Of a DNA stretch of 64,000 bases, positions 1 through 64,000 are shown piece by piece. Within the stretch, counting starts at the first letter, position 1; every line of letters begins with the position of its first letter. This stretch comes from Neorhizobium galegae. GTDB taxonomy: Bacteria; Pseudomonadota; Alphaproteobacteria; Rhizobiales; Rhizobiaceae. The stretch is taken from assembly GCF_021391675.1 (NCBI RefSeq), contig NZ_CP090095.1:3167501-3231500 (forward strand), in the 5' to 3' direction. The notes beneath the pieces are model-generated. The model was not told where the DNA came from, did not search any database, and saw only the letters and a program-made list of their open reading frames with translations. The translations under genes were made by a program, and so were the position numbers.

Positions 1-1
1 C

Positions 2-751
2 AAAGCGACCGACGCGAAGAACGACGCCACCAGGAAAGCAAACGGCAAGCTCAGGATCGCCGCGATGGGCGACCTGCATGTCAAGGAACACGGCACGGTG
101 TCCTACAAGGAGCTGTTCACCGAGATTTCCCAGGCTGCCGACATCCTCGTCCTGACCGGAGATCTCACCGACCTCGGCAAGGTCAAGGAAGCGGAAATCC
201 TGGCTTCCGACCTGCGCGCCTGTTCTATCCCGATCGTCGGCGTGCTCGGCAACCATGATTACGAATGCGGCTGCGTCGAGGAGGTCACCCATATCCTGAA
301 GGAGGCCGGCATCCATCTGCTGGAAGGTCAGGCGGTCGAGATCAACGGCGTCGGTTTCGCCGGCGCCAAGGGTTTTGCCGGCGGCTTCGGCCGCCACATG
401 CTCGGCTCCTTCGGCGAGCCGGCGATCAAGGCGATGGTGACCGAAAGCGTCGAGGAAACCATGCGCCTCGAAAACGCGCTGCGTCAGGTCCGCTCGGAGC
501 GGGCCATGGTCATTCTGCATTACGCGCCGATCCGCGAGACCGTGGTCGGCGAGCCGGAGGAGATCTATCCCTTCCTCGGCTCATCGAGATTGGCGGAAAC
601 CATCGATCGCTTCCCGGTAAAGGCTGTGGTTCATGGGCATGCACATCGCGGGACTTACGAGGGCAAGACGCCGGGCGGTGCGCCGGTCTACAATGTCGCA
701 AGCCATATCGAGAAGCCGTCGGGGAAACCGTATGCGCTGTTGGATCTTTAG
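2..751 (+). CDS. Metallophosphoesterase family protein (5' end outside window)
   Basis: A calcineurin-like phosphoesterase, expected to be a two-metal hydrolase of phosphate esters; the substrate cannot be told. Visible motifs are GDLHVKE near the start (metal-binding Asp and His), LTGDLTDLG, the GNHDYE signature and a C-terminal HGHAHRG histidine cluster. The frame is open to the left edge and reads LRIAAMGDLH, which is how such proteins normally enter the first beta strand. The ATG at position 65 is therefore probably internal and the true start lies upstream of the window. A short GC-rich hairpin (arms GGCTGC and GCAGCC, 751-766) follows the stop and could be a weak terminator. Confidence 0.85.
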   Translation, partial: KATDAKNDATRKANGKLRIAAMGDLHVKEHGTVSYKELFTEISQAADILVLTGDLTDLGKVKEAEILASDLRACSIPIVGVLGNHDYECGCVEEVTHILKEAGIHLLEGQAVEINGVGFAGAKGFAGGFGRHMLGSFGEPAIKAMVTESVEETMRLENALRQVRSERAMVILHYAPIRETVVGEPEEIYPFLGSSRLAETIDRFPVKAVVHGHAHRGTYEGKTPGGAPVYNVASHIEKPSGKPYALLDL

Positions 752-976
752 GCTGCGGTTGCAGCCTTGCCGTGCTATCAGCTGAGTGCCCAACAGCACG
801 CGGCGCGGCGGTTATCCACACGCGGCACGCCTCGCGGCTTGTTGGCAACAACGGCTCGATCACGCGCCACTCGAAATCGGTCAGGTCATATCAGCTCATA
901 CCGATCCTGACTCATCAATCAGTGATCGATGTAAGCCCGGCTTGATCCCTAACCGTTGTCCTCGTATCTTTCGAGG

Positions 977-1240
977 ATGACGGTGACACTGCTTCCCTTA
1001 TCAAGCGGCCACTATTCGCTGGAATTCGAACCGTCGGACCTTCCGTCGGTAACATTAGCCATTCGCAACCTCTATGGCGTGCCAGACAGGCGGGAGTACC
1101 CGACATCTGCCAGGTACCGGTTCGGTGGATGCAGCTTCACCTTCCAGAGCGAGTGGGACGATCCCTGCCTGATTTCCGGATCAGCAGAAGGCGACATCAT
1201 CCTCAAAGCCCTTCACGAAGCTCTGGACACAGCGACCTGA
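977..1240 (+). CDS. Small hypothetical protein (about 87 aa)
   Basis: I do not recognise the family. The product is soluble-looking and acidic, with a patterned mix of strands and a final helix ending ILKALHEALDTAT, and has no signal peptide or membrane segment. The frame can also be opened at a TTG at 956. I chose the ATG at 977, although its ribosome-binding site is weak: the cgagg just before it has almost no spacer. It stands alone between the phosphoesterase and the convergent lpdA gene. The 200 bp before it hold nothing I can identify. It could be a real small gene or a chance reading frame. Confidence 0.45.
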   Translation: MTVTLLPLSSGHYSLEFEPSDLPSVTLAIRNLYGVPDRREYPTSARYRFGGCSFTFQSEWDDPCLISGSAEGDIILKALHEALDTAT

Positions 1241-1297
1241 CGCAAGCCCGCTTATTGAGTTCACGACCTAGTCCAGCATCTGAGAGCGCTGCTTGCT

Positions 1298-2695
1298 TCA
1301 AATATGCAGCGCATGCCCCAGCGCCTTCAGCGCCGCCTCGGCAAACGCCTCCGACTGCGTCGGATGCGCATGGATCGTCCCGGCGATATCCTCCAACCTC
1401 GCCCCCATCTCGATCGCCAGCGAGAACGCCGCCGAGAGTTCGGAAATCCCCGCCCCGACACCTTGGATGCCGAGCACCAAATGATTGTCGGCCCGCGCCA
1501 CGACGCGCACGAACCCCTCCTCCGCCGACAGCGTCATCGCCCGGCCATTGGCGGAAAACGGGAACTGGCCGATCTTGATCTCGCGGCCCGCCGCCCTCGC
1601 CTCGTCCGGCGACATGCCCACCGAGACGATCTCCGGATCCGTGAAGCAGACGGCGGGAATGGCGCGCTTGTCCCAGGAGCGGCGTTTGCCGGAAACGATC
1701 TCCGCCACCATCTCGCCTTGCGCCATCGCCCGATGCGCCAGCATCGGCTCGCCGGTCACATCGCCGACCGCATAGATGCCGCGCATCGAGGTGCGGCACT
1801 GCTCGTCGATCCGAAGGAAGCGACCGTCCATGTCCAGTTCCAGCTCCTCCCGGCCCCAGCCTTCGGTCACGGGCTTGCGGCCAACCGTGACGAGGACCTT
1901 GTCGGCAGCAATGCGTTTCTCCTCGCCGGAACCGGTCTCCGCCAGCAGCGCCTCTCCGTTCGATGACAGGCCCTTGACCTTGGTGCCGAGCAGGACCTCG
2001 ACACCCAAGGCCGCCAACCGCCTGGCGACCGGCTGGGTAAGCTGCGGATCGTAGAGCGGCAGGATGCGATCGACCGCTTCGACGATCGTCACCTTTGAGC
2101 CAAGCTTGGCAAAGGCGATGCCGAGCTCAAGGCCGATATATCCGGCACCGACGACCGCCAGCCTTGCAGGCACCTCGATCAGGGACAGTGCCCCGGTAGA
2201 CGAGATCACCTTGCCCCCGAACGGCAGCATCGGCAATTCGACCGGTGCCGAACCGGTGGCAATGACGATATTTTCGGCGCGGATAACCTGTTCGCCGGTT
2301 TCCGTCTCCACTGCGACCGTCTTGCCGTCCCGGAATTTTGCTCGCCCGACGACGATCTTGACGCCTGCCTTCTTCAACAGACCGGCAACACCGAGCGTCA
2401 ACCGGCCGGTAATGCCATCCTTCCAGGCCATGGTTTTGGCAAGGTCGATGGCTGGATTATCTGCCTTGATGCCCATGGCATTTTTGCCAGCCGCCATTGC
2501 GACGGTCTTCGCGAAATCGTCGGCCGCATGGATGATCGCCTTCGACGGAATGCAGCCGATATTGAGGCAGGTGCCGCCCGGCTTCGCCATCTCGACGATG
2601 ACCGTGTCGACCCCCAGCTGGCCGGCCCGGATGGCGCAGACATAGCCTCCCGGACCGGCCCCGATGACGAGGAGCTTGCAGGTGATCTCTTTCAT
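1298..2695 (-). CDS. lpdA: Dihydrolipoyl dehydrogenase, E3 of a 2-oxoacid dehydrogenase complex
   Basis: Flavoprotein that reoxidises the dihydrolipoyl group of E2 and passes electrons to NAD+. The 465-residue protein starts with the FAD-binding GAGPGG motif (residues 12-17). The redox disulfide is GGTCLNIGC, with Cys43 and Cys48. A second nucleotide-binding motif GAGYIGLE lies near residue 190, and the C-terminal dimer interface carries HAHPTQSE with the catalytic His/Glu. It is the last gene of the branched-chain dehydrogenase operon and starts 15 bp after bkdB ends, so it is probably the E3 dedicated to that complex. Rhizobia have other lpd copies for pyruvate and 2-oxoglutarate dehydrogenase. 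Confidence 0.93.
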   Translation of the reverse strand: MKEITCKLLVIGAGPGGYVCAIRAGQLGVDTVIVEMAKPGGTCLNIGCIPSKAIIHAADDFAKTVAMAAGKNAMGIKADNPAIDLAKTMAWKDGITGRLTLGVAGLLKKAGVKIVVGRAKFRDGKTVAVETETGEQVIRAENIVIATGSAPVELPMLPFGGKVISSTGALSLIEVPARLAVVGAGYIGLELGIAFAKLGSKVTIVEAVDRILPLYDPQLTQPVARRLAALGVEVLLGTKVKGLSSNGEALLAETGSGEEKRIAADKVLVTVGRKPVTEGWGREELELDMDGRFLRIDEQCRTSMRGIYAVGDVTGEPMLAHRAMAQGEMVAEIVSGKRRSWDKRAIPAVCFTDPEIVSVGMSPDEARAAGREIKIGQFPFSANGRAMTLSAEEGFVRVVARADNHLVLGIQGVGAGISELSAAFSLAIEMGARLEDIAGTIHAHPTQSEAFAEAALKALGHALHI

Positions 2696-2710
2696 TGTTC
2701 TTCTCTCACC

Positions 2711-4003
2711 TCACTCCTCGACGAATATAAGCGCCGGCGTTTCCATCAACGCTTTCAGGCGCTGCACGAATGTCGCGGCATCCCAGCCGTCGATCACCCG
2801 GTGATCGAAGCTGGAGGACAGGTTCATCATCTTGCGTGGCACGAATTGCACCCCGTCCCAATGCGGCCGGACGGCGAGCTTGTTGACGCCGATGATCGCC
2901 ACTTCCGGATGGTTGATGACCGGCGTCGAAACGATGCCGCCCATTGCGCCGAGCGAGCTGATGGTGATCGTCGACCCCGACAGTTCCTCGCGCAGTGCCG
3001 TGCCGTTCTTGGCGGCATCGCTGAGGCGCGCCACTTCCCGGGCGCAGTCGAAAATGTCGCGTGCCTCGGCGTGCCTCACCACCGGCACGACCAGGCCCGA
3101 CGGCGTCTGCGCCGCGATGCCAATATGCACGCCGCCATATTGGCGGATGATGCCGGCCTCGTCGTCATAGAGCGCGTTGATGCCCGGCTGCTCGCCGATC
3201 GCCTTCACCATCGCCCGCATCAGGAACGGCAGGATGGTCAGTTTCGGCCGGCCGGGCTTCTGGGTACCGTTCATCCGGGTCCGCAGCTCTTCGAGCGCGG
3301 TCATGTCGATCTCCTCCACATAGGTGATGTGGGGGATGCGGGATTTCGACAGCGCCATCTTCTCGGCGATCCGGCGGCGCAGCCCGACGACCTTGACCTC
3401 CTGCACCGCCTTGTTCGACTGCAGCCCGGCGGCGACAGCCCCGCTGCCACCCTGGCTGTTCAGGAACGCATCCAGATCCTCATGGGTGATGCGGCCGGCC
3501 GGTCCGGTGCCCGTGACCTGCCGAAGGTCGATCCCCGCTTCCTTCGCCCGAAGACGCACGGCCGGCGGTGCCAGCGGTTTTTCACCTTCCGCGCGGGGTG
3601 CTCCAACGGGATGGGACAACGGTCTGGCGACGGGCGGTGATACAGCGATCTCAGCTTTTGGTTTAAGAGGCTCAACCTTTTTCTCAGATGCCGGCTCGGC
3701 GGCTGCAACGGGCAGAGCAACCGGTTTGACCTGTGGCTCTTCCTCGGTCTCGCCCCCCTCGCCCGCGATCCTAATCTTGAGGATGACGGTGCCGGTGGCG
3801 ATTATATCGCCGATCTCTCCGTGCCGGAAGGTTACCTCGCCATCCACAGGCGATGGGATCTCCACCGTCGCCTTGCCGGTCATCACCGCGGCAAGCACCA
3901 TGTCCTCGCGCACCAGGTCGCCGACGTTGACGTGCCATTCCACCAGTTCGGCTTCCGCGACACCTTCGCCGACATCAGGCAGCTTGATGAGTTTTTCCGC
4001 CAT
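2711..4003 (-). CDS. bkdB: Branched-chain 2-oxoacid dehydrogenase E2 (lipoamide acyltransferase)
   Basis: Core subunit that moves the branched acyl group from E1 to CoA. The 430-residue protein has one N-terminal lipoyl domain (about 1-75), with the lipoylated lysine expected at Lys44 in MTGKATVEI; the usual motif is TDKA, so the residue before the lysine is Gly instead of Asp. A Pro/Ala linker is followed by a peripheral subunit-binding domain (about 145-180, VRLRAKEAGIDL...GRITHEDL). The catalytic domain ends in SFDHRVIDGWD, with the active-site His401 and Asp405. It lies between E1-beta (3 bp upstream) and lpdA, an E1-E2-E3 order that supports the bkd assignment over pyruvate dehydrogenase. 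Confidence 0.93.
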   Translation of the reverse strand: MAEKLIKLPDVGEGVAEAELVEWHVNVGDLVREDMVLAAVMTGKATVEIPSPVDGEVTFRHGEIGDIIATGTVILKIRIAGEGGETEEEPQVKPVALPVAAAEPASEKKVEPLKPKAEIAVSPPVARPLSHPVGAPRAEGEKPLAPPAVRLRAKEAGIDLRQVTGTGPAGRITHEDLDAFLNSQGGSGAVAAGLQSNKAVQEVKVVGLRRRIAEKMALSKSRIPHITYVEEIDMTALEELRTRMNGTQKPGRPKLTILPFLMRAMVKAIGEQPGINALYDDEAGIIRQYGGVHIGIAAQTPSGLVVPVVRHAEARDIFDCAREVARLSDAAKNGTALREELSGSTITISSLGAMGGIVSTPVINHPEVAIIGVNKLAVRPHWDGVQFVPRKMMNLSSSFDHRVIDGWDAATFVQRLKALMETPALIFVEE

Positions 4004-4006
4004 ATC

Positions 4007-5020
4007 TCAGGCCTCCATCAGGTCGCGCAGCGCCCGGCCGACGCGGGCCGGCCCCGGAAAATAATCCCATTCCTGCGCATGCGGATAAGGCGTGTCCCAG
4101 CCCGCCACCCGGATGACCGGCGCTTCGAGCTGGTAGAAGCAGTGCTCCTGCACCAGCGCCGCCAGCTCCGCGCCGAAGCCGGAGGTGAGCGTCGCCTCGT
4201 GCACCACCAGGCACCGGCCGGTCTTCTTCACCGAGGTGACGATGGTATCGAGATCGAGCGGCATCAGGGTGCGCAGGTCGATCACCTCGGCATCGATGCC
4301 GGTCTCCTCGGCCGTCGCTTCGGCCACATGCACCATCGTGCCATAGGCGAGCACGGTGACCGCCGAGCCCGGACGCCGCACCACCGCCTTGCCGAGCGGC
4401 ACCACGAAATGTTCGGCCGGCACTTCGCCAAGCGGATGGCCGGCCCAGGACGTCACCGGCCGATCATGATGGCCGTCGAACGGGCCGTTATAGAGCCGCT
4501 TCGGTTCGAGGAAGATCACCGGGTCGGGGTTTTCGATCGAGGCGATCAGCAGGCCCTTGGCGTCATAGGGATTGGAGGGCACCACCACCTGCAGGCCGCA
4601 GACATGCGTGAACAGCGCTTCGGGGCTCTGGCTGTGCGTCTGGCCGCCAAAGATGCCGCCACCGGTCGGCATCCGCACGGTGATGCCGCAGGTAAAATCG
4701 CCGTTGGAGCGATAGCGCAGCCGCGCCGCTTCCTGGGTGAGCTGGTCATAGGCCGGATACATGTAATCGGCGAACTGGATCTCGACGCAGGGTTTCAGCC
4801 CATAGGCCGCCATGCCTATTGCGGCACCGACGATGCCGGATTCGTTGATCGGCGCGTCGAAGCAGCGCGTCTTGCCATATTTCTGCTGCAACCCCTGGGT
4901 GCCGCGGAAGACGCCGCCGAAATAACCGACATCCTCGCCGAACACGACCACATCGTCGTCACGCTCCATGGAGACATCCATGGCACTGCGGATCGCCTCG
5001 ATCATCGTCATGCGCGGCAT
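4007..5020 (-). CDS. bkdA2: Branched-chain 2-oxoacid dehydrogenase E1 beta subunit
   Basis: Beta subunit of the thiamine-diphosphate-dependent decarboxylase that acts on the keto acids of Val, Leu and Ile. Family hallmarks are VVFGEDVGYFGGVFRGTQGL near the N-terminus, FDAPINESGIVGAAIGMA, and MPTGGGIFGGQTHSQSPE. The frame opens at 5053, but I place the start at the ATG at 5020 (MPRMTMIEA, 337 aa). It has a strong GGAGGT site six bases upstream, and homologues begin at this point. The gap of about 210 bp to bkdA1 upstream holds a palindromic repeat, and bkdB follows after 3 bp. Confidence 0.92.
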   Translation of the reverse strand: MPRMTMIEAIRSAMDVSMERDDDVVVFGEDVGYFGGVFRGTQGLQQKYGKTRCFDAPINESGIVGAAIGMAAYGLKPCVEIQFADYMYPAYDQLTQEAARLRYRSNGDFTCGITVRMPTGGGIFGGQTHSQSPEALFTHVCGLQVVVPSNPYDAKGLLIASIENPDPVIFLEPKRLYNGPFDGHHDRPVTSWAGHPLGEVPAEHFVVPLGKAVVRRPGSAVTVLAYGTMVHVAEATAEETGIDAEVIDLRTLMPLDLDTIVTSVKKTGRCLVVHEATLTSGFGAELAALVQEHCFYQLEAPVIRVAGWDTPYPHAQEWDYFPGPARVGRALRDLMEA

Positions 5021-5078
5021 GGGGGGACCTCCGATGCTGGAACGCCGGAGCAAGCGATCTCAAGGCCGGAGCAAGCAG

Positions 5079-5200
5079 CCCCCTCACCCGGCCTCCGCTT
5101 TGCTCGGCCACCCTCTCCCCAAGGGGAGAGGAGGAACGGCGACGGTGCGGCATCTCTCTTCTCCTCTCGGGGAGAAGGTGCCGGCAGGCGGATGAGGGGG
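5079..5200. repeat. 122-bp palindromic intergenic repeat inside the bkd operon
   Basis: The outer arms are an exact inverted repeat: CCCCCTCA at 5079-5086 and TGAGGGGG at 5193-5200. Inside is a perfect hairpin with arms CTCTCCCC (5113-5120) and GGGGAGAG (5123-5130), then a second hairpin around 5158-5174 (TCTCC and GGGGAGA arms). The GGGGAGAAGGTGCCGGCAGG stretch matches, from memory, dispersed palindromic repeats seen in many rhizobial genomes. It lies between bkdA1 and bkdA2, would fold in the operon mRNA, and has no coding potential. I saw no second copy in this window. Confidence 0.75.
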
Positions 5201-5231
5201 AGCCGCGATCGAAGACTTAGCTCTTTCATCC

Positions 5232-6488
<1,257 letters not shown>

Positions 6489-6502
6489 TCAAACTCAGTC
6501 GT

Positions 6503-7270
6503 TCAACGCGGCGCCATCCTGAGCGCTCCGTCGAGGCGGATCACTTCGCCGTTCAGCATCGGGTTTTCGATAATGTCGCGCACCAGCCGCGCGAATTCCG
6601 CCGGCCGCCCGAGCCGCGGCGGAAACGGCACCGATTTGGCCAACGAGGCGCGTACCTCGTCGGAAAATCCGGCCATCATCGGCGTCTCGAATATGCCGGG
6701 CGCGATCGTCATCATCCGGATGCCGTCGCGGGCAAGCTCGCGGGCGATCGGCAGGGTCATGCCGGCCACCGCCGCCTTCGAGGCGGCATAGGCGGCCTGC
6801 CCGATCTGCCCGTCATAGGCGGCGACTGAGGCGGTGGCGACCAGCACGCCGCGTTCGCCCTCCTCGTTCGGCTTGGCTTTCGCGATCGCCTGCGCCGCCA
6901 GCCGGATCACGTTGAACGTGCCGATGGTGTTGATCTCCAGCGCGCGGGCAAAGCTTTCGAGCGCATGGACGCCTTCTCTGCCGAGCACCTTTTCCGACGG
7001 CGCGATGCCGGCGCAACAGACCGCGCCCCGGATCGGCCCGTTGGCGGCTTCCGCTTTGGCGACCGCATTTTCGACCGCCTCACCGCTGCGGACATCCGTC
7101 TTCACGAAGATCGTGCCCTTGCCGAGCTCCTCGGCTTTTACCCGGCCGCTCGTTTCATCAAGGTCGAGCAAAGCCACGCAACCGCCAGCTTCGACAAGCA
7201 TTTTAGCTGTCGCGAGCCCAAGGCCGGAAGCGGCACCGGTCACCAGAAAGTTTCCGCCGTCTATGCGCAT
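6503..7270 (-). CDS. Short-chain dehydrogenase, HSD10-like 3-hydroxyacyl-CoA dehydrogenase
   Basis: A 255-residue classical SDR. The NAD-binding motif is TGAASGLG near residue 11, the catalytic Ser lies in VATASVAAYDG, and the Tyr-Lys pair is in YAASKAA. The overall pattern, including the C-terminal EFARLVRDIIENPMLNGEVIRLDG, resembles the HSD17B10 / 2-methyl-3-hydroxybutyryl-CoA dehydrogenase group, which works in isoleucine breakdown. It sits between the acyl-CoA dehydrogenase (11 bp) and the bkd genes, which fits that role. The exact substrate is inferred from this context. Confidence 0.85.
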   Translation of the reverse strand: MRIDGGNFLVTGAASGLGLATAKMLVEAGGCVALLDLDETSGRVKAEELGKGTIFVKTDVRSGEAVENAVAKAEAANGPIRGAVCCAGIAPSEKVLGREGVHALESFARALEINTIGTFNVIRLAAQAIAKAKPNEEGERGVLVATASVAAYDGQIGQAAYAASKAAVAGMTLPIARELARDGIRMMTIAPGIFETPMMAGFSDEVRASLAKSVPFPPRLGRPAEFARLVRDIIENPMLNGEVIRLDGALRMAPR

Positions 7271-7281
7271 CCCGATCCTCC

Positions 7282-8412
7282 TCAGTTCGCCAGGCCGCGG
7301 GCGATGATGATCTTCTGGATGTCGGACGTGCCCTCGTAGATCTGGCAGACGCGGACATCGCGATAGATGCGCTCGACTGGGAAATCGGAAATATAACCGT
7401 AGCCGCCGAGCGTCTGGATCGCCGCCGAACAGACTTTCTCCGCCATTTCGGAGGCAAACAGCTTGGCCATGCAGGCTTCGTCAAGGCAGGGCTCGCCGCG
7501 ATCCTTCAGCCGTGCGGCATGCAGGACCAGTTGGCGGGCCGCCTCGATCTGCGTCTTCGCATCCGCCAGCCGGAAGGCGACCGCCTGGTGGTCGAGAAGC
7601 AGCTTTCCAAAGGTCTTGCGCTCCTTGGCATAGGTGAGCGCCACGTCGAAGGCGGCCTGCGCCATGCCGACGCATTGGGCGGCGATGCCTATCCGGCCCG
7701 CTTCCAGTCCCGACAGCGCGATCTTCAAACCGGCGCCTTCGGCACCGATCCGCTGGCTTTCGGGAACGCGCATATTGTCGAACATCAGCGCCGCAGTGTC
7801 CGAAGCCTTCTGGCCGAGCTTGTCTTCGACCTTGGAGATCGAAAATCCAGGCACATCCGTCGAGGTGACGAAGGCGGAGATCCCGCGCTTGCCGGCGCTG
7901 GGATCGGTGACCGCGAAGATGATCACCGTGCCGGCGATCTTGCCGGACGTGATGAACATCTTCGAACCGTTGATGACATAGTCGCTGCCGTCCCTCACGG
8001 CGCGGGTACGGATCGCCGCGGCATCCGAGCCGGTATCGGCCTCGGTCAGCGCAAAGGCGCCGATATGGCGGCCTTCCGCGAGCGGCCTGAGAAACCGTTC
8101 CTTCTGGTCGTCGGAAGCGTGCATATCGAGGAGGGAGCAGACCGGGGAATTGTGGACGCTGACCAGCGTCGAGACCGCGCCGTCGCCCGCCGCGATCTCC
8201 ATCAGCGCGCTCGCATAGGCCACATAGGAACAGCCGACGCCGCCCCATTCCTCCGCGGTTCGCATGCCGAGAAACCCTAGCTCGCCGAGTTGTTTCAACA
8301 CGTCCGGCTCGATCGCGTGCGACTTGTCGCGTGCCGCGGCACCAGGTTTCAGGACCTCCCGGGAAAACTCCGCGGCAGTCGAGCGGATAAGCTCTTCCTC
8401 CTCAGTCAGCAT
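7282..8412 (-). CDS. Acyl-CoA dehydrogenase (probable short/branched-chain)
   Basis: FAD enzyme that introduces the alpha-beta double bond into an acyl-CoA. The 376-residue protein shows FALTEADTGSDAAAIRTRA and later GGYGYISDFPVERIYRDVRV. The catalytic base is expected at Glu360 in YEGTSDIQ, the position used by short-chain and short/branched-chain dehydrogenases. It is the first gene of the operon that continues with the SDR and bkdA1A2B-lpdA, so 2-methylbutyryl-CoA or isobutyryl-CoA is a likely substrate (inference). Its promoter should lie in the 186 bp shared with the divergent treZ. Confidence 0.9.
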   Translation of the reverse strand: MLTEEEELIRSTAAEFSREVLKPGAAARDKSHAIEPDVLKQLGELGFLGMRTAEEWGGVGCSYVAYASALMEIAAGDGAVSTLVSVHNSPVCSLLDMHASDDQKERFLRPLAEGRHIGAFALTEADTGSDAAAIRTRAVRDGSDYVINGSKMFITSGKIAGTVIIFAVTDPSAGKRGISAFVTSTDVPGFSISKVEDKLGQKASDTAALMFDNMRVPESQRIGAEGAGLKIALSGLEAGRIGIAAQCVGMAQAAFDVALTYAKERKTFGKLLLDHQAVAFRLADAKTQIEAARQLVLHAARLKDRGEPCLDEACMAKLFASEMAEKVCSAAIQTLGGYGYISDFPVERIYRDVRVCQIYEGTSDIQKIIIARGLAN

Positions 8413-8598
8413 GCACTGATCTCCTCCCCGAAACCGCCTGCATGAGTGCTAAATTAGGACTGAACCGGTCCGCCGACCACTCCCTGGAACTTGTTATTTG
8501 TTGCTCCCCCGCGCAATTTTATTGCGCCTGCGCCCCACAATGGAACCGGAAGCCACTTCGACCGTTTGCCGGTCTCTCTCAACCAGGGGCTGGCCAGC

Positions 8599-10410
8599 AT
8601 GTCGGAATTCAATGCCGTTACCGAGTTTCGAGCGTTTCCAAAGACTTGGGGCGCCGAATACGTCGCGGCCGGCGAGGTGCGGTTCCGGCTCTGGGCACCG
8701 GGCCAGGAGACCGTGACGCTGAGGCTGAACGGCGACGACACAGAGATGACCCGCACCGACGACGGCTGGTTCGAGCTGCTTGCCACCGGCATCACCCCAG
8801 GCGCCGAATATGCCTATGTGCTGGCCGACGGCATGGTCGTCCCCGACCCCGCCTCGCGGGGACAGAAGGACGGCGTCAACGGTCCCTCGCTGGTGATCGA
8901 TCCGACCAGCTACACATGGCAGCATCCCGAATGGCAGGGCCGGCCGTGGGAAGAGACGGTCCTCTACGAAATCCACATCGGCACGTTCACCAACGAAGGC
9001 ACGTTCAAGGCCGCGATCGAGAAACTGCCCTATCTGGCCGAACTCGGCATCACCATGATCGAGATCATGCCGATCGCTCATTTCGGCGGAAATCGCGGCT
9101 GGGGTTATGACGGCGTGCTCCTCTATGCGCCGCATGTCGCCTACGGCCCGCCGGAGGATTTCAAGGCCTTCGTCGACGCCGCCCATGGCCTCGGGCTGAC
9201 CGTGGTGCTCGATCTCGTGCTGAATCACTTCGGCCCGGAGGGGAATTACCTGCCGCTGCTCGCGCCTGCGTTCTTCCATCCGGAAAAGATGACGCCCTGG
9301 GGTGCGGCAATCGCCTATGACGTCGAGCCGGTCCGGCGTTACATCTCCGAATGCGCGCTCTACTGGCTGGAGGAATTCCACCTCGACGGGCTGCGCTTCG
9401 ACGCCATCGACCAGATCGACGATTCATCCGAAAAGCATGTACTGGTCGAAATCGCCGAGCGCATCCGCGCCGAGATCCCCGAACGCGCCATCCATCTGAC
9501 GACCGAGGACGCCCGCAACGTCACGTTCCTGCATCCACGCGACGAGGACGGCAAGGCGCCGCTCTTCACCGCCGAATGGAACGACGACCTTCACAACGCC
9601 GTCCATGTCTTCGCGACCGGCGAGACGCATGCCTACTACAAGGACTTCGCCAAGGAGCCGGAGAAGCTGGTGGCGCGGGCGCTCGCCGAAGGCTTTGCCT
9701 ATCAGGGCGAGGTCTCGCCGCAGACCGCCAAGAAACGCGGTGTTTCGAGCCTGGACCAGCCGCCGGTCGCCTTCGTGGATTTCATCCAGAACCACGACCA
9801 GGTGGGCAACCGCGCCGAGGGCGAAAGGCTGATCGAACTGGCAGGCGCCGACAGGGTGAAGCCGCTGCTCGCCATGCTTCTTCTGTCGCCGCATATTCCG
9901 CTGCTCTTCATGGGCGAGGAATATGGCGAGACCAATCCCTTCCTGTTCTTCACCGATTTCCACGGCGATCTCGCGAAAGCCGTGCGGGACGGCCGCCGCA
10001 AGGAGTTCGAGGGCCACGCGGGCCACGAGGGCGAGACCGTTCCCGACCCAAACGCCAAAAAGACCTTCGATGTCTCCAGGCTCGACTGGAAGAAGCTGGA
10101 ATCGGCGGACGGCAAGGACTGGCTGGAGTTCACCAAGACGCTGCTGAAGCTGCGGCAGGATATCGTCGTTCCCCTGCTCGGCTCCGCGGGCGGTCGCTCC
10201 GGCAAGGTGCTGAGGACCGACAAGGGTTTCCTTGCCGTATCGTGGAATTTTCCGAAAGGCACGCTCTCCATGGCGATCAATATCGGCGAGAAGGCGCAGG
10301 CGCTGCCAGACCTGCCCGGCAAGGTGATCTTCGCATGGCCTGAACAGGCGAAGGACCTGCCGCCCAATTCCGTCCTCGTCCGCGCCGGAACCGCGGGAGA
10401 CGCCGCATGA
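8599..10410 (+). CDS. treZ: Malto-oligosyltrehalose trehalohydrolase
   Basis: Glycoside hydrolase family 13 enzyme that releases trehalose from maltooligosyl-trehalose made by TreY. An N-terminal CBM48-like domain (RFRLWAPGQETV) is followed by the TreZ-specific YEIHIGTFTNEGTF and the catalytic barrel. The nucleophile is Asp268 in GLRFDAI, the acid/base Glu303 in TTED, and the third carboxylate Asp400 in NHDQ. The frame is open from 8491, but the ATG at 8599 has an AGGGGC site upstream and gives the usual length of about 600 residues (603 aa). It overlaps treY by four bases (ATGA), so the two are translated together. Confidence 0.93.
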   Translation: MSEFNAVTEFRAFPKTWGAEYVAAGEVRFRLWAPGQETVTLRLNGDDTEMTRTDDGWFELLATGITPGAEYAYVLADGMVVPDPASRGQKDGVNGPSLVIDPTSYTWQHPEWQGRPWEETVLYEIHIGTFTNEGTFKAAIEKLPYLAELGITMIEIMPIAHFGGNRGWGYDGVLLYAPHVAYGPPEDFKAFVDAAHGLGLTVVLDLVLNHFGPEGNYLPLLAPAFFHPEKMTPWGAAIAYDVEPVRRYISECALYWLEEFHLDGLRFDAIDQIDDSSEKHVLVEIAERIRAEIPERAIHLTTEDARNVTFLHPRDEDGKAPLFTAEWNDDLHNAVHVFATGETHAYYKDFAKEPEKLVARALAEGFAYQGEVSPQTAKKRGVSSLDQPPVAFVDFIQNHDQVGNRAEGERLIELAGADRVKPLLAMLLLSPHIPLLFMGEEYGETNPFLFFTDFHGDLAKAVRDGRRKEFEGHAGHEGETVPDPNAKKTFDVSRLDWKKLESADGKDWLEFTKTLLKLRQDIVVPLLGSAGGRSGKVLRTDKGFLAVSWNFPKGTLSMAINIGEKAQALPDLPGKVIFAWPEQAKDLPPNSVLVRAGTAGDAA

Positions 10411-12950
10411 TGATTCCGACCGCCACCTATCGCATCCAGTTCCGCAACGGCATGACCTTCGATCGGGCGAGCAGCCTGGTGCCCTATCTGAAGCGGCTCG
10501 GCATCAGCCACCTCTACGCCTCGCCGATCTTTACGGCCACGACCGGTTCCACCCACGGCTACGACGTGACCGACGCCAACGAGATCGACCCAGCGATCGG
10601 CGGCCGCGACGGTTTCGAGCGGATGATGAAGGCATTGAAGGCCGAGGGCCTTGGCCTGATCCTCGACATCGTCCCCAATCACATGGCCGCATCGCTCGAA
10701 AATCCCTGGTGGCGCGATGTCGTCGAGAATGGCGAAAAGAGCAGATATGCCCGCCATTTCGATATCGACTGGACCAGATCCCTGACGCTGCCCTTCCTTG
10801 GCGACACGTTCGAGAAGGTGCTGGCGGCGGGCGAGCTTGCCGTCAAGGCTGATCCGAAGACCGGCAAGCCGGCGCTCGCCTATTACGACACCTACTATCC
10901 GCTGGCACCGGCGAGTTACGCCGGCCGCCAGGAAGAGGTGCTGAAAGTCACCGATCACCCGGCGATTGCCAAACTGCACGACCAGCAGCCCTACCGGCTG
11001 ATGTCCTGGCGGGATGCGCCCCGCGAACTCTCTTACCGACGTTTCTTCGAGATCACCGGGCTTGCCGGCATGCGGGTGGAGGACGGCACCGTGTTCGACG
11101 ATACCCACCGGCTGATCCTCGAACTCGTCCATAGCGGCAAGGTCGACGGCCTGCGCGTCGATCATATCGACGGCCTTGCCGACCCGAAGGGCTATCTCGA
11201 GCGCCTGCGGCACGAGGCTGGGCCGGACTGCTACATCACCGTCGAGAAGATCCTCGGCGAAAGTGAGCAGATCCCCGCCGACTGGCCGATCTCCGGCACG
11301 ACCGGTTATGAGTTCATCGCGGCCGTGAGTGACGCGCTGGTCGATGGCCGAAAGCTAGACGACCTTCGCGCCGCGTATGAAAAGGTTACCGGCCGGCCGA
11401 TCGACATGGAAGCCGAACTCCGCACCGCGAAGCTCTTGATGGCCGACAACAATTTCGCCGGCGAGGTTTCGACGCTCTTGAATATCGCCATGCAGATCCA
11501 GCCCACGGAGGACCGCGAATCCGCCCTGTCGGAGGCGGCTGTGAAGTCGGCGCTGCGGGAGCTGCTGGTCGCTTTCCCGGTCTACCGCACCTATGGCACG
11601 CGGGAGGGCATTCCGCCCGAGGGCCGGGAGATGCTGGCAAAAGTTCTCGACAAGGTGGGCAACGACCCGAACCCGCCGGAGGCTACGGCGCTCGCCTTCC
11701 TCGAACGCATCCTGATCGGCGATGTCGAGCAGGCGGCGGCCGGCCAGGCGTCGATCTTCCGCACCCGGTTCCAGCAGCTCACCGGCCCGCTGATGGCGAA
11801 ATCGGTGGAGGACACGCTGTTCTTCCGGCAGCACATGGCGCTGGCGCTGAACGAGGTCGGAGCCGAACCCCTGCCCCGCCCCTTCTCGCTCGACCGTTTC
11901 CACGCGGAAATGCAGACGCGGCTGGAAAGGCAGCCCGATGCGCTGTCGGGCACCTCGACCCATGACACCAAGCGCGGCGAGGATGCCCGTGCCCGGCTCT
12001 ACGCGATCACCGAAGCACCCGAACTCTGGGCCGATGCCGTGACCCGCTGGCGCAAGATCAACGGCCATGCCGTCCAGGCACTCGACGACGGCCCCGCTCC
12101 GGAACCGGCGGTCGAATGGATGCTCTACCAGGCGCTCGCCGGCGCCTGGCCGAACGATCTCCATGCCGAAGACGCGGCGGGCCTCAAGGCACTGGAGACA
12201 CGTTTCCTCGACTATGTCGAAAAGGCACTGCGCGAGGCGAAGCTGCGCACCAACTGGGGCGCCCCACATGAGACCTACGAGAAGGCGGTCCTGGAGTACG
12301 CCCGCACGCTTCCGTCACCTGACAACCAGGCTTTTCTGACGGACTTCACGGACACGCTGCGCCCTTTCATCCGCGCAGGCCTGGTGAACGGCGTCACCCA
12401 GACGATCATCAAGCTGACGGCGCCGGGCGTACCCGACATCTATCAGGGCAGCGAAGGCCTCGACCTCAGCCTCGTCGATCCGGACAACCGCCGCGAGCCA
12501 GATTTCGATAGGCTCCAGCAGCGACTGACGGAGAAGGAAAAGCTTGCCTCCACCGAGGAGGAGGAATGGCAGAGCGGCCGGCTGAAACAGCATGTCATCG
12601 CGACCCTGCTGCGCGTTCGCCAGGAGGCGCCGACGCTGTTTCGGCGGGGGGAATATCTGCCTCTTAGAGCGTCGGGCAAGCGCGCCGGCAACGTCATCGC
12701 CTTCGCCCGCGCGGACATGGACGACGCCTTCATCGTCATCGCCCCGCGGCTGGTGTTCAGTGCGCTGCATGCGGGCCTTGCCCCGTCTCGGTCCGAACGC
12801 TGGGCAGAAACGGAGATCATCCTGCCCGAAAGGCTCGGACACCGCCGCTACCGCGATGTCTGCACCTGCGAGGTCGTCGATCCCAAGGATCGTATCGCCG
12901 TCAACTGGGCGTTTGGCGACCACCCCTTCGCGCTCCTGCTGACGGAATAG
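10407..12950 (+). CDS. treY: Malto-oligosyltrehalose synthase
   Basis: GH13 enzyme that converts the reducing-end alpha-1,4 linkage of maltodextrins to alpha-1,1. The 847-residue protein starts with TATYRIQFRNGMTF and YASPIFTATTGSTHGYDV, which are typical of TreY. The nucleophile is Asp252 in LRVDHIDGLADP, the acid/base Glu280 in YITVEKILGE, and STHDTKRGED lies further on. TreY and TreZ together make trehalose from glycogen-type glucans without phosphorylated intermediates, a stress protectant route in rhizobia. No glgX, otsAB or treS lies in the window. A strong hairpin follows the stop. Confidence 0.94.
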   Translation: MMIPTATYRIQFRNGMTFDRASSLVPYLKRLGISHLYASPIFTATTGSTHGYDVTDANEIDPAIGGRDGFERMMKALKAEGLGLILDIVPNHMAASLENPWWRDVVENGEKSRYARHFDIDWTRSLTLPFLGDTFEKVLAAGELAVKADPKTGKPALAYYDTYYPLAPASYAGRQEEVLKVTDHPAIAKLHDQQPYRLMSWRDAPRELSYRRFFEITGLAGMRVEDGTVFDDTHRLILELVHSGKVDGLRVDHIDGLADPKGYLERLRHEAGPDCYITVEKILGESEQIPADWPISGTTGYEFIAAVSDALVDGRKLDDLRAAYEKVTGRPIDMEAELRTAKLLMADNNFAGEVSTLLNIAMQIQPTEDRESALSEAAVKSALRELLVAFPVYRTYGTREGIPPEGREMLAKVLDKVGNDPNPPEATALAFLERILIGDVEQAAAGQASIFRTRFQQLTGPLMAKSVEDTLFFRQHMALALNEVGAEPLPRPFSLDRFHAEMQTRLERQPDALSGTSTHDTKRGEDARARLYAITEAPELWADAVTRWRKINGHAVQALDDGPAPEPAVEWMLYQALAGAWPNDLHAEDAAGLKALETRFLDYVEKALREAKLRTNWGAPHETYEKAVLEYARTLPSPDNQAFLTDFTDTLRPFIRAGLVNGVTQTIIKLTAPGVPDIYQGSEGLDLSLVDPDNRREPDFDRLQQRLTEKEKLASTEEEEWQSGRLKQHVIATLLRVRQEAPTLFRRGEYLPLRASGKRAGNVIAFARADMDDAFIVIAPRLVFSALHAGLAPSRSERWAETEIILPERLGHRRYRDVCTCEVVDPKDRIAVNWAFGDHPFALLLTE

Positions 12951-12978
12951 TCCCGCTACTTTCCAAAGAGCTCACAAA

Positions 12979-13015
12979 GATAAGGCGCCGATCCTTCAGC
13001 GGACGGCGCCTTATC
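12979..13015 (+). terminator. Hairpin after treY
   Basis: Perfect 12-bp stem with arms GATAAGGCGCCG (12979-12990) and CGGCGCCTTATC (13004-13015) and a 13-base loop, starting 29 bp after the treY stop. There is no real T run, so it is a probable rather than certain intrinsic terminator. It may also serve the converging small genes on the other strand. Confidence 0.65.
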
Positions 13016-13043
13016 GATATCCTTCAGCCTTGCTTCTCACCGA

Positions 13044-13118
13044 TCAGCCTATGCCGATGAAGGATAGGACGGCGAGAACGATAACGACGGCTCCAACGAG
13101 CCATACGATGCTGTTCAT
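13044..13118 (-). CDS. 24-residue hydrophobic micro-protein, copy 2
   Basis: Reads from an ATG at 13118 to a TGA at 13044. The product starts MNSIVWLVGAVVIV and ends SFIGIG: essentially one transmembrane helix with no charged residue. A near-consensus AAGGAGA lies six bases before the ATG. It is almost the same as the upstream copy at 13183-13257: the first 14 residues are identical, and the four residues after position 18 and the last two differ. Many codons differ at third positions, so selection for the peptide is likely. Function unknown; small single-helix membrane peptides of this look recur in rhizobia (recollection). Confidence 0.8.
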   Translation of the reverse strand: MNSIVWLVGAVVIVLAVLSFIGIG

Positions 13119-13182
13119 GACTGTCTCCTTTTCAGTTCGCTACAGGTGGAAGCAATGCTTCCGTTTGATTCCATTCAATAAA

Positions 13183-13257
13183 TCAAGCAAACCCAACGAG
13201 ATTCAGAACCGCGATGACGATGACGACCGCGCCGACCAACCAAACGATGCTGTTCAT
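13183..13257 (-). CDS. 24-residue hydrophobic micro-protein, copy 1
   Basis: Reads from an ATG at 13257 to a TGA at 13183. The product begins MNSIVWLVGAVVIV and ends NLVGFA, with an uncharged helix long enough to cross a membrane. The ribosome-binding site AAAAGGAGA is placed as in the second copy, 64 bp downstream. The shared start, length, SD sequence and first 14 residues point to a tandem duplication. It sits between ndh (divergent) and treY (convergent). No function can be assigned; a membrane stress peptide or respiratory-chain partner of ndh is speculation. Confidence 0.8.
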   Translation of the reverse strand: MNSIVWLVGAVVIVIAVLNLVGFA

Positions 13258-13397
13258 GACTTTCTCCTTTTGATGTCGTGAAATTGAACGGCGACAGGCG
13301 TAAAAGGTTCCGGTGAAACATGCCCGGAACAAACGCGCCTGGCATGTGTTGAACGAGCGTCCAGCGGAGTTCTGCTCCGCCAACAGGGTGGGGCAAA

Positions 13398-14726
13398 ATG
13401 GCGGGTGAGAATATTCAGAACGGCATGACGGGCGGCAATACCAAACCACCACACATCGTCATCGTCGGCGCCGGTTTCGGCGGGCTTGCGACTGCCGGCG
13501 CGCTCGGCAACAGCGCCATCGACGTGACGGTCATCGACCGGCGCAACCACAATCTCTTCCAGCCGCTTCTCTATCAGGTCGCAACCGCCGCGTTGTCTCC
13601 CGCCGACATATCGGAGCCGATCCGCCGCACGCTCGGGCGTTTCAGAAACATCAACGTGATGCTGGCGGAAGTCACCGGCGTCGATGCGGTGGGCAAGACC
13701 GTGACGCTCGATAACGGCTCCACCGTCCCTTACGACCGCCTCGTCATCGCCACCGGCTCGGATTACAACTATTTCGGCCACGACGACTGGCGCGCCTGGG
13801 CGCCGGGGCTGAAAACCATCCACGAAGCAAGGCTGATCCGCCAGCGATTGCTGCTCGCCTTCGAGAAGGCCGAGCTGTCCCATGATCCGGAAGAAAAGAA
13901 GGCGCTGCTCACCAGCGTCATCATCGGCGGCGGTCCGACCGGCGTCGAAATGGCCGGCGCGATCGCAGAGCTCGGCCATTTCATGATCGCCCGCGACTTC
14001 CGCAAGCTGGAGCCCGATCATCTGCGGGTCATCCTCATCGAGGCCGGCCCGAAGATCCTCGCCACCTTTCCCGACAACCTCACCCAATATGCCATGAAGG
14101 CGCTGGAAAAGGCGGGCGTCGAGGTGATGACCAATCTGGCCGTCGAATCCGTCACCAAGGACGAGGTCATCGCCGGCTCGCAGCGTTTCCGCACCAGCTG
14201 CGTCATCTGGGGTGCGGGCGTCAAAGCCTCGCCCTCGGCCAGATGGCTCGGCATCGAAGGCAAGGCGGGCGGGCGCATTCCGGTCGAACCGGACCTCTCC
14301 ATCACCGGCTTTCCGGATATTTTTGCGATCGGCGATACGGCGCTGGGCCTTGGCGAAGACGGCAAGCCACTGCCTGCCCTTGCCCAGGTCGCCAAGCAGC
14401 AGGGCCAGTACCTCGGCAAGGCGCTGCGGGCAAAACTTCTCGACGGCAAGCCGGCCGAATCTTTCCGCTTCCAAAATCGCGGCAATACGGCCGTCATCGG
14501 CCGCGATGCGGCGATCTTCGACTTCGGCAAGTGGACGCTGAAGGGCCGGCTCGCGTGGTTCCTCTGGGCGCTCGTCCACGTCTACCTGCTGGTCAATTTC
14601 GAAAAGCGCCTGCTCGTCAGCGTGCAATGGATCTGGCGTTACCTGACCCAGCAGCGCGGCGCCCGGCTGATCGACGAAAATGCCGCCACCTCAGTGCCGT
14701 CTTCCACGCAAAGGACCGAGACATGA
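13398..14726 (+). CDS. ndh: Type II NADH dehydrogenase
   Basis: Single-subunit, non-proton-pumping NADH:quinone oxidoreductase bound to the inner face of the membrane. The 442-residue protein has an FAD motif GAGFGG (24-29), the RRNHNLFQPLLYQVATAALSP block typical of the family, and an NADH motif VIIGGGPTGVEMAGAIAEL. A C-terminal amphipathic/hydrophobic stretch (GRLAWFLWALVHVYLLVNFEKRL split by charges) probably anchors it. The next gene starts inside its stop codon (ATGA). The divergent neighbour is the micro-protein pair, so the two share a 140-bp promoter region. Confidence 0.93.
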   Translation: MAGENIQNGMTGGNTKPPHIVIVGAGFGGLATAGALGNSAIDVTVIDRRNHNLFQPLLYQVATAALSPADISEPIRRTLGRFRNINVMLAEVTGVDAVGKTVTLDNGSTVPYDRLVIATGSDYNYFGHDDWRAWAPGLKTIHEARLIRQRLLLAFEKAELSHDPEEKKALLTSVIIGGGPTGVEMAGAIAELGHFMIARDFRKLEPDHLRVILIEAGPKILATFPDNLTQYAMKALEKAGVEVMTNLAVESVTKDEVIAGSQRFRTSCVIWGAGVKASPSARWLGIEGKAGGRIPVEPDLSITGFPDIFAIGDTALGLGEDGKPLPALAQVAKQQGQYLGKALRAKLLDGKPAESFRFQNRGNTAVIGRDAAIFDFGKWTLKGRLAWFLWALVHVYLLVNFEKRLLVSVQWIWRYLTQQRGARLIDENAATSVPSSTQRTET

Positions 14727-15007
14727 ACACCGCCAATCCGCAGCTCGAAGGCCTCTATCTCGCCGTTGCCGCGATCAACCGGCTCCTCGTCGAAAAAGGC
14801 GTCCTCTCCCACGAAGAAATCCAGGGCGCCCTGCAGGCGGCCGAACGCACGGTGCTTGCCGACGACAAGCCCCTCGCCGTGTCGACCTCCCATCAGAAAG
14901 CAATCGCCTTTCCGATCCGGCTCCTGCTTCTGGCAAACGAGGCGAGCGAACAGGGCACCAAATTCTGTTTCGAGGATCTGGCCCGGGAAGTCGGCCGCCG
15001 CACCTGA
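14723..15007 (+). CDS. Hypothetical protein translationally coupled to ndh (94 aa)
   Basis: The start ATG overlaps the ndh stop by four bases, so it is almost surely co-translated. The product is a soluble, helical, Leu/Ala-rich protein (LEGLYLAVAAINRLLVEKGVLSHEEIQGAL in two stretches), with no signal or membrane segment. The phrase LVEKGVLSHEEIQ looks like a small helical domain found at the start of several accessory proteins, but I cannot name a family. The coupling suggests an accessory role to the NADH dehydrogenase; that is inference only. Confidence 0.75.
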   Translation: MNTANPQLEGLYLAVAAINRLLVEKGVLSHEEIQGALQAAERTVLADDKPLAVSTSHQKAIAFPIRLLLLANEASEQGTKFCFEDLAREVGRRT

Positions 15008-15029
15008 GAAAATCTGCCCGCCAAACATG

Positions 15030-15134
15030 AACGGCGGCGATCGAGACCGTGTTGACGATGGCGCTACCCGGCTTCATGTGGGGCACCGCTGCCTTGGTGA
15101 GATAGAACATCGCATGGATGTTGACCTCCGCCTC
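15030..15134 (-). pseudogene. Remnant of a short-chain dehydrogenase gene
   Basis: The minus-strand frame reads REAEVNIHAMFYLTKAAVPH followed by MKPGSAIVNTVSIAA. This is the middle of a classical SDR of the YghA / general-stress-39 type, where the family has N-x-x-x-MFYLTKAAVPHM-x-x-G-x-x-I-I-N-T-x-S. Neither the N-terminal nucleotide-binding motif nor the YxxxK pair is present. The fragment of about 35 codons is flanked by two unrelated hypothetical genes and touches the 3' end of the gene at 15133. It is a decayed leftover and marks an old deletion or insertion junction. Confidence 0.6.
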
Positions 15135-15381
15135 ACGCCCCGGGGGTGATCGCTCCGTCGCCGCGCCGCAGGCGTTTCAGATGATTGACGATGCGAAGCG
15201 AGCTTGCGGCCCGTGCCGCCGAGGAATCCGAGCTCTTCGACAGGATCCGCAACATGTCCTCCGCCTCGTCTGCAGAGATGCTGCCCCGGGCGGCTAGGCC
15301 GTCGATCAGCATGAGCATCGCCCCCTCGACCGCGAGCGACCGTCGGTGCGTTTCCATTTCGATTTCATCGGCATCGGACAT
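15133..15381 (-). CDS. Hypothetical protein (82 aa)
   Basis: Starts at an ATG at 15381 with a good AAGGAG site seven bases upstream. The product is a helical, acidic-then-basic small protein: MSDADEIEMETHRRSLAVEG, then a hydrophobic helix AMLMLIDGLAARG, ending in a basic HLKRLRRGDG. No known domain recognised. Its last codons abut the SDR remnant, so its 3' end (GDGAITPGA) may have been created by the rearrangement that destroyed that gene. Confidence 0.6.
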   Translation of the reverse strand: MSDADEIEMETHRRSLAVEGAMLMLIDGLAARGSISADEAEDMLRILSKSSDSSAARAASSLRIVNHLKRLRRGDGAITPGA

Positions 15382-15482
15382 TGCAGGCTCCTTGAACTGT
15401 CACCTGCCGAATGGTTTGGGGAGAAGATTGTTCCTCATCATCCGGCCCGGTCTTGTCGCAAGCCTCGAAGTCCTGTCGGCAG

Positions 15483-15896
15483 TCAGCTGCCGTTCTGGGC
15501 GTCATTCCGCGATGACGCCCCCTTGTCGACCTTGCCGGGGCCTGCCTTGTAAAAATACTGGCTCGCGATCAGCCAGCCCTTCAGCGGCCGCATCGGCGCA
15601 AGGCAGGTGAGGAGCAGGAAAGGCAGCGAGATCAGCAGATGCACCCAGAATGGCGGCTGAAAACCGGTCTCGATCCAGACCGCAAGCGCAATGCTCGGAA
15701 TGCAGCCGAAGCACATGACGAAAAAGGCGGGACCGTCTCCGGGATCGGCGAAGGAATAATCGAGGCCGCAGACCTCGCAAGCCGGCCGCATCGACAGAAA
15801 ACCGTTGAACAGATGTCCCTGGCCGCAACGCGGGCAACGGCCGCGCGGGCCGGTGCTATGGGGAGGAAGAGGCGCCCAATTCGCGTCATGGGACAT
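15483..15896 (-). CDS. DUF983 family membrane protein
   Basis: The 137-residue protein has an N-terminal zinc-ribbon pair, CPRCGQGHLF and CEVCGLDYSF. Two hydrophobic segments follow (PAFFVMCFGCIPSIALAV and PPFWVHLLISLPFLLLT), then APMRPLKG. This is the standard layout of DUF983, a family of unknown function common in alphaproteobacteria. The frame is open to 16025, but MSHDANWAP at 15896 is the start used by homologues and removes a Cys/Arg-rich tail without sense. It is a single gene on the minus strand. Confidence 0.82.
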   Translation of the reverse strand: MSHDANWAPLPPHSTGPRGRCPRCGQGHLFNGFLSMRPACEVCGLDYSFADPGDGPAFFVMCFGCIPSIALAVWIETGFQPPFWVHLLISLPFLLLTCLAPMRPLKGWLIASQYFYKAGPGKVDKGASSRNDAQNGS

Positions 15897-16101
15897 GGAA
15901 ATCTGCCTTTCGTGACAGGAGACAAAACGTGTTTTCCGGGTATTTATCCGGCAGACATCTATAACAAGCCGTTCCCTGCCGGGCGCAATCTCGGCTTTTG
16001 AGGTTCGGCACGAAACTTCTGTCATCGATCTATGGCAGGCAGCTCCAAAACAATAGTGTGGCGTCGATCGAATCGCTGCCCTTCACCTTAGACGGTATTT
16101 C

Positions 16102-16956
16102 ATGGCTTCAGAATTTTCAGGTCTCGGCATCGCCCATCAGGGCCGTTTCACCCGGCTGAAGTGGCATCGCCTGCGCCGCAGCTTCAAGGACCCGCTGTTT
16201 TCCGCCGGCGTCATGGCAGAGGGTTTTCGTCTTGGATCATCGAGCGAACTCGATCTGCGCGTCCGCGCCGATGGCGGCTTCGTCGTGCTGCACGACGAGG
16301 AGCTCGAAGGTGAAACCACCGGCCACGGCCTCATCCGTGAGACCTTGCCCGAAACCATTCGCGGCCTGACGCTTTTGCAGGGCGGCCATTCGCCGATCCT
16401 CAGCGAGGATCTCGCGACGATGCTTCAAACAGCTCATCCTGACGCCCTGCTGCAGTTCGACATGAAGGACGAACTTGAGGTGATCGGCGCACGCGGCATG
16501 GATCACCTCGCCGATCATTTCGGCAATGCCGGCTCCTCGATCATCGTCAGCGGCGCCGATCTCGATCTTGTCGTCGCCGTCAAGCGGAGACTGCCGGACC
16601 TCAAGCGCGGCATCGACCCCACCGGCAAGCTCATGGAGATCTATCGCCATCAGGGCCCGAAGGCCGTTGAAACGGGTCTGCGCGCCGATATCGCCGGCCC
16701 GACCGAGCCGGACACGATCTATCTCGCCTGGCAGCTGGTGCTGCAGGCCGCCAAAGACGGGCTCGACCTGATCGGCCTCTGCCACGATGCCGGCAGGCTC
16801 GTCGACGCCTGGACCTTCAACCTCAAGAACCCGGACGCCGGTTTCGACGAGGCCGAAGCCCGCAGCTTCTCCGCCCTGATGGCGCTGAAGCCGGATCAGA
16901 TCACCACCGACGAACCGGTCGCCACCGAACGTGCCTGGGCGGGCATCTCCGGTTGA
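16102..16956 (+). CDS. Glycerophosphodiester phosphodiesterase family protein
   Basis: Hydrolyses glycerophosphodiesters to glycerol-3-phosphate and an alcohol. The 284-residue protein carries the GDPD core SSELDLRVRADGGFVVLHDE (metal-binding Glu/Asp and catalytic His), followed by LEGETTGHG. Later come a QFDMK metal ligand segment and a C-terminal TTDEP. The usual AHRG at the N-terminus is AHQG here, so the first catalytic-region Arg is replaced by Gln, which may change activity. There is no signal peptide, so it is probably cytoplasmic. It converges on the lipoprotein gene with 6 bp between. Confidence 0.82.
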   Translation: MASEFSGLGIAHQGRFTRLKWHRLRRSFKDPLFSAGVMAEGFRLGSSSELDLRVRADGGFVVLHDEELEGETTGHGLIRETLPETIRGLTLLQGGHSPILSEDLATMLQTAHPDALLQFDMKDELEVIGARGMDHLADHFGNAGSSIIVSGADLDLVVAVKRRLPDLKRGIDPTGKLMEIYRHQGPKAVETGLRADIAGPTEPDTIYLAWQLVLQAAKDGLDLIGLCHDAGRLVDAWTFNLKNPDAGFDEAEARSFSALMALKPDQITTDEPVATERAWAGISG

Positions 16957-16962
16957 AGTTCA

Positions 16963-17265
16963 TCAATCGTCGAACCCGAACGGATCGCGAAACACCCGTC
17001 GGCTGACCAGCCTGAGACTGCGGTCCGGCTGGATGATGTAATTTTCCTCGACCCGCTGGCCGAGTTCGTTGCGGAATTCGTGCGGCACGACGCTGCCGAT
17101 CGGCGACTTGGTGAGCTTGGTGCGCGGCTGGCCACGATAGGTGATGCTGCCGGGGATTGGCCGGATGCCCGGCCCGATGTCGATTGCGCCGGTGGTTCCG
17201 CCGCCGTCCGTGCTGCAGCCGGCAAGCGCGATCACGAGACCGGTTATGGCGATGATGTTTCTCAT
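16963..17265 (-). CDS. Small lipoprotein
   Basis: The 100-residue product begins MRNIIAITGLVIALAGCSTD: a signal sequence ending in a lipobox LAGC, with Cys17 as the lipidation site. The mature part has a flexible Gly/Thr stretch followed by a polar domain (PHEFRNELGQRVEENYIIQP) with no family I can name. The frame is open to 17412, but the ATG at 17265 with AAGGA eight bases upstream gives the proper signal peptide. It is divergent from the amidase gene. Confidence 0.8.
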   Translation of the reverse strand: MRNIIAITGLVIALAGCSTDGGGTTGAIDIGPGIRPIPGSITYRGQPRTKLTKSPIGSVVPHEFRNELGQRVEENYIIQPDRSLRLVSRRVFRDPFGFDD

Positions 17266-17411
17266 GGGTTGATCCTTCCCGATGTCCCGCTGACGCGGTG
17301 GACTCACTGAACTTCGCGGATATGCGGGAGGTTCCATACCACCTGCCGAGCCGATAATTCCTCTACCCATCGCCAAAATATCCGATACATCTGTGGGCCG
17401 CCAGTAACGCA

Positions 17412-18791
17412 ATGGGGAGAATGACGGCCGTGACGAAAACCTTTGGAGCGATGTCGATCGCCGAGCTTTCCGCGCTCATCCAGATGGGCAGGGTCGATCC
17501 CGTCGAAGTCACGGAATCGGTGCTGGCCGGCATCAAGGCCTACCCCGACAAGGCCGTGTTCATCTCGCTTCTCGAAGATCGCGCCCTCGCGGAAGCGCAG
17601 GCATCCTCGAAGCGCGTGAAGGAAGGCCGCTCGCTCGGCCTGCTCGATGGCATCCCGATCGCCTGGAAGGACCTCTTCGACATCGAGGGACTGCCGACCA
17701 CCGCCGGCTCGAAAGTCCTGAAGAAGGCCGCTCCCGCTGCGAAGGACGCCGCAATCGTCGACCTGCTGAAACAGGCGGGCATGGTCGCGGTCGGCCGCAC
17801 CAACATGAGCGAATTCGCCTTTTCCGGCATCGGCATCAATCCGCATTACGGCACGCCGCACAATCCGCATGGCAAGGACGCGCCGCGCATTCCCGGCGGC
17901 TCCTCCTCCGGCTCGGCCGTCGCGGTCGCGGCAGGCCTGGTGCCGGTCGGGATGGGCACCGATACCGGCGGCTCGATCCGCATCCCGGCGGGCTTCAACG
18001 GCATCGTCGGTTACAAGGCGACCCGCGGCCGTTATGCGATGAACGGCGTCTATCCGCTGGCGACCAGCCTCGACTCGCTCGGCCCGCTCTGCCGCACGGT
18101 GCAGGATGCGGTCTGGGTTGATGCGGCCATGCGCGGGCTTGCAGTACCGCAGACGGCCCGCCAACCGGCCCGACCCCTCGATATCGTCATCCCCACCAAT
18201 ATCGTCCTCGACGGCGCCGAGCCGGGCGTGGTGGCCGCCTTCGAAGCGGCGATCGAGCGCCTTGCAAAGGCCGGAGCCAGGATCGCCCGCCTCGCCTTTC
18301 CAACCTTCGACGAACTTCCGAAGCTGATGGTGAAATACGGCCCGATGGTGACCGCCGAAGCCTTCGCCCTGCATCGCGAGAAGCTGTCGGGACCGGATGC
18401 CGAGGAGATGGACCACCGGGTCGTCGCACGCACCCGCCTCGGCGAAAAGACCAGCCTGTCCGATTATATCGCCATCGTCGAAAACCGCGCCCGGATGATT
18501 GCCGAAACCGAGGCACTGATCGGCGACCGCTTCGTCGCCATGCCATCGGTCGCCCACGTAGCCCCGCCGATCGCACCGCTCGAAAGGGACGACGAGCTGT
18601 TCTTTGCCACCAACGGCAAGACGCTGCGCAATACGGGCTTCGGCAACTTCCTCGACTGGTGCGGCGTCTCGATCCCCTGCGGCAGCGGCGATGCCGGCAT
18701 GCCGGTCGGCTTCCTGCTGTCCGCCAATGCCAATTGCGATGAAACATTGCTACAGGCCGCGATGGCCCATGAGGAAATCATCCGAGGGTAG
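17412..18791 (+). CDS. Amidase (amidase-signature family)
   Basis: Ser-cisSer-Lys hydrolase acting on a C-N bond; substrate unknown. In the 459-residue protein the catalytic Lys is Lys86 (IAWKDLFD), the cis-Ser is Ser164 in PGGSSSGSA, and the nucleophile is Ser188 in GTDTGGSIRIPA. The 24-residue spacing of the two serines matches the family. It could also be annotated GatA-like, but there is no gatB or gatC nearby and the length is short for GatA, so a catabolic amidase is more likely. A second possible ATG lies at 17421. Confidence 0.88.
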   Translation: MGRMTAVTKTFGAMSIAELSALIQMGRVDPVEVTESVLAGIKAYPDKAVFISLLEDRALAEAQASSKRVKEGRSLGLLDGIPIAWKDLFDIEGLPTTAGSKVLKKAAPAAKDAAIVDLLKQAGMVAVGRTNMSEFAFSGIGINPHYGTPHNPHGKDAPRIPGGSSSGSAVAVAAGLVPVGMGTDTGGSIRIPAGFNGIVGYKATRGRYAMNGVYPLATSLDSLGPLCRTVQDAVWVDAAMRGLAVPQTARQPARPLDIVIPTNIVLDGAEPGVVAAFEAAIERLAKAGARIARLAFPTFDELPKLMVKYGPMVTAEAFALHREKLSGPDAEEMDHRVVARTRLGEKTSLSDYIAIVENRARMIAETEALIGDRFVAMPSVAHVAPPIAPLERDDELFFATNGKTLRNTGFGNFLDWCGVSIPCGSGDAGMPVGFLLSANANCDETLLQAAMAHEEIIRG

Positions 18792-18989
18792 GATCGGCTC
18801 CAGCTGACATCGGTGTCTCGGCAAAGCCGGAAAAACGTGCCAGGCGCGCCGCATGGAAGAGTTGCCTCCTTGCGCAGCGAACTAAGGAACCGTTTCCCCG
18901 TAACCGGGACCGCGGCAGTTGCCTTTTGCTTGTTCCAATATCCTCGAGAGCCTAGCCTCTCCCCTGGATTTTGAGGAAAGCGGCGCATC

Positions 18990-19766
18990 ATGCAACTCGA
19001 TTTGAACGGCAAGACGGCATTGATCACGGGCGGCTCCAAGGGCATCGGCCTCGCCTGCGCCCAATCCCTTTTGTCCGAAGGCGCACGCGTCGTCATCTGT
19101 TCGCGTTCCCAGGCGAATATCGACGCGGCTCTGGCAAAACTGCCCGGCGCGATCGGCTTCACGGCCGATCTGATATCGGAAAACGAGGCGCTGACGCTCG
19201 TCGACAAGATCGAAGCCGAAGTGGGAGCGCTGGATATTCTCGTCAACTGCGCCGGAGCTGCGCGCCGCACGCCGCCCCAGGAGCTGAGCCCGGCCCACTG
19301 GCGGGCTGCGATGGATGCCAAGTATTTCTCCTACATCAACGTCATCGATCCGGTGGTCAAACAAATGGCTGCGCGACGGGCAGGTGTGATCGTCAATGTC
19401 ATCGGCGGCGGCGGCAAGGTTGCATCGCCGATCCACCTTCCGGGCGGGGCCGCCAACGCGGCGCTGATGCTGGCGACCGTCGGCCTTGCAAACGCCTACG
19501 CCGCCAGCGGGTTGCGCATCGTCGGCATCAATCCCGGCAATACCGAAACGGAGCGGGTAACCGAGGGCCTTCGGGCAGAGGCCACTCTCCATGGCATCAG
19601 CGAACAGGCGGCCCTCGAAAAACTGGTCCAGCGCATCCCCCTCGGCCGCATGGCGACCCCTGACGAGATCGCCAACGTCGTCACCTTCCTGAGTTCGTCG
19701 AAGGCAAGCTACGTCACCGGGGTCGTGATCGGCATGGACGGCGCCCTCAACCCGATCGTCGTCTGA
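18990..19766 (+). CDS. SDR-fold protein lacking the catalytic Ser-Tyr-Lys
   Basis: The 258-residue protein has the SDR nucleotide-binding motif TGGSKGIG, the NCAGA segment and the C-terminal VTGVVIGMDGAL. Where active SDRs have the catalytic Ser it reads IVNVIGGGGKV, and where YxxxK is expected it reads PGGAANAAL, so Tyr and Lys are Gly and Asn. Known SDR chemistry is therefore unlikely; it may bind a nucleotide or ligand only, or use other residues. The start ATG has GAGGAAA nine bases upstream. Its neighbours are an amidase and a flavin monooxygenase in the same direction, with gaps over 100 bp. Confidence 0.85.
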   Translation: MQLDLNGKTALITGGSKGIGLACAQSLLSEGARVVICSRSQANIDAALAKLPGAIGFTADLISENEALTLVDKIEAEVGALDILVNCAGAARRTPPQELSPAHWRAAMDAKYFSYINVIDPVVKQMAARRAGVIVNVIGGGGKVASPIHLPGGAANAALMLATVGLANAYAASGLRIVGINPGNTETERVTEGLRAEATLHGISEQAALEKLVQRIPLGRMATPDEIANVVTFLSSSKASYVTGVVIGMDGALNPIVV

Positions 19767-19888
19767 CGGAAACTCTCGGACCCGGCGTGCGCCGGTGCCG
19801 GTAAGCCAAGGGTCGCATCAATGAGCTGCGACCGCGATGCCTTCCACTCATTTCCCTATTTCAGCCACTAGAGATGCAGGCCGATAAC

Positions 19889-20959
19889 ATGAGCAGCAAT
19901 TCCGAGTTCCTCTGGTATATCCCGAACGACGTCAAGGCCGGCCATCGCGGCGATTCCTCAACCGAGAACCACAACAGCCTGGAGACCCTGACCAGCCACG
20001 CCAAGGCGCTGGAGGAGCACGGCTGGAAAGGCGCGCTCGTCGGTACCGGCTGGGGCCGGCCGGATACGTTCACCATCGCAACCGCTCTTGCCGCCCGCAC
20101 CACCGCCTTCGAGCCGCTGATCGCCATCCGCCCGGGTTATTGGCGGCCGGCGAACTTCGCCTCTGCCGCGGCGACGCTCGACCACCTGAGCGGCGGCAGG
20201 GTGCGGGTCAACATCGTCTCGGGTCAGGACAACCTCGCCGCCTATGGCGACAGCGAGGGCGATCAGGCGCATCGTTATGCCCGTACCAAGGAATTCATGC
20301 GGCTGGTCCGCCGGCTGTGGACCGAGGAGAACGTCACGTTCAAGGGCGAGCATTTCCAGGTCACCGGTTCCACGATCGAGCCTCGCCTCCAACCCCGCGG
20401 CGACCGCAAGCACCCGAAACTCTACTTCGGCGGCGCTTCCGAAGCCGCCGAGCGGGTGGCCGCGACGGAAGCCGATATCCAGCTTTTCTGGGGCGAACCG
20501 CTCGACGGCGTGCGGGAGAGGATCGAACGGCTGAAGACGCTGAGCAGGCAACTCGACCGCGACCTTCCTCCTCTTCAATTCGGGCTGCGGATCACCACCC
20601 TCGTCCGCGACACGACGGAACAGGCCTGGGCCGATGCCGAGGCCAAGGTCGCCGAGATGGCCAAGGGCAAGGCCGGCAACTGGAACGACCACGGAAAGCC
20701 GGTCGCCGTCGGCCAGCGCCGGCTGCTCGAATTGCACGAGCGGGGCGACGTCCTCGACGACAACCTCTACACGGCGCCCGGCAAATTCGGCGGCGGCGGC
20801 GCCGGCACCACCTGGCTCGTCGGTTCAGCCGAAGACGTCGCCCGTTCGCTGCGCAGATACGAGGATCTCGGCATCACCCATTTCGTGCTCTCCGACACGC
20901 CTTATCTCCAGGAGATCAAGCGGCAGGGCGACCAACTGCTCCCGCTGTTGCGCGGTTGA
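19889..20959 (+). CDS. LLM-class flavin-dependent monooxygenase (alkanesulfonate monooxygenase-like)
   Basis: Bacterial luciferase-fold enzyme expected to use reduced FMN. Motifs include EFLWYIPNDVKAGHRGDSS at the start, RPGYWRPANFASAAATLDHLSGGR, NIVSGQDNLAAYGD, and PKLYFGGASEAAERVAA. These place it near SsuD and the sulfonate/dimethylsulfone monooxygenases. No ssu transporter or flavin reductase is nearby, so the substrate is open. I prefer the ATG at 19889 (GCAGG upstream) over the ATG at 19874, which would add five residues. Confidence 0.85.
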   Translation: MSSNSEFLWYIPNDVKAGHRGDSSTENHNSLETLTSHAKALEEHGWKGALVGTGWGRPDTFTIATALAARTTAFEPLIAIRPGYWRPANFASAAATLDHLSGGRVRVNIVSGQDNLAAYGDSEGDQAHRYARTKEFMRLVRRLWTEENVTFKGEHFQVTGSTIEPRLQPRGDRKHPKLYFGGASEAAERVAATEADIQLFWGEPLDGVRERIERLKTLSRQLDRDLPPLQFGLRITTLVRDTTEQAWADAEAKVAEMAKGKAGNWNDHGKPVAVGQRRLLELHERGDVLDDNLYTAPGKFGGGGAGTTWLVGSAEDVARSLRRYEDLGITHFVLSDTPYLQEIKRQGDQLLPLLRG

Positions 20960-21312
20960 AGCGCGACGGCGGTTGACCGCTGGAACCAGCCGCCTCTCCT
21001 CCGCCGTCGGGCCTCCAGGCCAAACGTTATCTCACCGAAGACGACCGGGCATTCTTCGACTGAGGCCGCCCCGCCGACCGCGGTTCCCCATTGCCCAGAA
21101 AAAGCAACAGCTCCGGAAGCATCGTACCGGAGCTTTTTGATGTGGCCGCGGGACAGAAACGCAGGCTTCCGAAGGTGGCCAGACAATTTCAGTGAGTCTC
21201 GATCATACCTTTGGATAGGGGCACAAGTCCCCTTGTCCAATAGTCTGACCGCCCGCCTCGGCGTTAGACTCTGATCATCGACGAAGTACACCGAGAATGG
21301 GGGAGACTTAGG
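20960..21312. other. Intergenic region with one terminator
   Basis: About 350 bp between the monooxygenase and the AraC-type regulator. It holds an intrinsic terminator (21109-21138) and a short open stretch ending ...YLTEDDRAFFD at 21063 that might be the tail of a lost gene. No other gene is seen. The last 100 bp should contain the regulator's promoter. Confidence 0.5.
21109..21138 (+). terminator. Intrinsic terminator
   Basis: Arms AGCTCCGG (21109-21116) and CCGGAGCT (21127-21134) with a 10-base loop, followed by TTTT. It stands about 150 bp after the monooxygenase stop, so it either ends that transcript or marks the end of a gene that has been lost. Confidence 0.8.
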
Positions 21313-21864
21313 ATGCAGATCCCACAACCCGCGAAGGCGCCGCCTGCCAACCCTTCGGCAAAGCGCACCGACGTTTCAAGATATCGGACCTCGGAGATCG
21401 ACCTCGAAGGACTTGTCGCCAGACAGGTCCCGCGAGATCCCGACCAGTCCGAACCGGCCCCCAACCTCCGTCAAATCGCCGTTGGCGGCCTGGCCCCGTG
21501 GCAAATGCGCAATGTGCAGGCCTATGTCGACTTGTATCTCCGCTCGACAATCCGCGTCGAGGCGTTGGCCGGCCTCTGCAACCTGAGCAGCGGCCATTTC
21601 CAGCGGGCTTTCAAGGCAAGCCTTGGCGAGACGCCGCACAAATACGTCACCCGCAGGCGCATGGAATTGGCTTGCCGGATGATGGCCGGCACAGATGAAC
21701 CTCTCTGCCGGATCGCCCTGGAATGCGGCATGACCGACCAGGCGCATCTTACCAACAGCTTCCGCCGTCTTTACGGAATTGCTCCCAATGCATGGCGAAA
21801 GCGCATGCTGCTCGAAAGGTCTGGGCATGGCGTCCCCGAGAAGGCCGTTGCTCCGCTCAACTGA
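21313..21864 (+). CDS. AraC-family transcriptional regulator (short form)
   Basis: The 183-residue protein has a C-terminal double helix-turn-helix of the AraC/XylS type: the first at VEALAGLCNLSSGHFQRAFK, the second at ALECGMTDQAHLTNSFRR with GIAPNAWRK at the end. The N-terminal 60 residues are too short for a cupin sensor domain, so this is a stand-alone DNA-binding form without an obvious effector site. It has no clear partner gene. The GGGGGAG before the start is an adequate ribosome-binding site. Confidence 0.88.
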   Translation: MQIPQPAKAPPANPSAKRTDVSRYRTSEIDLEGLVARQVPRDPDQSEPAPNLRQIAVGGLAPWQMRNVQAYVDLYLRSTIRVEALAGLCNLSSGHFQRAFKASLGETPHKYVTRRRMELACRMMAGTDEPLCRIALECGMTDQAHLTNSFRRLYGIAPNAWRKRMLLERSGHGVPEKAVAPLN

Positions 21865-21919
21865 CAAATAAGAGACGCTGCGCGAGAGCCGTGAACTTCG
21901 TTGCCTTTGACCGTGCGCG

Positions 21920-22321
21920 TTATTCGGGACTGCCGTGACTAATGGCAGTTGCCTGCGACCATACGGCAAGCCAGCGGCCGTCGCGATACTCGTAGCTGTC
22001 GGTATGCCAATAGCCGCTGAGGGGCACGTGATGCCCGCCGAAAACGACGGCCAGCCGTGCCCGGTAGCGAATGACGGCCGCAGGACCGTAAAGACGGACG
22101 GCGATTTCCTCCGGTTCCCAGCTGAGATATTTGATGTGTCCGGATGCGATCGCACCGAGATATTGGTCCCGCGACAGAACGGCGCCGATCGGCGTGATCA
22201 GCTGGAAATCCGCCGCGTGATGGGCTTGCGCCGCGGCCACGTCGCCGCTGACCAACGCGCTGAGCCTTGCCCGTTCGGTCTGGCGGATTTGGTCTTCTTC
22301 GGTAGCAATGTCGCGAGTCAC
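21920..22321 (-). CDS. NTF2-like / DUF4440 family protein
   Basis: The 133-residue protein looks like a SnoaL-type alpha+beta cone. An N-terminal helix EEDQIRQTERARLSALVSGD is followed by ADFQLITPIGAVLSRDQYLG and the closing YWHTDSYEYRDGRWLAVWSQAT, a pattern shared by DUF4440 proteins. Members are ligand-binding or small enzymes; nothing here tells the ligand. It diverges from the tetR gene at 22494 with 172 bp between, so it may be that regulator's target. Confidence 0.78.
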   Translation of the reverse strand: MTRDIATEEDQIRQTERARLSALVSGDVAAAQAHHAADFQLITPIGAVLSRDQYLGAIASGHIKYLSWEPEEIAVRLYGPAAVIRYRARLAVVFGGHHVPLSGYWHTDSYEYRDGRWLAVWSQATAISHGSPE

Positions 22322-22425
22322 GGGCGTCTCCAGGTTTTCAGGACAAGCAGGGTTCGGCGGCGGCAGAGGGCCTTCCAGCCAAACCTGCGGCAGATAGACC
22401 CCGATCAGTCGGGCGCCATCTCAAA

Positions 22426-22492
22426 TGGACATATGGATCAAAAATGTCTAATCGTCTTTTGACCAATAAGACGCCGAGTGTCAATATGTCCA
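22426..22492. promoter_or_regulatory. Candidate TetR operator / divergent promoter region
   Basis: A perfect 9-bp inverted repeat with arms TGGACATAT (22426-22434) and ATATGTCCA (22484-22492) brackets a 49-bp AT-richer segment directly before the tetR start codon. The right arm touches the start at 22494. The usual TetR arrangement, an autoregulated divergent pair, would place an operator here. The wide spacing is unusual for one dimer, so it could be two half sites or chance. Confidence 0.35.
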
Positions 22493-22493
22493 G

Positions 22494-23096
22494 ATGAACG
22501 AAACCGATTCCAAGACAGACCTCATTCTCGATGCCGCCCTGCCCGTCTTCGTCCGTTTCGGATTTCGAAAGACGACCATGGCCGATATTGCGCGTGCCGC
22601 GAAGATATCGCGGGCCTCGCTCTATCTCTGCTTCAGCAGCAAGGAAGAACTGTTTCGGGCCGGGTCGAAGCGCGCGCATTCCAGGACGATGAACGACGTC
22701 ACGGCGGCGCTCGATCGCCCCGGCAGCGTCTTCGACCGCATGACGGCTGGCATTCGCGCCTTCCAGGAAGGGCTGATCGCGCCATTCGGGGGTAGCCATA
22801 ATGCTGATGAGCTTTTCGCCGCCAGCAACGAACTGGCGCGCGACATCGCGCTGGAGGCTCGGGCAAGGCTGCTGGACTTACTGATCACGGCGTTGAGCGA
22901 AGCCGAGAAAAACCGGGAGATCGACCTCACCGCCCTGCAAACTCAAGCCACGGAGCTGGCCGCACTGGTGGTCGCGGCGATGGATGGGATCAAGCACACG
23001 CATGGCACCGGGCCGGAGTTTGAGGGCGGCATCCGTTTGTTCATGGCGCTGTTGAAACTGGGCACCGCCCCGCGGCTCGGCCGAACTGATCCCTGA
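22494..23096 (+). CDS. TetR-family transcriptional regulator
   Basis: The 200-residue protein starts with the TetR helix-turn-helix: ILDAALPVFVRFGFRKTTMADIARAAKISRASLYLCFSSKEELF across residues 9-52. The remainder is helical and forms the ligand-binding domain, with a C-terminal VVAAMDGIKH segment. The ligand is unknown. The divergent NTF2-like gene is the most likely target. It ends about 65 bp before the tRNA-Met gene, which lies on the other strand. Confidence 0.9.
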   Translation: MNETDSKTDLILDAALPVFVRFGFRKTTMADIARAAKISRASLYLCFSSKEELFRAGSKRAHSRTMNDVTAALDRPGSVFDRMTAGIRAFQEGLIAPFGGSHNADELFAASNELARDIALEARARLLDLLITALSEAEKNREIDLTALQTQATELAALVVAAMDGIKHTHGTGPEFEGGIRLFMALLKLGTAPRLGRTDP

Positions 23097-23161
23097 ACAC
23101 ATCAGGGCTCGAGGTTCTGCCAGCGTGAGAGACAGTTTCAGGTTATTCCCATGAGGTTGAA

Positions 23162-23238
23162 TGGTAGCGGGAGGCAGAATTGAACTGCCGACCTCAGGGT
23201 TATGAATCCTGCGCTCTCACCAACTGAGCTACCCCGCC
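23162..23238 (-). tRNA. tRNA-Met (CAT), elongator type
   Basis: The minus strand folds as a 77-base cloverleaf. The acceptor starts GGCGGGG and pairs with TCCCGCT before A and an encoded CCA. The D arm is AGCTCAGTTGGTGAGAGC, the anticodon loop is TTCATAA with anticodon CAT, and the T arm has the TTCAATT loop between GGCAG and CTGCC. The last pair of the anticodon stem is an A/C mismatch, which I recall as normal for this tRNA in Rhizobiales. It is not the initiator: the three G-C pairs of the initiator anticodon stem are absent. Confidence 0.95.
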
Positions 23239-23374
23239 ACAGGGATTGCGGAAGTTCCGGCGTGGCCGGTTCCGCTTTGGTCGTGCGGCTTATAAGTCCC
23301 CCGTCACCAAAGTGTCAAGCAGGGTCTGGGCAAAAAACCGGCGGCAATTTCGCCGTAACCGGCAAGTGCCGGCT

Positions 23375-24571
23375 TCAGGCCGCGACGGGCGTCGAAAGCA
23401 GGGTCTTCAGAGCGATTTCGGCCTCGGCCGCCCGTTCCGAACGCTCGATGAAACCGCCGCCATAGACGCGCGCATCCGCACCTTCGGCCGAATAGAGCAC
23501 GCAGGCCTGGCCTGGCGCGACGCCCGCCTCGCCGATCGCAAGATCGACATAGATGCCATGGCTGTCACAGTGGATGGTTGCCGGCGTCGGCGGGCGCGTC
23601 GAGCGCACCTTGGCGAAACAGGCAAAACCGCCCTTCACATCCTCAGCGAGCGCCCCGTCGCCGATCCAGTTGACGTCGCGCAGGTAGACGCGGTGCGTAT
23701 CGAGCGCTTCCTTCGGTCCGACGATCACCCGGCGCGAACGGGCATCGAGATAAACGACGTAGAGCGGCTCGCCGGTGGCGATGCCGATACCGCGGCGCTG
23801 GCCGATCGTATAATGCACGATACCCTCGTGGCGGCCGAGCACGCGCCCGTCCATATGCACGATATCGCCGGCGAGTGCCGCGTTCGGCTTCACCTTGTTG
23901 ATGATGTCGGCGTATTTGCCTTGCGGCACGAAACAGATGTCCTGGCTGTCCGCCTTCTTGGCGACCACGAGGCCCATCTCTTCGGCAAGCTCGCGCACCT
24001 GCGCCTTCGACATGCCGCCGAGCGGGAAGCGCAGGTAGTCGATCTGCTCCTGGGTCGTCGCGAACAGGAACCAGCTCTGGTCGCGGTCGCTGTCGATCGG
24101 GCGAAACAGCGCGCGGCGGTTCGGGTTGCCCACGGAAGGATTGGCGGAGGAGCGGATATAGTGGCCGGTCGCCAGCGCATCGGCGCCGAGATCCTTGGCG
24201 GTCGCCAGCAGATCGGCGAACTTGACCGTCTGGTTGCAGGCAACGCAGGGGATCGGCGTTTCGCCCATCGCATAGGCTTCCGCGAACGGATTGATCACCG
24301 TTTCCCGGAACCGCTTTTCGTAGTCGAGGACGTAATGGGGAATGCCGAGCGTTTCGGAAACACGCCGCGCATCGTCGATGTCCTGGCCGGCGCAGCACGA
24401 GCCGGCGCGGTGCACGGCCGCGCCATGATCATAGAGCTGCAGCGTGATGCCGAGCACGTCATAACCCTGGCGTTTGAGCAGACCTGCGACGACGGAGGAA
24501 TCCACTCCCCCCGACATGGCAACGACAACACGTGTGTCTTCCGGCCTCTTGTCAAAATCCAGCGTATTCAC
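23375..24571 (-). CDS. mnmA: tRNA-specific 2-thiouridylase MnmA
   Basis: Puts sulfur on U34 of Lys, Glu and Gln tRNAs using ATP and a persulfide relay. The PP-loop is AMSGGVDSS (18-26), the nucleophile Cys112 is in [10 protein letters not shown] and the second redox Cys213 in [11 protein letters not shown]. An open frame extends to 24697, but homologues begin NTLDFDK, so I place the start at a GTG at 24571 (398 aa). It is a single gene next to tRNA-Met, which is not its substrate. Confidence 0.92.
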
Positions 24572-24745
24572 GAGTAACTCTCTCGGTCTCTCAAGCGCCG
24601 GTCCATGATGGGAGGGCGACATGTTCAGGGCCTGCGGCGGGATCGGCCGTCGGAGGCAATTCTTGCCGGATATAGAAAGGATTTGCGGCCTGCGCAAGGA
24701 GGAGCGCGAATCGCAGGCACGGCGCGTGCAGGAACGGACAAGGCC

Positions 24746-25105
24746 TCAACCGCGAAGACCGATGCAGTTTCCCCATGGATCGCGGACCTGACACATGCGC
24801 AGGCCGCTCTGGATGTCGATCGGTCCCCGATAAAGCGTCGCGCCAATCGCGGTGAAATGCTCGACCGCCGCGTCAAGATCATCGACCTGCCAATAGACGA
24901 CGGATCCGCTGGCGCCGCTTCCCACCTTCTCGTCAGCCGCCACGATCTCGAGGCAGATCCCGCCGACATCGAGGAACTGAAATTCGAAAGCCTCAAGGTG
25001 ACGCCGCACCGATTGCGGGAAAGCGGCCTGATACCAGTCCAAAGCCCGTGCAACATCCGCGACATGGACAAGGATGGCGCATATCGGCTTTGCTTCGGGG
25101 TTCAA
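24746..25105 (-). CDS. VOC-family (glyoxalase-like) protein
   Basis: The 119-residue protein has two beta-alpha-beta-beta-beta repeats typical of the vicinal-oxygen-chelate fold: ILVHVADVARALDWYQAAFP in the first half and VYWQVDDLDAAVEHFTAIGA in the second, ending QVRDPWGNCIGL. Several metal ligands can be guessed (His14, Glu53, and an acidic residue near the C-terminus). The role may be enzymatic or resistance-like. The only start in this frame is TTG at 25105, without a good SD sequence, so the N-terminus is uncertain. Confidence 0.75.
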   Translation of the reverse strand: MNPEAKPICAILVHVADVARALDWYQAAFPQSVRRHLEAFEFQFLDVGGICLEIVAADEKVGSGASGSVVYWQVDDLDAAVEHFTAIGATLYRGPIDIQSGLRMCQVRDPWGNCIGLRG

Positions 25106-25236
25106 TGCGATCGACCAGTGGAGGTTTGCATGGCCGACTGTCTATGCCCATGGAATGGTTTTGTAAAACACTTGGGCCTGTCCCGCCGGGATTCAGCGCC
25201 TGAAAAGCAGCTTGCTCGAAGCCGGGAGGTCGGGAT

Positions 25237-26358
25237 TCAAGATTGCAGCGCGCCGTGCCGTACGGCCTTGCCGGCAGCCGTCCTGACGCCGCTGGCCACA
25301 CCTTCCGCCCGCACCCGCGGCAGGCTTGCCGGATATTCGCGCTGGATGAAGTCGATGATCTTTTCGCGCACCTCGCATCGCAGGTCGAAGGTTCGCGGAG
25401 CATTGGAGGCCGAGACGAGGATGCGGATCTCCATGACGTTTTCCCTGAAATCCGTCACCTGCACGGCCACCACCCGCTTGTCCCAGAGCTTTGACGTTGC
25501 GGCAATCTCCTCGACCTTGCGACGAACCGCATTCACCGGAACCGAATAGTCGAGATAGATCATCACCGTGCCGATCAGTTCCGAACTGTCGCGCGTCCAG
25601 TTCTGGAACGGGTTTTCGATGAAATAGCTAAGCGGCAGGATCATCCGCCGCCAGTCCCACAGTTTCACCACCACATAGGTCGAGGTGATCTCCTCGACAT
25701 TGCCCCACTCGCCCTCGACAATCAGCGCGTCGTCGATGCGGATCGGCTGGGTGATGGCGAGCTGGATGCCCGCGAAAATGTTCTTCAGCACCGGCTGCAG
25801 AGCAAGGCCCAGCACGACACCCGCCACGCCGGCGGAGGCGAGCAGGCTGACGCCGTATTGCTGCACCGCCGGAAAGGTCATCAGCATCGCGGCGATGGTG
25901 ATCGCCACGATCATGACGCTCGCGATCCGTTCGGCGATCCGCGATTGGGTGACATGGGTGCGGGCGAGCAGATTGTCTTCCGCATCCAGCTTGAAGCGGC
26001 GCAGATAGACGATCATCCACACATGCAGGGCGATCTTAAGCATCCAGCCGACGACGACGATGAAGCCGAGCAGCAGCAGGTGACGTATCACGTCTCCCTG
26101 CCCGGCACTGAGAGGAGCGATGGTCGCGCCGAGCGACAGCGTCCAGGTGAGGATCGCCAGCCGCATCGGCCGCCGCGTACGCGACACCAGCGACCGCCAG
26201 AACAGGTCCCGGTTCTCCACCAGCCGCGTCAGAAAGCGAAATCCGAAGCGCTGGATCGCAAGGCCGATCAGAAATGCGACGGCCATGACACCACAACTGA
26301 CGAGCCAGTCCGGCAGCCAGGCCGTATCATTCCGGAATTCCTGAATGAAGCGTTCCAT
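25237..26358 (-). CDS. Mechanosensitive ion channel, MscS family
   Basis: The 373-residue membrane protein has several N-terminal helices (including WLVSCGVMAVAFLIGLAIQ and LLLLGFIVVVGWMLKIAL). The pore-lining TM3 and beta domain follow: GVSLLASAGVAGVVLGLALQ, PVLKNIFAGIQLAITQPIRI, then VEGEWGNVEEIT and MILPLSYFIENPFQNWTR. This is the MscS core with extra N-terminal helices, as in the larger MscS homologues. It should release solutes during hypo-osmotic shock. It is a single gene. Confidence 0.9.
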   Translation of the reverse strand: MERFIQEFRNDTAWLPDWLVSCGVMAVAFLIGLAIQRFGFRFLTRLVENRDLFWRSLVSRTRRPMRLAILTWTLSLGATIAPLSAGQGDVIRHLLLLGFIVVVGWMLKIALHVWMIVYLRRFKLDAEDNLLARTHVTQSRIAERIASVMIVAITIAAMLMTFPAVQQYGVSLLASAGVAGVVLGLALQPVLKNIFAGIQLAITQPIRIDDALIVEGEWGNVEEITSTYVVVKLWDWRRMILPLSYFIENPFQNWTRDSSELIGTVMIYLDYSVPVNAVRRKVEEIAATSKLWDKRVVAVQVTDFRENVMEIRILVSASNAPRTFDLRCEVREKIIDFIQREYPASLPRVRAEGVASGVRTAAGKAVRHGALQS

Positions 26359-26478
26359 GCCCCCTCAGCTAGGGTGCGATGCAGCATCGAAAAGAGCGGC
26401 CGCAAAAATTTCATGATTTGGGAGCCTTCTGGGCGTGGGGTGATTTGTGGCAACAGGGCGATCAGGGACGGAGAGACG

Positions 26479-26898
26479 ATGCAATTCGACCTCATGCGCT
26501 TTGTCGACGCGCAGGCGCCTGTCTATGCGCGCGTCATCGGCGAGCTGCGCGACGGCAAAAAGCGCTCCCACTGGATGTGGTACGTCTTCCCCCAGGTCGC
26601 GGGGCTCGGTTTTTCGATCATGTCCCAGCGTTTCGCAATCGGCTCGAGGGCGGAGGCGACGGCCTATCTGGAACATCCCCAGCTTGGCCCCAGGCTCATC
26701 GAATGCACCGAAGCGATGCTCTCCCATCCCGGTCTTTCGGCGCACGCGATCCTCGGCTCGCCCGACGACATGAAATTCAAGAGCTCGATGACGCTGTTCG
26801 AGGCGGTCAGCAAAAAGGGCTCGCCTTTCGAGCGAGCCCTTGAGCAGTTCTTTGACGGCGAGCGCGACGAAAAGACCGTCGCGCTGCTTCGAAATTAA
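26479..26898 (+). CDS. DUF1810 family protein
   Basis: The 139-residue protein is a full DUF1810: FDLMRFVDAQAPVYARVIGE, KRSHWMWYVFPQVAGLGFS, then YLEHPQLGPRLIECTEAML and a final SMTLFEAV-x-FERALEQFF segment. The family is found in many bacteria and some eukaryotes without a firm function. The ATG at 26479 is preceded by GGAGAGACG. Its stop overlaps the 3' end of the convergent Tim44-like gene by four bases. Confidence 0.85.
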   Translation: MQFDLMRFVDAQAPVYARVIGELRDGKKRSHWMWYVFPQVAGLGFSIMSQRFAIGSRAEATAYLEHPQLGPRLIECTEAMLSHPGLSAHAILGSPDDMKFKSSMTLFEAVSKKGSPFERALEQFFDGERDEKTVALLRN

Positions 26899-27938
26899 GC
26901 GGCCGCCTGGATCGCCGAAAGCTGCCAGTCGTTGGCGGGCTTGCGCACGAAGGTCCAGACTTCGACGGTTTCGGTCACCGCGTTCGGATCGCCTTCGGCG
27001 ACTGCGCCGGTATTGCGGTCCTTCATGTAGTCGACGCTCGAGTAGCGCATCGCGACGGTCGCATAGTCCTGGCCGTTTTCGCGCCAGGCCTCCGAAAGGT
27101 CGCCCTGCAGCAGCTTCACGTCCTTCACCTCGTTCTTGACGCCATTGGTGGCGTTCTCGCCGAGTTCTTCCGCCAGATAGGACATCGCCTCCGGCGTCGT
27201 GAGGCTGCGCAGCTTGGCATAGTCCTCTTCGCCATAAGCCGACTGAACATTGGTCAACAGCTTCTCGAACTGATCGAGGTCGCGGTTGGTGATGCCGATC
27301 TCGTCCGTCTGGGGTCCGGCCTGGCGCGGCGCGGCATTGGAACCGCCTCCGAAACCACCCTGACCACCGCCGCCCAGCGACCCGATCTTCGGAATCTGGA
27401 AGGACGAGGTATTCTGGCTCGGCGCCTCATAGGCGTTGCGCGGCTGACCAAAGCCGGTCTTCACTCCGCCCACCGGACCGCCGGCCGTCTGCTGACGGCG
27501 GGCGAACCAACGAAACGCCAGCATGGCGAGACCACCGATCAGCGCGATCTGCAGCAACATGCCGAGCATGCCGGCCATGCCACCGAAACCGGTGCCCATG
27601 AACATGCCGATCAGGCCGCCAAGGGCGAGACCGCCGAGCAGACCGCCGAACATGCCACCGAACAGGCCTCGACGAGGCTGTGCCGCCTGCTGGCCAAGGC
27701 CGTTCTGCGGCGTCGTGGCGTTCTGCTGCGTATTGGGCGTCATCGTCCGGTTGATGCCGGTCGGCGCCGTGGGCGCTGTATTGGTGGTCGCCGGAGCCGA
27801 GAACGTGCGCGTGCCGCGGCTGCCGAAACCACCGCTGGCGCGGCGCGCCTCAGCCATGTCCACGGCGGTCAAGGAAACCGCCATTCCGATCGCCAGGATC
27901 GCGAACAGGTTCTTGAAACGCCGAAGGTTGGATAACAT
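26895..27938 (-). CDS. Tim44-like domain membrane protein
   Basis: The 347-residue protein has an N-terminal signal/anchor (FAILAIGMAVSLTAVDMAEA) and a low-complexity Thr/Asn/Pro stretch (40-85). A Gly-rich hydrophobic region (about 90-145) contains LGGLIGMFMGTGFGGMAGML and a clear helix LLQIALIGGLAMLAFRWF. The C-terminal Tim44/MRP-L45-type domain runs from about 215 (DLDQFEKLLTNVQSAYGEED) to VEVWTFVRKPANDWQLSAIQ. Alphaproteobacterial homologues are inner-membrane proteins of unclear function related to the mitochondrial import component. Confidence 0.87.
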   Translation of the reverse strand: MLSNLRRFKNLFAILAIGMAVSLTAVDMAEARRASGGFGSRGTRTFSAPATTNTAPTAPTGINRTMTPNTQQNATTPQNGLGQQAAQPRRGLFGGMFGGLLGGLALGGLIGMFMGTGFGGMAGMLGMLLQIALIGGLAMLAFRWFARRQQTAGGPVGGVKTGFGQPRNAYEAPSQNTSSFQIPKIGSLGGGGQGGFGGGSNAAPRQAGPQTDEIGITNRDLDQFEKLLTNVQSAYGEEDYAKLRSLTTPEAMSYLAEELGENATNGVKNEVKDVKLLQGDLSEAWRENGQDYATVAMRYSSVDYMKDRNTGAVAEGDPNAVTETVEVWTFVRKPANDWQLSAIQAAA

Positions 27939-28221
27939 CGTTTTCTCCTCATAAACCGCTCAAGCGCGGTATTCCCTGTTTATATAGAGAGGCGGCCTTC
28001 AGGATTTTAGGCCCGCCCTCATTTTTTCCCGTCGAAGTAGATAACGGAGTTTGAAACGGGAACCAAGCATCAAAAATACAATCATAACGAGAAATTCCTC
28101 ATATCAGCCTGCGACATCCAGGCGCGGGCCTCCGCGCCGAAAGATGATCCGCAAACCATATTGCGCCGCATGCGGAATACCATTACCTCTTGGTGAGGCA
28201 CACAAACAAAGGAGGTTGCCT

Positions 28222-29075
28222 ATGTCACAGCGGGACGCCTGATCCAGCACTACCGGGACTTCTGCCTTTCAAAGGGTATCGACTTCACACGCATTCAATC
28301 CGTAAGGCCGCATGACGCCACCACGCTCTTCTGCAGCGCTGGCATGCAGCAGTACAAACTCCTCTTCTCCGATCCCTCCCATAGAGGAACCGTCGCAAAC
28401 AGCCAGGCATGCCTGCGTCTGGGCGACCTGGACGAAATCGGAGACGGAACCCACTTCCTTCACTTCACCATGCTCGGCCTCTTCTCCTTCCGGGAGATGA
28501 GCGTTGGCGGTGCCATCGATTTCTGGCTCGAGTTCCTGCGAACGCTCGGTCTTACGCCGGATCACGTCACCATTCATCCCGACCGCCTCACCGAATGGAC
28601 GCCGCTTTACCGCGGACGCATTCCAATCGTCCCGGATCCGGAATGCACGTGGAGCGACGGCAGCATCACCGGATACAGTACCGAGTTCTACAAGGACGGG
28701 GTAGAGATCGGAAACATCGTCAATCCGCTCGGAACCTGCATCGATGTCGGCTTCGGCGCCGATCGTCTCAATATGCTCATCAACGGCACGCCGCCGGAGA
28801 ATGTGCTCGAAACGCTCGGCAGCGCGATCGTGAAGATCATCGAAAGCGGCTACCCTCCTGGCAACAAGGAGCAGGGTTATGTCCTGCGCAAACTGCTCCG
28901 CCGCCTGCATCGGATGGGCGGCACGTTCGACCATCCTTTCTTCATCGAGGAGGTCGCACGTCAGGAACGGCTTCGGGCGAGATATCTGCGCCTGCGGGAA
29001 AGGCACCCCGGCATGAGCCCCGAATGGTGGTTCGATACGCATGGCATCGAGCTCTCCGACATGCCGGACGGATAA
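28222..29075 (+). CDS. Stand-alone alanyl-tRNA-synthetase-like catalytic domain, frameshifted at codon 6
   Basis: A strong AAAGGAGG (28208-28215) precedes the ATG at 28222, which runs into a TGA after six codons. Read from base 28239, the frame gives LIQHYRDFCLSKGIDFTRI and continues as a class II AlaRS core. It includes LFCSAGMQQYKLLF, ANSQACLRLGDLDEIG, a motif-2-like MLGLFSFRE, IDVGFGADRLNML (motif 3 region) and GYVLRKLLRRLHRMGG. One extra C at 28239 would restore MSQRDALIQHY and a 284-residue protein. The editing and C-Ala domains are absent. The AlaRS motif 2 Arg and Glu (RHHTFFEM) align with Thr residues (THFLHFTM). No ATG, GTG or TTG lies in frame before 28344. Confidence 0.7.
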
Positions 29076-29082
29076 AATGAAG

Positions 29083-29112
29083 AAGGCCTCCGGCATACTC
29101 GCCGGAGGCCTT
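29083..29112. terminator. Bidirectional terminator between the AlaRS-like gene and serA
   Basis: Perfect 12-bp stem, arms AAGGCCTCCGGC (29083-29094) and GCCGGAGGCCTT (29101-29112), six-base loop ATACTC. It lies 8 bp after the plus-strand stop and 57 bp past the serA stop on the other strand. The strong A/T-edged stem suits both directions. There is no long T run. Confidence 0.8.
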
Positions 29113-29168
29113 CGTCCTATTCGGAAAACCCTCACCACCACAACAGGCGTGAGCAGTTTCGGTGATGG

Positions 29169-30764
29169 TTACTCGACGTTGAACGCCAGCGGCTTGGCCT
29201 GGCGGATCGCCGGGTTGGCGGTCAGTTTCGCCAGCACATCGGCCGGAACCGGACCATCGACATAAAGGAGAGCGATCGCATCGCCGCCTTCCTTGTCGCG
29301 GCCGAGATGGAAGTTGGCGATGTTGACGCCGGCATTGCCGAGCGTCATGCCGATGAAGCCGATCATGCCCGGCACGTCGGTATTGGCGATGTAGACCATG
29401 TTGGTGCCGACATCCGCATCGAGGTTGATACCCTTGATCTGGATGAAGCGCGGCTTGCCATCCGAGAAGACCGTGCCGGCAACCGAGCGGGTCATCGTGT
29501 CCGTCGTGACAGTCAGCTTGATATAGCCGTCGAAGACGCCCGACTTGTCGCGCTTGGCTTCGGAAAGGATGATGCCCTTTTCCTTGATCATGATCGGCGC
29601 CGAAACCATGTTGACGTCGGAGACCTGGGAGCGGATGAGGCCGGCAAGCAGCGCGCTCGTCAGCGCCTTGGTGTTCATGCCGGCAGTCGAGCCGTCATAG
29701 AGGATCTCGATTTCCTTGATCGCATCCTCGGTGACCTGGCCGACGAAGGCGCCGAGCACGTCGGCAAGCCGGATGAAGGGCTTCAGGCGCGGCGCTTCTT
29801 CCGCCGTGATCGACGGCATGTTGATGGCGTTCGAGACCGCACCCTTGATCAGGTAGTCCGACATCTGCTCGGCGACCTGAAGTGCTACGTTTTCCTGCGC
29901 TTCGGTGGTCGAGGCGCCGAGATGCGGGGTGCAGACGACGTTTTCGAGGCCGAAGAGCGGGCTTTCGGTGGCGGGTTCGACTTCGAACACGTCGAAGCCG
30001 GCGCCGGCGACATGGCCGGACTTGATGGCTTCGGCAAGCGCTGCCTCATCGACGAGGCCACCACGGGCGCAGTTGATGATGCGAACGCCGGGCTTGGTCT
30101 TGGCGAGGGCTTGCCTGCCGAGGATGCCGCGGGTCTTGTCAGTCATCGGCACGTGCAGGGTGATGAAGTCGGCCTGGGCCAGAAGCTCGTCGAGCTCGAC
30201 CTTGGTGACGCCCATTTCCTCGGCGCGCTCAGTCGAGAGGAAGGGGTCGTAGGCAAGAACATGCATGCCGATGCCGATCGCCTTTTTGCAGACGATGCCG
30301 CCGATATTGCCGGCACCGATGACGCCGAGGATCTTGCCGGTGATCTCGACGCCCATGAAGCGCGACTTTTCCCACTTGCCGGCCTGGGTCGAGGCGTCGG
30401 CTGCCGGAAGCTGGCGGGCGACAGCGAACATCAGGGCGATGGCATGTTCGGCTGTCGTGATCGAATTGCCGAACGGGGTGTTCATGACGATGATGCCGCG
30501 GCGCGAGGCGGCCGGGATATCGACATTGTCGACGCCGATGCCGGCGCGGCCGATTACCTTGAGGTTGGTTGCAGCCGCGATCAGCTTTTCGGTCGCCTTG
30601 GTGGCGGACCGGATCGCAAGGCCGTCATAGTTGCCGATGATCTCGGCAAGCTTTTCCTTGTCCTTGCCGAGCTTCGGCTGGAAATCGACTTCGACGCCGC
30701 GATCGCGAAAGATCTGGACGGCGGTTTCCGACAATTCGTCGGATACGAGAACGCGAGGTGCCAT
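29169..30764 (-). CDS. serA: D-3-phosphoglycerate dehydrogenase
   Basis: First enzyme of serine synthesis, oxidising 3-phosphoglycerate with NAD+. The 531-residue protein is the long form. The catalytic domain contains VIGRAGIGVDNVDIPAA, the NAD motif LGVIGAGNIGGIV and the His of VCTPHLGAST. An allosteric substrate-binding domain follows, then a C-terminal ACT domain (VYIANTDVPGMIGFIGMTLG onward), which senses serine. It follows serC in the same direction with 81 bp between; a hairpin in that gap may tune the ratio of the two proteins. Confidence 0.95.
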   Translation of the reverse strand: MAPRVLVSDELSETAVQIFRDRGVEVDFQPKLGKDKEKLAEIIGNYDGLAIRSATKATEKLIAAATNLKVIGRAGIGVDNVDIPAASRRGIIVMNTPFGNSITTAEHAIALMFAVARQLPAADASTQAGKWEKSRFMGVEITGKILGVIGAGNIGGIVCKKAIGIGMHVLAYDPFLSTERAEEMGVTKVELDELLAQADFITLHVPMTDKTRGILGRQALAKTKPGVRIINCARGGLVDEAALAEAIKSGHVAGAGFDVFEVEPATESPLFGLENVVCTPHLGASTTEAQENVALQVAEQMSDYLIKGAVSNAINMPSITAEEAPRLKPFIRLADVLGAFVGQVTEDAIKEIEILYDGSTAGMNTKALTSALLAGLIRSQVSDVNMVSAPIMIKEKGIILSEAKRDKSGVFDGYIKLTVTTDTMTRSVAGTVFSDGKPRFIQIKGINLDADVGTNMVYIANTDVPGMIGFIGMTLGNAGVNIANFHLGRDKEGGDAIALLYVDGPVPADVLAKLTANPAIRQAKPLAFNVE

Positions 30765-30807
30765 CAGTGGGCCTCCTGAAAAAGTTTCTGTCGTGAATGA
30801 GGGAATG

Positions 30808-30830
30808 GGCTCCGCTTCGTCAGCGGAGCC
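30808..30830 (-). promoter_or_regulatory. Hairpin between serC and serA
   Basis: Arms GGCTCCGC (30808-30815) and GCGGAGCC (30823-30830) with a 7-base loop, placed in the 81-bp serC-serA gap and not followed by a T run. It may be a partial terminator or an mRNA-stabilising element between the two genes of the operon. Confidence 0.5.
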
Positions 30831-30845
30831 GATACGCGACTTGCT

Positions 30846-32024
30846 TTAAGCGGCGGCCCTGGAAAGCGCAGCCTTCTGCGTTTCGAAAGCATAGGTCAAC
30901 CAGGGCATCAGAGCCTTCATGTCGGCTTCTTCGATCGTGGCGCCGGCCCAGATGCGAAGGCCGGACGGCGCATCGCGATAGGCACCGATATCAAGCGCGA
31001 CGCCTTCCTTTTCGAGGATAGACACCATGCCCTTGGCAAAGGCTTCCTGCGCGTCGGCATCGAGAGCGGCGACATCCGCGTCGGCGATCTTCAGGCAGAC
31101 AGAGGTGTTGGAGCGCGTCGCCGGATCGACGGCGAGGTTGTCGATCCAGGCGTTGGCGGCCACGAAATCGTGGATGACCTTGGCATTGGCATCGGCGCGG
31201 GCGATCAGGCCTTCAAGGCTGCCGACCGACTTTGCCCAGACGAGCGCATCGATATAGTCCTCGACGCAGAGCATCGACGGCGTGTTGATCGTCTCGCCGA
31301 CGAAGATGCCTTCGATCAGCTTGCCGCCCGAGGTGAGGCGGAAAATCTTTGGGAGCGGCCAGGCCGGAACGTAGGTCTGCAGGCGCTCGACAGCGCGGGG
31401 GCTGAGGATCAGCATGCCATGGCCGCCCTCGCCGCCCAGAACCTTCTGCCAGGAGAAGGTGACGACGTCGAGCTTGGCAAAGTCCATGTCCTGCGCGAAA
31501 GCCGCCGAGGTGGCGTCGCAGATCGTCAGGCCCTTGCGGTCTGCCGGGATGAAGTCGGCGTTCGGAACACGGACGCCAGACGTCGTGCCGTTCCAGGTGA
31601 AGACCACGTCGCGGTCGAAATCGACCGTGGAAAGGTCCGGAAGCAGGCCGTAGCCGGCTTCGATCTTGCGGACGTCCTTGAGCTTCAGCTGCTTGACGAC
31701 GTCGGTGACCCAGCCGGCGCCAAAGCTTTCCCAGGACAGCATGTCGACGCCGCGCTCGCCGAGCAGCGACCAGAGCGCCATTTCGACGGCGCCGGTATCG
31801 GAAGCCGGCACGATGCCGACGCGGTAATCCGCCGGCACGTTGAGAATTTCTCGGGTGAGGTCGATGGCCTGCTTCAGCTTCGCCTTGCCGACCTTGGCGC
31901 GGTGCGAACGACCGAGCGGCGCATCGGAGAGCGCTTCGAGCGACCAACCGGGGCGCTTCGAGCAAGGGCCAGAAGAAAAATGGGCGTTGTTCGGACGCAG
32001 GTCCGGCTTTGCGGCGTTTGCCAT
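30846..32024 (-). CDS. serC: Phosphoserine aminotransferase
   Basis: PLP enzyme converting 3-phosphohydroxypyruvate and glutamate to phosphoserine. The 392-residue protein belongs to the alphaproteobacterial type: [17 protein letters not shown] near the start, [20 protein letters not shown], and the PLP Lys194 in [16 protein letters not shown]. The frame is open to 32165, but the ATG at 32024 with AGGAT upstream matches homologues and the serC leader ends there. It is co-transcribed with serA. Confidence 0.94.
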
Positions 32025-32074
32025 ATGGCTATCCTTCCAGATAGATGGCCTCTCGTTGGGGAGAGGTGTCCCGC
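32025..32074 (-). ncRNA. serC-type leader RNA element
   Basis: The 50 bases before the serC start form two hairpins. The first has arms CCTCTC and GAGAGG around CCCAAC (32049-32066). The second has arms CTATC and GATAG around TGGAAG, so the ribosome-binding GGAAGG sits in its loop, just before the ATG. This layout and position match the serC RNA motif described upstream of serC in Alphaproteobacteria (Rfam has a family of that name). The ligand, if any, is not known. Placement of the SD in a loop suggests control of translation. Confidence 0.65.
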
Positions 32075-32079
32075 CGCTG

Positions 32080-32108
32080 TGGTTATGCCTGAGTGCTTTA
32101 ACAGTCAA
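32080..32108 (-). promoter_or_regulatory. Predicted serC promoter
   Basis: On the minus strand, TTGACT (32108-32103) and TAACCA (32085-32080) are separated by 17 bases, a good sigma-70-like match. It would start transcription near 32073, exactly where the conserved leader begins. Confidence 0.5.
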
Positions 32109-32163
32109 GCGACTAATGTCGCCCGCTGACAAATTTTTGCCGCAGCTCTGTCGCCCCAAACGC

Positions 32164-32187
32164 AAAAAGCCGCCCGAAGGCGGCTTT
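32164..32187 (-). terminator. Intrinsic terminator of the outer membrane protein gene
   Basis: Minus strand reads AAAGCCGCC, TTCG loop, GGCGGCTTT and then TT; a 9-bp stem with a stable tetraloop 20 bp after the stop of the gene at 32208. It insulates serC from that gene. Confidence 0.88.
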
Positions 32188-32207
32188 CGCTTGGAGATGA
32201 GGCAAAT

Positions 32208-33044
32208 TTACTTGTAGACGATCTGCTGCGGCGGGGGCTCGTAAGCCGGCGGCGTGTCGCATCCGCCGAAGATGTAGCGGGCGCCGACGCGGGCTTCATG
32301 CGAATAGAAACCCTTGTCCTTGCCCGGGCCACCGCCCGTTGAGTAACCGAACATGTCGCCGCCGGCAACCTGACGGAAGCGGTAGCCGACATCGGCCTTG
32401 ACGTTGCAGGTGATGTCGATCGACGCACCGGCCATCAGCGCGTAGGTGAAGCGCCAGCTCTTTTCGCCGCCATGGGTCACTGTGTCGTCGCAACCGCCGC
32501 CGGCGTCGTCGCAAGACGTGTTGCGCAGGTTCGACCACTTGACGTAGGTACCGCCGATACCGGCACCGACATAAGGCGTGAAATAACCATAGGTGCCGAG
32601 ATCGACATAGGCGTTGGCCATCAGCGAATAGGCGTGCAGCGCAGCGAGATCCGTTGACGTGCAAACGGGACCGGAGCCGCAGCCTCCATGCGTAGAACCC
32701 CGGAATTTGCTGTCGAACATATAGTCGAGGGTGACGTCGGTGCGCAGGTAGCTGTTGATCTGATAACCGACACCGCCCCCGAGCGTGAAGGCATCACGTA
32801 GATCGGAACGGTCGAATTCGGCCATCGCCACGCCGGGCGTGCCGGTACCCTGGTAGAAGTCGGTGCCGCGCGACTTCTTGAAGGAATAGCCGACGTCGCC
32901 GCGAAGGTACCAGCCGGTAGCCTCCTGAACGGTCACTTCGGGCGCATCCTGATAAGGCTCCGGCTGCGGCTGGTAAAGATCGGCGGAATTGGCGGCACTC
33001 ACCGTCAGTGTCAGCGCAAAAGCGCTGGCCAGCAACTTTTTCAT
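32208..33044 (-). CDS. Outer membrane beta-barrel protein (Omp25/RopB-like)
   Basis: The 278-residue product begins MKKLLASAFALTLTVSAANS, a signal peptide cut before ADLYQP. Alternating beta-strands follow, with GWYLRGDVGYSFK at the N-terminal barrel edge and SHEARVGARYIFGG as the last strand, typical of the small porin-like OMPs of rhizobia and Brucella. Unusually, the mature part has six cysteines, including two pairs (CGSGPVC and CDDAGGGC) in probable outer loops, so disulfides are possible. The C-terminus extends past the barrel in a Pro-rich tail (DTPPAYEPPPQQ). The frame upstream of 33044 is not part of the gene. Confidence 0.88.
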   Translation of the reverse strand: MKKLLASAFALTLTVSAANSADLYQPQPEPYQDAPEVTVQEATGWYLRGDVGYSFKKSRGTDFYQGTGTPGVAMAEFDRSDLRDAFTLGGGVGYQINSYLRTDVTLDYMFDSKFRGSTHGGCGSGPVCTSTDLAALHAYSLMANAYVDLGTYGYFTPYVGAGIGGTYVKWSNLRNTSCDDAGGGCDDTVTHGGEKSWRFTYALMAGASIDITCNVKADVGYRFRQVAGGDMFGYSTGGGPGKDKGFYSHEARVGARYIFGGCDTPPAYEPPPQQIVYK

Positions 33045-33639
33045 GGGTTCATCTCCAAAGCTCGTATCGCGTATGGCATGCAAAGCGGGCAGCCAACGGG
33101 TTGATCCGCTGTGGATGATGATCGACAAAGGTTAAGTCTCGCTTAACCATGCTTATTTACCGCGCGTTTTCCTAAAATCGCAGGCAATTCTACAAGTAAC
33201 GGCGTGCCTGAGACTTGCAGAAGGCATCGCATCCGGCAGAATCCGTTCTTTTCGCCGCAAGGAAAGATCCGCCATCCACGGCGCCGCGCGGAATTATTGA
33301 TCTCACCTGCTTCAGTAGAAAATAGTTAGCAAATGGTAATTTACACTTAGATAAACAATTAATTCTTTATAAACCATAGATAGCTATTTTTAGCACATTC
33401 CGAAGGGGGAAATACCGGGGAATCGATAGTGCCGAAAGACTGGTGGAGCACACCTGAGCGCCGAGCGCATTCTGAACTCGACGCTTGGATTGCCGATACA
33501 GTCAATCCGCAAATATCTTTTGCGCCAAACAAACAACTCCAGTCGGCGAACTACTGCGATGGGATTGCGCGAGTGCTCTTCCGAAGAAGATGACCGCGTG
33601 TAGCTGCGGCGAAAGGCGCCGCAAAAGAGAGAACTGTCC
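33045..33639. other. Long divergent intergenic region (omp / chemoreceptor)
   Basis: About 595 bp between two divergently transcribed genes. It holds a CtrA-like box on the omp side (33132-33148), a markedly AT-rich block (about 33300-33400) and a hairpin (TGCGGC at 33605 and GCCGCA at 33618) just before the chemoreceptor's ribosome-binding site. I see no convincing gene in it. A small RNA cannot be excluded. Confidence 0.5.
33132..33148. promoter_or_regulatory. Full-consensus CtrA-type box upstream of omp
   Basis: TTAA (33132-33135), seven bases, then TTAACC (33143-33148) matches the CtrA consensus TTAA-N7-TTAA exactly. It is centred about 96 bp before the omp start codon, where a regulator could act on the promoter. 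CtrA is the cell-cycle regulator of alphaproteobacteria; binding here is inferred from sequence only. Confidence 0.6.
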
Positions 33640-35607
33640 ATGAGCAATGTCAAAACATTCGGCATAGCATTCCGACTGGCTATCGGGTTCGGCTTTTTAC
33701 TTCTCCTGATGATCGGCCTGACTTTCTATTCCACCAGCGAGGTCAAGACGATCGACAACGACCTGGCAACCGTAAACGACGTCAACAGCGTCAAGCAACG
33801 TTATGCCATCAACTATCGCGGCAGCGTGCACGACCGGGCGATCGCGATCCGCGATGTAACGCTTGTCACGTCCGAGGCTGAGCGCAAGGAAGCGGAAGCG
33901 CTTATCGGCAAGCTCGCGGCATCCTATGCGGAAAACGAAAAGCGCATGGCGGAAATGGTCGGTGCCCCTTCCGGTGCAACGGATCGCGAAAAGACGATAC
34001 TGGCCGAGATCGCCGACATTCAGTCCAAGACCAACCCGCTGGTCAGCCAGATCATTTCGCTGCAGGAAAAAGGCGATGGCGATGCGGCCCGCAAGATCCT
34101 GCTGGAACAGGCCCGCCCGCTCTTCGTCTCCTGGCTTGGCGCAATCAACAAATTCATCGACCATCAGGAGGCGCTCAACAAAACGATCGGCGGCGATGTC
34201 CGCAACGCGGCGAGCGGCTTTAGAAATATTGCGCTGGCTGCCCTCGGCATAGCCGCACTGCTTTCGATCATTGCCGCCTTCTTGACCGCCCGCTCGATCA
34301 TCGGACCGCTCTCCAAGCTGCAGCAATCACTGAAAGCCATGGCTGCGGGCAACCTCGAAGGCGACCGGACGATCGAGGCGCGCGGTGACGAGATCGGCAT
34401 GCTGGCCCGCGCCGTGGCGGCCCTCCGGGAGGCCATCTCCGTCAAGGCAGAGCGCGAAGCGGATGCCGAGGCGAAGCGGACCGTTGGAGAACGCCACAGG
34501 CTGGAACAGGAAGCGACCGAGCGTAGTGCGCTCGCCGAACAGACGAGCCAGGCGGTCCGCCAGCTCGCCGACGCTCTGCAGGCCCTGGCAAACGGCGACC
34601 TGACCCGGGAGATCAACACCCCGTTCACTCCCTCGCTCGACCAGTTGAGGGCCGACTACAACGCCGCGGTGGCGAAACTTCGCGAAGCGATGCAGAAGGT
34701 TGCCGCGAATGCGAGTGCGATAGCCGCCGGTGCCCAGGAAATCCGCTCGGCCTCCGACGACCTCGCCAAACGCACCGAACAGCAGGCGGCCTCCGTCGAA
34801 GAAACCGCAGCGGCCCTGGAAGAGATCACCACGACGGTTTCCGACTCCAGCCACCGCGCTCAGGAGGCTGGCAACCTGGTGCGCATGACCAAGGAGAACG
34901 CCGAACGTTCCGGCCGGGTCGTCCGTGATGCGGTCGATGCGATGGGCAAGATCGATTCATCCGCCGTCGAGATCGGCAACATTATCGGCGTCATCGACGA
35001 GATCGCTTTCCAGACCAATCTGCTTGCTCTCAACGCCGGCGTCGAGGCTGCCCGTGCCGGCGAGGCCGGCAAGGGCTTCGCGGTGGTGGCGCAGGAAGTG
35101 CGGGAACTCGCCCAGCGTTCCGCCAAGGCCGCAAAAGAGATCAAGGAATTGATCCACACCTCCAACGACCACGTGAAGAGCGGCGTGGCGCTGGTCGGGG
35201 AAACCGGCAAGGCCCTGCAGGAGATCGTCATCCAGGTCCAGCAGGTCAACGGCAATGTCGAGGCTATTGTGGAAGCCTCGAAGGAACAGGCGACCGGCCT
35301 CAAGGAAATCAACACGTCGGTCAATACAATGGATCAAGGGACGCAGCAGAACGCGGCCATGGTCGAGGAAACCACCGCAGCGGCACACAGTCTTGCCCGG
35401 GACGCGGAGGGCCTGTTCCAACTTCTGTCGCAATTCCATATCGGCGGCAGCGCCGTAACGGGAACCTCTTCACATCGGGGCTCGCCCGCACTCGCATCCG
35501 GCAGCAGCCGCCCGGCGGCATCGCCGGCCCGCCGAATGGTTGCCAAAGTCGCGCAGTCGTTCCAGGGCAACGCCGCTGCCGCAAAGCAGGATTGGGAAGA
35601 GTTCTAG
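33640..35607 (+). CDS. Methyl-accepting chemotaxis protein
   Basis: A 655-residue transmembrane chemoreceptor. TM1 is [20 protein letters not shown], then a periplasmic four-helix-bundle sensor (about 33-190), and TM2 [25 protein letters not shown] domain follows, then a second HAMP-like unit ([18 protein letters not shown]) and the signalling domain with an intact tip ([20 protein letters not shown] then [18 protein letters not shown]). It ends QDWEEF, a WxxF-type pentapeptide that tethers CheR/CheB, so it should take part in methylation-based adaptation. No che genes are nearby. Confidence 0.94.
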
Positions 35608-35654
35608 AGGCGGCAGGAACGGCAATTCGGCCATCCGGAACTTGCCGCAAAAAT

Positions 35655-35689
35655 AAAGGCCACCCGCGAAAACCGCGGGTGGCCTTTTT
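35655..35689. terminator. Bidirectional intrinsic terminator (mcp / glmM)
   Basis: The stem AAAGGCCACCCGCG pairs with CGCGGGTGGCCTTT around a short A-rich loop, and TTTTT completes the plus-strand side. It lies between the 3' ends of the chemoreceptor and glmM and can end both transcripts. Confidence 0.9.
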
Positions 35690-35714
35690 CATTGGGCTTG
35701 GGGGGCTTGCGCCG

Positions 35715-37067
35715 TCAGGCCGCGTTGCGGACGTTGGCGATGACGCCGACCAATCCGTCGACGATGCGCTCGATCTGTCCCCGGTCGTCGCCTTCCGCCA
35801 TCACCCGGATCAGCGGCTCGGTGCCGGACGGGCGGATCACCAGGCGCCCCTTGGCAGCGAGCTCGGCTTCAGCATCGGCGATCGCCTGACGCACGATTAC
35901 GTCCTCCAGCGGCTTGCCGCCCTGGAAACGAACATTCTTCAGAAGCTGCGGCACAGGATCGAAACGGCGGCAGATCTCGCTGACCGGCCGCCCGAGCCGC
36001 TTTGCCCGCGCCAGGACCTGCAGGCCGGCGACGAGGCCGTCACCGGTCGTGCCGAAATCGGAGAGTACGATATGGCCGGACTGTTCGCCGCCGACGTTGA
36101 AATCGTGTGTGCGCATATGCTCGACGACATAACGGTCGCCGACCTTGGTGCGCGCCAGATCGAGACCCTTGCCGTTGAGGAAACGTTCCAGGCCGAGATT
36201 GGACATCACGGTCGCGACGATGCCGCCGCCTTTCAGCTTCTGGTCCTCGGCCCAGCTCTCCGCGATGACGGCCATCAGCTGGTCGCCGTCGACGATCTCC
36301 CCGCGCTCGTCGACGATGATGACGCGGTCGGCATCGCCATCGAGTGCGATGCCGATGTCGGCGCGCACCTCATGCACCTTCTTCTGAAGCGCTTCCGGGC
36401 TGGTCGAGCCGCAGTCGAGATTGATGTTCGTGCCGTTGGGCTCGTTGCCGATTGTCACCACCTCGGCGCCGAGTTCCCAGAGCGCCAGCGGAGCCACCTT
36501 GTAGGCCGCGCCATTGGCGCAATCGATCGCGACGCGCAGGCCGTGCAGGGTAACGTCACGCGGCAGCGTACGCTTCACATGTTCGATATAGCGATAGATG
36601 TCGCCCTCGACGCGCTTCGCCCTGCCGATATCGCCCGATTTGGCGAGCTGCGAATGCAGGTCGCTGTCAAGCAGGTCCTCGATGCGCATCTCCAGCTCGT
36701 CGGAGAGCTTGTAGCCGTCCGGGCCGAACAGCTTGATGCCGTTGTCTTCGTAAGGATTGTGCGAGGCGGAGATCATCACGCCGACATCGGCGCGCAGCGA
36801 CCGGGTGAGCATGGCGACCGCCGGCGTCGGGATCGGCCCGAGCAGGAAGACGTCGAGGCCGGCAGCGGTGAAACCCGCCACCATGGCGTTTTCCAGCATA
36901 TAGCCGGAGAGACGCGTATCCTTGCCGATCACCACCCGATGGCGATGATTGCCGTTGCGGAAGATCGTGCCGACGGCGATGCCGACGCGCATCGCGAGAT
37001 CCGGCGTCATCGGATGAATGTTGGACTGTCCGCGAATGCCATCGGTGCCAAAATAGCGGCGTGTCAT
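35715..37067 (-). CDS. glmM: Phosphoglucosamine mutase
   Basis: Interconverts glucosamine-6-phosphate and glucosamine-1-phosphate for peptidoglycan and lipopolysaccharide. The 450-residue protein starts [11 protein letters not shown]. The phosphorylated Ser102 is in [18 protein letters not shown], the metal loop is [10 protein letters not shown], and the phosphate-binding [12 protein letters not shown] lies near the end. It follows ftsH in the same direction; a terminator-like hairpin in between suggests it also has its own promoter in the 180-bp gap. Confidence 0.95.
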
Positions 37068-37244
37068 ATAAGCTCCTTCGTCATCGCGCCTGAACGTCGC
37101 GGTCCTTGCAGGGATCGAACCCGCAGTATGTTAGACGGTAAAACCGGCCCGAAGCTTGGCTCATGCCATAGTTTAACGGCACAAGCACATAAATTAGCAT
37201 CAAAATCGATTATATCCCGTTACTCATAACAAAACCTTCCAAGC

Positions 37245-37278
37245 AAAAGCCGCCGTGAGTTGCTCCACGGCGGCTTTT
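37245..37278 (-). terminator. Hairpin after ftsH
   Basis: Thirteen-base stem with arms AAAAGCCGCCGTG (37245-37257) and CACGGCGGCTTTT (37266-37278), 20 bp downstream of the ftsH stop. Minus-strand reading ends in TTTT within the stem, as in an intrinsic terminator. Confidence 0.85.
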
Positions 37279-37297
37279 GAATTCAGTCGGCGAAGGA

Positions 37298-39232
<1,935 letters not shown>

Positions 39233-39337
39233 TGAACTCCCCGGACTGCGACGGCCAGCTTCTTGAGGCGGCCGCCTTGCTTGCCGCATAACATAGGGTT
39301 GCGGCAAGTCCTTGCCAAGGCGAACCGGAGCCGCCGC

Positions 39338-40698
39338 CTACCTTTTCCGCGAGGAATCCTTAACTGGTAGCCGGGGGAAAACGTCGCATCCGAGCAAAAC
39401 CGCGAACTGAATGCCAAGAGTAAGCTCGAACTGCGGCAAAAAACGGTCGAAAGGCGCAAGGAGAGGCTGGACGATACTTCGTTCGGCCACCCCTTTGTTT
39501 TCGCGATCCTCCGTCGAAAGGAGGGCATTGGATTCGATGAAAGGCATCGCTGCCACGGCGCGCATGGCGATTGCGGGCGGCACGTCGGGAAACAGCGCCA
39601 AGGCTTCGTCGCGATCCGGCGCAGTCGAGCCGACGATGATGTCGGCAGAATCCCGGTTGGTGATCCGGCAGCGACCGTCCCAGATTGCCGTATCGCCGGG
39701 GGCTACGTGCAGCGGCAGTATGCCGCGGTTTTCGCGGACGAGATAAAGCCCGTCGCGGCGCCGGTCGAAGATCACCCGGCCGGCCGTGATGCGGCCCGGC
39801 TGGCCGCCGCCGAGAAAGGCCATGATCCGGTTCATGCTGTCGCTGCCGAGCGCATGCTCCCTCCCCCGAGCACCGCGGCGAGCAATGACAGTGCGTGACC
39901 CCGCACGGCCTCGTCCCCCTGCAGGCCCGCTGGGGCAAGATGCGCCAGCACGCCCTGGCGGATCGTCACATGCTCCCGCACAAGCCGCGCCGCCGCATCG
40001 GAAAGCGCCGTCCGTCGCTCAGCGGCCATGGCCTGGGCGGCTGCGTCGAACCGATCCTCCTGCGCCAGCCGTCCGCGGACCCGCACCCGCTCGTAATGCG
40101 GATCGAGATTGCTGGGATCGTCGATCCAGCCCTGCCCTTCCCTGGTCAGGAAGTCACGGACATCGGACCGGCGGGTCTCAAGGAACGGCCGCAGCAGCCA
40201 GCGGCGGCGATCGAGGAGCACCGCCCGGGCCATGCCGGCAAGCCCGGAATTTGCATCGCCCTCGCCCCGGGCAGCGCGCATGGCAATCGTTTCGGCCTGG
40301 TCGTCGAGCGTGTGGCCGGTAACGATTGCCGTCGCGTCGACCTCGTCGGCGACCTCGAGCAGCAGCCGGTAGCGCGCCTCGCGGGCCGCCGCGGAAATGC
40401 CGGTCCGCGGCTTCTCGCCCTCCCACCGGCGGATGAAATGCGGAATGCCGAGCCGGCCGCAAAGGGCTGCCACGGCACGCGCCTCGTCCGCCGATCCGGG
40501 TCTCAGCCCATGATCAATCGTCGTCGCGAAAAGCGACAGGCCGGAGCCGGGGAGATTGGATTTCGAAAGGGCGACCAGAAGCCCGCAGGAATCGCTGCCG
40601 CCGGAAATCGCCACGAGAAGGCGCGCTGGTCTGGCGAGATCGGCAATCAGCCGTTCGGCTGCCTGTTCGGGCGACAGGATTTTCGGTCCCGCGGTCAC
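39338..40698 (-). CDS. tilS: tRNA(Ile)-lysidine synthetase, apparent frameshift in the 3' half
   Basis: Changes C34 of the AUA-reading tRNA-Ile to lysidine; normally essential. The N-terminal part (from the GTG at 40698) has the PP-loop AISGGSDSCG and the HTLDDQAETI motif. The frame then ends at 39832 after VLGGG. The C-terminal domain (MNRIMAFLGGGQPGRITAGR onward) continues in another frame to 39338. One additional G in the run of five at 39863-39867 would give VLGGREHALG and an uninterrupted protein of about 453 aa. Sequencing error in a homopolymer is the simplest reason; a true mutation or -1 slippage is possible. Confidence 0.85.
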
Positions 40699-40705
40699 GG
40701 GAGGA

Positions 40706-41761
40706 TCAGCAGGCCAGGCGCTTCTGTTCGCTGCCCACCTTGGCGAGCACGGCCTTGGGCGCGCTCGGATAACGGCGACTGACTTCCTTGAGGGTTGCGC
40801 AGGCCGTGTCGGTATTGTCGAGTGCGGCAAGCGACATGCCGAGCTTCAGCAGCATTTCAGGCGCCTTGGGCGACTTGCCGTAGGTCTGGTGCGCGTTGAG
40901 GAAGGTCTTGGCGGCGTCGTTGTATTTTCCCTGGGAATACTGCGATTCGCCGAGCCAGAAGCTCGCATCCGCCACCTTGGCGCCCTTTGGATAGGCCGTC
41001 AGGTAACCGTTAAATTCCTTCTCGGCGAGCGGATAGTCGCCGGCCAGCACATGGTTGTAGGCGGTCTGATAGGCATCGTTCTCGCTGCCGAGCGATGCTG
41101 TCTGCTGCGAGTCGGTTCTGCTCGTCGGTGCGGGAGGCGTCCTGGGCGAAACCTGCGGGCCGGCCTCGACGCCCGGAAGCCCGGCGGCATTGTTGGCACG
41201 GTCGTTGCGGCTTGCGCCGCGCGGATTGCCGTTCTGGTCGAGATCCATCGAACCGAGCGTCGTCGGAGGCGGCGCGCGGCCGGGTGCGGTTGCCCCGCCG
41301 GCACCCTGACCGGACGGCGATTCGATGATCCGTGCCACATCGTCGGAGGACTGGGCGGGAGCGGTCGCCTGCGGCAACGGGGGCTGGGCGGCGGGAGCGC
41401 GGTTGGACGCCACGGCCGGTTTCCCGGCCGCGTCGTCCACTTCGGTGCGCTTCTTCTTTTCCAGGTCCTGGAAGCGGAATTCGTTGTCTTCCTGCGTCTT
41501 GCGCAGCTGCTCCTGCATCTGCAGCAGCTGAAAACTCATTTCCTCGATCCGGCCGTTCAACTGCCGAACCTCTTCCTGGAGCTGCTGGATACGGACGGCA
41601 TCATTGCTCTGCGCCAGAATGACCGGGGGCGGAGTGGTTTCCCGCGGCTGTTCTGCAGCAGGCTGATTGCTGCCCTGGAAGAGTTTCGGCAGCGACAAAG
41701 CCCCGGCCGGGGCGCTCGTCGCCATCAGCCCCAGCATTGCTGCCAAGACAAGTTTCTTCAT
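40706..41761 (-). CDS. cpoB: Tol-Pal system protein CpoB (YbgF)
   Basis: Periplasmic protein that coordinates peptidoglycan synthesis with outer membrane constriction. The 351-residue protein has a signal peptide (KKLVLAAMLGLMATSAPAGA). A coiled-coil follows (about 50-95, RIQQLQEEVRQLNGRIEEMS), then a long Pro/Ala/Asn linker of about 130 residues and C-terminal TPR repeats (AYQTAYNHVLAGDYPLAEKE, ASFWLGESQYSQGKYNDAAK). It follows pal and precedes tilS in the conserved block. Confidence 0.92.
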   Translation of the reverse strand: MKKLVLAAMLGLMATSAPAGALSLPKLFQGSNQPAAEQPRETTPPPVILAQSNDAVRIQQLQEEVRQLNGRIEEMSFQLLQMQEQLRKTQEDNEFRFQDLEKKKRTEVDDAAGKPAVASNRAPAAQPPLPQATAPAQSSDDVARIIESPSGQGAGGATAPGRAPPPTTLGSMDLDQNGNPRGASRNDRANNAAGLPGVEAGPQVSPRTPPAPTSRTDSQQTASLGSENDAYQTAYNHVLAGDYPLAEKEFNGYLTAYPKGAKVADASFWLGESQYSQGKYNDAAKTFLNAHQTYGKSPKAPEMLLKLGMSLAALDNTDTACATLKEVSRRYPSAPKAVLAKVGSEQKRLAC

Positions 41762-41889
41762 CTTTGTCCGTCCTGCTCTTTAGTCTGCGCCGGATTGGCG
41801 CGAGAGGAGATTTTTCCAACTCCCGGCAAAAAGCAACCGAGCTCCAAGTCAAAAATCCCGGAAAACAGGGCTAAACTATGGAAAAAACA

Positions 41890-41915
41890 AAAAGGCGGCC
41901 CGAAGACCGCCTTTT
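41890..41915 (-). terminator. Intrinsic terminator of pal
   Basis: Minus strand: AAAAGGCGG, eight-base loop, CCGCCTTTT followed by a further T-rich tail (TGTTTTTTC). It starts 21 bp after the pal stop and separates pal from cpoB, which then probably has its own promoter or is reached by read-through. Confidence 0.9.
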
Positions 41916-41936
41916 ATATCGAGCCTGTGGCTCGGA

Positions 41937-42470
41937 TCACATACCAGCGCCGCCGAGAACGGTGACCGCGCGACGGTTCTGCGACCAGCAGGAGATGTCG
42001 TCGCAGACGGCAACCGGGCGTTCCTTGCCGTAGGAGATGGTCTTCAAGCGATTCGCCGGAACGCCGCGCGAGGCGAGATATTCCTTGGTGGCGGCAGCGC
42101 GGCGGGCACCGAGCGCGAGATTGTACTCGCGTGTGCCGCGTTCGTCGGCATGGCCTTCGACGGTGATCGCGTAGTTCGGATAGCGAGCCAGCCACTGGGC
42201 CTGACGGTCGAGCGTCTGCTGAGCGTCGGCACGGATCGAAGTGCTATCGGTATCGAAGAAGATGCGGTCGCCGACATTGACGGTGAAGTCCTGGGTCGAG
42301 CCGGGCGTTGCGGCGCCGGCGCCGTTGAGGCCGAGCTCACCGGCATTGTTCGGCAGGTTCTTCTTGTTGGCGCAGCCGGCGAGCGCAAGTGCCAGCGTCA
42401 GCGCGATGACGGCAGGATTGCGGGCGAGGATCTGCATGCGGCTCATCGCCGAAGTATCGATGCGGCTCAT
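41937..42470 (-). CDS. pal: Peptidoglycan-associated lipoprotein Pal
   Basis: Outer membrane lipoprotein that binds peptidoglycan and TolB. The 177-residue product has a signal sequence with lipobox ALAGC (lipidated Cys33) after an N-terminal stretch of about 20 residues. The OmpA-like domain has DRIFFDTDSTSIR, VEGHADERGTREYNLALGAR and RLKTISYGKERPV. The ATG at 42470 has AAGGAGAG upstream. It follows tolB but is preceded by a hairpin and an inverted repeat, suggesting extra promoter control. Confidence 0.95.
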   Translation of the reverse strand: MSRIDTSAMSRMQILARNPAVIALTLALALAGCANKKNLPNNAGELGLNGAGAATPGSTQDFTVNVGDRIFFDTDSTSIRADAQQTLDRQAQWLARYPNYAITVEGHADERGTREYNLALGARRAAATKEYLASRGVPANRLKTISYGKERPVAVCDDISCWSQNRRAVTVLGGAGM

Positions 42471-42524
42471 GGCCGGTCTCTCCTTGATCAGTATTTCAGA
42501 GTTTCCAGATTCTAACCGGGTTCG

Positions 42525-42554
42525 GTTAACCATGATCAAATTCTTATGGTTAAC
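42525..42554. promoter_or_regulatory. Inverted repeat of TTAACCAT half sites upstream of pal
   Basis: GTTAACCAT (42525-42533) and ATGGTTAAC (42546-42554) form a perfect 9-bp inverted repeat with a 12-bp spacer, 55-84 bp before the pal start. The TTAACCAT word is the CtrA-type half site also seen upstream of omp, but here the halves face each other rather than repeating at 11 bp. It could be an operator for CtrA or another dimeric regulator. Confidence 0.45.
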
Positions 42555-42604
42555 AAAATATTCCCGGTGTCACTTTTCGTTCAATTTCAGCAGATTGGGG
42601 CGGG

Positions 42605-42628
42605 AAAGAGGCGTAAATCCGCCTCTTT
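42605..42628 (-). terminator. Hairpin after tolB
   Basis: Arms AAAGAGGCG (42605-42613) and CGCCTCTTT (42620-42628), six-base loop, 13 bp past the tolB stop. The tail has few T residues, so termination is probably partial, letting some tolB transcripts reach pal. Confidence 0.65.
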
Positions 42629-42640
42629 TGCCTCAATCGC

Positions 42641-43954
42641 CTATTCGAGCAGCGGCGACCAGGCCGGGTCCGAACCGTAGGACGGCGTCTTGACCTGGAG
42701 TTCGTTATAGCCGGTCAGGTCGATGGAATAGAGCTGCGGACCACCGGCGCCGGCATTCTGGCGGAAGAACATCAGCACGCGGCCGTTCGGCGCCCAGGTC
42801 GGGCCTTCATTGTGGAAGCCGCTGGTCAGGATGCGCTCGCCCGAGCCGTCCGGCTTCATGACGCCGATCGAGAACTTGCCGCCCGACTGCTTGGTGAAGG
42901 CGATCAGATCGCCGCGCGGCGACCAGACAGGCGTCGAATAGGAACCGTCGCCGAAGGAGATGCGGGTCTGGCCGGAGCCGTCCGCGTTCATCACGTAGAT
43001 CTGCGGACGGCCGCCGCGGTCGCTCTCGAAGGCGATGCGTCCGCCATCCGGCGCATAGGAAGGCGAGGTGTCGATCGCCGCCGTCGAGGTGAGCCGCGTC
43101 GTGGTGCGCGAGCGCAGGTCCATCGTATAGATGTTGGAATTGCCTTCCTGCTGCAGACTCATGATCACCTTCTGGCCATCCGGAGAGAACCGCGGCGAAA
43201 ACGTCATGCCCGGAAAATTGCCGACCACTTCGCGCTGTCCGGTCTCCAGCTGCAGCAGGTAGACCCGCGGCTGGTTGCCCTCGAACGACATGTAGGTGAC
43301 TTCCTGCCGGCTCGGCGAGAAGCGCGGCGTCAGCACGATATCCTTGGTGTTGGTCAGCATGCGGACGTTGAAGCCGTCCTGGTCCATGATCGCCAGCTGG
43401 CGCTGGCGAGCGGTCTTCGGCCCGCTTTCGGAGACGAACACGACGCGGGTGTCGAAATAGCCGTTCTCGCCGGTGATCTGCTTGTAGATCGCATCGGCGA
43501 TGATATGCGCGACGCGGCGCCAGTTCTCCGGCTGGGTAAAGAACTGCTGGCCGGTCATCTGGCTGCCGGCAAACGTATCCCACAGGCGGAACTCGGCACG
43601 CAGGCGCCCATCGCCTTCGCGGGTAATCCGACCCGTCACCAGCGCCTGCGCATTGATGACCTTCCAGTCCTCGAAGCGCGGCGCCTTGTTGGGATCGGCG
43701 ATCTTTTCGATGAAGGCGCTCTTGTTGATCGGCGCGAAAAGGCCGGAGCGCTGCAGGTCTGCGGCGATCACCTGGGAAATCTGGGCACCGAGATCGTTGT
43801 TCGACAGGAAATCCGTCACCGCGATCGGCAGCGGCTGAATATTGCCCTTGTTGATGTTGATCTCGACGACAGCGTTGGCCGGGGTCGCGGCCATCAATGC
43901 CGTCAACATCCCCGCGGCCACCATCACGGCGCGAAAAAAAGAACTCTTGATCAT
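42641..43954 (-). CDS. tolB: Tol-Pal system beta-propeller protein TolB
   Basis: Periplasmic partner of Pal and TolA. The 437-residue protein has a signal peptide ([20 protein letters not shown]), an N-terminal TolA-interacting domain (about 25-160) and a six-bladed propeller whose repeats read like [32 protein letters not shown] and [16 protein letters not shown]. It ends [14 protein letters not shown]. It lies 84 bp after tolA in the conserved operon. Confidence 0.95.
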
Positions 43955-44038
43955 TGAAACAAGCCTTTCAGCTTAATACGAGAGTTTCGGGGCAGGTTCC
44001 GTTTCATCTGTTTCTGCATCGGTTCCATACCTGCCGGC

Positions 44039-45259
44039 TCACAATGCGAACTCCGACGGATCGAAGTTCAGCACCAAAACATTCCAGCCCTTTTCGCCCT
44101 GGTATTTTTCGACCGGCAAATTCTTGAGCGGAGCGGATTTCATGAGGGCGCGGCGCGTGCTGCCTTCGACCGCACGCCGGGTTCCTTCCGGACCGCCGGT
44201 CGCCGTCACCTCCGGATCGCCGACGATATTGCCGGACTGATCGAGCTGCACCCTGATCTTCACACGCACTTCCGAGACGCCGGTCAAACCGCCGACGAGC
44301 GCCCAGTTGCCCTGGATCTGTCCCTTGACGTTGTCGATCTCGCTGGAGCTCAGGCCGACGCCGATGGTCTTGGTATCGCCGCGGGCGGCCACCTGGGTGG
44401 AACGCTTGGCACCGCCACCGGATGCCTCCTGCTTGTTCAGCAGGGCTGCTATCTGGTCGGCGTTGAAATCGCTCTGCATGGAAGACGACGACTTGGCGGT
44501 TTCCTGCTGCTTGCCTTCCTTCTTGTCGGACGGCTTGACGGATGCGGTCGCCTTGTTGTCGGTCTTGGCCGCCTCGGCTGCCTTGGCCGTATCCGGCTTC
44601 GCCTCGGCCGGCTTTTCAACGGGCTTGGCCTGCTCCTTCGGCGGTTCGGGTTTCGGCGGCTGCGGCCTGGAGGCGGGCGTCGGAACCGCTTGCGGCAGTT
44701 CGCCCGTCTCGGACGTGTTTTCGCTCTGCAGCGGCACGGCCGTCGGCTTGGCGGCCTCCGGCTTCGGCGGCGTAGGTTCGGGCTTCGGCGGGGTCGCCTC
44801 CGGCTTCGGTGGCGTGATTTCGGGCTTGGGCTGCGGCAGAGCGGCCATCTCGGTGGGCTTCGGAGCCGTCTCTTCCTTGACGATATCCTTGACCTGGTTC
44901 TGTTCCGGCGTCGGGGTAGGCGTCGGCCGTTCCACCGGCTTCGGAGCCGCCGTGGTTTCGGTCGGCTGCGGCTTGGTGGTCGGCGTCGGAGGTGTCTTCA
45001 GGTCGACGTCGTTCTCGCCGGCGTTCTGGGCGTTCTCGACGATCTTCTGGTTCTTGGTTTCCTTGGGCGAAGGCTTCTGGCTGGCAGGCGCCTTCTTGTC
45101 ACCCTGCTGGGTCTGGGTGATCGATTCCACGGAGACGATGTCGACCGGAAGTGCATCCACTTCGGCCACGTCGAAAGTCGCGGGCGCGCTCAGCGAAACG
45201 AGCGCCAAGCCGAGTACCAGCGAGTGTAGGACCAGCGATGTGCCGAGACTGACCTTCAT
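44039..45259 (-). CDS. tolA: TolA: inner membrane linker of the Tol-Pal system
   Basis: Spans the periplasm to transmit proton-motive force from TolQR. In the 406-residue protein an N-terminal anchor (LVLHSLVLGLALVSLSAPA) is followed by a long Pro/Lys/Glu-rich region (about 50-260) with PKPE-type repeats: KPEITPPKPEATPPKPEPT. A C-terminal globular domain follows (VRVKIRVQLDQSGNIVGDPE onward), ending LVLNFDPSEFAL. The low-complexity middle takes the place of the long helix found in enteric TolA. Confidence 0.92.
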   Translation of the reverse strand: MKVSLGTSLVLHSLVLGLALVSLSAPATFDVAEVDALPVDIVSVESITQTQQGDKKAPASQKPSPKETKNQKIVENAQNAGENDVDLKTPPTPTTKPQPTETTAAPKPVERPTPTPTPEQNQVKDIVKEETAPKPTEMAALPQPKPEITPPKPEATPPKPEPTPPKPEAAKPTAVPLQSENTSETGELPQAVPTPASRPQPPKPEPPKEQAKPVEKPAEAKPDTAKAAEAAKTDNKATASVKPSDKKEGKQQETAKSSSSMQSDFNADQIAALLNKQEASGGGAKRSTQVAARGDTKTIGVGLSSSEIDNVKGQIQGNWALVGGLTGVSEVRVKIRVQLDQSGNIVGDPEVTATGGPEGTRRAVEGSTRRALMKSAPLKNLPVEKYQGEKGWNVLVLNFDPSEFAL

Positions 45260-45269
45260 GGCGCCGCGA

Positions 45270-45722
45270 TCACTTCTCCTGTTCCTGCAGGGTCACGAGG
45301 CCGATATTCTTGTACCCGGCAGAAGAAATGCGGGCCATGACCTTCATGACGACGCCGTAGGCCGCGGTCGTATCGCCGCGCACATAGATACGTTCGTTAT
45401 AGCCTGTGGTGGCGATCGCCTGAAGCTTCGGCACGATCTCGTCGAGGCCGATCGGCGTTTCCTGCAGGTAGATTTCGCCCTTCGGATTGACCGAGACGGT
45501 GATCGGCTGGGTGTCGGCGTTCATCGCCTTCGCCTGCGTTTCCGGCAGGTCGATCGGCACGCCGACGGTCATCATCGGTGCCGCTACCATGAAGATAATG
45601 AGCAGCACGAGCATGACGTCAACGAGCGGCGTCACGTTGATTTCGCTGATCGCACCGCCGCGACGACCGCCGCGCCTGCGACGACCGCCACCCGATTTTG
45701 CTCCTCCGGCCGACATACCCAT
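45270..45722 (-). CDS. tolR: TolR (ExbD/TolR family)
   Basis: Small inner membrane protein of the TolQR proton motor. The 150-residue protein has a basic Gly/Arg-rich N-terminus and one TM helix with the conserved acidic residue Asp35 in TPLVDVMLVLLIIFMV. A periplasmic ExbD domain (MMTVGVPIDLPETQAKAMNA onward) follows. It starts 31 bp after tolQ and ends 10 bp before tolA. Confidence 0.95.
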   Translation of the reverse strand: MGMSAGGAKSGGGRRRRGGRRGGAISEINVTPLVDVMLVLLIIFMVAAPMMTVGVPIDLPETQAKAMNADTQPITVSVNPKGEIYLQETPIGLDEIVPKLQAIATTGYNERIYVRGDTTAAYGVVMKVMARISSAGYKNIGLVTLQEQEK

Positions 45723-45753
45723 GAGACGTTACTCCTTGAGCCCGAGAGGCTTT

Positions 45754-46473
45754 TTACTGCGCCGCCTGGCGCGGCTGCAGCTTCTCGTCGATCTGGCGCG
45801 ACAGGATGGCGGAAAATTCGTCCGCGAAACCTTCCATGCGGCCAGAGAGCTTGCCGGCATCGCCGGTGAACTTGTTGTAGGCGATGACCGCCGGAATGGC
45901 GGCGACCAGGCCGATCGCGGTGGCGAGCAGCGCTTCTGCAATACCCGGCGCAACGACCGCAAGGTTGGTGGACTTCGACCCGGCAATCGCCTGGAACGAG
46001 GTCATGATGCCGACGACGGTGCCGAACAGACCGATGAACGGACCGGCCGAGCCGATCGTCGCCAGCGAACCGAGGCGGGCCTCATAGGTTTCCGCTTCAC
46101 GCGACATGGTCACGTCCATCGCCCGGTCGATACGCATCTGCAGACCGATCGGCGAACGGGCACCGCGCTCGAAGCTCTTTTTCCACTCGCGCATGGCGGC
46201 GACGAAAATCGCCGCAAGGCCGGTGTTCGTCCGCTCCGACAGGGTACGGTAAAGTTCTTCCAGCGACTGCCCGGACCAGAACACCTGCTCGAACTGGTCG
46301 AACTGGCGCTTGGCCTTGCCGAAGCTGACATATTTGTCGATCACGATCGCCCAGGTCCAGATCGATGCGCCGATGAGACCTATCATCACCAGCTTGACGA
46401 CCAGACCGGCCTGCATGAACAGCGACCAGAGGCTCACTTCGCTCGCCGCTGCCGCCAAACCTACCTGTTCCAT
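45754..46473 (-). CDS. tolQ: TolQ (MotA/TolQ/ExbB family)
   Basis: Forms the proton channel with TolR. The 239-residue protein has three TM helices: LVVKLVMIGLIGASIWTWAI near the N-terminus, and the pair around LATIGSAGPFIGLFGTVVGI and ALLATAIGLVAAIPAVIAY that carries the conserved Thr and Pro residues. It is the first gene of the tolQRAB run; ybgC, its usual partner, is separated from it by an inserted gene on the other strand. Confidence 0.95.
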   Translation of the reverse strand: MEQVGLAAAASEVSLWSLFMQAGLVVKLVMIGLIGASIWTWAIVIDKYVSFGKAKRQFDQFEQVFWSGQSLEELYRTLSERTNTGLAAIFVAAMREWKKSFERGARSPIGLQMRIDRAMDVTMSREAETYEARLGSLATIGSAGPFIGLFGTVVGIMTSFQAIAGSKSTNLAVVAPGIAEALLATAIGLVAAIPAVIAYNKFTGDAGKLSGRMEGFADEFSAILSRQIDEKLQPRQAAQ

Positions 46474-46823
46474 CTACTATCCCCGAATCCAAACGCCCGG
46501 CTTTAAGGACCGGGCGGTTCAAAAGCGCGCTCTCGCGAGTATGTCTTTGATCGCCGGAAGCGCTTAGCCCTAACCCCAAGATACCCTGAGCTTCAAGCTT
46601 GGCTTCTCGCTTTCAATTTTGGTCAAAGGAAGGCGTGCGTTGCACAAATTCCTCATGTCTCAGTAAGACACCATTATCGTTAACGAAAGGTTTAGACGGG
46701 CCTTGCAATGGCGAGTTCCCAGATCACTTGAAGTTGGAACAAGGAAAGCCGGCAACTTCCAACTTAGTTTTTTCTCATTCACGGGTTATGACACTGTGAG
46801 AATCGGATTCCCGGGGGCACACC
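46474..46823. other. Intergenic region upstream of tolQ
   Basis: Divergent gap of 350 bp between tolQ and the LprI-like gene. It should hold the tolQRAB promoter. One CtrA-like sequence with a single mismatch is present (TTAA at 46680-46683, seven bases, TTTA at 46691-46694). No gene is visible. Confidence 0.5.
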
Positions 46824-47504
46824 ATGTGGCGCGCAGTGATGATAGCCTTGACGATGTTGATCGCGGTGCCGGCCCATGCCGCCTCGTTCGACTGCAAGGG
46901 CGTCCCCTCGCCTGATGAACTGGTAGTCTGCAACGATCCCCTCCTTTCAGCGCTCGACACTCTGCTTCCGCGGGTCCAGGAAAAGGCCGAACGGGAGAAA
47001 AGGGCGGAGACCCGCCAGGTTATGCGCGACTTCACCAGCGACCGGTCAGCCTGCGGCTCCGACCGATCCTGCGTTCTGAGCACCTATGTTGCGATCCTTG
47101 GAGAGCTCGGCGGCGCCAAGAGCATTCCGGCCGACATCACCGCCAGCACGATCGCGGGCGGGCGGGCCAAGCCCTCCCCGACATTGCCCATGAAGATCGG
47201 CCAGTGCACGGTGACGAACGTGACCGGTGTCCATCCGCGCGTCGGCGAGGATCCGATCAAGGACGAGGACTACAATGCCGGCACCGGCATCGAATACGCC
47301 AATGACGGCTACCAGGTCTCCTACAGCCGCGAAGAGGCGCTGATCGCCTCGAAGCCCGGCGACAAGGTGACCATGTGCCTGATTTCCATCCCCAAACGCT
47401 GCCCGCCGGGCGACGACCGGGGTCGCGAGTATTTCGTCACCAACGCCCGCACCGGGCAGAGCTGGGCGATGGCCGATTCGCAGCATGCCTGCGGCGGCAT
47501 GTAG
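46824..47504 (+). CDS. Secreted LprI-like (DUF1311-type) protein
   Basis: The 226-residue product has a signal peptide (MIALTMLIAVPAHAAS). An N-terminal Cys-rich domain follows: FDCKGVPSPDELVVCNDPLL, then SALDTLLPRVQEKAE and DRSACGSDRSC, the pattern of the lysozyme-inhibitor-like LprI domain. The C-terminal 120 residues (KIGQCTVTNVTGVHPRVGED to CLISIPKRCPPGD) are not recognised. It is likely periplasmic, possibly protecting against lysozyme or host factors. It sits on the plus strand between tolQ and ybgC, which are adjacent in related genomes, so it is an insertion. Confidence 0.72.
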   Translation: MWRAVMIALTMLIAVPAHAASFDCKGVPSPDELVVCNDPLLSALDTLLPRVQEKAEREKRAETRQVMRDFTSDRSACGSDRSCVLSTYVAILGELGGAKSIPADITASTIAGGRAKPSPTLPMKIGQCTVTNVTGVHPRVGEDPIKDEDYNAGTGIEYANDGYQVSYSREEALIASKPGDKVTMCLISIPKRCPPGDDRGREYFVTNARTGQSWAMADSQHACGGM

Positions 47505-47512
47505 GTTCCGCC

Positions 47513-47980
47513 TTAAACCGCATCCACCTGCTCGACCCCGCGCCCGAGAAACTTTTCCGCCACGCTCTCCGGCAGCCGGCGCGGACGCCCGTGCCTGTTG
47601 ATGACCGCGATCACCACTTTTGCGGCGATCAGCAGTGTTTCGCCGCGACGGATCTCCTGGTTGAGCACCATCTTGGCGCCGCCCGCTTTTTCCGTCACCG
47701 TCTGGATGATCAGGATGTCGTCCATGCGGGCCGGCTGCTTGAAGTCGATCTCCATCCGGTGGACGACGAAGACCAGCCCCTCCTCGTCGGCGGAAAGCAG
47801 CGCGCTCTGCTCACAGCCGAGGCAGCGCAGATAGTCGGTGCGGCCGCGCTCCAGGAAATGCAGATAACGGGCGTGGTAGACGAGGCCGGAAAAATCCGTG
47901 TCTTCATAATAGACGCGCTGAGCCAGCCGATGGCCGCCTTCCATCAACTCGCCCGATAACAAAAAATTGTATTCCTTCAT
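47513..47980 (-). CDS. ybgC: Tol-Pal system-associated acyl-CoA thioesterase
   Basis: Hotdog-fold 4HBT thioesterase of the YbgC type (155 aa), with the active-site Asp in RVYYEDTDFSGLVYHARYLH and FLERGRTDYLR. The frame is open to 48364, but the ATG at 47980 (MKEYNFLLSG) with AAGG upstream is the sensible start. It is normally directly upstream of tolQ and downstream of ruvB; here both neighbours have been pushed away by insertions. Substrates are short acyl-CoA or acyl-ACP, and the link to Tol-Pal is genomic rather than mechanistic. Confidence 0.92.
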   Translation of the reverse strand: MKEYNFLLSGELMEGGHRLAQRVYYEDTDFSGLVYHARYLHFLERGRTDYLRCLGCEQSALLSADEEGLVFVVHRMEIDFKQPARMDDILIIQTVTEKAGGAKMVLNQEIRRGETLLIAAKVVIAVINRHGRPRRLPESVAEKFLGRGVEQVDAV

Positions 47981-48102
47981 GGCCTTGCCTTGGAAATTCC
48001 TAGCTCTCCACTGGATATGCGCGCAATGCCGCCCCAGTTTTGACGTCCTGTCACATATCCTCCCTATCAGGAAATAAGTCGAAAACCAGCGGAGAGTAAC
48101 CC

Positions 48103-49323
48103 ATGAAGATTGCAGTCCTGGGCGGCGACGGTTTCGTCGGCTGGCCGACATCGCTTCACCTGTCCGACGCCGGCCACGAGATCCATATCCTCGACAACCT
48201 CTCCCGCCGCTGGATCGATACGGAGCTTGGCGTCCAGTCGCTGACGCCGATGGACAGCATCCAGGAACGCACCCGCATCTGGCATGCCGAAACCGGCCGC
48301 CGCATCCATTTCCACCTGATCGATCTCGCCAAGGACTACGAGCTCCTGAAGGGCTGGCTTTCAAAGCACCGCCCTGACGCCATCATCCACTTCGCCGAAC
48401 AGCGCGCCGCGCCCTATTCGATGAAGAGCGACCGGCACAAGAACTACACCGTCAGCAACAATGTAAACGCCACCCACAACCTCTTGAATGCAATGGTCGA
48501 ACTCGATCTCGACGCGCATCTCGTGCATCTCGGCACGATGGGCGTCTACGGCTATTCGACGGTCGGCGCGGCGATCCCGGAAGGCTACCTCCCGGTCGGC
48601 ATCGAAACCGCCGACGGCCGCACCGTCTCCCAGGAAATCCTCTATCCGAGCAATCCCGGCTCGATCTACCACATGACCAAGTGCCTCGATCAGCAGCTCT
48701 TCCAGTTCTACGCGAAGAACGACGGATTGCGGATCACCGACCTGCACCAGGGCATCGTCTGGGGCACCCATACCGAACAGACCCGCCGCCACCCGCAATT
48801 GATCAATAGATTCGACTATGACGGGGATTACGGGACGGTCTTGAATCGTTTTCTCATCCAGGCGGCCATCGGTTATCCGCTCACCGTCCACGGCACCGGC
48901 GGCCAGACCCGCGCCTTCATCCACATCCAGGATTCGGTCCGCTGTATCGAGATCGCCCTGAACAACCCGCCCGCCCGCAGCAGCCGCGTCGAGATCTTCA
49001 ACCAGATGACCGAGACCCACCGGGTGCGCGATCTTGCCGAGATGATTTCGAAAATGACCGGTTCGAGGATCGCCTGGCTGCCCAACCCGCGCAAGGAAGC
49101 GCCGGAAAACGAGCTGGTGGTGAAGAACGAAAAATTCCTCGGCCTCGGTCTCGAACCGACGACGCTCGGCGAAGGACTGCTCGGCGAGATCGTCGACGTC
49201 GCGAAGAAATACGCCTACCGCGTTGACAGATCACGCGTTCCGGCCGTCTCCGCCTGGACGAGGGACATCGCCGCGAAGGTGGAACATGACCCGGAGGGTG
49301 TGCGGCTGAAGTCGGTGTCGTGA
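48103..49323 (+). CDS. sqdB: UDP-sulfoquinovose synthase
   Basis: Makes UDP-sulfoquinovose, the head-group donor of sulfolipid SQDG, from UDP-glucose and sulfite. The 406-residue extended SDR has GGDGFVG (7-13), HFAEQRAAPYSM, Thr145 in HLGTMGVYGYS and the Tyr189/Lys193 pair in YHMTK, all features of SQD1/SqdB. It heads a three-gene operon with sqdD 13 bp downstream. SQDG replaces phospholipids when phosphate is short. I could not identify a clear PHO box in the 120 bp upstream. Confidence 0.93.
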   Translation: MKIAVLGGDGFVGWPTSLHLSDAGHEIHILDNLSRRWIDTELGVQSLTPMDSIQERTRIWHAETGRRIHFHLIDLAKDYELLKGWLSKHRPDAIIHFAEQRAAPYSMKSDRHKNYTVSNNVNATHNLLNAMVELDLDAHLVHLGTMGVYGYSTVGAAIPEGYLPVGIETADGRTVSQEILYPSNPGSIYHMTKCLDQQLFQFYAKNDGLRITDLHQGIVWGTHTEQTRRHPQLINRFDYDGDYGTVLNRFLIQAAIGYPLTVHGTGGQTRAFIHIQDSVRCIEIALNNPPARSSRVEIFNQMTETHRVRDLAEMISKMTGSRIAWLPNPRKEAPENELVVKNEKFLGLGLEPTTLGEGLLGEIVDVAKKYAYRVDRSRVPAVSAWTRDIAAKVEHDPEGVRLKSVS

Positions 49324-49336
49324 GGCACCGCATCTC

Positions 49337-50149
49337 ATGACCAACGCCTTCGTCACCCTGGTCACCAATGCCGACTACGCGATGGGCGCAACCGCGCTGG
49401 CGCGCTCCATCCGCCGCACCGGTACTGAGGCCGATATCGTCGTCCTCCATACCGGCGGCGTCGAACGCCCCGCCCTCGCCCCGCTCGAGGCCCTCGGCTG
49501 CCGCCTGGTCGAGGTGGAGCATCTGCCCCTTTCCGACGCCTTCAACCAGCGGCATGCGCGAAAAAAACTGCATGGCGCCGCTCCCTTCACAAAAGGCCGC
49601 AAGCCGGATTTCCACACGCCGCTCGACAATTTCTGCAAGCTCAGGCTCTGGCAGCTCACCGAATACGAGACCTGCATCTTCATCGATGCCGATGCGTTGG
49701 TGCTGAGGCCGATCGACAAGCTGTTTTCCTATCCGGAATTCTCCGCCGCCCCCAACGTTTATGAAAACCTCTCGGACTTTCACCGCCTGAACTCCGGCGT
49801 CTTCGTCGCCAAACCTTCCGCCGAGACATTCGACAGGATGCTCGCGGCGCTCGACCCGCCGGACGCCTTCTGGCGGCGCACAGACCAGACTTTTCTGGAG
49901 ACGTTCTTTCCGGATTGGCACGGCCTGCCGGTCTTCATGAACATGCTGCAATATGTCTGGTTCAACATGCCGGATCTCTGGAGCTGGGAAAGCATCGGCG
50001 TGCTGCACTACCAGTATGAGAAGCCGTGGGAGACGGATCATCCGAAAGCCGACCGGCTGCGGCCGCTGATCGAGCTCTGGCAGGCGTTTTACGAGGGCCG
50101 CGAGATCCCCGCCCTCTCCTCCCTGCCGAAGCCGGGAGAGATGCCATGA
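49337..50149 (+). CDS. sqdD: SqdD-like glycosyltransferase of sulfolipid synthesis
   Basis: The 270-residue protein is a glycogenin/GT8-type transferase: FVTLVTNADYAMGATALARS at the start, the DxD metal site FIDADALVLRP (Asp117 and Asp119), then NSGVFVAKPS, and a C-terminal GVLHYQYEKPW. Rhodobacter sqdD encodes such a protein, acting after SqdB in SQDG formation. Position between sqdB and an SqdC-type gene supports the name. It overlaps the next gene by four bases. Confidence 0.85.
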   Translation: MTNAFVTLVTNADYAMGATALARSIRRTGTEADIVVLHTGGVERPALAPLEALGCRLVEVEHLPLSDAFNQRHARKKLHGAAPFTKGRKPDFHTPLDNFCKLRLWQLTEYETCIFIDADALVLRPIDKLFSYPEFSAAPNVYENLSDFHRLNSGVFVAKPSAETFDRMLAALDPPDAFWRRTDQTFLETFFPDWHGLPVFMNMLQYVWFNMPDLWSWESIGVLHYQYEKPWETDHPKADRLRPLIELWQAFYEGREIPALSSLPKPGEMP

Positions 50150-51033
50150 AGGTGCTGATATCGGGCGGAACGGGCCTGGTCGGCCGCTACATCGTCGAAG
50201 GCCTCGTCGATGCGGGATATCAGGTGATTGTCGGAGGGCGCAGCCCGCCGGCGCCTGGCTTCTTTTCCAAACCCGTCGAGTTCGCGCCCCTTTCGCTCGA
50301 TCCCGCCATCGACCAGATCGAAGCTTTTGACGATGCCTATTTCTTCGTCCATGCGGCCTTCCACCATTTGCCCGGAAAATACCGCGGCGGCGAAGGCGAT
50401 GATCCCGATCGCTTCCGACGGCTGAACCTCGACGGCACCGTCAAGCTGTTCGAGACCGCCAGGACGGCCGGCACCCGCCGGGCGGTCTTCCTCTCGAGCA
50501 GGGCCGTCTATGACGGGCAACCCGCCGGAACGGTGCTTGACGAAGACCTGCCCTTGAAGCCGGACGGGCTCTACGGCGAGATCAAACTCTGGGCCGAGGG
50601 AGCACTGGCAGAGCTTTCGGCCCCCGCCTTTGCCACCTCGTCTCTGCGGCTCACCGGCGTCTACGGCAATCTGCGCCCCAATAAATGGGACGCTCTCTTT
50701 TCGGATTACCTGGCGGGTCGGCCTGTTCCGTCGCGTGCGGGAACGGAGACGCACGGCCGCGATGTCGCCGCCGCCGTTCGCCTCATGCTGGAAACCGAGA
50801 CCGGCAAGATCGCCGGCCAGGTGTTCAATGCCTCGGACATTCTGACCGATACCTGCGAAATCCTCGGCCACCTGTCGGTCACCCATCACAACCTGCCGCC
50901 GCCGGCAGACCGCGGCGCCGTCAACGTCATGTCGACGGACAAACTGAGGGCGCTCGGCTGGCAGCCGGGCGGCGCACCGCTCTTGCGGCAGACGATCGCG
51001 GATCTTGCAGCCGCTCTCAGTGCGACTGCGTGA
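50146..51033 (+). CDS. sqdC: SqdC-like NAD(P)-dependent epimerase/reductase
   Basis: The 295-residue protein has the Rossmann motif GGTGLVG (7-13), an active-site region FLSSRAVYDG and the YGEIK pair, so an intact extended-SDR catalytic set. In Rhodobacter sphaeroides sqdC is the third gene of sqdBDC and affects the final SQDG steps; its exact reaction is not settled. The start codon overlaps the sqdD stop (ATGA). Its last 17 bp overlap the end of the convergent gene at 51017. Confidence 0.8.
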   Translation: MKVLISGGTGLVGRYIVEGLVDAGYQVIVGGRSPPAPGFFSKPVEFAPLSLDPAIDQIEAFDDAYFFVHAAFHHLPGKYRGGEGDDPDRFRRLNLDGTVKLFETARTAGTRRAVFLSSRAVYDGQPAGTVLDEDLPLKPDGLYGEIKLWAEGALAELSAPAFATSSLRLTGVYGNLRPNKWDALFSDYLAGRPVPSRAGTETHGRDVAAAVRLMLETETGKIAGQVFNASDILTDTCEILGHLSVTHHNLPPPADRGAVNVMSTDKLRALGWQPGGAPLLRQTIADLAAALSATA

Positions 51034-51382
51034 AGCGACGCAGCTTCGCCTCGTTCTTTGCCTTTTCGATCGCCTTCTTGTGCTCCTCGGCCCATTTTTG
51101 GCCGGCGTCGCCACCCCAGAGCAGCCAGGCTATGTAACCGGTGGACGGATTGTCGTCGTCGCCGAAATTCTCGGCACGCTTGTCCGCCTTGTGGCGGGAA
51201 AAATAGCTCACCATCCGCCGCACCGTCTTTTCCGAGATCGACTTGCGGTTCTTGAGGTCCCGGGCTCGCGCTACCCCCACCATCGTGCCGCCGCGGCGGT
51301 GCTGGGAACGGAGCTTCAAGCCTTTTTCAGCGGCCTGCGCCACTTCGGTAGGCGGGACGTGATCGGGGATTTCGCTATCCAT
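51017..51382 (-). CDS. Hypothetical basic protein (121 aa)
   Basis: The protein contains GTMVGVARARDLKNRKSISE, VRRMVSYFSRHKADKR and a C-terminal GYIAWLLWGGDAGQKWAEEH. The GVARARDL...RRM..FF.RH...GYIAWLLWGGD pattern is one I recall from phage-related and DNA-associated proteins, but no function is established. It starts eight bases before the upstream gene ends, so the two form an operon. The basic charge suggests nucleic-acid contact (inference). Confidence 0.72.
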   Translation of the reverse strand: MDSEIPDHVPPTEVAQAAEKGLKLRSQHRRGGTMVGVARARDLKNRKSISEKTVRRMVSYFSRHKADKRAENFGDDDNPSTGYIAWLLWGGDAGQKWAEEHKKAIEKAKNEAKLRRFTQSH

Positions 51383-51596
51383 GGGTCTTCCTCAGCTCGG
51401 ACTCGCTCTTGAGAACCCGGTCGCCGTCTTTCTGGCGGATGAGAAACGCGGGTTCATCGGCATCCGCTTTGCGCTTGATCGTCTTGCCCTTGATCTTGCG
51501 CTCCACGTCGCTGGTGAATTTCTCGGCGACCTTGCCGTTGGCCTCGGATCGCCCCCAGGTCCACGCGACCTCGTTTCCGATCTCGATCTTCTGCAT
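51375..51596 (-). CDS. DUF2945 / hypervirulence-associated TUDOR-like protein (73 aa)
   Basis: The small protein begins QKIEIGNEVAWTWG and continues GKVAEKFTSDVERKIKGKTI, ending in a Lys-rich VLKSESELRKTHG. This matches the DUF2945 pattern (VxWxW.G....G.V.......K..G..I.R). Such proteins are predicted small beta barrels. The ATG at 51596 has AAAGGAGAA seven bases upstream, better than the in-frame start at 51626. It overlaps the next gene by eight bases. Confidence 0.8.
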   Translation of the reverse strand: MQKIEIGNEVAWTWGRSEANGKVAEKFTSDVERKIKGKTIKRKADADEPAFLIRQKDGDRVLKSESELRKTHG

Positions 51597-51700
51597 GGCG
51601 TTCTCCTTTCGGGGGAGAAACGGCAAGCGATGCGCAGATGTTCCAATCGGAATGCGGGCTGTTAGGGAGCACCCGTCCGATGCTCCCTAACCGAGAGCCG

Positions 51701-52162
51701 TCAGGCGACGACTTCCGCCAATTCAATGAGGTTGCCAAAAGGATCGGCGAAAAAGGCGAGCTTGCGGCTGATGTCGTCGAGTTTGAAGGGCTCGGTGACA
51801 ATATTGACGCCGCGGGCGCGCAGCTCTGCAACGGTCGCTTCGATATCCGTGACGTTGATGCAGAAATGGTGGTAGCCGGAGTAACGCAGGCTGTCGCCCA
51901 GATCGGTATAGGCCGGCGGGTCGATCGGCAGCGGATCGCCGCCGCCCAGGATCTCCACCATGAAGTGATCGTCATTGGCAGGCGCCAGATAGGCGAGCTG
52001 CTCGTCGGCAAACGGCCATTCATGGATGACGCGGAAATCGAGCTTTTCGACATACCAGCGCTTGGCGATCTCGAAATCGGTGACCCGAATGGCCACGTGA
52101 TGACCGCGCATGGCGGCAAAGGCGGATGCGGTATTCTTGGGCGGAAGGATGAAGTCGGCCAT
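51701..52162 (-). CDS. VOC-family (glyoxalase/bleomycin-resistance-like) protein
   Basis: The 153-residue protein has the paired VOC modules: GHHVAIRVTDFEIAKRWYVE in the first half, and YHHFCINVTDIEATVAELRA with FFADPFGNLIELAEVV in the second. The His at HHVAIR, the His at HHFCIN and the Glu in NLIELAE are likely metal ligands. The substrate is unknown. It is divergent from the LysR regulator at 52288 with 125 bp between, the classic arrangement for a LysR target. Confidence 0.85.
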   Translation of the reverse strand: MADFILPPKNTASAFAAMRGHHVAIRVTDFEIAKRWYVEKLDFRVIHEWPFADEQLAYLAPANDDHFMVEILGGGDPLPIDPPAYTDLGDSLRYSGYHHFCINVTDIEATVAELRARGVNIVTEPFKLDDISRKLAFFADPFGNLIELAEVVA

Positions 52163-52287
52163 TGGAAATTCTCCTCTTTTTGACCGCCGGCGGAATTGCC
52201 TGGGGCGGTGACGAGGAGAGAATGGCGCAAGCGCATTTCTTCGATTAGACTGATAGTTCTCTCATCAATGTTGAGCTCAGTTCAGCA

Positions 52288-53178
52288 ATGCGCGCCACAG
52301 ATCTTTCCGAACTCGCCGCCTTCGAAGCCGTAGCCCGCCACCTGAGTTTTCGCCGCGCAGCGGAGGAGCGCTACGTCACGGCTTCGGCCATCAGCCACGC
52401 GGTCAGCAATCTCGAAGAGCGGACCGGCGTCCGCCTGCTCCACCGCACCACCCGCAGCGTCTCTTTGACCGATGCCGGCGCCATGCTGCACGCGCAGCTT
52501 TCGCCCGCCTTCGGCGATATCGGCACAGCGCTCGACGCGCTCAACCAGTTCCGCGATACGCCCTTCGGCAAGGTGCGGATCAACGTGCCGAACTCGATCG
52601 CGCCGGCGGTGCTCGGCCAGGCGCTTGGGCCGCTCATTCGCGACAATCCGCATCTGAAGCTCGAAGTCGTCGCCACCGACCGGCTGGTCGATATCGTCGA
52701 GGAAGGGTTCGATGCCGGCATCCGGCTCGGCGAAAGCCTGCACCAGGGCATGATCGCGGTCAGGATCAAGCCGCGCCTGCGCCTCGTCGTGGTCGGTTCG
52801 CCCGCCTATTTCAGGGACCGGAAAATCCCTCAGACGCCGCAGGAGCTGGAAACCCACGTCTGTATCGAAAACACCTATCCGAGCGGCACCCGTTATCCCT
52901 GGGAATTCTCCCGCGACGGAGAAACCGTGACCTTCCATCCGAACGGACCGGTGGCGCTCGACGATCATGAACTGATGGTCGAGGTCGCCCGCTCCGGCAC
53001 GGCGCTCGCCTATGTCTGGGAAAACCGTGCCGAGCGCGACATCCGCGACGGCCGGCTCATCCAATGCCTGGACGCCTGGTGCCCGCCGGAGGACTGGCTC
53101 TACCTCTATTACCCGAGCCGCCGCAACATGTCGGCAGGCCTGCGCGCCGTCATCGAGGCGATGCGGGTCCAAGGCTAG
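52288..53178 (+). CDS. LysR-family transcriptional regulator
   Basis: The 296-residue protein has an N-terminal winged helix (LSELAAFEAVARHLSFRRAA, then SHAVSNLEERTGVRLLHRTT) and a substrate-binding domain (VRINVPNSIAPAVLGQALGP onward) of the CrgA-like type. It is divergent from the VOC gene, its probable target. Its stop overlaps the convergent NUDIX gene by four bases. Confidence 0.92.
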   Translation: MRATDLSELAAFEAVARHLSFRRAAEERYVTASAISHAVSNLEERTGVRLLHRTTRSVSLTDAGAMLHAQLSPAFGDIGTALDALNQFRDTPFGKVRINVPNSIAPAVLGQALGPLIRDNPHLKLEVVATDRLVDIVEEGFDAGIRLGESLHQGMIAVRIKPRLRLVVVGSPAYFRDRKIPQTPQELETHVCIENTYPSGTRYPWEFSRDGETVTFHPNGPVALDDHELMVEVARSGTALAYVWENRAERDIRDGRLIQCLDAWCPPEDWLYLYYPSRRNMSAGLRAVIEAMRVQG

Positions 53179-53684
53179 GACTTCAGGTCGAGATCGCCGT
53201 CGCGCCAGACGAGGTGGCGCGGACTGACCGGCAAGTTCTCGATCTCCTCGGCGATGAAGTAGGGCGGGATGTCGAGCGCCCTCAGCGCCGCGGTCGTCGC
53301 CGGCACCCATTTGAATTCCAGATCGTGTTCGTCCTTTATCCGGTGGACGATATCGGTCGGATGAAACGGAAACGTCTCCGGGATGTCCATCAAATAATAA
53401 TAACCGAGCTCATGCCAGTCGCGGTCTTCGTAGTGGAAGAAATTCTCGACCGACCAGAGCAGCCGCCCGACCGTCACCTCGACCCCGATTTCCTCGACCA
53501 TCTCGCGTCTCAGCGTCTCTTCCGAGGTCTCGCCAATCTCGGCCCGCCCGCCCGGAAACGTCCAGAATGCCTCGTCCACGGCGCGATGCACCAGCACGTA
53601 ACCATCGCGGAACCCAAGCCCGGCAATCCGCATCTGAAAGATGCGCTTGCTCTTGGTCTTGATACGGATGCGAGTGCGCGCCAT
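53175..53684 (-). CDS. NUDIX hydrolase
   Basis: The 169-residue protein has a complete Nudix box, GRAEIGETSEETLRREMVEE then IGV, fitting G-x5-E-x7-R-E-U-x-E-E-x-G-U. It hydrolyses a nucleoside diphosphate linked to another group; the N-terminal KSKRIFQMRIAGLGFRDGYV and VLVHRAVDEAFWTFPGG do not settle the substrate. It lies 5 bp after the metallophosphoesterase in the same direction, so the two may be co-transcribed. Confidence 0.9.
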   Translation of the reverse strand: MARTRIRIKTKSKRIFQMRIAGLGFRDGYVLVHRAVDEAFWTFPGGRAEIGETSEETLRREMVEEIGVEVTVGRLLWSVENFFHYEDRDWHELGYYYLMDIPETFPFHPTDIVHRIKDEHDLEFKWVPATTAALRALDIPPYFIAEEIENLPVSPRHLVWRDGDLDLKS

Positions 53685-53689
53685 GCGGT

Positions 53690-54589
53690 TTACCCCAGTT
53701 CGATCACGACGATTTCCGGCCTCGAGCCCACTCTCACCGGCAGGATGGAGCAGCCGAGGCCCCGGGACACGATGAGATCACGCTCCCCCTCACGATAATG
53801 TCCGGCCGGATAACGCCGCGAGCCCTGCGATGCAGCGGCGGGCCGCCAGCCCAGAATATTGATCTGACCGCCATGGGTATGACCCGAAAGCGTCAGACTG
53901 ACCCTCTCGCCCACCTGCGGAAATATGTCCGGCTCATGTGCCATGAGCAGCACCGGCGAGTCGTCGTCAATTTGCGCGAGCGTTCCCGGAAGATCGTCGA
54001 TGCCATTCATCCTCGTCCGCTTGAAGTCTTTGCCGGGACGCAGAGCCATCTGGTCGCCGAGGCCCGCCAGCCAGAACGATTGCCCGTCTTTCTCCAGCCT
54101 GACGGCCTCGTTGATGTAGGTCGGTATTCCAACGGCCCTCAGTGCGGCCGCCGCGATATTCTCGGCGAGGGGATCTCTCTGGAAACGAAGATCCTCCCAA
54201 TGGTCATGATTGCCGAGCACTGCATGAACGCCAAGCGGCGCCTTCAGCACCGAGAATACCCGCGACCAATCCGCCGACGGGATATGCTCGGTCAGCAGGT
54301 TCATTCCCGACACATAATCGCCGAGCAGCAGGATGACATCCCCGTTCAGCGCATTGGCCGCCGAACAGATCGACCCGATCCGGTCGAGGCTCATCCAGGG
54401 CTCGCAGGCGTGGATATCCGCCAGGACGATGATGCGCAGCTTCAATCCCGGCGTCCATCGCCTGGGCGTGACGGCATATTGCGTCAGCCGCGGCCGTGCC
54501 ATCACCTCCACGAAGGGATAGGCGGCCAGAGCGAACAGGGTCGCAACGCCTCCGGCAAAGGCCTTGAGCAAAGTCCGCCTTGTGAGCAC
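53690..54589 (-). CDS. Membrane-anchored metallophosphoesterase (YkuE/YaeI-like)
   Basis: The 299-residue protein starts MLTRRTLLKAFAGGVATLFA, an RR-containing signal/anchor that may be a Tat signal. The phosphoesterase domain shows VLADIHACEPW, LLLGDYVSG, VLGNHDHWED and TLSGHTHGGQ, the full set of metal ligands. Relatives cleave UDP-2,3-diacylglucosamine or other lipid phosphates, or lie in the envelope. The start codon follows immediately on the ruvB stop, so it is read from the ruv operon transcript. Confidence 0.88.
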   Translation of the reverse strand: MLTRRTLLKAFAGGVATLFALAAYPFVEVMARPRLTQYAVTPRRWTPGLKLRIIVLADIHACEPWMSLDRIGSICSAANALNGDVILLLGDYVSGMNLLTEHIPSADWSRVFSVLKAPLGVHAVLGNHDHWEDLRFQRDPLAENIAAAALRAVGIPTYINEAVRLEKDGQSFWLAGLGDQMALRPGKDFKRTRMNGIDDLPGTLAQIDDDSPVLLMAHEPDIFPQVGERVSLTLSGHTHGGQINILGWRPAAASQGSRRYPAGHYREGERDLIVSRGLGCSILPVRVGSRPEIVVIELG

Positions 54590-55630
54590 TCATTCATCCT
54601 CGAGATTCATCCGGAATTGCGCTGCCTCGAGATCCTTCGGCGGCTGCATTCCCAGATGTTTCCACGCGTTTGCGGTCAAAACGCGGCCCCGGGGCGTGCG
54701 CTGGATGAAACCCTGCTGGATCATGTAGGGTTCGATGATGTCCTCGATCGCATCGCGCGGTTCCGACAGACCTGCGGCGATCGTTTCGATGCCGACCGGT
54801 CCGCCACCGAAATTGACGGCGATCATGTTGAGGTAGCGTTTGTCGAGCTGGTCGAGACCCATATTGTCGACCAGAAGGCGGGTCAGCGCCTCGTCGGCGA
54901 TCTCCTTCGTCACCGCTTCGGCCTTCGCTACCTCGGCGAAATCGCGCACCCGTCGCAAGAGCCGCCCGGCGATGCGCGGCGTGCCACGGGCGCGGCGGGC
55001 GATCTCGCGGGCGCCTGCATCGGTGATCGAAAGGCTCATCAGCCGCGCACCGCGCCGGACGATCAGTTCCAGCTCATCGACCGTATAGAAGGACAACCGG
55101 ATGGGAATGCCGAACCGGTCGCGCAGCGGTGTGGTGAGCAGACCGGCCCGGGTGGTGGCGGCAACCAGCGTGAATTTCGACAGATCGATCTTCACCGACC
55201 GCGCCGACGGGCCTTCGCCAATGATCAGGTCGAGCTGGAAATCCTCCATCGCCGGATAGAGGATTTCCTCGACCGCCGGATTGAGCCGGTGGATTTCGTC
55301 GATGAAGAGCACGTCGCGCTCTTCGAGATTGGTGAGCAAGGCCGCAAGGTCGCCCGCCTTGGCGATGACCGGGCCGGATGTCGAGCGGAAATTGACGCCG
55401 AGTTCCTTGGCCATGATCTGCGCCAGCGTCGTCTTGCCGAGGCCGGGCGGGCCGACGAACAGCACGTGATCCAGCGCCTCGCCGCGGTTCTTCGCCGCCT
55501 CGATGAACACTTTCAGGTTGGCGCGCGCCTCCGCCTGGCCGGTGAACTCGTCCAGCGACTGCGGACGCAGCGTCGTATCCAGGTCTTCGCCCCGCTTTTC
55601 CGGCGTTATCAGGCGGGCGGGTTCACTCAT
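54590..55630 (-). CDS. ruvB: Holliday junction branch migration helicase RuvB
   Basis: AAA+ motor that drives Holliday-junction migration with RuvA. The 346-residue protein has Walker A GPPGLGKT (60-67), Walker [10 protein letters not shown] and the C-terminal winged helix with [16 protein letters not shown]. The start codon overlaps the stop of the toxin gene vapC1 by four bases (ATGA), so its translation is probably coupled to the toxin. In typical genomes ruvB follows ruvA directly. Confidence 0.96.
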
Positions 55631-56031
55631 GCGAGAAGTTCCATTCCGGGCACCTTGCGTGCAGCCTTTTGATCGAAGGTCTTTGTCGATTCACAGCCTT
55701 CCTCCAACGAGCGGCAGGCGATGACGGCATCGGCAAAGTCTGCATTGTTGGCCTCGACAAGCCGAAGCGCCTTTACGACAAGCGTATGGTTCTCGACCAT
55801 AAGCCCTCTCGTGTGAAGCAGCCTGTCTATGGCAAGTGTCACGTGCTTCCTGCTGAATCCGTATTGTGACCTGAGGGCCCAATCAAGCTCAAGCAGACCA
55901 ATCAGGGTGATAAAAGCGGAATAACCTCTTCCAAGGCCTTCCCCAAATTTGAGCGCTGCTGCCCGCTGCGACGGGTCGTCATCGATGAAAAGCCGCAGAA
56001 CGACATTCGTGTCGAGCCCAAAAACGGTCAT
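55627..56031 (-). CDS. VapC-type PIN-domain toxin (module 1)
   Basis: The 134-residue PIN nuclease has its acidic site intact: Asp7 (FGLDTNV), Glu48 (LLELDWAL), Asp98/Asp101 ([10 protein letters not shown]) and Asp120 (TFDQKA). VapC toxins cut tRNA or rRNA when free of antitoxin. It overlaps the antitoxin gene by four bases at its start and ruvB by four at its end, so three proteins are translationally chained. It is not similar at a glance to the second toxin at 57009. Confidence 0.9.
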
Positions 56032-56312
56032 GCGGCCGCATCCGCTTCTTTATCATCCTGCGTATCGACCGCATTCGCACCGGCGGCTTCCAGCACAGCG
56101 GCATCGATCTCATCGAGCGTCGCCCGCCCTTTCGGCGGTTTTCCAAGGAGCCCCGCGAGGTCGTTGAAGTTGACGTTCTTAGGCGTGATGACTACCTCTC
56201 CATTGACCAGTGAGTAAATCATACGGTCTCCGGGCTGAAGGTTGAGAGCTTCGCGCATCTCCTTCGGAATGGTCACCTGGCCCTTCGGCGAAAGCGTAAC
56301 TTCCCACCACAT
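56028..56312 (-). CDS. AbrB/MazE-type antitoxin (module 1)
   Basis: The 94-residue protein has a SpoVT/AbrB swapped-hairpin DNA-binding domain at its start: VTLSPKGQVTIPKEMREALN, then LQPGDRMIYSLVNGEVVITP. The C-terminal tail rich in Ala/Asp/Glu probably wraps the toxin. It lies 66 bp after ruvA with repeats between that could be its operator, and overlaps vapC1. It should neutralise the toxin and repress its own promoter. Confidence 0.9.
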   Translation of the reverse strand: MWWEVTLSPKGQVTIPKEMREALNLQPGDRMIYSLVNGEVVITPKNVNFNDLAGLLGKPPKGRATLDEIDAAVLEAAGANAVDTQDDKEADAAA

Positions 56313-56322
56313 ACATCACCTG

Positions 56323-56370
56323 TTCCGACAAAACGCTATTCGAAGGAAATTTTATCAAACTTCCGACAAA
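56323..56370. promoter_or_regulatory. Direct repeats upstream of the module-1 antitoxin
   Basis: TTCCGACAAA occurs twice on the plus strand, at 56323-56332 and 56361-56370, 38 bp apart, with an inverted GGAA/TTCC pair between them. The pair brackets the gap between ruvA and the antitoxin gene. Binding sites for the antitoxin-toxin complex would be expected here. Confidence 0.45.
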
Positions 56371-56378
56371 TCAGCAAA

Positions 56379-56996
56379 TCACCGCGCCAGCTCCTTCAGC
56401 CCCAGCCGGATAAGCCTGGCGCTGTCGCCGCCCTCGCCGCCGTTCTTGAGCGCCGCCGCAACCGCATTCGCGGCCTGGTCGCGCGAGTAGCCGAGATTGG
56501 TGAGCGCCGAAACGGCATCGGCGACCGGTGCGGCGGCCACCCCCTCGCCGAGCTCCTGCTTGAGGCCGATATTGCCCGAAGCCTCGCCGGCAAAGGCGGG
56601 CGCCTTGTTCTTGAGTTCGGTGACGATGCGCACCGCGACCTTCGGCCCGACACCGGGCGCACGCGAGACGGTCGTCTTGTCCTGAAGGGCAATCGCATTG
56701 GCAAGCTCGGAAGGCGTCAGCGTCGAGAGCACCGCGAGCGCCACCTTGGCGCCGACGCCCTGCACGCTCTGCAGCAGGTTGAACCATTCCCGCTCCAGCG
56801 CCGTCAGGAAGCCGAAAAGCTTGAACTGGTCCTCGCGCACATAGGTCTCGATGAACAGCACCACCGCCTCGCCGACCGAACCCATCTTCGACAGAACCCG
56901 CGACGAGCAGAACACCTCGTAACAGACGCCGTGAACGTCGACGAGCACATAGTCGTCGCCGATCTCGTCGATAGTGCCTTTGAGCTTGCCGATCAT
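56379..56996 (-). CDS. ruvA: Holliday junction complex subunit RuvA
   Basis: Tetrameric DNA-binding partner of RuvB. The 205-residue protein has domain I ([20 protein letters not shown]), the paired helix-hairpin-helix region ([20 protein letters not shown] and [16 protein letters not shown]) and a flexible linker to the C-terminal RuvB-binding domain ([20 protein letters not shown]). It is flanked by two toxin-antitoxin modules, 12 bp after vapC2 and 66 bp before module 1. Its translation thus depends on a transcript that also encodes toxins. Confidence 0.96.
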
Positions 56997-57008
56997 GAAA
57001 GATGTCCG

Positions 57009-57422
57009 TCAGGGATGGGTTTCGGGGGAGATGATGGAAATCAAGGGAAAATAGGTCCGGTACCTTGCTACATCCCGGCTGAGCAGCCTGTAGCCTTTGA
57101 CCATCGCATGGGCGCCAATGTAGAAATCGGGGAGCGGCGAACGTTTGTCCCCGCCCAGGCGGCGGTATTGCAAGAAAGCGTGGCCTGCCGCGTAGGCCGC
57201 CTCCCAAGGGAGATCTTCCCGCCGGAAAAGACTGGGCGCAAGTGCCGATTCCAGTTCCTCGCTCGTCGCGTAACCGGCGGCCATTTCCGCATAAATCAAC
57301 GGATTGATCAGCAGCGGCCCGTTTGTCTGGGCAGCCGCCAATTGTTCGGTCGACCATTCGGTGAAGGCGCTCCGCGTGTGGAACACGTCGATCAGGACAT
57401 TGGTATCGACAAGGGTCGCCAT
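57009..57422 (-). CDS. VapC-type PIN-domain toxin (module 2)
   Basis: The 137-residue PIN nuclease shows Asp6 (LVDTNVLID), Glu46 (IYAEMAAGY), Asp99 (PLPDFYIGAHA) and Asp117 (LLSRDVARYRTYFP), all catalytic carboxylates present. The C-terminal DVARYRTYFP block is typical of a common VapC subgroup and differs from module 1. It starts 4 bp after the antitoxin gene ends and stops 12 bp before ruvA. Confidence 0.92.
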   Translation of the reverse strand: MATLVDTNVLIDVFHTRSAFTEWSTEQLAAAQTNGPLLINPLIYAEMAAGYATSEELESALAPSLFRREDLPWEAAYAAGHAFLQYRRLGGDKRSPLPDFYIGAHAMVKGYRLLSRDVARYRTYFPLISIISPETHP

Positions 57423-57426
57423 GCGA

Positions 57427-57675
57427 TCAGTCTCTCAGAAGACGATAAAATTCCTCGCCACTCATATCGCCGAGAGACATGGACCCTTGATGCCGCCTGA
57501 GGTGATCCATGAGCACGCGAACATTGCGTTCGGCTTCCTCACGAGACGGCTCAACACGGCGAAGCACGGCTTCACCCTCGCGAAGAACAAATTCCACCTC
57601 GCTGCCCGGTTCAATCCCCAGATTGGAGCGGACATTTTTCGGGATCGTAACCTGGCCTTTTTCCGTGACGCGCAT
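57427..57675 (-). CDS. AbrB-type antitoxin (module 2)
   Basis: The 82-residue protein has an N-terminal AbrB/SpoVT fold (RVTEKGQVTIPKNVRSNLGI, then EPGSEVEFVLREGEAVLRRV) and a charged helical tail (EAERNVRVLMDHLRRHQGSM) that would bind the toxin. A perfect palindrome lies directly before its start codon, and its ribosome-binding AGAGG is part of that palindrome, so repression may block both RNA polymerase and ribosomes. It follows ruvC by 55 bp. Confidence 0.92.
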   Translation of the reverse strand: MRVTEKGQVTIPKNVRSNLGIEPGSEVEFVLREGEAVLRRVEPSREEAERNVRVLMDHLRRHQGSMSLGDMSGEEFYRLLRD

Positions 57676-57676
57676 G

Positions 57677-57697
57677 GTAATACCTCTGAGGTATTAC
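57677..57697. promoter_or_regulatory. Perfect palindromic operator of vapBC module 2
   Basis: Arms GTAATACCTC (57677-57686) and GAGGTATTAC (57688-57697) are exact complements around a single central base. The palindrome starts one base from the antitoxin start codon. Autorepression by VapBC through palindromes near the start is well known. The SD sequence AGAGG is contained in the palindrome. Confidence 0.8.
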
Positions 57698-57730
57698 TTA
57701 CTGGCCAACCCAGAACAAGTCAAGAACAAA

Positions 57731-58246
57731 CTAGCCGGCGAGTGCCGCGCGCATGCGTTGGCCGCCGCGGTTATGGGCGTGGCAGATGGCGATTGCCAGC
57801 GCGTCGGCAGCGTCATTGCCCTTGAACTCCGCCTTCGGCATCAGGATCTTCAGCATCATGTGGATCTGCTGCTTTTCGCCGTGGCCGACGCCGATCACCG
57901 ATTTCTTGACCGCGTTCGGCGCATATTCGGCAACCGGCAGCCCGGCCCTTGCCGGCACCAGCATGACGACGCCCCTCGCCTGGCCGAGCTTCAGCGTCGC
58001 GACTGCGTCCTTGTTGACGAAGGTCTGTTCGACGGCCGCCTCGTCCGGCTGGTAGGCATGCACCACTTCCGCCAGCCCGTCGTGCAACTGGCAGAGGCGT
58101 GAGGCGAGATCCATGTCGCCGTCGGAGGTCACGGTCCCCGACGCGACGAATTTCAGGCTGTTGCCGAGCGTCTCGATAATGCCCCAGCCGGTGCGCCGAA
58201 GCCCCGGGTCGATGCCGATGATGCGAATCGTGCCTGTCATGCCCAT
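57731..58246 (-). CDS. ruvC: Holliday junction resolvase RuvC
   Basis: Endonuclease that resolves Holliday junctions. The 171-residue protein has the first catalytic Asp13 in [14 protein letters not shown], a conserved Glu in [20 protein letters not shown], and the C-terminal acidic pair in [16 protein letters not shown]. The start could be the ATG at 58246 or at 58240; the first has AGGA at a better distance. It is first in the ruv operon. yebC, its usual upstream neighbour, is 2.8 kb away. Confidence 0.95.
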
Positions 58247-58314
58247 ACCCTATCCTGATGCCCCAACCAGTGCCATGAGAATGTGAACAAACCGAAAACG
58301 GGAATGCAGCACCG

Positions 58315-58331
58315 TTTACCTTCGGTTAACC
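58315..58331. promoter_or_regulatory. CtrA-like box between ruvC and a chemoreceptor gene
   Basis: TTTA (58315-58318), seven bases, TTAACC (58326-58331): one mismatch from the CtrA consensus. It lies about 100 bp upstream of the chemoreceptor start at 58432 and 69 bp upstream of ruvC. Chemotaxis genes are frequent CtrA targets. Confidence 0.4.
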
Positions 58332-58431
58332 ATGTCGGGAAGGTTTGCCCCCTTTCGGGTCGCCGGTCGGCAACGCCCCTGCGCCTCGCGCGTTGCAAAT
58401 CGCGGCTTGGACGCAATGTGAGGAGGCAGCC

Positions 58432-59844
58432 ATGATAGGCAGACATCATTCCCTATCCGTCAAGGTGATCGGGCTCGTGCTGGCGCAGAATGGGATTCTC
58501 GCGGGGCTCCTCTTTTATGTCGCCGAGGAGCTGACGCCGTTCGAGATGCTGGGCATCGCCGCATCGCTGATAACGCTGACCCTCGTCACCATTTCCCTTG
58601 CCGGTGCACTTATCAATCCGTTGCGGACCATTGCCGGAACCGTCTCGGAGGTCGCCGCCGGCAGGACGGCGGTGCCGCGCGAACATCTGGCCCGCACCGA
58701 TGAAATCGGCTCGATCTCCCGGGCGCTGGAGCAGCTTTGCCGCAATCATCTCATCCGGCTCGTCAAGGAAGAAGAAGCGCGCGAGCGGCAGGAGGCGGAG
58801 GTGGAGCAAGCTCGCATGCGCGATCTCGAGGCCGCCGGAGAGGAGGCACGCGACCTGAGGACAGTGGTCGAAGCGCTGGACGGCGGCCTGCGGCGCCTGG
58901 CGGTCGGCGATCTCACCGTGCGGATCGATATGCCGTTCCCCGACAGATACGAGGGCCTGCGTGCGGATTTCAACCATGCCCTGACGATCCTGGAAGACGT
59001 GCTCGGAATGATCGGCAGCTGCGCCCACAGCCTCCACACGGACTGCGCCGAGGCTCGCGACGAAATGACGAAAACCGCCGAGGCCGGGGGCCGGCTGACG
59101 GCAACCATCGCCAAGACAGCTGCGGATGTCGGCAAGCTTGCCGAAATGCTGAGGGTGCGAAAGATGGAGGCTCAGCACGCGGCCGAAATCGCCAACAATG
59201 CCCGGCTCGACATGCGCCCGCCGAAGGAGATGATGCAAGTCGCAACGGCGGCGATGGAGGCGATCCGCAACGAGTCGCTCAGGATCGAGCCAGCCACCGC
59301 AACGATCCGGGAGATCGCCTTCCAGGCCAATATGCTCGCCCTCAATGCCGGCCTCGAGGCGGCCCATCCGGGTGAGGCCGAGATCGACTTCAAGACCGTG
59401 GCAGAGGAAATCCGCGGACTTGCCGAGCGGGCCGCTGAGGCGGCCAAGGAAATCTCCGGCCTGTCCCGAAGGTCGGCCGAAGCGGCCGAACTCGGCGGCA
59501 AGTCTGTCGAGAAGGCGGGCGGAGAATTGGATGCGATGACGATCTATGCGGATGCCTTGCACGGTCACGTCGCGGCACTCGCGGCAGGCTCGGGCCAGGA
59601 GATCGAAGCGGTCGCAGCCGTCAGGACCACGATGACGACGCTTGCTAGGGCGAGCCGCGACCAGATCGGTGCGCTGGATGCGCTGACGGCAAAGCTCGGC
59701 CGCATGAACCGCGATATCGCCGCGATCGACCATCATGCAGGGCGCTTCACGCCCGTCACGATCCTCCACGCCGGAGGAGTGGCCGTACCGGAGAGCCTCA
59801 AACCCGCAAAACCCGGTTCGCACCTGCGGCTGGTCAAGTCGTGA
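58432..59844 (+). CDS. Divergent methyl-accepting chemotaxis-like protein without a periplasmic domain
   Basis: The 470-residue protein starts at an ATG at 58432 with AGGAGG upstream. Two TM helices (about 12-30 and 38-60) are separated by under ten residues, so there is no periplasmic sensor. A HAMP domain (60-105), a coiled linker with a second HAMP-like repeat (GGLRRLAVGDLTVRI) and an MCP signalling part follow. The tip reads EIAFQANMLALNAGLEAAHP, then GEAEIDFKTVAEEI, where the family has [15 protein letters not shown]. The conserved Arg and Gly residues that contact CheA/CheW are changed. It has no C-terminal CheR pentapeptide. Confidence 0.88.
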   Translation: MIGRHHSLSVKVIGLVLAQNGILAGLLFYVAEELTPFEMLGIAASLITLTLVTISLAGALINPLRTIAGTVSEVAAGRTAVPREHLARTDEIGSISRALEQLCRNHLIRLVKEEEARERQEAEVEQARMRDLEAAGEEARDLRTVVEALDGGLRRLAVGDLTVRIDMPFPDRYEGLRADFNHALTILEDVLGMIGSCAHSLHTDCAEARDEMTKTAEAGGRLTATIAKTAADVGKLAEMLRVRKMEAQHAAEIANNARLDMRPPKEMMQVATAAMEAIRNESLRIEPATATIREIAFQANMLALNAGLEAAHPGEAEIDFKTVAEEIRGLAERAAEAAKEISGLSRRSAEAAELGGKSVEKAGGELDAMTIYADALHGHVAALAAGSGQEIEAVAAVRTTMTTLARASRDQIGALDALTAKLGRMNRDIAAIDHHAGRFTPVTILHAGGVAVPESLKPAKPGSHLRLVKS

Positions 59845-59973
59845 TATCGGGGGCTCCGCTGCGCGCAATTTTCCGGCGCTTCTTTTTCTGTCGGCCGCAG
59901 GGTCGTATTCCTGGACGAGGCTGCCTAGATAACTGGAACACCCTGTCAGTTATTCCGCCTTCAGGACGCGCCG

Positions 59974-60975
59974 ATGATCCCCTTTTCCATTCTCGATCTT
60001 TCACCCGTCGGTGAAGGTTATTCCGTGAGCGATGCGCTCGACCAGTCCCGCCGCCTGGCGATCAAGGCCGAGGAGCAGGGCTACAAACGCGTCTGGCTTG
60101 CCGAGCACCACGGCATGCCGGGCATTGCCAGTGCCGCAACGGCGATCGTCATCGGCCATGTGGGCGCGGCCACCAAGACCATCCGCGTCGGCTCCGGCGG
60201 CATCATGCTGCCCAACCATTCGCCGCTCGTCATCGCCGAACAGTTCGGCACGCTGGAAGCGCTGCTGCCAGGCCGCGTCGACCTCGGCCTCGGCCGGGCG
60301 CCGGGAACCGACATGCGCACCGCAAGCGCGCTCCGCCGCAATCTCGATGCCGGCGCCGAAAGTTTTCCGCACGACATTCTCGAACTGCAGCGCCTGCTGG
60401 GCACGCCCGAAAAGGACCAGGGCCTGCTCGCCGTCCCCGGCATGGACGCGCATGTGCCGATCTGGCTGCTCGGATCGAGCGTCTACAGCGCCCACCTCGC
60501 CGCGGCGCTCGGCCTGCCCTATGCGTTTGCCTCGCATTTCGCCCCGGACATGCTGATGGAAGCGATCTCGATCTACCGCGACCGTTTCCAGCCGTCGCTC
60601 CAACTCGACAAGCCCTACATGATGGTCGGCGTCATGGGCGTCGCGGCGGAGACCGATGCCGAAGCTGAGCGCGCCTTCACCTCGTCGCAGCAGCAGTTCG
60701 TCAATCTGCGCAAGAACGTCCGCACCCGGTTCCCGAAGCCCGTCGACAGCATGGAAGGTTTCTGGACGCCGATGGAGAAGATGAATGTCGAGCACACGCT
60801 GCGTTACGCAGCGGTCGGCTCCGTTGCGACGGTCGAGGCAAAGCTCAGGGATTTCCTGGGAGAAACCGGCGCCGACGAGTTGATCATCTCGATGCCGATC
60901 CACGATGTCGATGCGCGACTGCGCTCGGTCGAATTGTTCGCGACGCTGCCGATGATGGAAAAAGTTCGCGCCTGA
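59974..60975 (+). CDS. LLM-class flavin-dependent oxidoreductase (YhbW-like)
   Basis: The 333-residue luciferase-like protein reads [60 protein letters not shown] and [14 protein letters not shown], the signature of the YhbW/MsnO8 subgroup. It probably uses FMN, but no reaction is known for close relatives. It stands alone, separated from yebC by a shared terminator. Together with the chemoreceptor it splits ruvC from yebC. Confidence 0.9.
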
Positions 60976-60981
60976 AACAAC

Positions 60982-61006
60982 GGCGGGCTGGTCATGCCAG
61001 CCCGCC
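60982..61006. terminator. Bidirectional terminator (LLM oxidoreductase / yebC)
   Basis: Ten-base stem with arms GGCGGGCTGG (60982-60991) and CCAGCCCGCC (60997-61006) and a five-base loop, 6 bp after the plus-strand stop and 25 bp after the yebC stop. T tracts are short on both sides. Confidence 0.8.
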
Positions 61007-61031
61007 TTCAAAACTGTCCGGTGGCGAATGG

Positions 61032-61778
61032 TCAGGCCGAAAGCTTGGCCATGACCTCTTCGGAGACTTCGAAATTCGAATAGACGCTCTGTACGTCGTC
61101 GTCGTCTTCGAGATTGTCGATGAGCTTCAGCAGCGACTGCGCCTTCTCCTCATCCACCTCGATCGTGTTCTGCGGCCGCCAGATCACCTTGACCGTCTCG
61201 GCCTGGCCGAGTGTCGCTTCGAGCGCCTTCGACACCTCGCCAAGGCTTTCGAAAGCGCAGATGATCGTGTGGCCGTCCTCGTCGGTGGTCACGTCGTCGG
61301 CACCGGCCTCGATCGCCGCTTCCATCACCTTGTCCGCATCGCCGACGCTCGCCTTGTAGGTGATTTCGCCCACGTGGTCGAAGGAGAAGGAAACCGAGCC
61401 GGTTTCACCAAGCACGCCGCCGGCCTTGGTAAAGGTCGAGCGGACGTTGGACGCCGTGCGGTTGCGGTTGTCGGTCAGCGCCTCGACGATGACGGCGGTA
61501 CCGCCCGGGCCGTAACCTTCGTAACGGACGGAATCGTAGTTCTCCGCGTCCGAACCGACAGCCTTCTTGATCGCCCGGTCGATATTGTCCTTGGGCATCG
61601 ACTGCGCCTTGGCGTTCTGGATCGCCAGGCGCAGCGCCGCGTTCATGGTCGGATCAGGCAGACCCGTCTTGGCGGCGACGGTGATTTCGCGCGCAAGCTT
61701 GGAAAACATCTTCGACCGGATCGAATCCTGCTTGCCCTTGCGGTGCATGATGTTTTTGAACTGTGAATGGCCAGCCAT
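61032..61778 (-). CDS. yebC: YebC/PmpR family protein (TACO1-like)
   Basis: The 248-residue protein opens [18 protein letters not shown] and contains [40 protein letters not shown] and [15 protein letters not shown], the three-domain YebC pattern. Members were described as transcription regulators; more recent work links them to relief of ribosome stalling. It commonly precedes ruvC in proteobacteria. Here it is on the same strand, with the intervening genes on the other. Confidence 0.95.
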
Positions 61779-61948
61779 GGCACCCCTGACACTTTAACTT
61801 GTTCTGGAATGAGGCCTTATAATTTCGAAGCCGGAGCCGTTCAAGGGCATTTCCGGCGTAAGGCGAGGCTTTCCTGCTCCCGATCGGCCGGAACAAAGCC
61901 AAAGCCTTGCCGTTTGTTCACCGAGACGAACAACAAAGGAGACAATCC

Positions 61949-62461
61949 ATGGCAAGCCTTACCGAAGCCCGCGAAGCGCCCGAACGTCAGCTCTGGGACG
62001 AGATCAACAACATCCATGCCGGCATGCTGGGCATCGAGGGTTCGCACATGCATTTCCAGCCGATGGCGCCGAATGCCGATCCGAAGTCGAGCACCATCTG
62101 GTTCTTCACCAAGTCAGACACGGATCTGGTACGGGCCATCCGGGCCGGCAGCCGCGCGCATTTCTGCGTGGTCGGCAAGAACCACGATTATCACGCCTGC
62201 CTTTCGGGCACGCTGGAAGTACGCCCCGACCGCGCCAAGATCGATGAATACTGGAGCGCAGTGACATCGGCCTGGTACGAGCACGGCAAGGAAGACCCGC
62301 TTCTGACCCTGCTCGCTTTCAAGGTCGACGACGCGGAAATCTGGGCCTCCACCGACAGCACCCTGAAATTCGGCTGGGAAATCGCCAAGGCCAACCTGCA
62401 TGACGAGAAGATGCCGGATGTCGGCGTCAAGCAGCACCTCGCCTTCCCGCAATTCCATTAA
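61949..62461 (+). CDS. Pyridoxamine-5'-phosphate-oxidase-fold general stress protein
   Basis: The 170-residue protein has the split-barrel flavin-binding fold of the general stress 26 group: LWDEINNIHAGMLGIEGSHM, IWFFTKSDTDLVRAIRAGSR, AHFCVVGKNHDYHACLSGTL and VDDAEIWAS. The ATG at 61949 has AAAGGAGA eight bases upstream, better than the in-frame ATG at 61907. It probably binds FMN or a related cofactor; no reaction is known. It is convergent with the MBL gene. Confidence 0.87.
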   Translation: MASLTEAREAPERQLWDEINNIHAGMLGIEGSHMHFQPMAPNADPKSSTIWFFTKSDTDLVRAIRAGSRAHFCVVGKNHDYHACLSGTLEVRPDRAKIDEYWSAVTSAWYEHGKEDPLLTLLAFKVDDAEIWASTDSTLKFGWEIAKANLHDEKMPDVGVKQHLAFPQFH

Positions 62462-62485
62462 CACCCGGCGAAAAAGCCGCGGGGG

Positions 62486-63331
62486 TTACAGCCCCTGTGG
62501 CACCAGTATCGTCGGCTTTTTCGGCAGGCTGCGCATCGACACCCGGATCGTCGGTTCCTTCGCATAGGCGATGTCGAATTTGGCATCGAACATGGCGATG
62601 AAATTGTCGAGCGGCGGCCCCCAGCGATGCATCGGCAGGATCAGCGACGAGCGCAGCCGTTGCACCACCCGACTCATGCTGTCCGCCCCCATCGTCAGGC
62701 CGCCGTCGACCGGCACCATCAGGATGTCGAGGCGGCCGATCTCGGTATACTGGGCCTCGTTCAGCTCGAAATGCAGATGGCCGAGATGGCCGATGCACAG
62801 GCCCGCAACCTCGAAGATGAAGATCGAATTGCCGTTTTCCTCGATGCCGCCGCCCCAGTTGCGGATATCCGACATGACATTGCGGATGTAGACGTCCCCC
62901 ACCATCAGCTTGTGCTGGATCTTTTCGCCCGGCACCTCACCCCAGCCATGCAGGACATGCTTGATCCCGGAATCGGGGCTGAGTGTAAAATGGGTGGAAT
63001 GCGCCTTGTTCATGGTCGCGACGTCAGGCAGGCGCGACGGCCGGTAGGCGCCGCTATAGTCGGTGGCGATGCCGATCCCTTCAGGCGTTTCGATGAAATA
63101 GGTGGAATGGCCGACAAAGGTGATCTTCACCTCTTCCCTCTCGGCCAGCGCCAGATTCCTCCTCGCCTGGGCGAACTGCAGGCCCGAGGGATTGAAGCTC
63201 GCAAAGGTGACACCGGGCAGCTTCTGGGCGATCGCCTGGCATTGGCTGACGGGCAGGCCATCCTGAGCGAACGCGGCCCAGGCGGAGAGAAGGAGGCCGG
63301 AAAGACCGAGTGCGAGAGCCCGTAGCATCAT
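62486..63331 (-). CDS. Exported metallo-beta-lactamase-fold hydrolase
   Basis: The 281-residue product has a signal peptide (LRALALGLSGLLLSAWAAFA), then an MBL-type domain: VKITFVGHSTYFIETPEGIG, the histidine region MNKAHSTHFTLSPD, VAGLCIGHLGHLHFEL and LPMHRWGPPLDN. The first histidine block is HSTHF rather than HxHxDH, so one or two of the usual zinc ligands seem replaced, and the metal site may be altered. It resembles UlaG-like lactonases in outline. A periplasmic location is likely. Confidence 0.82.
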   Translation of the reverse strand: MMLRALALGLSGLLLSAWAAFAQDGLPVSQCQAIAQKLPGVTFASFNPSGLQFAQARRNLALAEREEVKITFVGHSTYFIETPEGIGIATDYSGAYRPSRLPDVATMNKAHSTHFTLSPDSGIKHVLHGWGEVPGEKIQHKLMVGDVYIRNVMSDIRNWGGGIEENGNSIFIFEVAGLCIGHLGHLHFELNEAQYTEIGRLDILMVPVDGGLTMGADSMSRVVQRLRSSLILPMHRWGPPLDNFIAMFDAKFDIAYAKEPTIRVSMRSLPKKPTILVPQGL

Positions 63332-63531
63332 GCTGATCCCAAAGAACTGCGTTCATGCTCATTCCCGGCGAAAACATGCGGCAATGCGAAAGGCCGGTCC
63401 AGCCGCAATCGCGAAGGCCGGCCTCACAATTCTGTCATTGGTCGAGGTCATGGAATTGATTATTGAGAAGCGGGGGCAGCGCCCGACATGAGCTCGCCGG
63501 CCTCCGGTCGGAAGCGCAAGAGGATATTTCC

Positions 63532-64000
63532 ATGAAGCATGACGTTGAGATCAAGACCAAGGACGGCACGGCCAAGGCCGCCGTCATCAAGCCTGCGAAC
63601 GGCGCGGCAACGGACAAGGGCGTCATCCTCTACATGGATGCCTTCGGGCCTCGCGAAGCGCTCTACTGGATGGGCCAGCGCATCGCCGATGCCGGTTACA
63701 CCGTGCTCGTTCCCGACCTCTATTACCGCTCCGGCGAATATGGCCCGTTCATCGCCCGGACCGCCTTCAGCGAGGAAAGTACCAAAACCCGGATCAGGGC
63801 GATGATGCAGACAGCCACCCAGGCACTGACGGCGCAGGACGGCGCCGCCTTCATCGAAGCGCTGGAAGCCGAAGGTGTCACCGGTGCGATCGGAACGGTC
63901 GGCTACTGCATGGGCGGGGCACGCGCGATCACCGCAGCGGCCCACTATCCGGAGCGCATCAAGGCGGCAGCAAGCTTCCACGGCGGCAATCTCGCAAGCG
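63532..64000 (+). CDS. Dienelactone hydrolase family protein (3' end outside window)
   Basis: The open frame starts at the ATG at 63532 (AGAGG nine bases upstream) and runs off the right edge. It reads MKHDVEIKTKDGTAKAAVIK, then VILYMDAFGPREALYWMGQR, VPDLYYRSGEY and the nucleophile elbow GTVGYCMGGARA. The Cys in GYCMGG is the nucleophile of this alpha/beta hydrolase family, as in dienelactone hydrolase. The His of the triad lies beyond the window. The substrate is open; many members are general esterases. Confidence 0.88.
   Translation, partial: MKHDVEIKTKDGTAKAAVIKPANGAATDKGVILYMDAFGPREALYWMGQRIADAGYTVLVPDLYYRSGEYGPFIARTAFSEESTKTRIRAMMQTATQALTAQDGAAFIEALEAEGVTGAIGTVGYCMGGARAITAAAHYPERIKAAASFHGGNLAS

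Follow-up and report, generated by a model that had tools for sequence, protein, structure and literature searches.

Two VapBC toxin–antitoxin modules at the ruv junctions of Neorhizobium galegae, with a candidate LexA-boxed leader and likely coupling to ruvB

Why chromosomes retain toxin–antitoxin modules is a long-standing open question, and it is raised again by a locus of Neorhizobium galegae in which two such modules lie among the genes of the ruvCAB operon. The window analysed is a stretch of 64,000 nucleotides (contig NZ_CP090095.1, positions 3,167,501 to 3,231,500), in which the open reading frames and Pfam matches agree on the minus-strand order ruvC, vapBC2, ruvA, vapBC1, ruvB:

57731..58246, minus strand: ruvC (PF02075, 5.7e-46)
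57427..57675, minus strand: vapB2, AbrB/MazE-type antitoxin, 82 aa (PF04014, 1.5e-11)
57009..57422, minus strand: vapC2, PIN toxin, 137 aa, C-terminal PETHP (PF01850, 1.6e-10)
56379..56996, minus strand: ruvA (TIGR00084, 3.2e-58)
56028..56312, minus strand: vapB1, AbrB/MazE-type antitoxin, 94 aa (PF04014, 3.1e-12)
55627..56031, minus strand: vapC1, PIN toxin, 134 aa, C-terminal PGMELLA, its stop overlapping the ruvB start as ATGA (PF01850, 1.7e-7)
54590..55630, minus strand: ruvB (TIGR00635, 2e-135)

The two VapBC pairs

The genes are closely packed, with vapC1 overlapping both vapB1 and ruvB by 4 nt, and vapC2 beginning 4 nt after vapB2 and ending 12 nt before ruvA. Both antitoxins have the PF04014 DNA-binding domain and are encoded directly upstream of their toxins. 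The PIN matches of the two toxins (32.3 and 42.1 bits) lie above the curated Pfam cut-off of 23.6; with the NCBIfam VapC model VapC2 scores 38.2, below the cut-off of 80, and VapC1 is not among its matches. Among solved structures, the VapC1 (T1) profile matches PcrIIC1 (8wmm) weakly (1.1e-5), and a search with the VapC2 (T2) profile returned none. Because the toxins align over a 10-residue stretch only (E 0.13) and the antitoxins have the AbrB core alone in common (38 residues, 42%), recent duplication of one pair is ruled out. The first-pass annotation of this DNA had described the one-strand order, an AbrB-type antitoxin plus PIN toxin at each junction, their short or overlapping spacing and the dissimilarity of the pairs, all of which are borne out.

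That annotation also held that the catalytic carboxylates are kept. Residues D7, E48, D101 and D120 of VapC1 do not vary among 28 aligned toxins, nor do D6, E46 and D117 of VapC2 among 30, where D99 is nearly invariant; the conservation stands, and these acidic residues would form the PIN catalytic quartet.

Distribution among relatives

Full-length inserts are found at the ruvC-ruvA junction in 41 of the 57 species of the genus and at the ruvA-ruvB junction in 38 (both in 30, neither in eight), and ruv-junction inserts are also present in much of the family and in some sister families. Among 150 family genomes listed with ruvB, the T1 profile matches at ruvB in 59, the T2 profile matches 500–4000 nt upstream of ruvB (the position expected for the ruvC-ruvA junction) in 56, both match in 29, and neither matches at ruv in 64, so that relatives without a module are common. 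These counts rule out a rare local insertion. Each junction has its own toxin: in the genus, the T2 query matches at every one of the 41 full ruvC-ruvA junctions, and the T1 query at every one of the 38 full ruvA-ruvB junctions. In 84,980 species' genomes scanned for the tail pattern AAxx[VI]PGMEL, 149 relatives were found, and all of the best 80 of the 149 lie directly upstream of ruvB; a scan by toxin tail is biased toward the ruvB site, a bias of which the genus count is free. Beyond the order, none of 14 class-level loci fetched (L381-L394) has T1 at ruvB. Since both profiles derive from ruv-located toxins, non-ruv relatives are under-sampled, and the match listings extended to 150 places at most.

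For the features described below, we used 191 unique loci drawn from 217, namely 57 from the genus, 80 from the family (63 of them picked for the absence of both profiles near ruvB; a 64th such locus, G239, was excluded for a nearby contig end) and 80 named loci picked by toxin tail, from which one without a ruvC match (L229) and 25 exact duplicates were removed. Occupancy fractions in this set are not population rates, to which the genus (57) and family (150) counts are closer. Different DNA occupies a few junctions: L174 (ruvC-ruvA 426, ruvA-ruvB 519), L179 (ruvA-ruvB 499) and L237, whose ruvC-ruvA insert is a 301-aa ORF rather than a toxin–antitoxin pair and is counted among the 81 full ruvC-ruvA junctions.

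The vapBC2 leader and the toxin ends

Four further elements were located around the modules:

58285..58299, minus strand: degenerate LexA-like box GTTTTCGGTTTGTTC, 53 nt before ruvC, with 7 of 8 motif bases
57713..57727, minus strand: candidate LexA (SOS) box GTTCTTGACTTGTTC by match to the pattern GTTCN7GTTC, with TTGACT as a candidate -35
57677..57697, no strand assigned: perfect 10-bp inverted repeat GTAATACCTC-N-GAGGTATTAC from a repeat search, a candidate VapB2 operator
55639..55642, minus strand: GGAA at -12..-9 of ruvB, a candidate Shine-Dalgarno within the Met-Glu codons of vapC1, by GGA conservation

The alphaproteobacterial-type LexA box begins 52 nt before vapB2. In the 64-kb window GTTCN7GTTC occurs twice against 1.95 expected, which is chance frequency. 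Across the unique loci, the motif is present in 81 of 81 full ruvC-ruvA junctions versus 9 of 98 empty ones (Fisher 3.8e-41, uncorrected for kinship) and the exact 15-mer in 78 of 81 versus 8 of 98; a locus with two modules in tandem (L234) has two copies, and recA and lexA of the same genome have the motif upstream. Within 550 nt of 45 non-ruv relatives there is no exact box and there are two loose matches. At 13 loci outside the family with vapBC2 at ruvA, the box is found as GTTCTTGACNTGTTC in three and in any GTTCN7GTTC form in five, and in family f28 it is found at one of eight loci, so such modules do not all include the box. In the available text of PMC9578287 the SOS box of Caulobacter is GTTCN7GTTC, and ruvCAB is reported as upregulated in that bacterium.

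The box before ruvC is weaker: matches of at least 7 bases lie within 150 nt of ruvC at 177 of 191 unique loci, and 10.9% of shuffled controls reach 7 bases and 0.4% reach 8. The ruvA-ruvB leader has no excess of the motif (5 of 111 at 7 of 8 bases versus 7.4% of shuffles), and LexA control of vapBC1 was rejected on this count. The form of the inverted repeat before vapB2 tracks the antitoxin class, and the repeat search found none before vapB1. In positions 54400-58600 a promoter scan found no strict sigma-70 sites (shuffles 0.8), and terminators were at chance level (three found, 4.0 expected).

The toxin ends, like the box, are site-specific. The ATGA overlap of vapC1 and ruvB is present in 97 of 111 full ruvA-ruvB junctions, and GGA stands at -12..-10 of ruvB in 98 of these 111 versus 15 of 65 empty junctions. 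A Met-Glu (ME) tail is found in 86 of 88 toxins at ruvB versus none of 32 non-ruv relatives, and TH within the last 22 residues of VapC2 in 74 of 75 at ruvA versus none of 13 elsewhere. Decayed vapC1 copies (L068, L070, L172, L178, L214, L216) retain the ruvB-overlapping tail. From these patterns, the Met-Glu codons of vapC1 likely supply the ruvB Shine-Dalgarno, a toxin gene apparently contains, at its end, the signal that starts the repair gene after it, and the pairs may not be easily lost by the cell. In R. leguminosarum 3841, according to the available text of PMC11406972, root attachment is impaired by insertions in any of vapB, vapC, ruvA and ruvB, and all of these except vapB also share the later class; a shared phenotype is as expected from polarity or coupling. 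In that text the authors describe vapBC as a toxin–antitoxin pair required for attachment and do not invoke polarity.

Retention, allele exchange and comparison with known systems

Median dN/dS among toxin genes at least 80% alike is 0.0825 (96 pairs) and 0.088 (93 pairs), the pairs not being independent, and indicates that the toxin genes are under purifying selection. By an intact-toxin rule the frame is open in 77 of 81 full ruvC-ruvA and 100 of 111 full ruvA-ruvB junctions; four and 11 fail, and nine of the latter, on re-checking, have open frames with the usual tail. Near-identical species may have toxins just 37–69% alike, with alleles mixed independently at the two junctions and identity borders near gene ends. 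VapC2 forms at least three deep clades and VapC1 several, common to different genera. VapC2 has relatives on plasmids, of which the best among the matches listed is 58.8% identical to the window toxin; an alternative allele from its own ruv site is 47% identical. Each toxin tree, of 131-138 columns with many forks open, requires two label changes (0 of 500 shuffles as low), which suggests few origins; a single origin for each junction may have occurred, and clade a of VapC2 includes non-ruv plasmid toxins.

We consider it probable, at roughly 60%, that the vapBC modules are ancient, LexA-controlled and allele-swapping, and entrenched through coupling to ruvA and ruvB. The sequences themselves show the gene order and its breadth, the box and the inverted repeat, the overlap, the site-specific tails, the purifying selection and the mixing of alleles; we infer binding by LexA and by VapB, read-through, coupled translation, RNase activity and a growth brake. 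One long-resident VapBC lineage would occupy each ruv junction. On DNA damage, LexA cleavage would induce vapB2-vapC2-ruvA-vapB1-vapC1-ruvB jointly from a point within the operon, the internal box adding to the weaker one before ruvC, and VapB at its candidate operator would damp the same leader. Since the toxin genes run into or near the ruvA and ruvB starts and the vapC1 tail codes a likely ribosome-binding site for ruvB, ruv expression would depend on an open toxin frame, random decay would hurt repair, and copies that do decay would retain the tail. The antitoxin-toxin body would be exchanged with other alleles by recombination inside this fixed frame, and the likely product is a brief, damage-timed RNase growth brake during RuvAB junction repair.

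The first-pass suggestions that loss would damage ruv and that growth arrest is coupled to repair gain by this, the former from the ruvB start overlap, the candidate ribosome-binding site and the tail-keeping decayed copies, the latter from its fit with the LexA box ahead of vapB2. Its picture of two modules inserted here is right as to their presence and incomplete otherwise: they appear old, family-wide, specific in position for each toxin lineage and swapped among alleles, and the LexA-boxed leader and candidate vapBC2 operator were left out, as were the likely ruvB start signal in the vapC1 tail and the purifying selection on the toxin genes.

A tentative, possible further reading takes ruvCAB as a toxin locus with two slots, fired by SOS and kept diverse by balancing selection. 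Its outer parts (the LexA box, the operator, the head of the antitoxin, and the toxin tail starting the next ruv gene) would be fixed and the antitoxin-toxin bodies exchangeable, with alleles older than genera. Loss of an allele would cost Holliday-junction repair and rare alleles would pay, for example when plasmids or phages bring matching toxins.

That the modules are selfish passengers seated by providing ruvA and ruvB with their start signals, with the LexA box serving ruvAB alone and the toxins bringing no benefit, is rather doubtful. It agrees with the tail-keeping decayed copies, with the many relatives that have no match at ruv and with the shared phenotype of vapC and ruvAB insertions in the available text of PMC11406972. 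For such seating an open frame with a tail would be enough, and the conserved acidic residues and a dN/dS near 0.08-0.09 go beyond that need; a selfish toxin also requires intact catalysis, so this point weighs little, and allele exchange, suggesting selection on the toxin body, also speaks against it. Diversifying selection for defence or self-recognition, with alleles protecting the cell from mobile elements, from phages or from foreign VapC and SOS timing them to invasion, would account for the deep shared clades, for near-identical species that differ in allele at either junction, and for a plasmid relative closer than a same-site allele; the PADLOC defence models (1e-3) have no match to the four proteins, however, and dN/dS is low rather than raised, and we think it unlikely. 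A functionless hot spot, in which the gaps of a dispensable operon gather cassettes by chance, could explain the other DNA in three loci but is highly improbable, as each toxin lineage is constant in junction, order and strand and the tails and LexA box are site-specific. A hot spot at random sites is ruled out for relatives of these two toxins by their ruv-site and tail specificity; the earlier check for random sites without ruv enrichment, run on relatives of VapC1 and VapC2, leaves the arrangement standing for these two lineages.

Occupied, tandem, decayed and empty sites occur naturally at one place, together with a toxin end that seems to act also as the start signal of a repair gene, and experiments on them can tell entrenchment, benefit and diversifying selection apart. 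These toxin genes, when hit by a transposon, are predicted to give the phenotype of ruv mutants, a point of relevance to insertion-sequencing studies such as the one in R. leguminosarum.

E. coli dinB-yafN-yafO-yafP differs in its RelE-type toxin and in being a single module downstream of the repair gene, and neither exchange of alleles nor a start signal encoded in the toxin gene is known there; Caulobacter higBA is not known to lie within ruv. Both resemble the present locus in the available text of PMC9578287, the former as an SOS-controlled type II system in an operon with a DNA-repair gene, the latter, though of the HigB/HigA family, as an SOS-regulated system whose host has a GTTCN7GTTC box. 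S. meliloti VapBC10 likewise joins a PIN toxin to a small DNA-binding antitoxin in overlapping genes but forms its own operon, and the word 'ruv' is absent from the available text of PMC10945364. The vapBC-ruvAB genes of R. leguminosarum 3841 (RL3987-RL3990) are described in the available part of PMC11406972 for one strain and one junction, among attachment genes and with no mention there of a LexA box, coupling or lineage pattern; their VapBC lies directly before ruvA, as a single member of the pattern described here.

Two vapBC modules at ruv junctions and their distribution

The first-pass annotation had described two dissimilar toxin-antitoxin (TA) pairs within the ruv operon, and its gene order – minus strand ruvC, vapB2-vapC2, ruvA, vapB1-vapC1 and ruvB – is confirmed for all seven genes by ORFs and Pfam matches. 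The short or overlapping spacing also holds, with a 4-nt gap or overlap within the modules, 12 nt between vapC2 and ruvA, and a 4-nt ATGA overlap of vapC1 with ruvB, and the two pairs do differ, vapC1 and vapC2 being alignable across 10 residues only. Both toxins have PIN domains exceeding the Pfam cut-off (two of 18 PIN matches genome-wide lie in this locus), and both antitoxins are of the AbrB/MazE type. Elsewhere in this genome, outside the window, two PIN matches lie about 365 bp apart on one strand (C1:3384290-3385400). The only solved-structure match of the vapC1 profile (vapC1, window 55627-56031) is PcrIIC1 (8wmm, E 1.1e-5). Genes for a calcineurin-like phosphoesterase (PF00149) and a NUDIX protein (PF00293) lie 3′ of ruvB on the same strand (window 53175-54589), the first beginning directly at the ruvB stop.

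Within the genus, ruvA was found in 57 species and both junctions were then measured, those with inserts of 707-813 bp being scored as full. Inserts of this size fill the ruvC-ruvA junction (CA) of 41 species and the ruvA-ruvB junction (AB) of 38; 30 species have both junctions full and eight have neither. Every full CA insert matches the vapC2 query and every full AB insert the vapC1 query, with the same order and strand throughout. The junction survey of Rhizobiaceae that the annotation had called for extends this pattern. Profiles of both toxins were searched against 394 genomes of 109 genera and match positions compared with those of ruvB, and the family counts hold among the matches listed (150 places each for vapC1, vapC2 and ruvB). 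Among the 150 ruvB-listed genomes, vapC1 lies directly 5′ of ruvB in 59 and vapC2 500-4000 nt 5′ of ruvB in 56, with both at ruv in 29 and neither in 64. Another 29 genomes, with ruvB not among the matches listed, have collinear vapC1 and vapC2 matches 934-1009 bp apart, as if leaving room for ruvA. The 74 vapC1 matches listed in ruvB-listed genomes comprise 59 adjoining ruvB, one second tandem copy (genome G194) and 14 elsewhere, the last with E-values no better than 2.8e-37, where a few ruvB-adjoining matches also fall.

At order level, vapC1 is at ruvB in 4/26 fetched non-family loci, all from one family (f6), and vapC2 at ruvA in 13/23, from families f28, f14 and f16; at class level none of 14 fetched vapC1 loci is at ruvB. 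Named carriers of vapC1 at ruvB include Neorhizobium, Rhizobium, Agrobacterium, Pararhizobium, Shinella, Mesorhizobium, Hoeflea, Martelella and Devosia. A scan by toxin-tail pattern gave 149 relatives, and ruvB adjoined all 80 of the best 80 examined, the scan pattern being the toxin tail itself. Rhizobium leguminosarum USDA 2370 has a full AB and a 41-nt CA, whereas in strain 3841 the available text of PMC11406972 places a VapBC pair 5′ of ruvA, with consecutive ruvA and ruvB locus tags; this shows the junction state to be polymorphic under one species name.

Toxin ends, allele exchange and plasmid relatives

Fractions in our set of 191 unique loci, some of them chosen by toxin tail, are not population rates. 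In this set, an ATGA overlap joins the stop of the vapC1-type toxin to the start of ruvB in 97 of 111 full AB junctions, and GGA is present at -12 to -10 of ruvB in 98 of 111 full versus 15 of 65 empty AB junctions. The GGA bases derive from Met-Glu codons in the toxin tail xMELLx. Of the distinct toxins located at ruvB, 86 of 88 have this ME tail, versus none of 32 relatives at other sites. A search of 5.8 billion proteins with two such toxins gave it in 111/116 and 108/116 of the full-length proteins among their top 120 homologues. CA toxins mostly end in P(E/D)THP, with TH within the last 22 residues in 74/75 versus 0/13 elsewhere, and P-x-TH is found in 112/119 top vapC2-type homologues. 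A loose tail pattern matches 14 of 80 non-full AB junctions (about 10 convincing by eye), and in decayed copies such as loci L068, L070, L172, L178, L214 and L216 the tail is in register with ruvB, which may be the trace expected from toxin-ruvB translational coupling.

Toxin ORFs were scored intact by script in 77 of 81 full CA junctions (including one without a TA pair) and 100 of 111 full AB junctions; nine of the 11 AB failures were open frames when re-checked. Median dN/dS values for toxin pairs at least 80% alike, which are not independent, are 0.0825 (96 pairs) and 0.088 (93 pairs), with one AB outlier of 0.669 at dS 0.03. Alleles were compared in eight genomes whose ruvA genes are at least 90% alike in DNA.

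Allele groups of vapC1 (T1) and vapC2 (T2), by locus
T1a-T2a: L019, L028
T1a-T2b: L023
T1b-T2a: L024, L025
T1b-T2b: L020, L021
Third T1 allele with T2b: L022

By sequence, all four combinations are found at allele-clade level. On a stricter view, T2b splits into sub-alleles (L023 versus L020-L022) with 70-71% DNA similarity, and the T1b copies of L020-L021 resemble those of L024-L025 at 86-87%. The plainest cases of putative allele exchange are L019/L023 (AB 98%, CA 59%) and L019/L024 (CA 98%, AB 66%). In 30-nt windows, identity drops either 30-60 nt into vapB2 or at the stop codon of ruvA, recovering to 97-100% in the final 13-18 nt of each toxin.

On the toxin trees, ruv versus non-ruv/plasmid labels require two changes for vapC1 and two for vapC2 (0/500 shuffles that low), and genera are mixed inside subclades of ruv-located toxins. 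Among the best 15 of 144 records, VapC proteins encoded on plasmids of cyanobacteria and Paracoccus show 51-59% identity to vapC2 (window 57012-57422). Plasmid toxins and others from non-ruv sites form a group nested within clade a of vapC2, and the window vapC2 shares 58.8% identity with a toxin from a cyanobacterial plasmid but 47% with a different allele of the same junction; either a second colonisation of the ruv site or an escape to plasmids therefore probably occurred.

LexA boxes and the vapB2 leader

A putative SOS box lies in the vapB2 leader:
57727-57713, minus strand: LexA-type box GTTCTTGACTTGTTC (GTTCN7GTTC type), directly 3′ of ruvC

The loose pattern is not rare in 64 kb (2 observed, 1.95 expected), so the weight of the putative CA box rests on conservation. 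GTTCN7GTTC occurs in 81/81 full, 6/12 intermediate and 9/98 empty unique CA junctions, and the exact 15-mer in 78/81, 4/12 and 8/98. The box contains TTGACT in 77 of 80 distinct leaders, placed as a -35 would be; a promoter scan of the locus gave no strict sigma-70 site, so the vapB2 promoter is putative. Motifs of this type lie upstream of recA and lexA in the same genome, and the SOS box of Caulobacter, where ruvCAB is upregulated, is given as GTTCN7GTTC in the available part of a review (PMC9578287).

Near 45 non-ruv relatives of either toxin there is no exact box; in two of them the 550 nt 5′ of the toxin contain a loose match. The motif lies between ruvC and the antitoxin in 5 of 13 non-family loci with vapC2 at ruvA, including one (L357) of eight from family f28 (L354-L357, L360, L362, L363, L365), and the apparent box-module link is thus looser outside the family. 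A degenerate box, mostly GTTT-N7-GTTC, lies about 53 nt 5′ of ruvC with at least 7 of 8 motif bases in 177/191 unique loci, and is present in most regardless of junction state; an SOS link of the operon therefore probably predates the modules, the CA box being a later addition. The interval from box to vapB2 contains a palindrome, which varies in form with antitoxin class, mostly GTAATACC-GGTATTAC with TEKGQ-class and GTAAG-CTTAC with TSKGQ-class antitoxins.

Some junctions depart from the common plan. Two vapBC modules stand in tandem in AB of L233 (G194) and in CA of L234 (G067), the latter with one LexA box per module, and CA of L237 (G198) is mostly filled by a 301-aa ORF in place of vapBC, with the box retained near ruvA. 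Junctions of 426-519 bp in L174 (G077) and L179 (G113) match none of the four toxin and antitoxin queries.

Proposed mechanism and known systems

Damage-triggered joint expression is the most likely reading of these sequences. DNA damage would remove LexA and open the box 5′ of vapB2, so that vapBC2, ruvA, vapBC1 and ruvB would be produced together; VapB proteins would damp the leader, and the toxins, if freed, would slow growth via RNA cleavage. The modules would resist loss from the operon because ruvA and ruvB begin in or beside toxin ends. LexA and VapB binding, the transcripts, the coupling and toxicity are all predicted features. Some outside support comes from R. leguminosarum, where the text seen of PMC11406972 reports an insertion phenotype common to vapC, ruvA and ruvB and presents VapBC as a TA pair, although polarity is at least as likely a cause.

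Among the open-licence papers examined, that paper is the only report found of a vapBC pair at ruvA; 'ruv' does not appear in the main text of PMC2701414. The components – VapBC modules, LexA boxes and SOS-controlled TA pairs – are already known, and the proposed arrangement resembles dinB-yafNO and higBA in placing a TA pair under SOS control.
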